Below, piece after piece: positions 1 to 41,626 of a stretch of DNA of 41,626 nt. The DNA lies in assembly GCF_000531125.1 (NCBI RefSeq), contig NZ_CBTK010000246.1:1-41626 (forward strand), in the 5' to 3' direction. The translations under genes and the position numbers were made by a program. Within the stretch, counting starts at the first letter, position 1. Every line of letters begins with the position of its first letter. The notes below the pieces were generated by a model that worked only from the letters and a program-made list of their open reading frames with translations, searched no databases and had not been told where the DNA came from. This stretch comes from Candidatus Contendobacter odensis Run_B_J11 (GTDB lineage: Bacteria; Pseudomonadota; Gammaproteobacteria; Competibacterales; Competibacteraceae).

Positions 1-309
1 CGTTGGCGGCGTTCGTTGCGCCTCTACCGGCCTTGATACAAGGCGCTATCGGGCCGGTCGGCGGTGGCCGAAACCCTGGGGCGGTATGGCGTGGTGGACG
101 ATGCCGGTACAGTAGCGTTATTCGCCAGTGGCGAGACGGCGGGGCGACTGGACCAGGTGATCCGCCATCAATTACGCCAGTGGGATACCCAGCTCGAACT
201 GCAATGGGATACCTTGGCGGAATGGATACCCCGCTTGCTGTACGCAGCGGTGGCGGGGTTGATGGTGGTGGGAATCATGAGCGGCTATCGGAGCTTGCCG
301 ATGCCGTAA
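1..309 (+). CDS. Type II secretion/pilus F-domain protein, C-terminal fragment
   Basis: The frame ending at 309 reads ALSGRSAVAETLGRYG, then LFASGETAGRLDQVI, a basic helix, and a final hydrophobic segment (LLYAAVAGLMVVGIM). The G-E-x-x-G-R-L-D signature followed by a last membrane helix is typical of the C-terminal half of GspF/PilC-type inner-membrane platform proteins, which are about 400 residues long. Only about 90 residues are present because the contig begins inside the gene. There is an in-frame TGA at 34-36, so the part upstream of it (WRRSLRLYRP) is either separated by a real nonsense mutation or by an assembly error at the contig edge. The first possible start after the stop is the GTG at 64, but that would leave only the tail of the domain. 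Family assignment is fairly sure; whether the gene works cannot be told. Confidence 0.6.
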
Positions 310-346
310 ATTATTCCGCTCTGATCGGGTTTATCGGGAGAAAACG

Positions 347-595
347 ATGGCGACATTTCACGAATTGCAGACCCAGCAGCGGGCGCTGCTGGATAATTTG
401 GATGAACTTGAAGAGGCAACCGACGCGCTGACTGAGAGACTGCATGGCTTCGCCGACACCGACGAATTCACCAATCATCAGGAACAACTGGCCTGGTTGC
501 ATCGCCAGCGCGCCGGTTTACTGGTGGTGCTGAGCGAAACCGAACGGTCATTGCTGACGTTTGACGTCCGCGATGACGTTATTATTCTCCGCTGA
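347..595 (+). CDS. Small coiled-coil hypothetical protein (82 aa)
   Basis: This short protein is hydrophilic and rich in Leu, Glu and Gln. Heptad-like spacing (LDNLDELEEATDALTERL) suggests a helical coiled coil over roughly residues 8-35, and a second helix follows at about 45-68. There is no signal peptide or membrane segment, so it is probably cytosolic. A GGGAG ribosome-binding site lies at a good distance before the ATG. It sits 37 bases after the secretion F-domain fragment on the same strand, so the two may be co-transcribed. I do not recognise the family; a partner of the secretion or pilus protein is only a guess. Confidence 0.6.
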   Translation: MATFHELQTQQRALLDNLDELEEATDALTERLHGFADTDEFTNHQEQLAWLHRQRAGLLVVLSETERSLLTFDVRDDVIILR

Positions 596-630
596 AAATC
601 GCACCATCGCTCACAGAATGCCCACTCCAC

Positions 631-1122
631 ATGCCCAGACTCCAGCCCTTGCTACTGACCACCGCTATCGTGCTGCTGTTGATGGGTCACCTGCTCTGGG
701 GTTGGATCCCGATTCTCGACAGCGCCAACCTGGTGTTCCATGAGGCCGGTCACCCTATCTTTGGGATTCTGTCCTCGCGTCTCATGGTGTACGGCGGCAC
801 GTTGATGCAACTGCTGATTCCAGCCGCATGCGCCTGGGAATGCTACCGCCACCAGCAGCCTTATGGTTATTACGCCTGTCTGGTTTGGGTGGGGGCGAAT
901 CTATTGAATATCGCACGGTACATGGCGGACGCCCGCGCTCATCAATTGCCGCTGGTCGGGGGTCTGGACCCGGAGGAATTCCACGATTGGACCGAAATTC
1001 TGACCCGGTGGGGTCTGCTGAACCAAGATACCGCGCTCGCGTTTCTGGTGCGGGTCAGCGCCCTCGTATTGATGGCGTGGGTACTCAAGCGGGCGTGGAT
1101 GACTTCAGCGCTAAAGCACTAA
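631..1122 (+). CDS. Small membrane protein with HEAGH metalloprotease-like motif
   Basis: The 163-residue protein has a hydrophobic N-terminus (about residues 6-28), then H37-E38-A39-G40-H41. This HExxH motif lies just after the first membrane segment, as in site-2-protease-like (M50) enzymes. Further hydrophobic stretches lie near residues 48-65, 80-95 and 140-155. A conserved-looking NLLNIARYMADAR segment and a later GLDPEEFHDW could supply a third zinc ligand. It is much shorter than true M50 peptidases. I recognise the general pattern but not a named family, and protease activity is inferred from the motif only. It follows the coiled-coil gene by 35 bases and ends 13 bases from the convergent mazG. 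No clear ribosome-binding site precedes the ATG. Confidence 0.7.
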   Translation: MPRLQPLLLTTAIVLLLMGHLLWGWIPILDSANLVFHEAGHPIFGILSSRLMVYGGTLMQLLIPAACAWECYRHQQPYGYYACLVWVGANLLNIARYMADARAHQLPLVGGLDPEEFHDWTEILTRWGLLNQDTALAFLVRVSALVLMAWVLKRAWMTSALKH

Positions 1123-1135
1123 ACTGAACGCCTGG

Positions 1136-1969
1136 TCAGCGTTCATCGCCCTTCGCCCGCTCCCACAGCGCATCCATTTCCGCCAGCGTGGATTCTGTGG
1201 GAGTGCGACCTTCTTCCGCCAGCCACGCCTCAATCCGCCGAAACCGCCGCTCAAACTTGGCATTCGTTCCGCGTACCGCCGCTTCCGGGTCGATCTGGAG
1301 GTGACGAGCCAGATTAGCGCAGGCGAACAGTACATCGCCCAGTTCATCGGCTAGCCGTTCCGGCGGCGCAGCGCTGGCGATTTCGTGGCGGATTTCGGCG
1401 ATTTCCTCTTCGATTTTGGCCAGCACCGGCTCGACCGCGCCCCAGTCAAAGCCGACCCGCGCCGCTTTCTTCTGCAACTTGACCGCCCGGGTCAACGCCG
1501 GCAGCGCCAGCGGGATTCCGTCCAATACGCCAGTCGGTTGTCCAGGTTTTTCAGCCGCTTTGATCCGCTCCCAGGCGGCGATCTGTTCGGCGGCAGTCGC
1601 ATAACGCTCATCAGCGAACACATGCGGATGACGGCGGATCATCTTCTCGACAATGCCATGCGCCACATCGTTGAAATCGAAGCGGCCTTCCTCGCGGGCA
1701 ATCTGGGCGTAGAACACCACCTGAAACAACAGATCACCCAGTTCCGCCTGCAATTCCGTCCAGTCTTCACGGGCAATCGCGTCGGCGACTTCGTAGGCTT
1801 CCTCGATGGTGTGGGGAACAATGGTGCTATAGGTCTGTTCCCGATCCCACGGACAGCCGTTATCGGGATCGCGCAGCCGAGCCATCACTTCCAACAGGGC
1901 ATCCACTGGCGATAATGCGGGATCGGCCATAGGTGCCGGGCTATCAGGATTGTTCTGGGGATGCTCCAA
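1136..1969 (-). CDS. mazG: Nucleoside triphosphate pyrophosphohydrolase MazG
   Basis: MazG hydrolyses (d)NTPs to NMP and pyrophosphate, cleaning the nucleotide pool and influencing ppGpp stress responses. The N-terminal half carries the LRDPDNGCPWDREQT signature and the first metal-binding helices (IEEAYEVADAI and ELGDLLFQVVF). A second MazG repeat follows (KIEEEIAEI, LADELGDVLFACANLARHL). The length of 277 aa compares with 263 in E. coli. Two starts are possible. The TTG at 1969 has a good GGGAG ribosome-binding site and overlaps the upstream SPFH gene by 26 bases. The ATG at 1930 (MADPALSPVDALL) fits the usual family length better. Overlap with the SPFH gene suggests translational coupling. 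Confidence 0.95.
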   Translation of the reverse strand: MEHPQNNPDSPAPMADPALSPVDALLEVMARLRDPDNGCPWDREQTYSTIVPHTIEEAYEVADAIAREDWTELQAELGDLLFQVVFYAQIAREEGRFDFNDVAHGIVEKMIRRHPHVFADERYATAAEQIAAWERIKAAEKPGQPTGVLDGIPLALPALTRAVKLQKKAARVGFDWGAVEPVLAKIEEEIAEIRHEIASAAPPERLADELGDVLFACANLARHLQIDPEAAVRGTNAKFERRFRRIEAWLAEEGRTPTESTLAEMDALWERAKGDER

Positions 1970-2732
1970 GCGATTTGCTCCCGCTAGCGGTATTCTGAGT
2001 TATGGTGACAGGGGATGATGCAGGCATACCCAACATGAGGGTATTGCCTGATGACTGGCCGAGAGTCTGTACCAGCCGCAATTGCAAAAGCGCAGGATTG
2101 GACTCAATCATTTTGGCCGCATTGGCGAGACTGCGCAGGGCCGCCATTTCTCCTCTGGCCTTTTCCAGCATCGCTAACCCTTCCTGGCGGGCGCTGACCA
2201 CTTGCGCGAAAACTTCTTTCAGCTTGCCCGGAAACATAATGTCCTTCAGGTTGACGCTGATTAACTTCAGGCCAATATCCATGGCCTTGGGAGCGGTGAT
2301 TTCCAGCAACTTGCCGGATAATTCATTTCTGCTTTTCAGAATGGCGTCAATATCGGCAGCGCCCATGATTTCCCGCAACGCCAGTTGCAATTCCAGATAA
2401 AGCGCGTCTTGAAAGCTCTGCGTCTTATGCGTCGCCAATAGAGGGTCGGCAATCTCGTAATTGGCGGCAAGGCTCACTTTCAGCGTTATTCCGTCCGCGC
2501 TGAGTACTTCCTGCCCGGTTATCGACGCAAAACGCGGTCTGATGTCGAGCTTTTGGATAACGGCAAAGAGCGGTGAATACCAATACTGTCCGGCTGCTAA
2601 TATTTTGCTGAATTGACCCTTGACGTACATCAACCCTCTTTCATATTCAAGAATGGTGATGCGCCGAATGGCGAACTTGAAGAAAAGAGTGAGAAGGACA
2701 ATTAAAACAAGGCTTGGAATCAGATATTCCAT
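1944..2732 (-). CDS. SPFH/Band 7 (slipin/stomatin-like) membrane protein
   Basis: From the ATG at 2732 the protein starts with a single membrane segment (IPSLVLIVLLTLFFKFAI). The SPFH domain follows: EYERGLMYVKGQF, then VLSADGITLKVSLAANYEI, then a helical region with SARQEGLAMLEKARGEMAALR. The tail is a flexible Thr/Ser-rich stretch. Slipins form large membrane-bound oligomers and organise membrane microdomains; many act with a NfeD-type partner, which is not visible here. A longer frame starting at GTG 2870 would add 46 residues without family similarity. I prefer the ATG at 2732, preceded by GGAAG, because it puts the membrane anchor at the N-terminus as usual. The gene lies directly upstream of mazG and overlaps its start. 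Confidence 0.85.
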   Translation of the reverse strand: MEYLIPSLVLIVLLTLFFKFAIRRITILEYERGLMYVKGQFSKILAAGQYWYSPLFAVIQKLDIRPRFASITGQEVLSADGITLKVSLAANYEIADPLLATHKTQSFQDALYLELQLALREIMGAADIDAILKSRNELSGKLLEITAPKAMDIGLKLISVNLKDIMFPGKLKEVFAQVVSARQEGLAMLEKARGEMAALRSLANAAKMIESNPALLQLRLVQTLGQSSGNTLMLGMPASSPVTITQNTASGSKSLGASPEQS

Positions 2733-2981
2733 CAGTCCGCTTCCGAAAATGTCCCATCCCAAGGAATCCCAAAGCGACGGCGGAGACCAGGGTCTGCAAA
2801 GCCGAAGAGCTGGCGTATTAAACCGATCCCTTGGGAGGGAACGACAGGTTTGGTGTTCTTTTTGGAACACACCCAGAAGGAAGGGCTACATGCGGGAACC
2901 GGGCGGTGATACCGGCCTGAGCCGCTGCCATCTTCCTTACAGTCGGCATTTTATCCGCCGGTTGCCGCAAAAGTCATCCGG
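2733..2981. other. Gap between ygiQ and the SPFH gene
   Basis: No convincing gene is seen. A 6-bp hairpin (GTGTTC 2853-2858 / GAACAC 2865-2870) lies here, without a T-tract that would make it a terminator. The region probably holds the promoter of the SPFH-mazG pair, but I cannot point to clear -35/-10 boxes. Confidence 0.4.
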
Positions 2982-5267
2982 CTATCGCGATGGCCGAGGC
3001 GAGCGGCGGCCACTACCGCAAGGACTGCCTTGAGTAAAGGCCCGCGCTGGTCGCTGGTTCAAGGTTACCGGTTTAGGCGCAGGGCTGCGAGCGACTCGCG
3101 AACCATCGGCGCGGGGTGGCAGGCCGGTGTGCTGAGTTAACACGGTTTGCGGGCCGTGCTTGCGGCCGGCGCGGGTGCCTTCACCGCCACCGAGTCCAGT
3201 GCCGGTCGGTTGCCAAGTCGGAATCAGATGGCGTTTGCCGTTGCCGATTAACTCACTGCGGCCCATTTGTTTGAGCGCGTCACGCAATAATGGCCAGTTC
3301 TCGGCATCGTGATAGCGCAGAAAAGCTTTGTGCAATCGGCGCTGTTTTAACCCCTTGGCCGAAATAACCTGTTCGCCCCGGTCGCGATGAATGCCTTTGA
3401 GCGGATTGCGGCCAGAGTGATACATGGCGGTTGCCAGCGCCATTGGACTGGGCAGAAACGCCTGCACCTGATCGGCGCGAAAGCCGTTCTTTTTCAGCCA
3501 CAGCGCCAGATTCAGCATGTCCTCATCGGTGGTTCCTGGATGGGCGGCGATGAAATAGGGAATCAGATATTGTTCCTTGCCCGCTTCTTTTGAATACTTC
3601 TCGAACAACATCTTGAATTGATCATACGCGCCCATGCCCGGTTTCATCATTTTGGCGAGTGGCCCGGACTCGGTGTGTTCGGGCGCGATTTTGAGATAAC
3701 CGCCGACATGATGCGTCACCAGTTCACGCACATAAGCCGGATCGCGCACTGCCAGGTCATAGCGTACCCCAGAAGCGATCAGCACTTTTTTAATCCCAGG
3801 CAACTCCCGTGCTTTGCGATACAGGCCAATGAGCGATGAATGATCAGTATTCAGATTCGGGCAGATGTCCGGGTAAACACAGGACAATTTGCGGCAACTC
3901 TGTTCAATCTCGCTGGATTTGCAGGCGATGCGGTACATATTGGCGGTTGGCCCGCCCAAATCGGAAATAACCCCGGTAAAGCCGGGCGTCCGATCCCGAA
4001 TCTCTTCTATTTCGCGCAGGATTGATGTTTCCGAACGGGATTGAATGATCCGACCTTCGTGTTCGGTGATTGAGCAGAAGGTGCAGCCGCCGAAGCAGCC
4101 GCGCATGATGTTGACCGAGAACCGGATCATTTCATAAGCCGGAATCCGGGCATTGCCGTAGCTCGGATGTGGAACGCGGGCATACGGCAGATCGAAAACC
4201 GCGTCCATTTCCGGCGTGGTCAATGGAATCGGCGGTGGATTCAGCCACACCTCGCGGTCACCGTGGCGTTGCACTAAAGCACGGGCGTTGCCGGGATTGG
4301 TTTCCAGATGCAGCAACCGCGAGGCATGGGCGTACAGCACCGGATCGTTTTTCACCTGATCGTAGGCGGGCAGCCGGATCACGATTTTGGCACGGTCGTG
4401 GCGGACGATGCGACGTTGGAAATGGATCGGCTGAACCGGCGGTGCAGCGGTTTCAGCGGGCGCAGACGTTGAACACGGGGTATTTTCCACCGGCGTCACC
4501 GCATACGGATCGGGATGTGCAGCGACCGGGCCGGGCTGATCCAGTTCGGTCGAATCCATCTCGACCCAGCCTTCTGGCAAGCCCTTGACCGTGAACGCCG
4601 CCCCGCGCAAATCGTGCATCGTTTTGGGTGGTTCACCAGCAGCGACGCGATGGGCGACTTCGACAATGGCGCGTTCGGCGTTGCCGTACAGCAGCAAATC
4701 GGCCTTGGCGTCCAGCAGAATCGAACGCCGCACCTTGTCCGACCAATAGTCGTAATGGGCGATGCGGCGCAAGCTGGCTTCGATGCCACCGATGATAATG
4801 GGTGCTTCGGGATACGCTTCACGACAGCGCTGGCTGTAGACGATCACCGCCCGATCCGGCCGCTTGCCGCCTTCATCGTTGGGGGTGTAGGCGTCGTTGT
4901 GGCGCAACCGCCGATCCGAGGTGTAGCGGTTGACCATCGAATCCATGTTGCCCGCCGCGATCCCGAAAAACAGGTTGGGCTGGCCCAATGCCCGAAACGG
5001 TTCCGCCGAAGTCCAATCCGGCTGAGCGATGATGCCGACCCGGAACCCTTGCGCTTCCAGCAGGCGGCCAATAATCGCCATGCCGAAGCTGGGATGATCA
5101 ACGTAGGCATCGCCGGTGACGATGATGATGTCGCAGGAGTCCCATTCCAGCGCCTCCATTTCGGCGCGGGACATCGGCAGGAAGGGTGCAACGCCAAAGC
5201 GGGCGGCCCAGTATTTACGGCGAGAGAACAGCGGGGGAGCGGGGTGCATTAACATCCAGTAAGCCAA
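2982..5267 (-). CDS. ygiQ: YgiQ family radical SAM protein
   Basis: This 761-residue protein matches the YgiQ/UPF0313 family end to end. It has an N-terminal domain with [19 protein letters not shown], and a radical-SAM core with C391-x3-C395-x2-C398 (in [17 protein letters not shown]) to bind the 4Fe-4S cluster and S-adenosylmethionine. The typical [15 protein letters not shown] and [11 protein letters not shown] segments are also present. The exact reaction is not known. The C-terminal 80 residues are basic and low in complexity, as in E. coli. The start is uncertain. TTG at 5267 aligns residue for residue with the E. coli N-terminus but has a poor ribosome-binding site. ATG at 5249 (MHPAPPL) overlaps the stop of an upstream small ORF as TAATG, so re-initiation there is possible. 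Confidence 0.95.
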
Positions 5268-5329
5268 TTAAAGTTCTTTGCGGATAAAATCCAAGGTTTG
5301 ATTGGTTTTTTCCAACAGCGCACTATCAT
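5249..5329 (-). CDS. Possible 26-aa leader ORF overlapping ygiQ start
   Basis: On the minus strand an AGGAGG ribosome-binding site (5336-5341) stands six bases before an ATG at 5329. The frame runs 26 codons (starting [11 protein letters not shown], ending NWLTGC) to TAA at 5251-5249. This stop overlaps an ATG in the ygiQ frame as TAATG, the usual layout of translational coupling. The ribosome-binding site is far better than anything in front of ygiQ itself. The peptide has no recognisable family. It may be a leader that sets ygiQ translation, or chance next to the inverted-repeat element whose edge overlaps the AGGAGG. Confidence 0.4.
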
Positions 5330-5730
5330 AAATATCCTCCTGTAAATTTTCCTGTGATCGGAACTGTGGGGCAGGCAGGTAAAATGAACAGCACCTATTG
5401 AGATCAATGGGTTGGATTCAGTCAACGCCCTCGCCTGACGCTACCAACCCTCGCCATCACAGGAAAATTTACAGGACCAAAACTCTACCACAATGCCTCG
5501 CCGTGTAGCTGTTCAAGCATAGAGCATCCCACCGACTTTCCCCCATACCCTCCACAACCGCCAAGATGGCGGGTCAAACCCTCCTGCTGAATCGGGACAG
5601 ATGAGCTAAACCGTTGCCCATCCGCGCATGGGCGATGGATCCGTTACCGTCCTGCAGTCGGTCTGGGTGTCGCTCATCAACGATTCAACTATTCTGTAGG
5701 CTGAAAAAGACACCCTAGCTCATCAAAACC
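5268..5730. other. Intergenic gap between ygiQ and hemC
   Basis: This gap separates divergent ygiQ and hemC. The ygiQ side holds the leader ORF and the 139-bp inverted-repeat element. The rest has only small inverted repeats (CCGCC 5558-5562 / GGCGG 5568-5572; GCCCAT 5616-5621 / ATGGGC 5628-5633). The hemC promoter must lie near its 3' end, but no convincing boxes were found. I saw no further gene. Confidence 0.5.
5338..5476. repeat. 139-bp element with perfect 21-bp terminal inverted repeats
   Basis: Bases 5338-5358 and 5456-5476 are exact reverse complements over 21 bp; the core reads TGTAAATTTTCCTGTGA. Inside is a further inverted pair, GGGTTGG 5409-5415 and CCAACCC 5444-5450. No protein is encoded. 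Size and structure fit a non-autonomous mobile element (MITE) or a structured regulatory site. The core matches 14 of 17 positions of the 17-mer repeated near 31 kb. No obvious target-site duplication is seen. Confidence 0.65.
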
Positions 5731-6663
5731 ATGCACTCTGACTCCCTGCGCATTGCTACCCGTAAAAGTCCCCTCGCTCTCTGGCAAGCGGAACACGTCG
5801 CCGAACGTCTGCGCCGAATGTACTCCGGCTTGCGGATCGAGTTAATCGGCATGGTCACTCGCGGTGATAAAATCCTCGACAGTCCGTTGGCTAAAGTTGG
5901 CGGTAAAGGTCTGTTCGTCAAGGAGTTGGAGCAGAGTCTTTTGGAGAATCGCGCCGATCTTGCGGTGCATTCGATGAAGGATGTGCCGGTGGATTTTCCC
6001 GCCGGATTGGGCCTGCCAGTGATATTGGCCCGCGAAGACCCCCGCGACGCCTGGGTATCCCGTCATGAGACCCACCCCGATGCTTTGCCTGCCGACGCCC
6101 GGATTGGCACCTCCAGCCTGCGCCGTCAATGCCAATTGGCCGCCCGTTATCCGCATTGGCAGATTCACAGTTTGCGCGGCAATGTCGGCAGTCGGCTGGC
6201 CAAGCTCGATTCAGGCGAATTCGACGCCATTCTGCTGGCAGCCGCTGGCCTCAAACGGCTGGGGCTGGCCGAACGAATCACGCTGACGCTGGAACCGGAA
6301 TTCAGTTTGCCCGCGATTGGGCAAGGCGCGATTGGGATTGAATGCCGGCTGGGTGATGCGCGGACTCAGGGGATTATCGCCGCGCTCGATGACTCGGCCA
6401 CCCATATCCGGATCGCAGCGGAACGGGCTTTCAATGCCCGGCTGCAAGGCGGCTGTCAGGTGCCCATTGCCGGTCATGCGCTGCTGGACGGCGATCAGCT
6501 CTGGTTGCGTGGGCTGGTCGGCGAACCGGACGGTAGCCGGATCGTCGCGGGCGAAATTCGCGGCCCGGCTGCGGCAGCGGTAAGCCTCGGCGCAGCCCTG
6601 GCCGAAGAACTGCTTGGATGTGGCGCTGATGTCATTCTGCAACGGGTTTTTGCGGCGTCCTGA
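5731..6663 (+). CDS. hemC: Hydroxymethylbilane synthase (porphobilinogen deaminase)
   Basis: HemC joins four porphobilinogen molecules into the linear tetrapyrrole hydroxymethylbilane in the heme/siroheme pathway. The 310-residue sequence shows the N-terminal [26 protein letters not shown], the substrate loop HSMKDVP, and [11 protein letters not shown] with [10 protein letters not shown]. Cys242 in [11 protein letters not shown] carries the dipyrromethane cofactor, the same number as in E. coli. It is the first gene of hemC-hemD-hemX-hemY, with 12 bases to hemD. No clear Shine-Dalgarno sequence stands before the ATG, though the N-terminus matches the family start well. Confidence 0.97.
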
Positions 6664-6675
6664 ACGGCCTGCGCC

Positions 6676-7479
6676 ATGAATCCTTCCCTGAACGGCCTGA
6701 CCGTGCTGGTAACGCGACCCGAACATCAGGCCGGCCCGCTCTGCCAATTGATCGCCCAGCACGACGGCTATGCCATTCGCTGTCCAGCGCTGGTTATTGG
6801 CGAACCGCAGAACTGGACCCCGGCGCTGGCGGTTCTGGACCGGCTGGATCGCTACGATCTGGCGATTTTCACCAGCGCCAACGCAGTGGATCGGGCCATG
6901 CCGCTGATTCAACAACGCGGCGGCATTCCGCCCCGGCTGGAAATCACCGCTATCGGTAAAGCGACCGCCCAGGCGCTGGCCCGCTATGGCATTAACCCCA
7001 GTGTGCAGCCCGCCCAAGGCTTTACCAGCGAAACACTGCTGGCGCTGCTACGATTTCAACCAGAGGTCGTCAACAGTCAAGCCATGGTGATCGTTCGTGG
7101 CGAAGGCGGTCGGGGACTGCTGGCTGAAACCTTGTCCGCTCGCGGTGCCCATGTTGATCATGCCGAGGTTTATCGCCGTAAGCAGCCGACAACCGATCTC
7201 TCAGCCTTGCTGGAACGCTGGCAGCGCGGCCAAATCGGCGCGGTAGTGGTTGCCAGCGGTGAGAGCCTGTTGAATCTGTTTGATATGCTAGGCGCAGCCG
7301 GGCAAGATTATCTGCGTGAAACCCCCCTGATTGTGGTCAGTGGCCGCATCCAGCATCTCGCCGCCGCCCAGGGTTGCCGCCGTATTCTGATCGCCCAGGA
7401 AGCCAGTGATGACGCCATCCTCACCGCACTGCTCCACCTGACTACTCCATTCTCTTCATCCGTTCGGTACACAACATGA
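6676..7479 (+). CDS. hemD: Uroporphyrinogen-III synthase
   Basis: HemD closes hydroxymethylbilane to uroporphyrinogen III, inverting ring D. The protein (267 aa) has the two-lobed pattern of the family. The first lobe has LNGLTVLVTRPEHQAGPLC and DLAIFTSANAVDRAM; the second has ITAIGKATAQALARYGI, VNSQAMVIVRGEGGRGLLAETL and GAVVVASGESLLNLF. Sequence conservation in HemD is low everywhere, so position between hemC and hemX is strong support. Its TGA stop overlaps the hemX ATG (ATGA at 7476-7479), so the two are probably translationally coupled. Confidence 0.95.
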   Translation: MNPSLNGLTVLVTRPEHQAGPLCQLIAQHDGYAIRCPALVIGEPQNWTPALAVLDRLDRYDLAIFTSANAVDRAMPLIQQRGGIPPRLEITAIGKATAQALARYGINPSVQPAQGFTSETLLALLRFQPEVVNSQAMVIVRGEGGRGLLAETLSARGAHVDHAEVYRRKQPTTDLSALLERWQRGQIGAVVVASGESLLNLFDMLGAAGQDYLRETPLIVVSGRIQHLAAAQGCRRILIAQEASDDAILTALLHLTTPFSSSVRYTT

Positions 7480-8927
7480 CAGACCCGAAATCCGATAATG
7501 ACGATAGCGACAAGGCCGCGCCGGTTATCAGCGCTGCTCCCCAAAATTCCCCCAACCCCCCTTTGGCAACGATAAGCGAAGCCGGAGTGATTGCTGCACC
7601 AACCCCTAAGAGCGGTCGCGGACTGGCCGGTTTCGCGCTCCTGGTTGCGTTGGGCGCCGGCGGCGGCAGCGGCTATCTGTGGTATCTCTGGCAACAGGAA
7701 CAGACCAGCCAGACCAGTCGGCTGAATCAGGCAATCAAGCAGGCTATCGCTCAACCCAACACTGATCTACAGGGATTGCAAGCCCAAGTTAAAGAACTGC
7801 AAGCGCTGAAGACCGCGCTCGATCAATTGCGCACCGAAAGCCAGAACATCCGTGAGCAAACTCTGGGGCTAACGGGCGATCTGCAACCGCTGAAGAACAC
7901 CATGGAGCTGTACAAGGGCGAGAACGAGATCATCAAGGGCGAGATGAAACTGCTGCGGGAAAGCCATGACGCGCATAAGACCCACGTCCAGCAGCAGAAG
8001 GCGGAACTCGACCAGCAGTTGCAGGAGCAGCAGAACCGCTTGGTAAAACAAAGTGATCAGATTCAAAACTTGTGGTTGAGTCACAACGGGCTGGCGGAGA
8101 ATCTGGAAACGGTCAAGATCGTGGCGGCTAAAGGCGGTGACATCAACGCCTTCCCACTGGCGGAAGTGGACTATCTGCTGCGGCTGGCCGATGCCAAACT
8201 GAAGCTGGAACGCAACCTGGCGACTGCCCGACTGGCGCTGGATGCGGCCCAACAGCGGTTGAAAGCGGTTGGTGAAAGCGCCATGACTCCAGTGCAAGTC
8301 ATGATCGGTGAAGCCATCGCCAGCTTACGCGGCGTCCAACTGCCTGACATTACCGCTCTGTCCCACAAAATCGTGCAGATGGAAGGTGAGGTTGCCAGCC
8401 TGCCCTTGCAGATTAAATCCGGAACCCCGGATATCAAGAATGTGGTTAAACCGGCCACTACCGCCACTGTCAGTACCGATACCGACCGTTCCTGGTGGGA
8501 TCGCACCAGCCAAGCGGTCTGGAACCAGTTCAAGAGCATTGTGGTGATCCGCCGGGTGCGCAGTGAAGCTCCGCCGCTGATCGCGATGGAAGAGGACTTT
8601 TTCTTGCGCCAGAACCTGCAACTGGAAATGGAAAGTATGCGGATGGCGCTGCTGCGCGGCGATGCCCAAGCGTATCAGGACTCCAATGAACTGGTTCGCC
8701 AATGGATCACAACCTATTTCGACACCGACGACACCCGGGTTGCCACTTTCCTGAGTGAATTGAAAGCGCTGCAAACGGTGCAGTTCAATCCCTATATCCC
8801 GGATTTGGCCGGCCTCAATCAGTCCTTCCACGAGGCGCTCGCTCATCGGCAACCGATTCGTCCGGTGCTGATCAAAACTCCGGCGGCGCCCCCCCAGCCG
8901 ACCGCTAACGGGGAGGGACAACCATGA
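7476..8927 (+). CDS. hemX: HemX-like inner-membrane protein
   Basis: This 483-residue protein belongs to the HemX family usually found behind hemD in gammaproteobacteria. Older annotations call it uroporphyrin-III C-methyltransferase, but it lacks a methyltransferase fold. It has an acidic and Pro-rich N-terminal tail, one membrane helix at about residues 50-72, a long coiled coil to about residue 200 (many Gln/Glu/Lys/Leu), and a helical periplasmic domain with INAFPLAEVDYLLRLADAKL. It is longer than E. coli HemX (393 aa). It overlaps hemD at one end and hemY at the other, both by ATGA. Its exact role is unknown; a scaffold for heme-pathway enzymes is a common suggestion. Confidence 0.92.
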   Translation: MTDPKSDNDDSDKAAPVISAAPQNSPNPPLATISEAGVIAAPTPKSGRGLAGFALLVALGAGGGSGYLWYLWQQEQTSQTSRLNQAIKQAIAQPNTDLQGLQAQVKELQALKTALDQLRTESQNIREQTLGLTGDLQPLKNTMELYKGENEIIKGEMKLLRESHDAHKTHVQQQKAELDQQLQEQQNRLVKQSDQIQNLWLSHNGLAENLETVKIVAAKGGDINAFPLAEVDYLLRLADAKLKLERNLATARLALDAAQQRLKAVGESAMTPVQVMIGEAIASLRGVQLPDITALSHKIVQMEGEVASLPLQIKSGTPDIKNVVKPATTATVSTDTDRSWWDRTSQAVWNQFKSIVVIRRVRSEAPPLIAMEEDFFLRQNLQLEMESMRMALLRGDAQAYQDSNELVRQWITTYFDTDDTRVATFLSELKALQTVQFNPYIPDLAGLNQSFHEALAHRQPIRPVLIKTPAAPPQPTANGEGQP

Positions 8928-10198
8928 AATTGCTGGTTGGCATTATCGTTACCCTGTTTACTTCGGTCTGGGTGGCCTTGTCACTTCGGCAGGATCCCGG
9001 CTATGCCATGATCAGTTTCGGCGAGTGGTCCATTGAGACCAGTCTCGCCTTTTTCGTCATAGTGCTGATCCTGTCGTTTCTGGCGTTTTATGCGCTGCTC
9101 CGGCTGAGCGTTCGGCTGTGGCAAACGCCGGGTCAGACTTTGGCTGCCCATCGGCGGCGGTTGCACAACAAAGCCCGGCGCCTGTTTGAACTGGGCAGTC
9201 GGCAAATGGCTGCCGGACAGTGGATTACCGCAGAGAAAACCCTGCTCAAGGGTGCGGAACACAGCGAAACGCCCGCCCTGCATTATCTGAGCGCGGCACG
9301 AGCCATTCACCCTCTCAACGACATGAAGTGGCGCCGCGACCTGCATTTGCGCCAGGCTGAGGATTCGCTGGATGCCGATCCGCTCACGGTGCAACTGGCT
9401 CGTGCGGAATTTCTGCTGGACGACCGCCAGGCCGAGCAGGCGCGCCCCATTCTGGAATCGCTGTATGTGCTCCATCCCCGCCACCCCGGCGTATTGCAAT
9501 ATCTGGCCAAGGCGTACCAGCAACTCGGCGTCTGGGAGCTATTGCGAAAACTGCTGCCCGAATTGCACAAGCAGAAAGCGCTCGGCCCTGAACGGTTCGC
9601 GGAGATCCAGAGCGCGGTTTACCACGCCCTGCTCCAAAGCGCCGCCGCCAGTGGATCGCTGGAATCCTTGCGCACGCTATGGAAACAGACACCAGCGGTT
9701 TTGCGCGAGGAAGACGAAGCGTATCTGGTTGAATACGCCACCGCCCTGTGTGATTGCGAAGCCGCTGCCGATGCCGAGACTTTGCTGCGTGAAGCAATCA
9801 ATCGGCGCTGGAGCCAGCAACTGGTGGTCGGTTACGGGATGTTGGGACGGGGCAACGCGACGGCGCAATTGGCTGCCGCCGAGAGCTGGCTGGTTCAGCA
9901 TGGCGACGATCCACATTTGCTGTTAACGCTAGGCCGACTGGCCAAGCGCTGCCAGCAGAATGCCAAGGCCCGTGACTATCTGGAACGCAGCATCCAAATC
10001 ATGCCGACCCCGGACGCTTATCAGGAACTGGGCGAGTTGCTGGAATCCCTGCATGAGCTGACTCACGCCGGCCAATGCTTCCATGCCGGACTGCGGCTGC
10101 TGGTCGGCAAGCCGCAGGAGAAACAGGGTGCGATGCTGCCTGCCGCCGAAGTGTCGCAGCAGTTACAGCGACCGATGGGGCCGGCCATAGCCACCTGA
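8924..10198 (+). CDS. hemY: HemY protein, TPR-containing inner-membrane protein
   Basis: This is the gammaproteobacterial HemY, not the Bacillus protoporphyrinogen oxidase of the same name. Two membrane helices lie at about residues 3-20 and 40-61, followed by the HemY_N signature (RLHNKARRLFELGSRQMAAGQWITAEKTLLKGAEHSETPALHYLSAARA, given here as a region near residues 84-130). Helical TPR-type repeats run to the C-terminus (VLHPRHPGVLQYLAKAY, HLLLTLGRLAKRC). It ends the hemCDXY operon. The cytosolic or periplasmic TPR part probably mediates protein contacts; deletion phenotypes in E. coli touch tetrapyrrole levels, but no reaction is known. Confidence 0.93.
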   Translation: MKLLVGIIVTLFTSVWVALSLRQDPGYAMISFGEWSIETSLAFFVIVLILSFLAFYALLRLSVRLWQTPGQTLAAHRRRLHNKARRLFELGSRQMAAGQWITAEKTLLKGAEHSETPALHYLSAARAIHPLNDMKWRRDLHLRQAEDSLDADPLTVQLARAEFLLDDRQAEQARPILESLYVLHPRHPGVLQYLAKAYQQLGVWELLRKLLPELHKQKALGPERFAEIQSAVYHALLQSAAASGSLESLRTLWKQTPAVLREEDEAYLVEYATALCDCEAAADAETLLREAINRRWSQQLVVGYGMLGRGNATAQLAAAESWLVQHGDDPHLLLTLGRLAKRCQQNAKARDYLERSIQIMPTPDAYQELGELLESLHELTHAGQCFHAGLRLLVGKPQEKQGAMLPAAEVSQQLQRPMGPAIAT

Positions 10199-10288
10199 AT
10201 CTGCTCATCCTCTGGCTGGCGGGCGATCAGAAGATTGCTCGCTGGTTTGGAGAGATTCTTCTCCGTCTCACCGCGACTCAACCAACCC

Positions 10289-11188
10289 TTATTTTTCTGA
10301 AAAGGCTTGTTTCATGGTAGTGTCGGTTATGACGCAGCCGGCGCGGCGCAATTCCGTGATCTGATCTGTACCGATCACCTGATGGAACTCCTGATCGAGA
10401 TCGATAGCGCCTGCTTTATGGCCGCGATAAAAATAGCGCCAGTGCGAACCTTCCTTCTCCGGGCTGCCCTTATTTGCTTCGAGCGCTGCGCCACTCTGTA
10501 GCATCTTGCGGATGAACTGTTCTTTGCTTCTGATGCTGTAATGATAAAGCCGGATCGTCTTTGATCTTTCTCTGGTTTCATCACTCATTTCCACGCCGTG
10601 ATTGCCGGGAGTGATTATCCGGTAGCCTTGAGTCCGGTGAATCACCTTGCTGGTCGGCTTGGTGAAAAGAACATTGTAGCCTTTGAACCCGAATTTTTTC
10701 GGCACGGCTTGCCTGACGCAATCGGTCGCGGTCCAGAACTCACCGTTCGCTGCGGGCAGCATCATGTAGGACGGGCAATGAATTTTGCCGGCCCGGCTGC
10801 GCGCCAATTCATTTCGCAAAGAACCGCTGGCTGTGTACCAGAATTCATCGGCATCGCTGTTAATGCAGTAGTCAGCATGATACCTGTCGCGGGCCAGTTC
10901 GATCATCCGGTGAACCCAAGCCACCTGATCAAAAGCAACTCCCGGCTCGTCGATTAACGCAAGGATGACACCTTCTTTCTTATACTGCTCCAGAATGTCG
11001 CGGGTTCCATCACCGGATTGGTGATCGGTGACAATCAATCCGTCTATATCCCTATTGGCATGATAGCGCAGATGCCGTTCAATGATATCGGCTTCATCCC
11101 GCACCAGGAGGGTCATGATCACTGTTGGCCGCTTGATGCGCGGTTTGCGATTGAGAAAGCTGTAGAAAGGGATGAATATCTTTTTCAT
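10289..11188 (-). CDS. Glycosyltransferase family 2-type protein (Glyco_tranf_2_4-like)
   Basis: The sequence starts with a GT-A fold of the kind used by family-2 glycosyltransferases: VIMTLLVRDEADIIERHLRYH, then a turn GLIVTDHQSGDGTRDIL, and a D-x-D motif in CINSDADEFW that would bind the nucleotide-sugar and metal. Later, LYHYSIRSKEQFIRKM is typical of the PF13704-like subgroup of glycosyltransferase-like proteins. The frame could begin at 11221, but ATG 11188 (MKKIFIPFYSFL) has an AAGGA site at good spacing. No membrane helix is seen. It is a lone gene between hemY and the reductase; the sugar and acceptor are unknown. A surface polysaccharide role would fit the epimerase and PEP-CTERM gene elsewhere in the window. 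Confidence 0.85.
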   Translation of the reverse strand: MKKIFIPFYSFLNRKPRIKRPTVIMTLLVRDEADIIERHLRYHANRDIDGLIVTDHQSGDGTRDILEQYKKEGVILALIDEPGVAFDQVAWVHRMIELARDRYHADYCINSDADEFWYTASGSLRNELARSRAGKIHCPSYMMLPAANGEFWTATDCVRQAVPKKFGFKGYNVLFTKPTSKVIHRTQGYRIITPGNHGVEMSDETRERSKTIRLYHYSIRSKEQFIRKMLQSGAALEANKGSPEKEGSHWRYFYRGHKAGAIDLDQEFHQVIGTDQITELRRAGCVITDTTMKQAFSEK

Positions 11189-11236
11189 GTCGATCCTTGT
11201 CACTGACCTGCTGCTAAGCAAATAGCAGAACCGGTT

Positions 11237-12253
11237 TCAATGCGACGCAAACTCGAAAGAATCGTAGAACAATTGTTCAACCGGCAACCCCCGGTCGGCG
11301 AAAGCCACTTTAGCGGCGTCGATCATCAGTGGCGGGCCGCTCATGTAGACCTCGTGACCGCTCAAATCGGGATAATCGTGAGTAACCGCTTCATGCACCC
11401 AGCCGGTACCGCCTTCCCAGTCGTCTTCCGGGCGCGGTTCTGACAGAACCGGGGTGTAGCGGAACTGCGGGTGTTGTTCCGCCCAACGGCGCGGCAACTC
11501 GTCCAGATACAAATCTGCTTTCGCCCGCGCACCCCAGTACAGGTGCAGCGGTCGATCCAGCCCAATATGGAAAGCGTGTTCCAGCATTCCCTTGAGCGGC
11601 GCAAAGCCGGTACCGCCACCGATGAGAATGATCGGGCGCGGTGAATCCTCGCGCAGAAAGAAGGTTCCCAGCGGTCCCTGAAACCGCAGCAGCGCCTTAT
11701 CCTTCATTTTGTTGAAAACATAGTCGGTGAAGAAACCACCGGGCACCCGCCGAATGTGCAATTCCAGCCATTCATCGGCGTGGGGCGGATTCGCCAGCGA
11801 GAAGCTGCGCCGCCGGCCATCAGCCAGCAGAATATCTAGGTACTGCCCGGCCAGAAATTGCAGGCGCTCAATATTCGGGAGCTTCAAATACAGCCGCATT
11901 ACATCCGGCGCCAACAACTCCCGCCGCTCCACCCGGCACGGCAGCGTCTTGACCGGAAGATTCTGCCCCGCCTTGACCTCGCGAGCTTCGATCACCAGGT
12001 CCGAGCGCGGCTGAACCTGACACAGCAATGCCTTGCCCTCGGCCTGTTCACGCTCGCTGATGCCAGGCGGCTTGTCGTTGGGATAAACAACTTCGCCGGA
12101 AAGAATCGTGCCCATGCAGGAGCCGCAAGCACCATTGCGGCAACCGTAAGGTAATACGCTACCCTTTTCGCGCAAGGCGGCATCCAGCACTGATTCATGC
12201 GCTGCGACCTGGAAGTGATGACCACTCGGCTGGATGGTGACCTGATAAGGCAT
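11237..12253 (-). CDS. 2Fe-2S/FAD/NAD(P)H oxidoreductase (CDP-glucoseen reductase-like)
   Basis: The protein has an N-terminal plant-type ferredoxin domain with C38, C43, C46 and C78 as cluster ligands (PYGCRNGACGSCMGT ... ALLCQV). An FAD domain follows (RRSFSLANPP, HIRRVPGGFFTDYV), then an NAD(P) domain (ILIGGGTGFAPLKGML, YMSGPPLMIDAA). This layout matches the family annotated as CDP-6-deoxy-delta-3,4-glucoseen reductase, though the gene commonly sits beside ubiD in proteobacteria and probably feeds electrons to another enzyme. No sugar-dehydratase partner is seen nearby. The ATG at 12253 has AGGAGA in front. It is 72 bases downstream of ubiD on the same strand, likely one transcript. Confidence 0.9.
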   Translation of the reverse strand: MPYQVTIQPSGHHFQVAAHESVLDAALREKGSVLPYGCRNGACGSCMGTILSGEVVYPNDKPPGISEREQAEGKALLCQVQPRSDLVIEAREVKAGQNLPVKTLPCRVERRELLAPDVMRLYLKLPNIERLQFLAGQYLDILLADGRRRSFSLANPPHADEWLELHIRRVPGGFFTDYVFNKMKDKALLRFQGPLGTFFLREDSPRPIILIGGGTGFAPLKGMLEHAFHIGLDRPLHLYWGARAKADLYLDELPRRWAEQHPQFRYTPVLSEPRPEDDWEGGTGWVHEAVTHDYPDLSGHEVYMSGPPLMIDAAKVAFADRGLPVEQLFYDSFEFASH

Positions 12254-12325
12254 GGCAGAGTTATCTCCTGTTTGAAATACGCACCGGCTGATTAGAAGTG
12301 GATTCCTCCACGCGGTTCACCGGAT

Positions 12326-13789
12326 TCACAATCCCAACTCATTCCACAACGCATCCACCCGCTGTTTCACCGCCGCACTCATAGCAATCGGCCGGCCCCA
12401 TTCACGACGGGTCTCCCCCCGCCATTTGTTGGTAGCGTCGAAGCCGATCTTGGAACCCAATCCTGACACCGGCGAGGCGAAATCCAGATAATCAATCGGT
12501 GTATTCTCGATCATTACGGTATCCCGCACCGGGTCCATCCGCGTCGTCATCGCCCAGATCACGTCTTTCCAATCACGGGCGTTCACGTCATCGTCCACCA
12601 CGATCACGAACTTGGTGTACATGAACTGGCGCAGAAATGACCATACCCCCAGCATGATTCGCTTGGCGTGACCGGGATATTGCTTGTGCATCGAGACTAT
12701 CGCCAGCCGATAAGAACAGCCTTCCGGCGGTAAATAGAAATCGGTAATTTCGGGAAACTGCTTCTGCAAAATCGGCACAAACACTTCGTTCAGCGCCACG
12801 CCCAGAATGGCGGGTTCATCCGGTGGCCGACCGGTGTAGGTACTGTGATAAATCGGATTTTCGCGGTGAGTCATGCGATCAATGGTAAATACCGGAAACT
12901 GATCCATTTCGTTGTAATAGCCGGTGTGATCACCAAACGGCCCTTCCATTGCGGTTTCATCGGGGGCAATGTGGCCTTCCAGCACCAATTCAGCGCTGGC
13001 CGGCACCTGCAACTCATTACCCAGACATTGGGCCAACTCAGTACGGGAACCGCGCAGCAAGCCGGCGAAAGCGTATTCCGACAGCGTGTCCGGCACCGGC
13101 GTTACCGCAGCCAGAATCGTGGCTGGATCAGCGCCTAACGCCACTGCTAGCGGAAACGGCTCGCCGGGCCGAGCCTGTTGCCATTCGCGAAAATCCAGCG
13201 CCCCGCCGCGATGCGCCAGCCAACGCATGATGACCTTATTGCGACCGATCACTTGCTGGCGGTAGATGCCGAGATTCTGCCGCAGCTTATGCGGGCCTTT
13301 CGTCACCACCAGACCCCAGGTAATCAGCGGCCCGGCGTCTTCTGGCCAGCAGTGCTGCACCGGCAACCGGGCCAAATCCACATCGGATTCTTCGATCACC
13401 CGTTCCTGACACGGTGGCCGGCTGATCTTCTTTGGGGCCATGTCCAGCACTTTTTTGAAAATCGGCAGCTTGTCCCAGGCATCACGCCAGCCTTTAGGTG
13501 GTTCCGGTTCCTTGAGAAAGGCGAGCAGCTTGCCGACTTCACGCAGCGCCGCCACCTCGTCCTCGCCCATCCCCAGCGCCACCCGGCGCGGCGTCCCGAA
13601 CAGATTGGTGAGTACCGGGATGGTATGACCCTTGGGATTCTCAAACAGGATCGCCGGTCCGCCCGCCCGCAGTACTCGGTCGCAAATTTCGGTCATTTCC
13701 AGCACTGGATCCACGGTGACGCGAACTCGCTTGAGTTCGCCGATTCGCTCCAATTGGGCCATAAAATCGCGCAAGTCCTTGTATTGCAT
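12326..13789 (-). CDS. ubiD: 4-hydroxy-3-polyprenylbenzoate decarboxylase UbiD
   Basis: UbiD removes the carboxyl group of 3-polyprenyl-4-hydroxybenzoate in ubiquinone synthesis, using the prenylated FMN made by UbiX. The 487-residue sequence has the family start ([22 protein letters not shown]), the prFMN/metal-binding region ([26 protein letters not shown]), the catalytic E-x-x-E-type segment near [12 protein letters not shown], and the late [17 protein letters not shown]. Length is close to E. coli (497). ubiX is not in the window. The 240-bp gap upstream separates it from the divergent TRAP genes. Confidence 0.96.
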
Positions 13790-14029
13790 AAATCACATCT
13801 CGTGAGAGTCGGAAAAGGGCCGGATGGAGCGGCCGGGACGATCATTCTAGCAGTGGGGAATGCGGATCGATGGCGACTATTATTCAGTTCCCGTTGCCGT
13901 GACTACGGTCGTTACAGGCGTGTTGGCGGCTACACTGGATAAGATTTGGATTGACCAGAGTTTGAAGGCGAAGCGCTTTTTTTGCGCCAGCCCGCTTTTT
14001 CTCGCGCCATTCCCCTCTTTGGAGATGAC

Positions 14030-14563
14030 ATGAAGTTTCTGCTCCGCATCGCGGCGGCTATTGACGCCCTCAATACGGCTCTTGGTCGCTGGATAAGCTG
14101 GCTGATCCTGTTTTGCACCTTGATCAGCGCGCTCGCCGCCACCTTGCGCTATGTCTTCGACTGGGGATCGAACGCCCTGCTGGAAGCGCAATGGTTCATG
14201 TTCGGGCTGATATTCCTGTTTTGTGCCGCCTGGACCCTGCGCTTAGGCGGGCATGTCCGCATTGATATTCTCTCTTCGCGCTTATCACCGAGGGCGCGAG
14301 TGTGGATCGACCTCTTCGGGACGCTGCTGTTTCTGCTGCCGGTCTGTCTGCTGATCGCGGTTGATTCCTGGAACTTCTTTTTGATCGCTTATCAGACCCG
14401 TGAAGTCTCGCCGAATCCAGGTGGGTTGGCGTGGTGGCCGCTCAAGTTTGCTATTCCGACCGCGTTTATTCTGCTCAGCCTGCAAGGCATCTCCGAAATC
14501 ATCAAGCACATCGCTGCGCTGACCGGTGAGCGACCGCTGCCCGATTTCAAGGGCGGGCACTGA
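14030..14563 (+). CDS. TRAP transporter small permease subunit (DctQ-like)
   Basis: The 177-residue protein has four hydrophobic segments: WLILFCTLISALAATLRYVF, ALLEAQWFMFGLIFLFCAAWTL, a helix at FGTLLFLLPVCLLIAV, and FAIPTAFILLSLQG. The GHVRIDIL motif between the second and third is a DctQ hallmark. Together with the large permease it couples substrate uptake to a sodium or proton gradient. The ATG at 14030 is preceded by GGAG five bases away; the frame extends further upstream but without similarity. Its stop is one base before the start of the large permease. Confidence 0.93.
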   Translation: MKFLLRIAAAIDALNTALGRWISWLILFCTLISALAATLRYVFDWGSNALLEAQWFMFGLIFLFCAAWTLRLGGHVRIDILSSRLSPRARVWIDLFGTLLFLLPVCLLIAVDSWNFFLIAYQTREVSPNPGGLAWWPLKFAIPTAFILLSLQGISEIIKHIAALTGERPLPDFKGGH

Positions 14564-14564
14564 C

Positions 14565-16028
14565 ATGGCCGCGTTCCTGATCGCCAATATGGCGCCGATC
14601 ATGTTTTCGGCGCTGGTGCTGTTCCTGCTGATCGGCTATCCAGTGGCGTTCTCACTGGCGGCGGTCGGCATCGCCTTCGGCCTGATCGGCATCGAACTCG
14701 GCCTGCTCACGCCGAATCTGCTGCAAGCCCTGCCCGACCGGGTGTTCGGGATCATGAAGAACGAGATTTTGCTGGCGATTCCATTCTTCACCTTCATGGG
14801 GCTGGTGCTGGAACGCAGCGGCATGGCCGAAGCGCTGCTCGACACTATCGGCCAGTTGTTTGGCAGGATTCGCGGCGGCTTGGCCTATGCAGTGATTTTC
14901 GTTGGCGCACTGTTGGCGGCTACGACCGGGGTAGTTGCCGCGTCTGTCATTGCCATGGGGCTGATTTCATTGCCGATCATGTTGCGCTATGGCTATGACA
15001 AGGCATTGGCCGCCGGGGTGATCGCGGCTTCCGGCACTCTGGCGCAGATCATTCCGCCGTCGCTGGTGCTGATCGTGATGGCCGATGTCCTCGGGCGCTC
15101 GGTCGGCGATATGTACATGGGCGCGTTCATCCCCGGCTTGATCCTGACCGGGTTGTATGTGCTGTGGGTTTTTCTGAATACCTGGTTCCGTCCCCATGTT
15201 GCCCCGGCCTTGCCGCCGGAAGCTCGCACCCTGCGCGGCTGGGCGTTGGCGCAACGGGTGGCTGTTACCATGGTGCCGCCGTTGACGCTGATTTTTCTGG
15301 TGCTGGGCAGCATCTTTATCGGTTGGGCCACTCCCACCGAAGGCGGCGCATTAGGCGCAGTCGGCGCGCTGCTGCTGGCCGGGATCAAGCGCAAGCTGGA
15401 TCGCAAATTGTTGACTCAGGCAATGGAAGCCACCGCCAAGATCACCAGTTTCGTGGTGTTTATCCTGATTGGCTCCAGTGTATTCAGCCTGGTATTTCGT
15501 GGGGTCAACGGTGATTTGTGGGTAGAGCATCTCTTGCTCGATCTGCCCGGTGGTCAACTGGGCTTTTTAATCGTGGTGAACGTGCTGGTATTTCTGCTGG
15601 CGTTCTTCCTCGATTTCTTCGAGATCAGCTTCATCATCCTGCCGCTGTTGGCCCCGGTCGCGGAAAAGCTCGGCATTGATCTGGTGTGGTTCGGCATCCT
15701 GATGGGCGTGAATATGCAGACTTCGTTCATGCACCCGCCATTCGGCTTTGCGCTGTTCTATCTGCGTAGCGTTGCGCCACCCACCATCAAAACCAGTGAC
15801 ATTTATTGGGGCGCGGTGCCGTTTGTGGTGATTCAAGTGATCATGGTGGCGCTGATCATTGCGTTTCCGGCGCTGGTGACGGTTGGACTTGACCGTCCTG
15901 TTCATTCGGGTCAACCGGCGCAGGTGCAAATGCTGGGACAGCCGGACGACTCCGGCAGTTATAACCCGCCTTCCAGCCAGGACGATGCCGCTGATCTGTT
16001 CAAACCGTTGCCCAAACCCGCCCAGTAA
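14565..16028 (+). CDS. TRAP transporter large permease subunit (DctM-like)
   Basis: This is the main membrane subunit, with 12 or more helices across 487 residues. Family features include MFSALVLFLLIGYPVAFSLAAVG at the N-terminus, AIPFFTFMGLVLERSGMAEALLD, TTGVVAASVIAMGLISLPIML, and GTLAQIIPPSLVLIVMADVLG. The ATG at 14565 begins right after the small-subunit stop. It is longer than the common 425 residues because of a polar tail of about 55 residues (from VHSGQPAQVQ, Gln/Pro/Ser/Asp-rich), which is seen in the mannitol/chloroaromatic or 2-oxoacid-type subgroup. It is followed by a strong hairpin terminator shared with the convergent binding-protein gene. Confidence 0.94.
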   Translation: MAAFLIANMAPIMFSALVLFLLIGYPVAFSLAAVGIAFGLIGIELGLLTPNLLQALPDRVFGIMKNEILLAIPFFTFMGLVLERSGMAEALLDTIGQLFGRIRGGLAYAVIFVGALLAATTGVVAASVIAMGLISLPIMLRYGYDKALAAGVIAASGTLAQIIPPSLVLIVMADVLGRSVGDMYMGAFIPGLILTGLYVLWVFLNTWFRPHVAPALPPEARTLRGWALAQRVAVTMVPPLTLIFLVLGSIFIGWATPTEGGALGAVGALLLAGIKRKLDRKLLTQAMEATAKITSFVVFILIGSSVFSLVFRGVNGDLWVEHLLLDLPGGQLGFLIVVNVLVFLLAFFLDFFEISFIILPLLAPVAEKLGIDLVWFGILMGVNMQTSFMHPPFGFALFYLRSVAPPTIKTSDIYWGAVPFVVIQVIMVALIIAFPALVTVGLDRPVHSGQPAQVQMLGQPDDSGSYNPPSSQDDAADLFKPLPKPAQ

Positions 16029-16039
16029 TTGGGCGTAAA

Positions 16040-16063
16040 AAAACCCGGTAATCACCGGGTTTT
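16040..16063. terminator. Bidirectional rho-independent terminator between TRAP genes
   Basis: A perfect 10-bp stem (AAAACCCGGT / ACCGGGTTTT) with AATC loop lies between the convergent large permease gene and binding-protein gene. A-tract on one side and T-tract on the other allow termination in both directions. Confidence 0.9.
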
Positions 16064-16083
16064 GGCAAGGTGTGGAACCGCTC

Positions 16084-17208
16084 CTATTTCTTCACCCGCA
16101 ACTGCGCCTGCATGAAGTTAGCCAGCGTCCCCTCGGCCAAGCCAGACCAAATATCGGAGGTTTGCTGGAAGGCGTGCATTGAATCGTAGATCTTCTTGAA
16201 GTCGGGATTCTTGGCCGATTCTGCGGCGTAAATCTTCTGCGCAATCTCATAAGCCTCTTTCAGCACGTCGTCGGGATAGCGGCGAAGCTGAGTGCCATTC
16301 TGTGCCAGCCGCTGGATGGCCAGCGGATTCTTGGCATCGTAAGCCGCCAGCATGGTGCTATTAGCTTCAGCCGCCGCCGCTTCAAATGCGGCCTGATAAG
16401 GTTTAGGCAATTTTTCCCACTGTTCCTTGTTGACGTAGAACGACAGCACTGGACCTGGCTCCCACCAGCCGGGGTAGTAATAGAACTTGGCAACCTTGTA
16501 GAAACCCAGCTTTTCATCATCGTAGGGGCCAACCCACTCGGCAGCGTCAATCGCGCCGCGTTCTAGCGCCGGGTAAATTTCACCGCCGGGCAAGGATTGC
16601 GGCACCGCGCCCAGCGCTGAGAATACCTCCGCGCCGAAGCCGGGGATGCGGATTTTCAGGCCCTTGAGTTCATCCAGTGACTTGATTTCCTTGCGGAACC
16701 AGCCGCCCATCTGAGTGCCGGTATTGCCGCCGGGGAAATTGACCACGTTGTACTTGGCGAAAAGCTCACGCAGCAAGGGCAGCCCTTCACCGTAGTTAAC
16801 CCAAGCGTTCATCTGCCGGGCATTGAGGCCAAACGGTACGGTGCAGTCCAGCGAAAGTGCTTTATTCTTGCCGTGAAAGTAGTACGAAGCGGTATGGCAA
16901 ACCTCGACCGTGTTCTGTTGCACCGCATCCAACACTCCAAACGGCGGCACAATCTCGCCGCCGGCGAAGACGCGGATTTCAAATTTGCCCTCGGTAATTT
17001 CCGCGATCCGCTTGGACAGCACCTCACCGGCTCCGTAAATGGTGTCCAGACTCTTGGGGAAGCTCGACGCCATTCGCCATTTGAGGGTCGGCAACGCGGT
17101 GGGGGTTGGTTGCGGAGAGGGTGACTGGGCGATGACGGGAAGAGCGGTCGTTCCCGCCACGGCAGCCAGACCTAATCCAGCCTGTTTGATGAACTCGCGA
17201 CGCTGCAT
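16084..17208 (-). CDS. TRAP transporter substrate-binding protein (DctP/TakP-like)
   Basis: The periplasmic receptor of the TRAP system. From ATG 17208 the protein opens with a Tat signal (RREFIKQAGLGLAAVAG) and cleavage near PVIAQ, followed by a Pro/Thr linker. The mature part begins LKWRMASSFPKSLDTIYGAGEVLSK and has VPFGLNARQMNAWVNYGEGL, GTQMGGWFRKEIKSLDELKGLKIRIPG as regions, and WVGPYDDEKLGFYKVAKFYYYPGWWEPG. This resembles the TakP subgroup that binds 2-oxo acids such as pyruvate, so a small organic acid is a likely substrate; that is inference. A strong GGAGG site supports the start. The gene points toward the permease genes and shares their terminator, so it is expressed separately. Confidence 0.93.
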   Translation of the reverse strand: MQRREFIKQAGLGLAAVAGTTALPVIAQSPSPQPTPTALPTLKWRMASSFPKSLDTIYGAGEVLSKRIAEITEGKFEIRVFAGGEIVPPFGVLDAVQQNTVEVCHTASYYFHGKNKALSLDCTVPFGLNARQMNAWVNYGEGLPLLRELFAKYNVVNFPGGNTGTQMGGWFRKEIKSLDELKGLKIRIPGFGAEVFSALGAVPQSLPGGEIYPALERGAIDAAEWVGPYDDEKLGFYKVAKFYYYPGWWEPGPVLSFYVNKEQWEKLPKPYQAAFEAAAAEANSTMLAAYDAKNPLAIQRLAQNGTQLRRYPDDVLKEAYEIAQKIYAAESAKNPDFKKIYDSMHAFQQTSDIWSGLAEGTLANFMQAQLRVKK

Positions 17209-17353
17209 GGGTTCCTCCGTAGTTGTGAATTTTTGGCTTTTTGCGATGAGCGGCGCGCCAATGTCCATAGACACACCGCAGTTTGTCAGCATTGGACGGT
17301 CTGTTTAACTTTATCAGACCGATGCCGGATTACACTCCAAGCGACGTAGCTTT

Positions 17354-17382
17354 TTGACAATTGAATGAAATTGACTTAAATT
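17354..17382 (+). promoter_or_regulatory. Candidate sigma-70 promoter for rtcB
   Basis: TTGACA (17354-17359), a 17-bp spacer and TAAATT (17377-17382) form a near-consensus promoter about 50 bases before the rtcB ATG, in an AT-rich stretch. In E. coli rtcB is instead driven by sigma-54 with RtcR; no such site was seen here. Confidence 0.5.
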
Positions 17383-17435
17383 TCAAACAGTTTAGCGTTT
17401 AATTTTTCCCGTAATTATTGCAGTGAGTCACCATC

Positions 17436-18635
17436 ATGCCGATTCAGCGAATCATTATCCAAGGCAAAGTTCCAGTCAAAATCTACACCGATGATGTGGA
17501 TTCACCAGCCGTGAAGCAACTGGTCAATATCGCGCAATTACCCTTCATTCATAGCCATGTGGCGGCAATGCCCGATGTTCATGTCGGTATTGGCGCGACG
17601 GTGGGCGCAGTTATTCCCACCAAGGGTGCGATTATTCCAGCGGCGGTCGGGGTAGATATTGGGTGCGGGATGGTCGCTACCCGTCTCAGCCTCACCGCCA
17701 GCCAGTTGCCGGATAACCTGCGGCCCTTGCGCACCGCTATCGAGGCGGCAGTGCCAGTGGGTTTCGCCATGCACCCGAACGGTCCCGGCGTACCGGCTTC
17801 GGCGGTGCATGCACTATCGGGCGGTCTGGATCGCATCGTTCACAAACACCCAGGCATCCTAAAAATGCAGAAAAATTCCGAGCGCACTTGGGCGCAGCAA
17901 TTAGGCACTCTCGGCGGTGGCAATCACTTCATCGAACTGTGTCTGGACGAGAACCAGGACGTGTGGGTGATGCTGCATTCCGGCAGTCGCGGCATCGGCA
18001 ACGTTATTGGCCGCTATTTCATCGAACTGGCGCGTAAGGATATGGGTCAGCATCTTGCCAATTTGCCTGACCGTGATTTGGCCTATTTGCAAGAAGGCGC
18101 AGCACATTTCGACGACTATGTGACGGCGGTGCAATGGGCGCAGGATTACGCGATGACTAATCGCCGCGAGATGATGCGGCTGATTCTGGATGCGCTGATG
18201 CGGCAATTGCCGCCGTTTACTCTGACTCGGGAGGCTATTAACTGCCATCATAATTACGTCACAGTGGAACGGCATTTCGGAGAAGATTTATTCATCACCC
18301 GCAAAGGCGCTATTCGCGCTGGTGTGGGTGATCTGGGAATCATTCCCGGCAGCATGGGCGCCAAGTCCTACATCGTGCGGGGCAAGGGCGAACCAGAATC
18401 GTTCTGCTCCTGTTCGCATGGCGCGGGACGACGGATGAGCCGGGGTCAGGCCAAGAAGAAGTTTGATCAGCAGGATTTAATCGATCAAACCGTTGGCGTG
18501 GAATGCCGTAAGGACAGCGGTGTGCTGGACGAAATTCCGGGCGCGTACAAGCCGATTGACGAGGTGATGGCTAACCAGTCCGATCTGGTTGAAGTGGTGC
18601 ATACCCTCAAGCAAGTGGTGTGCGTCAAGGGCTGA
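17436..18635 (+). CDS. rtcB: RNA-splicing ligase RtcB
   Basis: RtcB joins 2',3'-cyclic-phosphate or 3'-phosphate RNA ends to 5'-OH ends with GTP and manganese. The 399-residue sequence has all main metal and catalytic residues: D74 and C77 in VGVDIGCGM, N163-H164 in GTLGGGNHFIEL, H181 in MLHSGSRGIGN, the NCHHNYV segment, and H328 in FCSCSHGAGRRMSR, the histidine that becomes guanylylated. E. coli RtcB is 408 aa. Neither the cyclase rtcA nor the regulator rtcR is next to it; the gene appears to be monocistronic. Confidence 0.97.
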   Translation: MPIQRIIIQGKVPVKIYTDDVDSPAVKQLVNIAQLPFIHSHVAAMPDVHVGIGATVGAVIPTKGAIIPAAVGVDIGCGMVATRLSLTASQLPDNLRPLRTAIEAAVPVGFAMHPNGPGVPASAVHALSGGLDRIVHKHPGILKMQKNSERTWAQQLGTLGGGNHFIELCLDENQDVWVMLHSGSRGIGNVIGRYFIELARKDMGQHLANLPDRDLAYLQEGAAHFDDYVTAVQWAQDYAMTNRREMMRLILDALMRQLPPFTLTREAINCHHNYVTVERHFGEDLFITRKGAIRAGVGDLGIIPGSMGAKSYIVRGKGEPESFCSCSHGAGRRMSRGQAKKKFDQQDLIDQTVGVECRKDSGVLDEIPGAYKPIDEVMANQSDLVEVVHTLKQVVCVKG

Positions 18636-18698
18636 AGCAAAAAAACCTTAATTTTATTGACCTATTCCGTATCCCTATACTAGGGTAATAGTTTAGTA

Positions 18699-18808
18699 AC
18701 TTTCGCTAAACCCTCAAATTCGTCATACCCGCGAAAGCGGGTATCCAATCTTTTCAGCAGGTTGCTGGATTCCCGCTGACGCGGGAATGACGGCAAGCGA
18801 AAGTCCTG
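18699..18808 (+). repeat. Palindromic MITE-like repeat, copy A
   Basis: This copy runs ACTTTCGCTAAACCC ... AAGCGAAAGTCCTG, about 110 bp, with nested inverted repeats (ACCCGCGAAAGCGGGT and TTCCCGCTGACGCGGGAA). It is flanked by a 15-bp direct repeat GTTTAGTAACTTTCG at 18691-18705 and 18809-18823, whose end overlaps the repeat terminus. Related copies are at 22345, 24796, 29401 and 29748. Confidence 0.85.
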
Positions 18809-18832
18809 GTTTAGTAACTTTCGGAGATTAAC

Positions 18833-19528
18833 GTGATCCCAACGCCCATCTATGAACTGCTTCCGTATCTCTATGTGCTTGCAGGAATACTGGCAGTCGC
18901 TGGTCTCGACACCCTCTTTGGGAAAATTTGTGGGGCACTGCTCATCATCGTGGGCATCGTTGTCTATTCGGCGAGAAGGCGTTACCGCCACCGTACTGCG
19001 GACATGGCAAGTGCAAAAGCCCACAGCGGTTCCCGTCCTCAGAACGAAGTCAGCCGTAGAAACACCGCCGATCCCGTCAGTCAAGTCAGCCGTAGAAACA
19101 CCGCCGATCCCGTCAGTCAAGTCAGGCCGAATCCAGAACAGGATTTTGAGAAGGGAGCAGCCAGTGAGGAGAGCGGTCATTATCAGGAAGCATTGCAGTG
19201 GTATCGTAAGGCTGCCGACCAAGGCTATGCCCCGGCTCAGGTCAATTTGGGCGCGCTCTATGCTGAAGGTCATGGCGTGTCGCAGGATTTCCAGGAGGCG
19301 CTGGCGTGGTATCAAAAAGCTGCTAACCAAGGCTATGCGCTGGCCCAGTTCAACCTGGGAGTGATGTGCATTACCGGCCAAGGGGGAATCTCAAGGGACT
19401 CTGTGATGGCTTATGTCTGGTTCTCCCGCGCGGCCATTCAGGGAGATGAAGACGCCCGACAAGCACAGAAGCAGGTCGCAGCAGAATTGACCACCGCTCA
19501 AAAAATCCGCGCCACGCAACTGTTGTAG
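18833..19528 (+). CDS. Membrane-anchored Sel1-repeat (TPR-like) protein
   Basis: The gene starts with GTG behind a GGAG site. The 231-residue protein has one or two N-terminal hydrophobic segments (about residues 9-47), a basic linker, and then three Sel1-like repeats from about residue 113: HYQEALQWYRKAADQGYAPAQ, then DFQEALAWYQKAANQGYALAQ, then MAYVWFSRAAIQGDEDARQ. Sel1 repeats form a helical solenoid for protein binding. The linker carries a 12-residue unit duplicated exactly in tandem (VSRRNTADPVSQ), from a 36-bp DNA duplication. Its start lies 24 bases after a MITE-like repeat, so its promoter may lie inside or before that repeat. Partner unknown. Confidence 0.85.
   Translation: MIPTPIYELLPYLYVLAGILAVAGLDTLFGKICGALLIIVGIVVYSARRRYRHRTADMASAKAHSGSRPQNEVSRRNTADPVSQVSRRNTADPVSQVRPNPEQDFEKGAASEESGHYQEALQWYRKAADQGYAPAQVNLGALYAEGHGVSQDFQEALAWYQKAANQGYALAQFNLGVMCITGQGGISRDSVMAYVWFSRAAIQGDEDARQAQKQVAAELTTAQKIRATQLL
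19049..19120 (+). repeat. 36-bp tandem duplication in the Sel1 gene
   Basis: Two identical 36-bp units (19049-19084 and 19085-19120, beginning GTCAGCCGTAGAAACACC) plus the first five bases of a third follow each other. The length keeps the reading frame and adds 12 residues per unit to the linker between membrane anchor and Sel1 repeats. Identity of the units suggests recent expansion. Confidence 0.9.
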
Positions 19529-19588
19529 CCCGACTTTTGATGGCAGTTGCTTGCAGGGCGACCACGTTCAGACGACACCCCAGCCCGA

Positions 19589-19930
19589 TCACCAGCGCAA
19601 CAGCACCCAAGCCGGTATCAACATCCCACTCTGCAAATCGTTATAGCGCGTCTCCAGATTACCGTCGCCGTCGGTATCCACCAGATAATAGGACACACCC
19701 TTGGCCGGATTGACCTTGATCATGTACAGCACTCCTCCGGCCCGATATTCCTCGATCACGCCCTGAGCGCCACGACGGCGGATGGTTACTTCCGGTGCCG
19801 GGACGTTCTGTTCCCGCGTTGCGTCCGGGGAACCATCGGGGATCGGTTCCAGACCGGCGGGTTTCGCAGCTTCCTGTGCCCAAACCAAACCCGAAGCCAA
19901 CAGTAACGGAATAACAAATCGCATGCGCAT
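19589..19930 (-). CDS. DUF2782 family secreted protein
   Basis: This 113-residue protein has an N-terminal signal peptide (MRMRFVIPLLLASGLVWAQ) and a compact domain with VTIRRRGAQGVIEEYRAGGVLYMIKV, PAKGVSYYLVDTDGDGNLE, and a hydrophobic end PAWVLLRW. That matches the DUF2782 family, small proteins of gammaproteobacteria with unknown function that are often annotated near polA. The start ATG 19930 has AAGGA upstream. It follows the kinase gene on the same strand after 43 bases and may be read from the same transcript, but no functional link is known. Confidence 0.85.
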   Translation of the reverse strand: MRMRFVIPLLLASGLVWAQEAAKPAGLEPIPDGSPDATREQNVPAPEVTIRRRGAQGVIEEYRAGGVLYMIKVNPAKGVSYYLVDTDGDGNLETRYNDLQSGMLIPAWVLLRW

Positions 19931-19973
19931 GGTTAATCCTTAACATTGTTGATCATAGTGGGATGCGCCGGAT

Positions 19974-21956
19974 TCACCCCTTTGAATCGGGCAGCGGCAC
20001 CCGCGAATCATTCCCCAGCCCCGGCGATTTGTCTATCGGATCGAGCGATCCAACGGCCAGAACCTGGTTACGAATCGCCAGCAGGATACGCTGATGCAAT
20101 TCCGGCCAAACAAACTGTTCGGCCAATTCGGCGATGACCGACAACCGCACCCAGCGCTGATCGTTGATCACGGGTGGCTCCGTATTCGCCGCACCGGTTA
20201 GCAACCGATCGGTCAAGCGATTCAAAAATCGGTGCATTTCGGTCGCCAGTACTCGCAGCGCTTCGGTGCGCTCACGGTCTTCCATCCGGGTAGCGAACCG
20301 GTACAGCAATCCCAATTGCCGCAATCGGCCCACGAACAACGCCTGCTCAAGATCGTTGCCGGTCATTGCGGCACCGTCCCGCTGCAACTCCGCCTGCACC
20401 TGCTGCAACAGTTCCTGGCCCAGAATCCGGCTCAAGCGGTGGGCATTGTCCATGAACTCGGCCAGCACCGCGCCACCCGGAGTGGCCGCTTCCGCCACGG
20501 CGGTTTCACTGCCTTCGAGCAGGCGATCCGCCAGTACGATCAGTTCCTCGACCTCAACCAGCAGACTGGCGACCCCGAACCGCGCCAGCGGCCCCCGGCG
20601 GTCGATAAATTGCCGAATCAGGCTGTTCACCTTGCCCATTACCTGACTGGCGAACAGAATTTGAGCCTGCTGAACCCGCTGCGCCTCGGTATCGGCTCCC
20701 AGTTCTTCCAGCGCCAGCCGCAGCAGATCCAGCCGGGCGAAATCAGCGGAAATCCGCAACAGTTGCGGGTTATCCTCGCTGAACAGCAGTTGATTCAAGG
20801 TCCCGGCGTAATCCAGAAAAGCGCCGGTGAGTTGCTGGAGCAGATCGGCGCGGGTCATATCCGCCGCGTGTTCGTGGCCCAACCGGCGGCCAGCTTCCCA
20901 TAACTGCGCGAACAGGCGTACCCGATCCAGCCAGTCACCCCGCGCATTCTGGAGTACGCGCCCCGGCAGTGGCGCATCGTGGAGGATCGTTTCTGCCAGT
21001 GGGGTCAGTGCTGCCCCCCCCCACGCCTGTTGTAACCGCCGCCATTCATCCCGTTCCAGACTCGCTTTGGCAATAGGCCAAGCGGGTTTTGGTAACCGAT
21101 CCGCCGGCATGACGATGGTGCTTTCGACCGCATCAATTCTTGCCTGGCGCAGCGCTGTCGCAAAGTCGAGGGCACTGCTGAATCTTGCTTTGCGGTCTTT
21201 GTCCAGCGCCCGGCGCAATACCGCATCGAATGTGGCCGGTAATGCCCGGTTGATGGTTGAGGGCGGCGGCGGTTCCTCGCACAGAACCCGGTGCATCAGT
21301 GCCGCCAGGGTGTCGGCGGTAAACGGCTTGCGTTGGGTGAGCAGGTAATACAGCACGACGCCCGCCGCAAACAGGTCGGCGCGACCATCCACCGGTTCGC
21401 CCCGCAGTTGCTCTGGGGCCATATACAGCGGCGATCCCAGTAGATCGCCGGTCTGCGTCAGTTCCGAGCCACCCACATGGGCAATGCCAAAATCGGTCAG
21501 AATGAGGGTGTAGTCCGGGCGAACCAGGATATTGGCCGGCTTGATGTCCCGGTGGATCACTCCCTGATCGTGGGCGTAGGCTAACGCATTCAGCAGTTGC
21601 AGGATCAGCGCCAGACTCATCGCCAACGGTAGTTTCGGCTGATTTTCCAGCAGCTTGCCGAGTTCCTGTCCAGTGACAAATTCCATCACCAGGTACAGGA
21701 TATCCTCGTACTCGCCGTAATCGCGCACCCGGACGATGCGAGGATGGTGCAGACGCATCCCAATGTTGGCTTCGCGCCGGAAGCGGGTCAGCATCGCATC
21801 GCGCTCCGAGCCGGTCAGCAGCTCGCTGCGCACGGTTTTGATCGCAACCGGCTGGTCGTCGCAGAGGCCAACGCCGCGATAGACCACCCCCATCGCACCA
21901 CGTCCCAGCAGACTCTCAATGCGATAGGAACCGAAAATCTGACCGTTGTGTAACAT
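19974..21956 (-). CDS. Serine/threonine protein kinase with long C-terminal helical domain
   Basis: Residues 10-270 form a Hanks-type kinase: the glycine loop LLGRGAMGVVYRG, catalytic K40 in VAIK, the loop H135-R136-D137 in VIHRDIKPANIL, the metal-binding D155-F-G, and the activation segment end SPLYMAPEQLRG. All catalytic residues are present, so it should be active. The remaining 390 residues are Leu/Ala/Glu-rich and helical, with no membrane span and no PASTA or other repeat I recognise. It is 12 bases downstream of a STAS-domain gene, which suggests a shared phospho-signalling pathway with the STAS protein as a possible substrate. A run of nine G bases (21014-21022) lies in the linker around residue 313. 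Confidence 0.92.
   Translation of the reverse strand: MLHNGQIFGSYRIESLLGRGAMGVVYRGVGLCDDQPVAIKTVRSELLTGSERDAMLTRFRREANIGMRLHHPRIVRVRDYGEYEDILYLVMEFVTGQELGKLLENQPKLPLAMSLALILQLLNALAYAHDQGVIHRDIKPANILVRPDYTLILTDFGIAHVGGSELTQTGDLLGSPLYMAPEQLRGEPVDGRADLFAAGVVLYYLLTQRKPFTADTLAALMHRVLCEEPPPPSTINRALPATFDAVLRRALDKDRKARFSSALDFATALRQARIDAVESTIVMPADRLPKPAWPIAKASLERDEWRRLQQAWGGAALTPLAETILHDAPLPGRVLQNARGDWLDRVRLFAQLWEAGRRLGHEHAADMTRADLLQQLTGAFLDYAGTLNQLLFSEDNPQLLRISADFARLDLLRLALEELGADTEAQRVQQAQILFASQVMGKVNSLIRQFIDRRGPLARFGVASLLVEVEELIVLADRLLEGSETAVAEAATPGGAVLAEFMDNAHRLSRILGQELLQQVQAELQRDGAAMTGNDLEQALFVGRLRQLGLLYRFATRMEDRERTEALRVLATEMHRFLNRLTDRLLTGAANTEPPVINDQRWVRLSVIAELAEQFVWPELHQRILLAIRNQVLAVGSLDPIDKSPGLGNDSRVPLPDSKG
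21014..21022 (-). repeat. Nine-base G tract in the kinase coding strand
   Basis: Nine consecutive C on the plus strand (G9 in the coding strand, reading W-G-G-A) lie just after the kinase domain. Such tracts can slip, which would separate an active kinase domain from its C-terminal domain. The present length keeps the frame open. Confidence 0.8.
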
Positions 21957-21968
21957 GGGAGCATCCCG

Positions 21969-22301
21969 TTAGCCGAGGGATGCGACCGCCGCCGCAACCG
22001 TGGGATGAATGGCGAAGATGGCGGTAAATCCGCTGATGTCGAACACTTCGCGGATCGAGTCGCGCAGCACCGCCAGCGCCAGCCGGCCACCGCTGGTCCG
22101 ATTGCGCTTGGCCGCTACCAGCAATGCACGCAAGCCCGCACTGCTGATGTAATCCAGTGCGGTGCAATCCACCACCACTGATTCGCTTTGGTCCAGCGCC
22201 GCCAGCAGCCGGGTTTCAAATTCGCGACAGCTCAAGCTGTCCAGTCGGCCTACCGGTCCCAGAACGATGACGTGGCCTTGCTGTTGTTGCTGTATTTCCA
22301 T
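21969..22301 (-). CDS. STAS-domain anti-sigma factor antagonist
   Basis: The 110-residue protein is one STAS domain of the SpoIIAA/RsbV type. It has GPVGRLDSLSCREFETRLL, the core VVVDCTALDYISSAGLRALLVAAK, and GRLALAVLRDSIREVFDISGF. In YISSAGL, Ser54 lines up with the serine phosphorylated in SpoIIAA, and Ser53 stands where the family often has Asp. Unphosphorylated STAS proteins bind an anti-sigma kinase and free the sigma factor or another partner. Here the next gene is a Hanks-type kinase rather than an RsbW-type one, so the switch probably works through that kinase. No PP2C phosphatase is nearby. Confidence 0.92.
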   Translation of the reverse strand: MEIQQQQQGHVIVLGPVGRLDSLSCREFETRLLAALDQSESVVVDCTALDYISSAGLRALLVAAKRNRTSGGRLALAVLRDSIREVFDISGFTAIFAIHPTVAAAVASLG

Positions 22302-22344
22302 GGGGGTCTCCTGATCGGGAAAGACATTCTCGATCTATTATTGT

Positions 22345-22458
22345 CAGGACTTTCGCTTTCCGTCATTCCCGCGTAGGCGGGAATCCAGTAAGCCGCTGAA
22401 AAGTCTGGATACCCGCTTTCGCGGGTATGACGAATTTACGGGTTTAGCGAACGTCCTG
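22345..22458 (-). repeat. Palindromic MITE-like repeat, copy B (inverted)
   Basis: A 114-bp copy with both ends, CAGGACTTTCGC at 22345 and GCGAACGTCCTG at 22447-22458. It lies in reverse orientation compared with the other copies: GGGTTTAGCG is at its right end. Internal hairpins are TTCCCGCGTAGGCGGGAA and ACCCGCTTTCGCGGGT. Confidence 0.88.
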
Positions 22459-22524
22459 ATTGTAAAGCTATCCTCTCGATACGATAGCCTAATACCATTT
22501 CTTAATAGATATTGAGTTTTTGGT

Positions 22525-22554
22525 AGGATGGGCACGCCTCGCTTTACCCATCCT
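22525..22554. repeat. REP-like hairpin
   Basis: AGGATGGG (22525-22532) and CCCATCCT (22547-22554) form an 8-bp stem around GCACGCCTCGCTTTA-type sequence. Similar GGATGGGC hairpins are common dispersed repeats in proteobacterial gaps. It lies upstream of the likely start of the next gene. Confidence 0.6.
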
Positions 22555-22641
22555 GCAACCATACAGAATTGGTATAAGCGTCATACTGATACCAAAATCT
22601 GGATACCGCACTCTCCACTCATCTTTCAAGGTGCCCCTATC

Positions 22642-23628
22642 ATGCGCGCCATCACTCGCGATTTGCTAACTCGTGAAGCTACCGACTGGCATCAACAGGG
22701 CTTGATTAACCATACGCTGCTCAATCTGTTATTGGTGCGTTATGAAAATCGTGGCCGATTTCTGGCCGCGCTGCTGAAATGGCTGGGGCTGTTCGCTATC
22801 TTCCAACTGGGGTTAGCGGTACTCGCCTTCATTGCTATCGCTTCTGACTCCGCTTTGATTGCGGCAATACTACTGAGCAGTATCAGCGTGGGGCTGTGGA
22901 TTTGCGGAGTACGGCTGGCAACCCATCCCTATCAGCTTCATCCCTTTACCGGCGCGGTATTGATTACCGCTAGTCTAGCCGCCGTATTTGGCGCATTTAT
23001 ACTACTGAATATGGCACTCGGTAGTGGGATGGAAGGCCCTACCCTTCCCATGATCCTGTTGTTGACCAGCGTACTCGCAGCCCTCACCGCTTATCGCTAT
23101 TACCTGCGCTGGCCGCTGTTGCTGGCATTGCTTTTCTTCTTTCACGGTCTGGGTGCGTGGCACGCTTATGGTGGTCATGGCGCTTATTTCGCTGATATTC
23201 AGGAACCACGCATCATGGCAGTCGTGGCACTGGCGGCAATTATGCTGGGTATCTGGCACGAGCAGTTTCTGGAACAGGGATCCTTGTGGCGCTGCGCCGG
23301 TTTTGGGGCACTGATTCTGATTTTTGGGTTACTGTACCTGAATCTGTCGCTGTGGTTTCTGACGCTACCGGGTAGGTCCTTGGGTTGGGTGCTGGTCTTC
23401 ACTGCCGCTGGTCTGGGTCAAATGATCGCGGGCGCCCGCTTGCACGATGCCCGCTTTACCGGTTTTGGTATCGTATTTTTCTCGATCAATCTTTACACCC
23501 GTTATTTTGAGTATTTTTGGGATCAAATCTCACTGGGAGCGTTTTTCCTGATGGGTGGAGCGCTGGCTATGGCTTTCGGTTATGCCTGTGAACGCTGGAG
23601 TCTGTTCCTCACCTCGGAGAAGTTATGA
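22642..23628 (+). CDS. Multi-spanning membrane protein, DUF2157/DUF4401-like
   Basis: From ATG 22642 (MRAITRDLLTREATDWHQQGLI) the protein has a short cytosolic helix and then about ten hydrophobic segments over 328 residues, e.g. LLKWLGLFAIFQLGLAVLAFIAIA, LILIFGLLYLNLSLWFL and ISLGAFFLMGGALAMAFGYA. The helix-turn beginning plus many helices resembles the DUF2157 group, and the following gene is a clearer member. An in-frame extension to 22528 runs through a REP-like hairpin and lacks similarity, so it is unlikely. The end overlaps the next gene as ATGA. Function unknown; such pairs are annotated only as integral membrane proteins. Confidence 0.8.
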   Translation: MRAITRDLLTREATDWHQQGLINHTLLNLLLVRYENRGRFLAALLKWLGLFAIFQLGLAVLAFIAIASDSALIAAILLSSISVGLWICGVRLATHPYQLHPFTGAVLITASLAAVFGAFILLNMALGSGMEGPTLPMILLLTSVLAALTAYRYYLRWPLLLALLFFFHGLGAWHAYGGHGAYFADIQEPRIMAVVALAAIMLGIWHEQFLEQGSLWRCAGFGALILIFGLLYLNLSLWFLTLPGRSLGWVLVFTAAGLGQMIAGARLHDARFTGFGIVFFSINLYTRYFEYFWDQISLGAFFLMGGALAMAFGYACERWSLFLTSEKL

Positions 23629-24641
23629 TGAATCCACCGAGTAGAAACCGGCGCATTCGCCGCGAACTGGATGAGTTATTACGCGAAGGTGTGCTGGATG
23701 AAGTGACTTATCGACAATTGACCCCGCGTTATCCAACCGAGGGTTGGGACTGGCGTTCATTGGGTCGCTGGTTTCTGATTTTCGGTGCAATCAGCGTCAT
23801 GGCAGGATTAGTGATTCTGAGCCGGACTTGGTTTGAGTTTACCCTGAATAAACTGGCGGTTTTTCTGGGTGTGGCGATCCTTGCCAGCTTTGGCGGTGCG
23901 CAAGGATTAAACCGCAGCCATCCCGGTCTGGTTTGGAGCAAGCGTAGTCTGGAACTCTTGGGTGGACTGTTGCTGATTGGCCTGACCTTCACCTTGGGGA
24001 TGATCTATTCTACTGGATCGGGTAACTGGCCGGCGTTGCTGCTCATTGACCTGGTGCTGTTCATCGGCCTGAGTTATATGTTGCATAATGTCTTGCTGCT
24101 GGTATTGAGCGCTGTGATATTTTTCAGTTGGTTTGGCGGTTTTACCGGTTATGCCTCCGGCTGGGGGGCATACTGGTTCGGAATGAATTATCCGTTGCGG
24201 TTTCTGATAGCAGCGATAGTGATGATTGCCATCGCGGTCATTCATCAACAGAGCGAGAAGGGATGGCTGGCGCCGTTTCGCGGCTTCTTTAAGGTCTGGT
24301 TGTCCAGCGGGTTATTCTTCGCGGAAATGGCGCTGTGGTTACTGTCGCTGTTCGGCAATTTTGATCAGGCCAGTGACGGCTGGTATCGCGCTGGAGCGGT
24401 TGAGTTAGTGTTGTTCAATGGCTTATGGGCGGGATTAAACGTGGCCTTGATCGGATTAGGGGCACGGCTTTCCATGCGGATGTTGACGGGCTATGGCGTG
24501 ACTTTCCTGATCATTCAGATTTACACGCTGTTTTTCGCTCATCTGGCTGAGGATTTTGGGCTGTTACTGAGCCTGCTGATTACCGGTGGCGGCGCATTGG
24601 GATTGGCGTTTTATCTGGAACAACGGTGGCGTGGGCATTAG
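23625..24641 (+). CDS. DUF2157-type integral membrane protein
   Basis: The N-terminal 40 residues (RRIRRELDELLREGVLDEVTYRQL and the YPTEGWDW turn) form the cytosolic helical motif of the DUF2157 domain. Nine or ten membrane segments follow to the end, including WFLIFGAISVMAGLVILS and LLGGLLLIGLTFTLGMIYSTG. The protein is 338 residues. It starts by a four-base ATGA overlap with the preceding membrane protein gene, so the two are coupled and their products probably form a complex. No catalytic motif is visible. The gene pair is bracketed by repeats on both sides. Confidence 0.85.
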   Translation: MMNPPSRNRRIRRELDELLREGVLDEVTYRQLTPRYPTEGWDWRSLGRWFLIFGAISVMAGLVILSRTWFEFTLNKLAVFLGVAILASFGGAQGLNRSHPGLVWSKRSLELLGGLLLIGLTFTLGMIYSTGSGNWPALLLIDLVLFIGLSYMLHNVLLLVLSAVIFFSWFGGFTGYASGWGAYWFGMNYPLRFLIAAIVMIAIAVIHQQSEKGWLAPFRGFFKVWLSSGLFFAEMALWLLSLFGNFDQASDGWYRAGAVELVLFNGLWAGLNVALIGLGARLSMRMLTGYGVTFLIIQIYTLFFAHLAEDFGLLLSLLITGGGALGLAFYLEQRWRGH

Positions 24642-24721
24642 GCAAGGTGGTAATCTTTTGCTACTTTGTTTCAGTTTCTTGATTTTAAGGTGTTATACCA
24701 ATTCCCCATAATTTTAATGAT

Positions 24722-24774
24722 GTAGCACGGGCTTCCAGCCCGTGAACTGAACATGGGCTGGAAGCCCGTGCTAC
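24722..24774. repeat. Long REP-like hairpin
   Basis: A 23-bp stem with one mismatch (GTAGCACGGGCTTCCAGCCC... paired with ...GGGCTGGAAGCCCGTGCTAC) closes on a seven-base loop. Each arm also contains its own palindrome, CACGGGCTTCCAGCCCGTG. This fits a BIME/REP-type element and may stop transcription from the DUF2157 pair. Confidence 0.85.
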
Positions 24775-24795
24775 GCCTGTGGTTCAAAACCTATC

Positions 24796-24864
24796 CTGGA
24801 CTTTCGCTAAACCCGTAAATTCCGTCATACCCGCGAACGGGAATGACGGAAAGCAAAAGTTTTG
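24796..24864 (+). repeat. Palindromic MITE-like repeat, copy C (internally deleted)
   Basis: The left end (CTGGACTTTCGCTAAACCCG) and right end (AATGACGGAAAGCAAAAGTTTTG) are present, but the middle is shortened to CATACCCGCGAACGGGAATG. It is about 69 bp compared with about 110 for full copies. Confidence 0.8.
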
Positions 24865-25092
24865 ATTGTGTATGCTACCGCACATACATCTACACTGGCG
24901 AATGGTAGTTTCTGCATTCCGTAATACAAGCGACGGTAGCGCAAGATGCTATGGCCTTGGGTCTGTACTTAACCAAGAAAGTCATCCGCCGCGCTTCTCT
25001 GGGGTAGTATTCACCTGACATTCATCTGACCTGGTGTATTCACAGGATTCTCACCAAAACAGGTCAACAATTTTAGCGAGGAGAATAGGTCA

Positions 25093-25317
25093 ATGAAAGC
25101 TAAGTGGTTAATTTTGTGCGCAGGTTTCCTGCTGTGTTTAAGTGTAATAATTCCGGCCCAAGCCCAATACATGGATCGTAATAGCTATTATCGCCACAAC
25201 TACCGGCATCATTACCATCGCCATGCCTATTACCGGCATCATTACCATCGCCACCACGGGTACTGCTATTACCACCACTGCCACCGTCACTATTACCGCC
25301 ACTACTATCGCTACTAA
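25093..25317 (+). CDS. Small secreted His/Tyr/Arg-rich protein
   Basis: The 74-residue product has a clear signal peptide (MKAKWLILCAGFLLCLSVI to about residue 24, ending PAQA). The mature part of 50 residues is built almost only from Tyr (16), His (15) and Arg (9), in YRHxYHRH-type blocks, plus two Cys. The dense His pattern could bind metals such as zinc, copper or nickel; that is inference. A strong ribosome-binding site (GAGGAGAAT) stands before the ATG. The DNA has a 30-bp period (25201-25230 and 25231-25260 share the first 23 bases), so it grew by duplication. It ends on the same CTAA as the convergent restriction enzyme. I know no named family for it. Confidence 0.75.
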   Translation: MKAKWLILCAGFLLCLSVIIPAQAQYMDRNSYYRHNYRHHYHRHAYYRHHYHRHHGYCYYHHCHRHYYRHYYRY

Positions 25318-28235
25318 TCCACATTATGGCTTGTAGCCAAACGGCTATCAGCAACACTCTGCGAGGTTGCCCGCGCTTGATTCAAAGCCAGTAACCGCCG
25401 CAAGACTTCATTGTCGCTCAAATCCACCGGCCAGCCATAAGCCACTGCGACCGCGTTATCAAGATCGCGGTGAGCGTTCGCCAGCCACGCCGGACGCTGG
25501 TTGTACAGATTGGTCAGGGTACGCTTCTTCAGTTCAGCGGCATATTCCGGTTTGGGAATCAGCCGGTCGGGATAACCGGGGACGACTTCGGGGACGCGAT
25601 CCACCCACTGCGGCGGATTCAGCCAGTGTTCGCGCAGTTCATTGAGTTTTTGGGCGGCGGCGGCAATCGTTTGAGCGCGGGAATCATCGGCGTAGGCGCT
25701 GGCCGGGATGTTGGGCTGCAAACTATCGGGAAACGGGAAGGTTTCAAAGCAGGTGGTGGGCGTGTAGCGGGGATCGTTGCCTTTGCCAAGCCATGTGCAA
25801 GTACGCAATGCCCACAGTTCATGGAAGCGGGAATGCAGAATGCCGAAGGTGGTGTCGTCGGAACGGGCGATGACCACGACCAGATTTTCAGGAAGCTGAA
25901 TTTTGGGTAGCCAGACAAAGAAACGGTATTTTGAAACCATCGAAGTAGCAATGAAGCGGTCAAGTGGTGCAACCGTGCGTCGTAATCCGGGTCGGGTTTC
26001 TCCATAGCGCCACCAGTATCTTCGGTGCCCATCCCGCCGAACGGTTTTCCGTATGGGCTTCACATGCTTTACGACATACCCAAACGGCGTTTCATACAAC
26101 GCGGCTGGTGCTTCTGGCATATCCACACCGAAGTCAATGATCCACATATCGGAATGGCGGCGGGTAATGTCCATTCCGTTTGCCCAAGGGCGCAACACGT
26201 CGCTATTGGGTCGCCCGTTAGGGTTCGGTAACTTTAACCACTGTCGCGCCAAGTGGCCGGGGATGGCGAAGGGACCATTTTTTTGGGTGCCGATGAAGGA
26301 GACGCCCGCGTTTTCCAGCAACAGCTTGGCTTGCGTTAAATCCAAGCTGCCATTATTGCCTTCCTTCCGTCCCTTCAAATCCGTGTGAATCGCTGTCATT
26401 GATTGCCCATCCAGCATCACCGGCTGTCCATGATCCTGCTTGCCAAAGCACACCAACGACATCCGCACCGCCGCGCCTTCGTTAATCCATTCCTCATCGC
26501 TCCAGGCATTGAAGATCGCCAGCTTTTCACCCCCACCCCCACCCTCCCCCGTCAAGGGGGAGGGAGTGTTTAGAATCCGCTCCAGCACCTTGCGATTCGC
26601 GCCGCCGCGTATGGAATTGGTCGCCACCAGTCCCGCTCGCTGGACGTGTCCCGCTTCAAGCTGCGCCCGCGCTTTCTCGAACCAGTAGCAGACCAGATCA
26701 GCGCCGCCCGGAACCCGCCCGGCGTAGATTTTGCGCAGGGTCGCTGTGTACTCGTCACCCAAAGCAATAAGCTGTTTCTTGTCGCCCAGAAACGGCGGAT
26801 TGCCGACGATGACCGTCGTCGTCGGCCAGTCGGCTTCCGTGCCGTCTTCGTTCAGCAAGGCATCCCGGCACAGAATCTGATCCAGCGGTTTCAAAATCGG
26901 CTGGTCGTTCAGGCTGTAGCCGTGGCCCAGCATCCATTGAATCTCGCCAATCCAGACCGTCAGCCGGGCCAGTTCGGCGGCGTAATCGTTGATCTCGATG
27001 CCCCAGACCGCATCGGGGCCGACCGCTGGAAACCCGCGTTGCAAGCCCAGCGCCTCTGCTTCCAGCATGACTTGATGTTCGATGTCCTTGAGGGTGCGCA
27101 GGGCGACGTAGAGGAAATTGCCGGAGCCGCAGGCGGGGTCCAGGACGCGGAAGGCGTGGAGTCGTTCCAGAAAGCCATGCAACTGATCGGCGGCCTGCTG
27201 GCGGGCTTTGGCGCGGGTCTTGGTCAGTCGGGCGGCGATCTCCGCCTTCACCGTGGCCCATTCGGCCAGCAACGGTTCGCGGATCACCGGTTCGATCAAG
27301 CGGCTAATGGAACCGGCGTCGGTGTAATGCGCGCCCAACTGGCTACGCTTGTTCGGGTCCAGACCGCGTTCAAACAGGGTGCCGAAGATCGCCGGTTCAA
27401 TCTCCGACCAATCCAGAGCTGCCGCTGAATGCAGCGTGTCGAGGTCGGCGCGGTCCAGCGGCAGACAGGCGGCATCGTCGAACAGTCCGCCATTGAACCA
27501 GGCGATCCGTTGCAGGCCGAACCGTCCGCCCTGATGCATGGCGCGGAACAGGTCGCCGGCCAGGCTGGGGAATTCGGACGGAACCGGGCGGGCGGTCGCC
27601 AGCAGATCGCTAAACAGCCGGTGCGGCAACAGCCCGATGTCCTCGGCGAACAGGCAAAACAGCAGCCGGGTCATAAAGTGCGCCACCGCTTGCGGGTCGT
27701 GGCCGTGTTGCCGCAGGCGCTGCGCCAAACTGCCCAGGATCGTCGCGGCGTCTTCCGTGACCTTCTGCCGGGTCACGGCGGGCTTCAGCCGTTCAGGATC
27801 GGTAAACGCCCACTCCAACAGTTGCAGCCGCTGCCGGTCCGCCAGATCATCCAGCGTCAATCGGTGGACCTGATGGACGGTGTTGGTAAAGTGGGTGTGA
27901 ATTTCAATCGTTTCCATATCGGAGACGATCAGCAGCGGCGGGTTATCCAGCGCCAGCGCATACTGCTGCAACTGGCGCAACGCTGCGCCCAAGTCCTTAT
28001 GCTTGCCTTTGTACTCCCAGGCAAAGCAACCGCGTCTCCACACATCGGCCCAGCCATCGCCGCCGCCGGTTTTCTTCGCCCCCTTCTCGAAGGTGAACCA
28101 TTCACCGCGCGGATCGGCGACCGCCGGCGGTTCCACCTTCAGCAGGGCGCACAGATCGAGGAAGTGTGATTGCGAACCGCTGCGTTCTTTCAGCGTAACC
28201 TTGCGCCAGGTGGCGATGAATTGTTCAGGGGTCAT
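25314..28235 (-). CDS. MmeI-like single-chain restriction-modification enzyme (type IIL)
   Basis: One 973-residue chain combines nuclease and methyltransferase. The N-terminal nuclease motif D64-x9-E74-Y-K76 (ADVWRRGCFAWEYKG) has the spacing known from MmeI. A helical spacer follows to about residue 355, with LGAHYTDAGSI near 300. The methyltransferase has motif I in VLDPACGSGNFLY (about 364-376) and motif IV N479-P-P-F, typical for N6-adenine methylation. The C-terminal third (about 640-880) should hold the target recognition domain. An insertion near 556-570 (NTPSPLTGEGGGGGE) is coded by a GC-rich hairpin repeat. Such enzymes methylate one strand and cut about 20 bases away. No separate subunit or defence partner lies beside it. 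The reading frame is intact. Confidence 0.9.
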   Translation of the reverse strand: MTPEQFIATWRKVTLKERSGSQSHFLDLCALLKVEPPAVADPRGEWFTFEKGAKKTGGGDGWADVWRRGCFAWEYKGKHKDLGAALRQLQQYALALDNPPLLIVSDMETIEIHTHFTNTVHQVHRLTLDDLADRQRLQLLEWAFTDPERLKPAVTRQKVTEDAATILGSLAQRLRQHGHDPQAVAHFMTRLLFCLFAEDIGLLPHRLFSDLLATARPVPSEFPSLAGDLFRAMHQGGRFGLQRIAWFNGGLFDDAACLPLDRADLDTLHSAAALDWSEIEPAIFGTLFERGLDPNKRSQLGAHYTDAGSISRLIEPVIREPLLAEWATVKAEIAARLTKTRAKARQQAADQLHGFLERLHAFRVLDPACGSGNFLYVALRTLKDIEHQVMLEAEALGLQRGFPAVGPDAVWGIEINDYAAELARLTVWIGEIQWMLGHGYSLNDQPILKPLDQILCRDALLNEDGTEADWPTTTVIVGNPPFLGDKKQLIALGDEYTATLRKIYAGRVPGGADLVCYWFEKARAQLEAGHVQRAGLVATNSIRGGANRKVLERILNTPSPLTGEGGGGGEKLAIFNAWSDEEWINEGAAVRMSLVCFGKQDHGQPVMLDGQSMTAIHTDLKGRKEGNNGSLDLTQAKLLLENAGVSFIGTQKNGPFAIPGHLARQWLKLPNPNGRPNSDVLRPWANGMDITRRHSDMWIIDFGVDMPEAPAALYETPFGYVVKHVKPIRKTVRRDGHRRYWWRYGETRPGLRRTVAPLDRFIATSMVSKYRFFVWLPKIQLPENLVVVIARSDDTTFGILHSRFHELWALRTCTWLGKGNDPRYTPTTCFETFPFPDSLQPNIPASAYADDSRAQTIAAAAQKLNELREHWLNPPQWVDRVPEVVPGYPDRLIPKPEYAAELKKRTLTNLYNQRPAWLANAHRDLDNAVAVAYGWPVDLSDNEVLRRLLALNQARATSQSVADSRLATSHNVD
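26529..26570. repeat. GC-rich hairpin repeat inserted inside the restriction gene
   Basis: CCCTCCCCC (26542-26550) and GGGGGAGGG (26556-26564) form a 9-bp stem with a GTCAA loop, next to a C-rich run. The pattern is like dispersed non-coding repeats of many environmental proteobacteria. Here it lies in frame in the restriction gene and is translated as PSPLTGEGGGGG. The outer limits are estimated. Confidence 0.75.
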
Positions 28236-28339
28236 CAGTAGGGATCGCCTGATTGGGGTGGGTCGGCCACTTCTTGACCGGCACTGGGTGGATAATTTCG
28301 TTTAACCTAATCGGGAAGACGATTCTAAGGAAAATTACG

Positions 28340-29350
28340 ATGCGCCATGCTCAGATCATCAGTACCGGCGGTTATGTCCCGGAGCGAGTGATGACCAACG
28401 CCGACTTCGATCAATTGCTGGGCGAGCCGGTCGGCGACTGGTTGGTTGAGAACGTCGGCATCCGCGAGCGCCATTTCATGGCCGAGGAGCAGGTCACCTC
28501 GGATTTGGCGGTCGCCGCTGGGCGGATCGCGCTGGAGCGGGCCGGTCTGGAGCCGAATGATCTCGACCGAATCATCGTCGCCACCGATACGCCGGATTAC
28601 CTCAGTCCAGCGACAGCGGCGGTGGTGCAGGCCAAGCTGGGCGCGCGCCGGGCTGGAGTGTTCGACCTGAACAGCGCCTGCGCCGGCTGGGTGACCGCTC
28701 TGGACGTGGCGGCCAAGACGATCATCATCGAACGTGAGGAACGCTTCATGCTGGTGATCGGCGCCTATGGCATGAGCCGGTTTCTGGACTGGAACGACAA
28801 GAAAACCGTCACTCTGTTTGCCGACGGCGCCGGGGCGGTGATCGTCGGGGCCGGTTCACAACCGGGCTGGCTGGCGACCGTCACCGCCGCCGCCGGCGAG
28901 TATCACGATGCGCTCGGCATCTATTCCGGCGGGACTTATCGCCCGGCGACCGCCGCCAATCTGACGCAATACGGTCCACCCCAGGTGCAGTTCGTGCGCA
29001 AGTTTCCGGCGACGTTCAATACCGAGCAATGGCCGCCGCTGATCGAGCGACTGTTGGCCAAAGCCAGCGCCGCGACTGGCGTCCGCCTGCAACCGGACGA
29101 TGTCAATCATTACTACTTCACCCAGGTCAACCTGCGGGTCATCGAGGCGACGATGGCGGCGATAGGACAGCCGCTGAGTAAGACTCACTGGATTATGGAC
29201 AAGTGGGGCTACACCGGATCGGCCTGCATTCCGATGGCGCTGGACGACGCCCTGGCTCAGGGCAAAGGTCCGCAACCGGGATCGCTGGCGCTGTTCTGCG
29301 CCAGCGGCGGCGGCATTGCCTTGGCGGCCTCGTTGTGGCGGTGGCGGTGA
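28340..29350 (+). CDS. 3-oxoacyl-ACP synthase III-like protein with altered triad
   Basis: The 336-residue protein has the FabH/KAS III thiolase fold: ISTGGYVPERVMTNADF, VENVGIRERHF, the nucleophile C114 in DLNSACAGWVTAL, FADGAGAVIVG, and an end GGGIALAASLW. FabH needs Cys-His-Asn. Where FabH has PHQAN, this protein reads YFTQVNLRV (Thr261), and where FabH has GNTS it reads KWGYTGSAC (Tyr291). His257 lies four residues before Thr261. So the decarboxylating His/Asn pair seems to be missing, and the protein may make esters, amides or other acyl transfers instead of chain elongation. The ATG 28340 has AAGGA upstream. It is followed by a broken acyltransferase gene on the same strand. Substrate unknown. 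Confidence 0.88.
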   Translation: MRHAQIISTGGYVPERVMTNADFDQLLGEPVGDWLVENVGIRERHFMAEEQVTSDLAVAAGRIALERAGLEPNDLDRIIVATDTPDYLSPATAAVVQAKLGARRAGVFDLNSACAGWVTALDVAAKTIIIEREERFMLVIGAYGMSRFLDWNDKKTVTLFADGAGAVIVGAGSQPGWLATVTAAAGEYHDALGIYSGGTYRPATAANLTQYGPPQVQFVRKFPATFNTEQWPPLIERLLAKASAATGVRLQPDDVNHYYFTQVNLRVIEATMAAIGQPLSKTHWIMDKWGYTGSACIPMALDDALAQGKGPQPGSLALFCASGGGIALAASLWRWR

Positions 29351-29400
29351 GGAAAGATGACAAAAGGACACAAGCGATAAGGCATTGCACCTTATACCTT

Positions 29401-29528
29401 CAGGACTTGCGCCTAACTCGTGAATTCGTCTTACCCGCGAAAGCGGGTATCCAGTAAGCCACTGAAAAAACTGGATTCCCGCGTTCCCCGCGTTCGCGAG
29501 GAGGGAATGACGGAAAGCGAAAGTCCTG
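29401..29528 (+). repeat. Palindromic MITE-like repeat, copy D
   Basis: A 128-bp copy with both ends, CAGGACTTGCGC at the left and GCGAAAGTCCTG at the right. It lies between the KAS III-like gene and the broken acyltransferase gene. An extra GCGTTCCCCGCGTTCGCGAGG segment makes it longer than the others. Confidence 0.85.
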
Positions 29529-29556
29529 ACCTTGCATCTTTTTTGGACGTACCGTC

Positions 29557-29874
29557 ATGAGCGAACCCCACTCTCCGAATCTGAATCCCGCTGTGTTGCC
29601 CCGCCGGCTCGATTCCGCTGAGGCATTTTTCTGGTTTCTGGACCACGTTTCCCCGATGAACTTTGCGGTGATCGCCGAAGGCAATGGTGATCTCGATGAT
29701 GACGCGCTGCGGGCGGCGCTGCTTCGCGCCCAACAGGAACATCCCTGCAGGACTTTCGCTAAACCCGCAAATTCGTCATACCCGCGAAAGCGGGAATCCA
29801 GTTTTTTCAGCGGCTTACTCGATGCCCGTGAAAGCGGGTATCTCGCCTTTCATGAGGCCGTGCGATGCGGCTGA
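29557..29874 (+). pseudogene. WS/DGAT or condensation-type acyltransferase, truncated by a repeat
   Basis: The first 60 or so residues (PRRLDSAEAFFWFLDHV, MNFAVIAEGNGDLDDDALRAALL) look like the start of wax-ester synthase/DGAT or PapA-like acyltransferases, which are normally 400 or more residues and carry an HHxxxDG active site further on. At 29748 the frame enters a MITE-like repeat and the rest (CRTFAKPANSSYPRKRES and on) is translated repeat. No continuation of the acyltransferase is seen beyond the repeat, so the remainder was deleted. The product, if made, is a 105-residue chimera without the active site. Its position after the KAS III-like gene suggests the two once worked together on an acyl product. 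Confidence 0.7.
29748..29850 (+). repeat. Palindromic MITE-like repeat, copy E (right end lost)
   Basis: The left end CAGGACTTTCGCTAAACCCG is intact, and the first hairpin ATACCCGCGAAAGCGGG is present. The right half is changed (GCCCGTGAAAGCGGGTATC) and the usual GCGAAAGTCCTG end is missing. The copy sits within the acyltransferase reading frame. Confidence 0.82.
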
Positions 29875-29914
29875 TGGTTCCTCAGATATGCCGGCCAGCA
29901 GAATAGACGCAAAC

Positions 29915-29938
29915 AAAAAAGGCCGGCTATTGCCGGCC
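29915..29938 (-). terminator. Rho-independent terminator of the PEP-CTERM gene
   Basis: Read on the minus strand, GGCCGGC AATA GCCGGCC is followed by TTTTTT. It lies about 23 bases after the PEP-CTERM stop codon. Confidence 0.92.
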
Positions 29939-29960
29939 CCATATCTAATTTTTCCAGCAA

Positions 29961-30791
29961 CTACATGCAACGGCGACGGGACAGGCCAAGCGCCACTAAG
30001 CCAAGGCCCATCAACGCTAACCCTGCTGGTTCGGGTATCCCCATCACGCTATTCCATGAGTCCGCAATTCTGAGCTGATCCACCAGTACTCTATCGCCTG
30101 CATCAAAATTGGCAGTGCGGAACCCAACATAGCTGATCGACTTAAACCCCGGATTTCCTGTTGTGCTTGTTGATGATGCATCCGGCGCAGAAGCTTGTCC
30201 GACTGATGGATCTAGCCAAACGTCGAATTTCGTATAGCTGTTGTCAAGGCCAGGGACCGTCCGGGACAGGCGACCCACGATATGGTAGGTGGTGCTATTA
30301 GTGAGATTACTGCTAGGTACAAAACTACCCCCCGTTCCGTTAGCCCGCACGAAGACGTCATTCGTTCCATTCCCATCAGCCTTAATTCCAATGTTGGGCC
30401 GATCCGTCGTATGGGCACCTGCTGTAACATTATCTAGCCACAGACCAAGAAAATCATTGCTCGTTAAATTCCCAGCGGCGATTTGCACAAAGAACCCAAC
30501 GTAAAGGTTATCGCCTTTGAAAGTCTCGCCGAGCTTGCGATAAGCAGCATTGTCGCTGTTTGCTGTGAATTGTGCCGCACGGTTGCCGCTGAGGTCGGGG
30601 TCTACGACGGTAGCACCACCCGATCCGGTAGTCTTCCATACGCTGCTCCCCCAGCCAGTACCACCGTTTTGATTATTTAGCGCTCCGGTGTAGTTGAAAT
30701 CGTCGCTTGCGATCAACGTAGCCGAAGCCAGTGGTGAGAGCGCGAATAGCGCACCCGCAAGCAGGGTACGCAGGGTTTGTGATTTCATCAT
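29961..30791 (-). CDS. PEP-CTERM sorting domain protein
   Basis: The 276-residue protein has a signal peptide (MMKSQTLRTLLAGALFALSP, cut near ASA) and ends with a PEP-CTERM signal: IPEPAGLALMGLGLVALGLSRRRCM is split as the PEP motif, a hydrophobic helix and a basic tail. Such proteins are cut and sorted by an exosortase (EpsH/XrtA type) and go with exopolysaccharide production. The mature part is rich in Asn, Gly, Thr and Ser, beta-type, with few Cys, and begins LIASDDFNYTGALNNQNGGTGW, similar to lectin-like or LamG-like folds. The exosortase is not in this window. A GGAG site lies ahead of the first ATG. A sigma-54-type promoter lies about 65 bases upstream, and a strong terminator follows, so the gene is a single transcript. 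Confidence 0.93.
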   Translation of the reverse strand: MMKSQTLRTLLAGALFALSPLASATLIASDDFNYTGALNNQNGGTGWGSSVWKTTGSGGATVVDPDLSGNRAAQFTANSDNAAYRKLGETFKGDNLYVGFFVQIAAGNLTSNDFLGLWLDNVTAGAHTTDRPNIGIKADGNGTNDVFVRANGTGGSFVPSSNLTNSTTYHIVGRLSRTVPGLDNSYTKFDVWLDPSVGQASAPDASSTSTTGNPGFKSISYVGFRTANFDAGDRVLVDQLRIADSWNSVMGIPEPAGLALMGLGLVALGLSRRRCM

Positions 30792-30854
30792 TATCTCGGT
30801 TCTCCATGAGGATCAATCGTTAGAATCTCAAAAATTTCGGATGATTAAAAGAAA

Positions 30855-30868
30855 GCAATTTTCATGCC
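30855..30868 (-). promoter_or_regulatory. Sigma-54 (-24/-12) promoter of the PEP-CTERM gene
   Basis: On the minus strand GGCATG-AAAA-TTGC (followed by T) matches the sigma-54 consensus GGCACG-N4-TTGC at all core positions except one, with the exact GG-to-GC spacing. It would start transcription near 30843, about 50 bases before the ATG. Confidence 0.65.
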
Positions 30869-30957
30869 TTATTGTTAATATTTAATTTATCTGATTGATT
30901 TATAAAATAATTTATTAAGTTAATTATTGAGGCTTAAGCCGTTTGCCCTCAAAGCGT

Positions 30958-30974
30958 TGTAAAATTTCCTGACA
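30958..30974 (+). promoter_or_regulatory. 17-mer site 1 (TGT-N11-ACA)
   Basis: TGTAAAATTTCCTGACA; centre about 123 bases upstream of the predicted PEP-CTERM transcription start, the usual range for a sigma-54 activator site. Same orientation as site 3, opposite to site 2. Confidence 0.55.
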
Positions 30975-31098
30975 TCACAAGACAGGCAAAAGCAACTTTA
31001 TCGAAGTAGTATAAAAAGTTGAGCTGATCAAAAAAATTCAACACACTGAATTTTAATGTAAAATTCGATTTCTCTGTTTATTAAAGCCACAAGCAAGT

Positions 31099-31115
31099 TG
31101 TCAGGAAATTTTACA
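31099..31115 (-). promoter_or_regulatory. 17-mer site 2 (inverted)
   Basis: TGTCAGGAAATTTTACA, the perfect reverse complement of sites 1 and 3; centre about 264 bases upstream of the predicted start. Sites 1 and 2 could also be the ends of a 158-bp mobile element. Confidence 0.55.
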
Positions 31116-31199
31116 CTCTTGAAAGTACCAAAGCGTTGATTATCCCCTATGCTGCTCTATATTAATGCAGCTTATTGTTATTTCAAATAAAAATTGGAC

Positions 31200-31216
31200 T
31201 GTAAAATTTCCTGACA
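31200..31216 (+). promoter_or_regulatory. 17-mer site 3
   Basis: TGTAAAATTTCCTGACA, identical to site 1 with different flanking bases; about 365 bases from the predicted PEP-CTERM start and 222 before the sthA ATG. Confidence 0.55.
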
Positions 31217-31437
31217 CCGCCATTCGCTGCAAACCGGTTCAGCGAAATCGTCCGGCTGAACCGCCAACTCCGCAGCATCCCGCCGCTGACCCTCCCGAAA
31301 ATCCCGTGCGACTTCGCTGCGCCATACCCCGATTTTGCCCCGGCCATAAAGGGGCTAAACTACCCGCGCATCATCTAAAAAATCAGCGGATCGCCCCCGA
31401 CCATCCTCCGCCACCATCACCGACGAGCGCGCCCATA

Positions 31438-32841
31438 ATGAACGACCAAAAATACGATGTGATCGTGATCGGCACCGGCCCTGGAGGAGAAGGGGCCGCG
31501 ATGAAAGCCGCCAAAGACGGAAAATCGGTCGCGGTGATCGAGAAATATCACCTGGTCGGCGGCGGCTGCACCCACTGGGGCACCATTCCATCCAAGGCGC
31601 TGCGGCACTCGATCAACCGGGTGCTGGAATTCAACACCAGCCCGATCTTTCGCAACGCCCTCGGCCACGCGCTGAAACTGTCCTATCCCGAACTGCTGCG
31701 ATCCGCCGAATCGGTTATCGCCCGCCAGACCGCCATGCGCCGGGATTTCTACGAGCGCAACCGGATCACGCTGCATCACGGTCAAGCCCGCTTTCTCGAT
31801 GCGAACACCCTCGAAGTGCATTCCCGTCAGCAGACCGAACCGACGTTGCTGACCGCCGACGCCTTCGTCATCGCCTCCGGCTCGCATCCATTCCGGCCCC
31901 AGGACATTGACTTCAACCACCCCTGCATCTTTGACAGCGACACCATTCTCAGTCTGTCCACCACGCCCCGATCCATCCTGATTTACGGCGCGGGCGTCAT
32001 CGGCTGCGAATACGCCAGCATCTTCCGCAACATGGGCTGCAAAGTGGACCTGGTGGACACCCGCTCGCAACTGCTTTCCTTCCTCGACGACGAGATCGCC
32101 CACGCCCTCAGCTATCACCTGCGCGATCAAGGCGTCATGATCCGCCACAACGAGGAATACCAGCAGGTGGAAGGGTTGCCGGACGGCGCGGTGATGGATT
32201 TCAAGTCCGGCAAGAAAATCAAGGCGGATGCGCTGCTTTGGGCCAATGGCCGCACCGGCAACACCGCGAACATGGGGTTGGAGGCACTGGGCATCACCCC
32301 CGACCGTCGCGGTCAGATCAAGGTGGACAGCAACTACCGCACCGCGCTACCCCACATCTACGCAGTGGGCGATGTCATCGGTTATCCCAGCCTGGCCAGC
32401 GCCGCTTACGACCAGGGCCGCTTCGCCGCTACCCATCTGATTCACGGCAGTTGCGATCATCATCTGGTGGATTACATCCCGACCGGCATCTACACTTCAC
32501 CGGAGATCAGTTCGGTGGGTCGCAGCGAACGCGAACTGACTGAAGCGCGGGTGCCGTATGAAGTCGGCCACGCCTATTTCAAGAGTTTGGCGCGCGCCCA
32601 GATTACCGGTCGCACCGTCGGCATCCTCAAACTGCTGTTTCACCGCGATACGCTGGAAATTCTTGGCATCCACTGCTTCGGCGACCAAGCCGCCGAGATC
32701 GTTCACATCGGCCAGGCGATCATGGCCCAGCAGGGCGAAGCCAACACCATCCAGTATTTCGTCAACACCACATTCAATTATCCGACCATGGCTGAGGCTT
32801 ACCGGGTAGCAGCGTTGAACGGTTTGAATCGTCTGGCCTAA
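31438..32841 (+). CDS. sthA: Soluble NAD(P) transhydrogenase
   Basis: SthA moves hydride between NADPH and NAD+ with FAD, without the proton gradient. The 467-residue protein aligns with E. coli SthA along its whole length: [14 protein letters not shown] for FAD binding, [16 protein letters not shown], then [15 protein letters not shown] for the second nucleotide, [21 protein letters not shown], and the end [17 protein letters not shown]. As usual for SthA, CTHWG replaces the redox disulfide of lipoamide dehydrogenases. ATG 31438 fits the family; an in-frame extension to 31165 carries no similarity. pilU starts only 13 bases after it. Confidence 0.96.
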
Positions 32842-32854
32842 GAGAGAAGATTTC

Positions 32855-34003
32855 ATGGACATCACCCCATATCTGAAACTGATGGTTGACAAGAACGCTT
32901 CCGACCTGTTTTTTCACGTTGGTGCGCCGGTGAACATCAAAATCGGCGGCGTGGTGCGCCCGATTGGCAACAAGGTGCTTGGGCCGGGGCAGGTGCGCGA
33001 GATTGCCTACTCGGTGATGAAAGACGATCAAATCAAGGAATTCGAGCACGAATGGGAACTCAACTTTGCCATCCCGCTGCAAGGCGTGGGCCGGTTCCGC
33101 TCCAATGTGTTCAAGCAGCGCGGCGAAGTGTCCATGGTGATCCGCTACATCAAGGGCGACATTCCACAGGTGGAGGAACTGGGCCTGCCACCCTTGCTCC
33201 GGCAAGTGGTCATGGAAAAACGTGGCCTGATCATGCTGGTAGGAGCCACCGGTTCCGGTAAATCCACCACCCTGGCGGCGATGATTGACCATCGCAACTC
33301 CAGTTCGCCCGGCCACATCATCACCGTTGAAGACCCGATTGAGTTTACCCATCAGCACAAGAAATCGGTGGTCGCCCAGCGCGAGATCGGCATCGACACC
33401 CACAACTACGAAAACGCCCTGCGCAGCGCCATGCGTGAGGCGCCGGATGTCATCCTGGTGGGCGAGGTTCGCGCCCGCGACGTGATGAAATATGTGCTGA
33501 CCTTTGCCGAAACCGGCCATCTGGTGCTATCCACCCTGCACGCCAACAACGCCAACGGTGCGCTGGAGCGCATCGTCAACTTTTTCCCGGAAGACGCCCG
33601 GCCCCAATTGCTGATGGATTTGGCGATGAATCTGCGCGCCGTCATCTCGCAACGGCTGATCCGGGCGCTGAACGGCGGGCTGGTGCCGGCAGTGGAAGTG
33701 CTGCTGAATACGCCTTACATCGCTGATCTGATCCAGAAGGGTAAAATTGATTACGTCAAGGATGCCATGGAACAGTCCACCGAATCGGGCACCCAGACCT
33801 TCGATCAGTCGCTGTTCAAGCTGTACAAAGAAGGCAAGATTTCCCGAGATGAAGCGATCAAGAATGCTGACTCCAAAAATAATGTCGGCCTGCAAATCCG
33901 GCTGTCGGAAAGCTCAGAGGCCAATAGCGGACGCCCCTCTTCCAGCCATTCCGAGCTGACCATCCACGACGAAGAGAAGGAAGACCGGGGGCGGATGTTT
34001 TGA
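32855..34003 (+). CDS. pilU: Type IV pilus retraction ATPase PilU
   Basis: PilU works with PilT to pull back type IV pili. This 382-residue protein has the N-terminal PAS-like part, Walker A (G130-ATGSGKS-T138), the Asp/His boxes around TVEDPIEFTHQHKKS, Walker B DVILVGE, and TLHANNANGALERIVNFFP, typical of PilU. After Walker B it reads GEVRARDVM, where relatives have GEIRDRETM, so the usual Asp is Ala207. PilT, normally the neighbour of PilU, is not here; instead sthA is directly upstream. The acidic and Ser-rich tail (SEANSGRPSSSHSEL) is in line with PilU. Confidence 0.94.
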   Translation: MDITPYLKLMVDKNASDLFFHVGAPVNIKIGGVVRPIGNKVLGPGQVREIAYSVMKDDQIKEFEHEWELNFAIPLQGVGRFRSNVFKQRGEVSMVIRYIKGDIPQVEELGLPPLLRQVVMEKRGLIMLVGATGSGKSTTLAAMIDHRNSSSPGHIITVEDPIEFTHQHKKSVVAQREIGIDTHNYENALRSAMREAPDVILVGEVRARDVMKYVLTFAETGHLVLSTLHANNANGALERIVNFFPEDARPQLLMDLAMNLRAVISQRLIRALNGGLVPAVEVLLNTPYIADLIQKGKIDYVKDAMEQSTESGTQTFDQSLFKLYKEGKISRDEAIKNADSKNNVGLQIRLSESSEANSGRPSSSHSELTIHDEEKEDRGRMF

Positions 34004-34030
34004 CCCCTCGCGCCGGCTACGTCCGCGTCG

Positions 34031-36364
34031 TCAGGGTTTCCGCTGCGCCCGGGCAAAAGCCTCAGCCAGGGCGCTGGGCTGAGGCGCTGACTTTTCCTGA
34101 TTCTCCCGGCGGAAGGGAGGTTCTTTAGGTCGATTCCGCTGTTCCGGGCGAGTGGCCGGACGCTGCGCAGGGTCGGCGGGCCGGGTTGGCGCGCCGGTCA
34201 CCGCTTCGTTCAGCTTCATGGTCAACGCCACCCGCTGCCGCTTCAGGTCTACTTCCAGCACCTTGACTTTCACCACCTGGCCGACTTTCACCACTTCACG
34301 CGGGTCTTTCACGAAGCGATCCGCCAGCGCTGAGATATGTACCAGACCGTCCTGATGCACCCCGATGTCCACGAACGCGCCAAAATTAGCGACGTTGGTG
34401 ATCACCCCTTCCAGCACCATCCCGGTCTGTAAATCCGCCAGCTTCTCCACGCCGTCCTTGAACGCGGCGGTCTTGAATTCCGGGCGGGGATCGCGGCCCG
34501 GCTTCTCCAGTTCCGCCAGAATGTCGCGCACCGTCGGCAACCCGAACCGGTCATCAGTAAACCGGGCCGGTTCGAGCGTCTTCAGAAACGCGGCGTTGCC
34601 CAGCACCTCATGCAGGCCGCGTCCGCTGGCAGCCAGAATACGTTCGATCAGCGGATAGGCTTCCGGGTGAACGGCGGAACGATCCAGTGGATGGTCACCA
34701 TTGGCGATCCGCAGAAACCCCGCCGCCTGCTCGAAGGTTTTGTCGCCCAACCGCGCCACTTTCAATAATTGCTCACGCCGCCGGAAGGAACCATTGGCAT
34801 CGCGAAACTCAACGATATTGCGGGCCAGGGTCGCGTTCAGTCCGGCCACCCGCGCCAGCAACGGCACCGAGGCGGTATTCACATCCACTCCGACCGCATT
34901 CACGCAATCCTCGACCACCGCATCCAGCATCCGCGCCAGCCGGGTCTGGCTGACATCGTGCTGATACTGGCCGACGCCAATCGCCTTGGGTTCGATCTTG
35001 ACCAGTTCCGCCAGCGGGTCTTGCAGGCGGCGGGCGATGGACACCGCCCCGCGCAGCGAAACATCCACTTCGGGAAATTCCCGCGCTGCCAGTTCGGAGG
35101 CGGAATAGACCGAAGCGCCCGCTTCCGACACCACCAGCTTGTGCAAGCGCAGTTCAGGATGACGCTGCATCAATTCCGTCGCCAGCCGGTCGGTTTCCCG
35201 CGAAGCGGTGCCGTTACCGATGCTGATCAACTCGACTTTGTGGCGCCGACACAATTCGGCCAAGGTGTGTAAACTTGCATCCCATTGATTACGCGGGACA
35301 TGCGGATAAATGGTCGCGGTTTCGACCAGTTTGCCGGTGGCGTCCACTACCGCCACCTTGACCCCGGTGCGCAGGCCGGGATCCAGTCCCAGCGTTGGAC
35401 GAGCGCCAGCCGGCGCAGCCAGCAGCAGATCGCGCAGATTGTGGGCGAACACCCGGATCGCTTCTTCCTCGGCGGCTTCGCGCAACCGCTGTTTGATTTC
35501 GGTATCCAGATGCGGCAACAGCTTGACCTTCCAGGTCCAGCGGGCGGTTTCTCGCAGCCAGGCGGCGGCGGGCCGGCCCTCGTCGCGGATCTGGAAATGG
35601 GCGGCGACCCGCCGTTCGCCGGGGTCGGGACCGGGTGCAGCCGGATCGCCGAGTTCCAGCGTCAGTTGCAACACGCCCTCATTGCGACCCCGAAACAGCG
35701 CCAAAGCGCGATGAGAAGGGATTTGACGAAAGGCTTCCCGGTAATCGAAATAATCGCGGAACTTGGCGCCCTCCTCGGCTTTGCCCTCCACCCCTTGCGC
35801 GTGCAACACCGCGTTGTCCCAGAGGTATTCGCGCAACTGCGCCAGCAGTTCGGCGTTTTCGGCGAATTCCTCCATCAGGATTTGCCGTGCGCCGTCCAGC
35901 GCCGCTTTCGCGTCGGGTACACCGCGCTCCGCATTCACAAAAGCGGTAGCGGCCTGTTCGGGCGTCTGCGCGGGATCGTTCAGCAGACCGTGGGCGAGCG
36001 GAGCCAGGCCGGCTTCGCGGGCAATCTGCGCTTTGGTGCGACGCTTGGGTTTGTAGGGCAGGTACAAATCTTCCAGCCGGGTCTTGGTGTCGGCGGCAAG
36101 CAGGGCGGTTTCCAGTTCGGCGCTGAGCTGATTTTGTTCGCGGATGCTGGCGAGAATCACGCCGCGCCGATCTTCCAGTTCGCGCAGATAACTCAGCCGT
36201 TCTTCCAACAGGCGCAACTGGGTGTCATCCAGCCCGTCAGTGACTTCCTTGCGGTAGCGGGCGATGAAGGGCACCGTCGCGCCACTATCCAGCAGGGCGA
36301 CGGCGGCTTCAATCTGGCGTTCCTGAACAGCGAGTTCGCGGGCAAGACTTTGCATAAGGTTCAT
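34031..36364 (-). CDS. tex: Tex family RNA-binding transcription accessory protein
   Basis: The 777-residue protein matches Tex/YhgF (773 aa in E. coli). N-terminal helical part with [20 protein letters not shown], a YqgF-like nuclease fold ([18 protein letters not shown]), helix-hairpin-helix motifs ([29 protein letters not shown]), and an S1 RNA-binding domain near residues 648-718 ([20 protein letters not shown]). The tail is rich in Pro, Arg and Gln. Tex influences transcription and stress tolerance. It follows ffh on the same strand after 17 bases, so they are likely co-transcribed. Confidence 0.96.
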
Positions 36365-36381
36365 GGGCAGTGGTTTTCCGG

Positions 36382-37758
36382 CTACGATTTTGGTTTGAAC
36401 GACGGCATCGCGCCCATCGGCAGTTTGCCTTGCAAGCCGCGCAACATCTTCATCATCCCGCCGCCTTTCATCTTCTTCATCATTTTCTGAGCCTGATCGA
36501 ATTGTTTGAGCAGGCGGTTTACATCCTGAATCTGGGTGCCGGAACCGGCGGCAATCCGCCGTTTGCGCGAACCTTTGATCAGGTCGGGAACCCGGCGCTC
36601 CTGCGGCGTCATCGAATTGATGATAGCGACCAGGCGCTTGACCTCCTTGTCCGCTGCCTGGTCCTTGAGTGCCCCCGCCGCCGCGTTAAAACCCGGCATC
36701 TTGTCCAGCAGGCTGGCGATCCCGCCCATGTTCATCATCTGTTCCATCTGCTCGCGGAAATCCTCCAGGGTGAAGCCCTTGCCCTTCTGAACCTTTTGGG
36801 CCAGTTTGAGCGCCTTTTCCTTGTCAACCTTATGCTCCATCTCCTCGACCAGTCCCAGTACATCACCCATCCCGAGGATGCGGGACGCTACCCGGTCGGG
36901 AAAGAATGGCTCCAGCGCGGCGGTTTTCTCGCCGACGCCGAGGAATTTGATCGGCTTGCCGGTGATCTGGCGAATGGACAGCGCCGCACCGCCACGGGCA
37001 TCACCGTCGGTTTTGGTTAGCACCACGCCGGTCAACGGCAAGGCGGCGTTGAACGCCTGCGCGGTGTTGGCGGCGTCCTGGCCGGTCATGCTGTCCACCA
37101 CAAACAAGGTTTCAATCGGATCGAGTACGCTATGCAAGCGCTGGATTTCCGCCATCATCTCCTGGTCCACATGCAGACGACCGGCGGTATCCACGATCAG
37201 CACATCTATTCCGTGGCGACGGGCATAGTCCAGCGCCTGACGAGCAATCGTTTCCGGTTCCTGATCGAGGGTACTGGGGAAAAACTCGGCACCCACCTCG
37301 TCGGCCAGTTTGCGCAACTGCTCAATCGCGGCGGGCCGGTACACGTCGCAGCTCACCACCAGCGTTTTTTTGTGCTGGCGCTCCTTCAACCAGCGGGCCA
37401 GTTTGGCGACGCTGGTAGTCTTGCCAGAGCCTTGCAGACCGGCCATGAGTACCACCGCCGGCGGCTGAACCCGCAGGTTCAATTCCGCATTCGCCTCGCC
37501 CATTACCCGGATCAGTTCTTCGTGAACGATCTTGATCAGCACCTGGCCGGGCGTCAGGCTGAGCAGCACCTCCTGACCGACCGCCCGCTCGCGCACCCGG
37601 GCGATCAAATCTCGCGTCACCGGCAGCGCGACATCCGCTTCCAGCAGCGCCATACGCACTTCACGCAGGGCATCCTTGATGTTGTCTTCGGTCAGGCGAC
37701 CCTGGCCGCGCAGATTTTTGACGGTGCGCAACAAGCGCTCGCTGAGATTTTCAAACAT
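36382..37758 (-). CDS. ffh: Signal recognition particle protein Ffh
   Basis: Ffh binds 4.5S RNA and signal sequences and delivers ribosomes to FtsY. The 458-residue protein has the N domain, the GTPase with GLQGSGKTT (107-115), [20 protein letters not shown] and [10 protein letters not shown], and the Met-rich M domain with [16 protein letters not shown] and the [12 protein letters not shown] end. Length is normal. It is divergent from ypjD over a 120-bp gap and probably leads the ffh-tex transcript. Confidence 0.97.
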
Positions 37759-37878
37759 GCGGGTTCCACTCTCAATTCAGCCAGAATGGGCGGGATTATA
37801 GGGGAATCGGTGCGCTTCAAGCCGTTTGCATTCCATGCCATGATTGCTGCAAGAGAAAATTACCGTGCGGAATCCACC

Positions 37879-38688
37879 ATGAACCCGATCATCGGCAGTC
37901 TGGCTGCCCTGCTCTACCTGCTCTCTGGCGGGCTGCTGGCGCTGCGATTGGCTCGCGCCGGTCGCAATATGACCCCATCCAAGAGTGGCTCACTGCTGCC
38001 GGGCTGGGGCGCAGCGCTGCTACACACCCTGATTCTGGCTCAGACCGTGTTTCAATCCGCCGGCCTGAATCTGGGTTTCTTCAACGCGCTCTCGTTTACC
38101 GGCTGGCTGATTGGGGTGGTGCTGCTGGTGGCGGCGATAGTTCGCCCGGTCGAAAATCTCGGCATCATCGCCATGCCGGTTGCTGCACTGACCCTGGTTC
38201 TTGGTCTGCGGTTTCCTGCGGAACGCATCGTCGCTGATGCCGGGCGCTGGCCGTTGGAACTCCATATCTTCATCGCCATTCTGGCCTATTCGCTGCTGAC
38301 GCTGGCGGCAGCGCAGGCCGTGCTGCTGGCCATTCAGGATCACCGCTTGCGGCGTCGTTTGCCCGGTGGTTTTTTGCGTGGCATCCCGCCGCTGACCACA
38401 ATGGAGAGCCTGCTGTTCCAGATGATCAGCGCCGGTTTCATCCTGCTGAGCATTACCCTGATCAGCGGTCTGTTTTTTCTGGAAGACCTGTTCGCCCAAC
38501 ATCTGGCCCACAAGGCGATACTGTCGTTCATCGCCTGGAGCGTGTTCGGGGTACTGCTGTGGGGGCGCTGGCGCTTCGGCTGGCGCGGTCGTACCGCCAT
38601 CCGCTGGACCTTGAGCGGCTTTGCCTTTCTGGCACTGGCCTATTTCGGCAGCAAGCTGGTGCTGGAATTAATTCTGCGGCGCTATTGA
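37879..38688 (+). CDS. ypjD: YpjD, cytochrome c assembly (CcsA-like) membrane protein
   Basis: The 269-residue protein has about eight membrane segments and the layout of the CcsA/YpjD family: LLYLLSGGLLALRLA, LLHTLILAQTVF, ELHIFIAILAYSLLTLAAAQA, then FLEDLFAQHLAHKAILSFIAWSVFGVLLW as a region with conserved His. The tryptophan-rich WWD heme loop of true CcsA/CcmC is not present. In E. coli the order ffh-ypjD-yfjD is the same as here; in Salmonella a link of this locus to magnesium/cobalt resistance (cor genes) is known. ATG 37879 fits the family N-terminus; the frame extends far upstream only as an antisense shadow of ffh. Confidence 0.9.
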   Translation: MNPIIGSLAALLYLLSGGLLALRLARAGRNMTPSKSGSLLPGWGAALLHTLILAQTVFQSAGLNLGFFNALSFTGWLIGVVLLVAAIVRPVENLGIIAMPVAALTLVLGLRFPAERIVADAGRWPLELHIFIAILAYSLLTLAAAQAVLLAIQDHRLRRRLPGGFLRGIPPLTTMESLLFQMISAGFILLSITLISGLFFLEDLFAQHLAHKAILSFIAWSVFGVLLWGRWRFGWRGRTAIRWTLSGFAFLALAYFGSKLVLELILRRY

Positions 38689-38723
38689 TCACTCAGCCAG
38701 CGCAGCCCGATCCACGCCTGATC

Positions 38724-38753
38724 TTGACAGCGCGCGCCGTCACCCCGTAAAAA
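38724..38753 (+). promoter_or_regulatory. Weak candidate promoter for the CNNM/CorB-type gene
   Basis: TTGACA (38724-38729), 18 bases and TAAAAA (38748-38753). The -35 box is perfect, the -10 box weak. It would start transcription a short distance before the TTG at 38786. Confidence 0.35.
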
Positions 38754-38785
38754 CAACTGATTGACCCCACCGAGGTTTTCACGAA

Positions 38786-40075
38786 TTGGATGATATTCAC
38801 ATAGGGGTGTTATGCATCGCCCTGGTTCTGCTGATCGGCGGTTCCGCTTTTTTTTCCGGTTCCGAAACCGGGCTGATGACCATGAACCGCTACCGGTTGC
38901 GCCACCGCGCCAAGACCGGCGACAAAGCAGCACAGCGGGTCGCTCAGTTGTTGGCACGACCCGACCGGTTGATCGGTTTAATCCTGCTCGGTAATACCTT
39001 CTTCAACATTCTGGCCTCCTCGCTGGCGACGGTTATCGCCATCCGCTTTCTGGGCGAGGCCGGCATTGCGATATCCACCGTTGTTCTCACTCTAATCGTG
39101 CTGGTATTCGCCGAAGTCGCCCCTAAGACCCTGGCGGCATTGCATCCCGAACGCATCGCTTATCCCGCCGCCGCCGTGCTGGCGCCCATGCTCAAGGCGC
39201 TGTATCCGCTGGTGTGGTTGACTAATCTGGTGGTCAATAGCCTGTTGCGGCTGTTCCGGGTCACGGTCCAGACCTCCAGCCAGCAATCGCTCAGCGCCGA
39301 GGAACTGCGCACAGTGGTACTGGAAGCGGGGGTGATGATTCCCAAACGCCACCAAGCCATGCTGCTGGGCATCCTCGAACTGGAGGAAATCACCGTCAAC
39401 GACATCATGGTGCCGCGCAATGAAGTGGAAGGAATTGATCTGGAGGATGCGTGGGAGGAGATCGTCGCTCAACTGACCCGCAGCCCCTACACCCGCCTGT
39501 TGGTCTACCGCGACAGCATCGATCAGGTGGTCGGTCTGCTGCACCTGCGCAAGGCACTCCACCTGATGATTCACAAGCCGGATTTCACCCGCGCCGATCT
39601 GGAAGGGCTGTTGCGTGAGCCATATTTCATCCCCGAAGGCACCTCGCTAACTCGGCAACTGCTTAATTTTCAGCAACAACGGCGGCGAGTCGGGCTGGTG
39701 GTGGACGAATATGGCGACGTGCTGGGAATGGTGACGCTGGAGGATATTTTGGAAGAGATTGTCGGCGAATTTACCACCGATCCGGCTGCCAGCGACAACT
39801 GCACACTGGTCGCACGCGCTGATGGCGGCTATGTGGTGGATGGCCGCGCTTCGATTCGCACTCTGAACCGGGTGCTGGGTTGGACCCTGCCCACCGATGG
39901 CCCACGCACTCTCAACGGCCTGGTGATGGAGCAGTTGGAAGCCATCCCGGAGCCAGGCGCCCGCTTATCACTGGCGGGGCATCCGACCGAGATCGTCGAA
40001 ATCGTCGGCAACTGCGTTAAAACCGCAGTCATCTGGCCGACTGCCGGATCAGGAGCAGCGACATCGGCAGACTAA
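38786..40075 (+). CDS. CNNM/HlyC-CorC family membrane protein (YfjD/CorB-like)
   Basis: A 429-residue protein with a DUF21 membrane domain of three or four helices (IALVLLIGGSAFFSGSETGLMTMNRYRLRHRAK as a region, GLILLGNTFFNILASSLAT, VLVFAEVAPKTLAALHPERIAYP), a pair of CBS domains (DIMVPRNEVEGIDL; FQQQRRRVGLVVDEYGDVLGMVTLEDILEEIVGEF as a region), and a CorC_HlyC C-terminal domain (YVVDGRASIRTLNRVL). The family moves or senses magnesium. The start is TTG at 38786, supported by match to the E. coli YfjD N-terminus and a GAGG site. Order with ffh and ypjD is as in E. coli. Its stop shares CTAA with the convergent dehydratase gene. Confidence 0.92.
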   Translation: MDDIHIGVLCIALVLLIGGSAFFSGSETGLMTMNRYRLRHRAKTGDKAAQRVAQLLARPDRLIGLILLGNTFFNILASSLATVIAIRFLGEAGIAISTVVLTLIVLVFAEVAPKTLAALHPERIAYPAAAVLAPMLKALYPLVWLTNLVVNSLLRLFRVTVQTSSQQSLSAEELRTVVLEAGVMIPKRHQAMLLGILELEEITVNDIMVPRNEVEGIDLEDAWEEIVAQLTRSPYTRLLVYRDSIDQVVGLLHLRKALHLMIHKPDFTRADLEGLLREPYFIPEGTSLTRQLLNFQQQRRRVGLVVDEYGDVLGMVTLEDILEEIVGEFTTDPAASDNCTLVARADGGYVVDGRASIRTLNRVLGWTLPTDGPRTLNGLVMEQLEAIPEPGARLSLAGHPTEIVEIVGNCVKTAVIWPTAGSGAATSAD

Positions 40076-41607
40076 TCCGGCAGCGCCTTAGATTCCGCCG
40101 GCCCGCCGGCCCGCCACACCCAGTCCTCGATCCCGTTTTCCGGCTGATATTCCACTACCGTCTCCTGCAAAATCGCGCGCACCGCCGGGTAATCGAAGGC
40201 GTGCGAGGCGGCGGTGAGCCGTTTCAAGCCGTCGTGGATCAGCGACCATGCCAGAGATTGTTCGCGGGCGCGGCGAATCATCGGGTGCTCGGTGGGGGCA
40301 GCGTCGGCGCCGATCAGCAGTTCCTCGCGCAATTTCTCGCCGCTGCGCAGACCGGCAAACTGGATTTCGATATCGCCATCGGGATGATCCGCATCCCGCA
40401 CCTCCAGGCCCGACAGCCGGATCATCCGCCGCGCCAGGTCGAGAATCCGCACCGGTTCGCCCATATCGAGCAGGAACACATCGCCGCCCTGCGCCAAGGC
40501 GCTGGCCTGAATCACCAACTGCGCTGCTTCCGGGATCGTCATGAAATAACGCTCCACTTCGGGATGCGTCACCGTTACCGGCCCGCCCTGGCGAATTTGC
40601 TCGCGGAACAGCGGCACCACCGAACCCGATGAATCCAGCACATTGCCAAAGCGCACCATGCACAGCCGGGTCGCGCCACCGGCCTCGGCCAATCCTTGCA
40701 GAATCAGTTCCGCCAGCCGCTTGGTAGCACCCATGACGTTGGTCGGCCGCACCGCCTTGTCGGTGGAGATCAGCACGAAGGTCTCAACCTGAGCTGCCAT
40801 CGCGGCTTCAGCGGTGCGCCAAGTGCCAAATACGTTGTTTTGTACCCCCTCGATGGGGTTGCATTCGACCATAGGTACATGTTTGTAAGCGGCGGCGTGA
40901 TAGACAGTCTGAACCTCAAAGCACTCCATCACTCGTTGCAACCGCCGCTGATGCATCACTGATCCCAGCAGCGGAATCAACTCCACTGGCGGCGGACCCA
41001 TATTCGCCAACATCGCACTCAGTTCCTGCTCGATCAGGTACAAGGCATATTCGGAGCGCTCGAACAGCACCAGCCGGCGCGGCCGCAGCGCCAGAATTTG
41101 CCGGCATAGCTCTGCGCCAATCGAGCCGCCGGCGCCGGTGACCATCACCACTTTAGCGCTGACCCGCGCCCGCAACAGCGTTTCGTTAGGCTGTACCGAA
41201 TCGCGGCCCAGAATGTCCGCGACCTCGATTTCGCGGAATTCGTCAATGCGCCGGGCGCCGCTGGTCAGTTCCGCCAAGGTGGGCAGATCCATCACCCGCA
41301 CCGGCAATCCGGCCAGCGCTTCCAGGATATCCCGGCGCTGACGGTGCGGCGCCGAGGGCAGCGCCAGCAGAATCATTTTGGCTTGGTGTTTGGCGATCAG
41401 GCGCGGCAGTTTGGACGACGCCCGAACCTTGAGACCCCGCACCACGCTGCCCCACAGTTGAGGGTTGTCATCCACGAACACGACCGGTTCGAACTCGGTG
41501 CTGAAGCGCAGTGCGTTAACCAGTTGCGCGCCCGCTTCGCCAGCGCCGTAGATGATCACCGAGGTGCGCGGCGCCGCCGCCCGGCGAAACCGTCGTCGCA
41601 ACGTGCG
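40072..41607 (-). CDS. Nucleotide-sugar 4,6-dehydratase (WbpM/CapD/FlaA1 type), 5' end missing
   Basis: The visible 511 genomic residues start within a first Rossmann domain (SVIIYGAGEAGAQLVNAL) and continue with the extended SDR domain: VVMVTGAGGSIGAELCRQIL for NAD(P), HAAAYKHVPMVECNP, ISTDKAVRPTNVMGATKRLAE with the T-D-K and M-x3-K catalytic positions of this family, and FAGLRSGEKLREELL. The WbpM type has N-terminal membrane helices before this, which lie beyond the contig end. It converts UDP-HexNAc to a 4-keto-6-deoxy sugar for O-antigen or exopolysaccharide. The first five apparent residues (LFRS and start) come from adapter DNA, so the true start is not in the window. Confidence 0.92.
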   Translation of the reverse strand, partial: RTLRRRFRRAAAPRTSVIIYGAGEAGAQLVNALRFSTEFEPVVFVDDNPQLWGSVVRGLKVRASSKLPRLIAKHQAKMILLALPSAPHRQRRDILEALAGLPVRVMDLPTLAELTSGARRIDEFREIEVADILGRDSVQPNETLLRARVSAKVVMVTGAGGSIGAELCRQILALRPRRLVLFERSEYALYLIEQELSAMLANMGPPPVELIPLLGSVMHQRRLQRVMECFEVQTVYHAAAYKHVPMVECNPIEGVQNNVFGTWRTAEAAMAAQVETFVLISTDKAVRPTNVMGATKRLAELILQGLAEAGGATRLCMVRFGNVLDSSGSVVPLFREQIRQGGPVTVTHPEVERYFMTIPEAAQLVIQASALAQGGDVFLLDMGEPVRILDLARRMIRLSGLEVRDADHPDGDIEIQFAGLRSGEKLREELLIGADAAPTEHPMIRRAREQSLAWSLIHDGLKRLTAASHAFDYPAVRAILQETVVEYQPENGIEDWVWRAGGPAESKALPD

Positions 41608-41626
41608 AGATCGGAAGAGCACACGT
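41608..41626 (+). other. Illumina TruSeq adapter sequence at contig end
   Basis: The last 19 bases, AGATCGGAAGAGCACACGT, are the start of the common Illumina TruSeq read-1 adapter. They are a sequencing artefact and not part of the genome. On the minus strand they supply a false GTG start and the codons for LFRS. Confidence 0.97.

Follow-up and report, generated by a model that had tools for sequence, protein, structure and literature searches.

The region upstream of a PEP-CTERM protein gene in the window (the whole stretch of DNA that was analysed, 41,626 nucleotides) is, with a probability of about 0.9, a sigma-54 promoter that depends on an enhancer, belongs to the PrsK/PrsR (PEP-CTERM box) regulon and drives one gene only, at 29961-30791. 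The features of this region are as follows.

29961..30791, minus strand: PEP-CTERM protein gene, 276 aa, C-terminus ...PEPAGLALMGLGLVALGLSRRRCM, TIGR02595 and PF07589 above cut-off
30854..30869, minus strand: -24/-12 (sigma-54) element AGGCATGAAAATTGCT, predicted transcription start ~30843
30888..30900, minus strand: IHF-like site AATCAATCAGATA, differing from WATCAANNNNTTR at one position, its centre 25 nt upstream of the base that precedes GG
30958..30974, minus strand: proximal PrsR-type box (PEP-CTERM box, motif 1) TGTCAGGAAATTTTACA, its TTTTACA end facing the promoter
31099..31115, plus strand: second box, inverted relative to the gene
31200..31216, minus strand: third box, in the orientation of the proximal one, lying towards sthA within the intergenic region
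31438..32841, plus strand: Si-specific NAD(P)(+) transhydrogenase gene (sthA), the divergent neighbour, NF003585 720.6 bits (cut-off 465)

Putative promoter region in the window

The three 17-mers from which the original prediction started proved to be exact copies: TGTAAAATTTCCTGACA occurs at 30958-30974 (+), 31099-31115 (-) and 31200-31216 (+), and the nearest copy, read on the strand of the PEP-CTERM gene, is TGTCAGGAAATTTTACA. Shuffles of the window gave a mean of 0.06 matches to the 17-mer, even at three mismatches. The flanks of the copies had been described as unrelated, and blastn (E 1e-5) of 30855-31216 against the genome's 15 other regions with such sites detected no DNA similarity, so that this description holds. 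The 17-mer resembles NtrC/NifA sites only in its TGT-N11-ACA form.

A near-perfect -24/-12 element some 65 nt before the gene had also been claimed. The element is real, with 63 nt from the -12 GC to the ATG (30791), but it is good rather than near-perfect, because A replaces T just before GG. When the whole window was scanned at up to one mismatch for the sigma-54 consensus TGGCAYGN4TTGCW, AGGCATGAAAATTGCT was the sole site. The spacer from the proximal box to the base before GG is 88 nt. By arithmetic, the centre of the nearest box is ~123 nt from the predicted start (~30843), in agreement with the distance first given.

Assignment of the downstream gene to the PEP-CTERM proteins was likewise borne out, as both profiles passed their cut-offs: TIGR02595 with 22.1 bits (cut-off 16), a match recovered by the genome-wide search too, and PF07589 with 21.3 bits (cut-off 20.7). 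The protein has an N-terminal signal-like sequence by eye. The divergent neighbour of the gene, sthA, is probably not part of the PrsR/box system. An MmeI-like restriction-modification protein (PF20473 and others) is also encoded in the window, at 25314-28235 (-).

In the proposed mechanism, the kinase PrsK would phosphorylate the NtrC-type activator PrsR, which would bind the 17-bp boxes; relative to the start, the proximal one lies at about -123 and the others near -264 and -365. DNA bending, in which IHF may take part, would carry the activator to the RpoN polymerase at -24/-12. ATP hydrolysis would then open the promoter, and the matrix protein would be made alongside exopolysaccharide.

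Box sites across the genome

Searching the genome (4.6 Mb in 319 contigs, the window being C246) for the 17-mer at up to two mismatches yielded 40 sites, and 0 with the reversed control; the sites outside the window lay in the 15 regions that were fetched. By our own count, 24 of the 40 preceded PEP-CTERM or PEP-CTERM-like genes by no more than ~550 nt. Among these genes, the C79 and C303 tails scored below the TIGR02595 cut-off and C295 had no match; the C96 gene looks like a truncated copy of the C79 gene, C79 and C96 being duplicates. Together with the single PrsR of this genome, these counts make the reading of the 17-mer as a candidate PrsR-type site for matrix-protein genes, which had been proposed at the outset, the best supported one as judged from sequence.

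A further 15 of the 40 sites were not upstream of PEP-CTERM genes, and C263:5770 was ambiguous. Such sites were found in a DUF3782 array (C263), before a DUF3782 gene (C257), close to Rpn-like genes (C45, C263:609), flanking a HigA-like gene on either side (C56) and inside a reading frame (C96). The sites on C276, C295 and C269 follow terminator-like sequence, as seen by eye. Eighteen PEP-CTERM matches in the genome were above cut-off, 7 of them with an upstream box at up to two mismatches. The other 11 had no box at this threshold; in two of these (C56, C101) a degenerate box was seen, and in the remaining 9 of the 18 no box was present in the readable upstream sequence (only 12 nt for C87; two share a C89 reading frame).

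Box and sigma-54 element were expected to occur jointly ahead of PEP-CTERM genes. Box, GG-N10-GC and ATG were indeed found in this order and at the expected distance at 5 of 11 genes examined (C246, C14, C263, C79 and C96), with 47-63 nt from GC to ATG and spacers (box end to base before GG) of 88, 62, 75, 65 and 65 nt, respectively. The 6 others did not have box plus GG-N10-GC at the usual distance: in C302b, C303 and C77 GG-N10-GC was present and the nearby box only degenerate, C151 and C302a had GG-T9-GC, which is one base short, and C295 had no GG-N10-GC.

It is possible, at somewhat less than even odds, that the proximal box alone matters, and that the second and third are passengers or serve the sthA side (e.g., as a repressor or storage site). 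Distal boxes vary in orientation and spacing between genes, and a second box within 400 bp upstream was detected in only 6 of the 118 public promoters listed (strict pattern; see below). On the other hand, 5 of the 11 genes had a box 320-332 nt ahead of the ATG (the sole box seen at C295; three mismatches at C302a), and tandem same-orientation boxes 74-77 bp apart, or about seven helical turns, recur in C302 (G000), G013, G034, G035, G036 and G037, which suggests that extra boxes are kept. In addition, the window scan found no sigma-54 element ahead of sthA. Under the regulon reading, the second and third boxes may be further activator sites.

Several boxes were found near genes of other kinds. 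On C263 (L034, 5756-9384), an array of DUF3782/PD-(D/E)XK-like genes contains four nuclease-like genes that share a MATTLDEV start, each with a box that ends ~62 nt before the ATG, and a fifth box is at 7060. DUF3782 homologues were detected in 16 of 40 genomes (37 matches), and in the 30 loci fetched, boxes at up to three mismatches were limited to the C263 array, G013:C69 and L088; C257 also has a box. At L088, one 2-mismatch box lies some 370 nt after the DUF3782 gene, and at G013:C69 the boxes lie between the DUF3782 gene and a PEP-CTERM gene. DUF3782 genes were rejected as a second regulon member, since homologues elsewhere have no box near the gene, bar G013:C69. Because boxes occur near DUF3782 homologues only when shared with a PEP-CTERM gene, those at C263 and C257 are read as passengers, in the array as ones carried along with duplicated DNA from upstream of PEP-CTERM genes. 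We also considered the box as a DNA-uptake sequence or an attachment site and set this aside, because its copies are few and its presence follows PrsR.

Repeats of other kinds were also observed. An inverted-repeat element of ~146 bp, possibly MITE-like, with ends ATCACAGGAAAATTTACAGGA, is located at window 5336-5480 and has a 90% identical copy on C96 (L044, 2822-2966); its ends are similar in sequence to the PrsR box. On C56 and C101, a related sequence, TCACGGGAAAATTTACA, directly adjoins box-like sequence ahead of PEP-CTERM genes, and on C276 it is found close to a box. A dispersed repeat of up to ~110 bp, with copies ~78-96% identical in and between genes, occurs at window 18699-18808, 22343-22460 and 29400-29838, and also on C45, C263 and C79. 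On C56 (L032), 44-bp direct repeats at 883-926 and 1299-1342, each containing a box, flank the HigA-like gene, as if this cassette had been duplicated or had entered there.

Co-occurrence of the box and PrsR

The companion pair PrsK/PrsR, which the original prediction had brought in as background, is encoded in this genome above cut-off: PrsR (700.4 bits; cut-off 502.6), PrsK (789.5; 300) and EpsB_2 (560.4; 393.35) are adjacent genes on C124. RpoN and one exosortase are also encoded. We assessed the distribution of the box, as TGTCAGRAAATTTTACA at up to one mismatch, in 40 genomes of the order, for which the reversed control gave 0 of 40. PrsR was present in 12 of the 40 genomes, in one as a fragment below cut-off (G035). 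The box occurred in 12 genomes as well, 10 of the 12 with PrsR and 2 of the 28 without (Fisher P = 4.5e-6), and two or more box sites were found in 8 of 12 and 1 of 28, respectively (P = 5e-5). Exceptions were G023 and G039, with PrsR and no box as searched, and two 75% complete genomes, G007 (one site) and G036 (five sites), with the box and no PrsR match. None of six congeners without a PrsR match had a box. The combined pattern of box and GG-N9-TGC was found in 7 of the 40 genomes (5 of the 12 with PrsR and 2 of the 28 without).

This distribution bears on the alternative that the promoter is of the sigma-54 type but its box is bound by an NtrC-family activator other than PrsR. Twelve further proteins of this genome match the PrsR profile at E < 1e-70, and DVU0110 and DVUA0057 of Desulfovibrio are predicted, in the available text of PMC4641369, to share one motif. 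Against this, one protein alone exceeds the PrsR family cut-off, and the box follows the PrsR gene over the 40 genomes and is absent in the six congeners that have none. We consider a different activator very unlikely and PrsR the candidate regulator.

From relatives, 24 regions were fetched, and 21 of these had a box at up to two mismatches. A PEP-CTERM-ended ORF was found in 11 of the 21 with a stricter tail pattern and, downstream on the same strand, in 16 with a looser one; the other 5 had no PEP-CTERM ORF by the looser pattern, some of them ending with the contig. By eye, a plausible -24/-12 element came after the box in 9 of the 21. A subclass of sigma-54-like elements with an all-T middle (TGG-T10-GCA or T9) was seen at PEP-CTERM loci L041, L040, L033, L076 (G037) and L080 (G034), and in three of these loci the element comes after box TGTCAGGATTTTTTACA.

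That a sigma-70 promoter drives the gene, the -24/-12 match being coincidental, appears highly improbable. Sigma-70-like matches do occur, one between 30952 and 30923 on the strand of the gene and a second one farther upstream, but the three matches are no clear excess over the 1.4 (sd 1.2) found in shuffles, and a sigma-54-like element recurs after the box at other PEP-CTERM genes.

Spacing and IHF-like sites in the promoter family

A pattern of box, 50-80 nt and TGGCAY-N5-TTGC matched at least 118 stretches of public genomes, with 80 titles among the matches listed. All but 4 of the 80 listed titles refer to alpha-, beta- or gammaproteobacterial taxa or 'Proteobacteria', and the four others comprise three deltaproteobacterial titles and one Nitrospira MAG. 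The matches are putative promoters. A PEP-CTERM-ended ORF started within 400 nt in 79 of the 118 stretches listed, compared to 9-19 per 118 random positions in the same loci; the tail patterns are crude, as two versions gave 79 and 73 of the 118 listed and several misses end SEP...RRR or leave the contig.

Spacers were unevenly distributed: 117 of the 118 listed fall in 50-54, 60-65 or 72-76 (binomial P ~1e-32, with the three windows drawn after seeing the data; Rayleigh P ~1e-32 at 10.5 bp; kinship of the rows ignored in both). We then allowed 41-101 nt in 50 genomes from the 80 listed loci and obtained 184 matches; all 150 listed, with class limits again set after seeing the data, fall in 41-43, 50-55, 60-65, 73-75, 82-87 or 93-97, and the reversed control gave 0. 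The peaks within 50-80 are partly selected, because these genomes were chosen for holding a promoter with a spacer of 50-80. The 16 listed matches outside 50-80 are free of this selection and were also phased (P 1.7e-4 to 4.3e-4 at periods of 10.5-11.0; ~2e-4 at 10.7 bp; kinship of the rows again ignored). The best-fitting period among the listed matches was 11.1-11.3, slightly over the usual 10.5, and the six class centres step by ~10.6 (arithmetic). These data suggest that the distance from box to sigma-54 element is quantised in steps of about one helical turn, in six classes.

In 398 genomes sampled from the phylum there were nine matches, with spacers of 52, 61, 62, 62, 62, 62, 64, 65 and 85, one of the spacer-62 matches being C14 of this genome. 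A scan of the 118 public loci listed for additional, unselected pairs yielded a single new one (spacer 63), versus two wrong-order pairs as control. Steps are looser in this genome (62, 65, 65, 75 and 88) and its relatives (43, 53, 53, 56, 64, 64, 67, 74 and 87), because 3 of these 14 promoters fall outside the classes (56, 67 and 88); the list leaves out four GG-N10-GC matches that are unlike -24/-12 by eye (57, 66, 72 and 86). The spacer of the window, 88, is 1 bp past the 82-87 class and ~3-4 bp off the mean phase.

The spacers were also enriched in the IHF consensus WATCAANNNNTTR. It occurred exactly in 21 of the 118 listed spacers, compared to a shuffle mean of 0.7, and at up to one mismatch in 68, compared to 15.1. 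Among the sites at up to one mismatch in the 118 listed spacers, 40 share one orientation and have their centre 25-26 nt upstream of the base that precedes GG. Considering IHF-like sites at 20-40 nt in the listed matches, 30 of 33 were positioned at 25-26 for spacers of 60-65, 6 of 12 for 72-76 and 4 of 7 for 50-54, and site position correlated with spacer at 0.42 (n=52), implying that the bend is mainly, though not strictly, tied to the promoter and that the box shifts by turns. Exact sites at 23-25 were present in this genome at C14, C303, C77 and C302b (C303 and C77 being duplicates). We consider it probable that PrsR promoters across Proteobacteria are locked in their geometry, with the box in one of six one-turn positions on one helix face and an IHF bend ~26 nt upstream of -24/-12.

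The IHF-like site of the window is weak when taken alone, as ~13% of shuffled spacers have a site at up to one mismatch (15.1/118), and the long, A+T-rich spacer further weakens a single match; its orientation is opposite to that of the usual site at this place. The window fits the spacing and IHF rule only roughly, because of its off-class spacer and an IHF-like site that is reversed and one mismatch away from the consensus, but it fits the known PrsR/sigma-54 family well.

It is barely credible that the 17-mers derive, as ends or fragments, from a small mobile element (MITE/REP-like) lying upstream by chance. In favour of this, 30958 and 31099 form an inverted pair 141 bp apart, the separate inverted-repeat element at 5336-5480, with its copy on C96, has similar ends, and some boxes travel with duplicated DNA (the C263 array and a C45 pair). 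Against it, the window region has no blastn similarity to the 15 other site regions, copy orientation and distance differ from gene to gene, the box keeps its stepped relation to the sigma-54 element, often before PEP-CTERM genes, in many proteobacteria, and no repeated ~150-bp element has the window copies as its paired ends, by which this candidate is largely refuted.

Known systems and implications

The PrsR-box reading of the window is already published in kind. In the available text of Haft et al. 2006 (PMC1569441), a motif 1 of 17 nt that ends in TTTACA and is sometimes repeated is followed after a spacer of 62.8 +/- 10.6 (32-92) by a sigma-54 motif 2, -24(GG)/-12(GC), at a mean of 71 nt before the start codon. 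The motif was reported at 99 of 167 proteobacterial PEP-CTERM genes, and PrsK, PrsR and PrsT were named, PrsR as the predicted activator. Going by this text description, the box of the window likewise ends TTTACA and is repeated, its GG-N10-GC comes after a spacer at the upper end of 32-92, its start codon is 63 nt away (published mean 71) with a PEP-CTERM gene downstream, and its genome has PrsK and PrsR. The window differs in having three exact boxes, one of them inverted, and a spacer of 88 versus the mean of 62.8. 'PEP-CTERM-box' also forms part of the name of TIGR02915.

Two other systems are similar, again as described in the available parts of the papers. In Desulfovibrio, DAP-chip with DVUA0057 showed enrichment of the five PEP-CTERM genes predicted as its targets (Rajeev et al. 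2011, PMC3333781). This D. vulgaris regulon resembles the window in that a sigma-54 response regulator binds upstream of PEP-CTERM genes, and differs in its distant lineage and in a predicted motif common to DVU0110 (PMC4641369). In Aquincola tertiaricarbonis RN12, pepA is RpoN1-dependent, with a mapped start and a -24/-12 promoter (PMC9850573). Here the likeness is a PEP-CTERM gene with a predicted upstream enhancer and PrsK/PrsR genes at the epsB2 locus; the differences are that it is another bacterium and that a prsK-prsR plasmid did not restore mutant flocs. The window joins a known promoter family, as these three papers (Haft 2006, Rajeev et al. 2011 and PMC9850573) describe that family.

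NtrC/NifA upstream sites with IHF-assisted looping are similar in having an activator site, a bend and a sigma-54 promoter, whereas the box family has a stepped spacer of 41-97 nt instead of the usual 100-140 bp (PMC7962754, available part). The same paper, on Geobacter IHF genes, includes the exosortase-substrate gene GSU1943 in its RNA-seq table. The words IHF, integration host factor and phasing are absent from the available text of Haft 2006 (PMC1569441), in which helical steps are unmentioned, and helical steps or IHF at PEP-CTERM promoters are unreported in the open-access literature searched (subscription papers could hold them). Judging by the papers searched, the spacing steps and the enriched IHF-like site are new.

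PEP-CTERM proteins and exosortases are tied to floc, granule and biofilm matrices, and little is known about how they are turned on. The window provides a clear candidate member of the regulon, together with a genome-wide list of boxes in a PrsR-bearing lineage. The steps and the IHF-like site would explain the spread of spacers in Haft's set (62.8 +/- 10.6, about one helical turn) would sharpen the pattern used in searching for targets, and would open the geometry of activator and sigma-54 polymerase to direct testing. If true, such short-range locking would mean that PrsR contacts the sigma-54 polymerase via a stiff bent arm and not a free loop.
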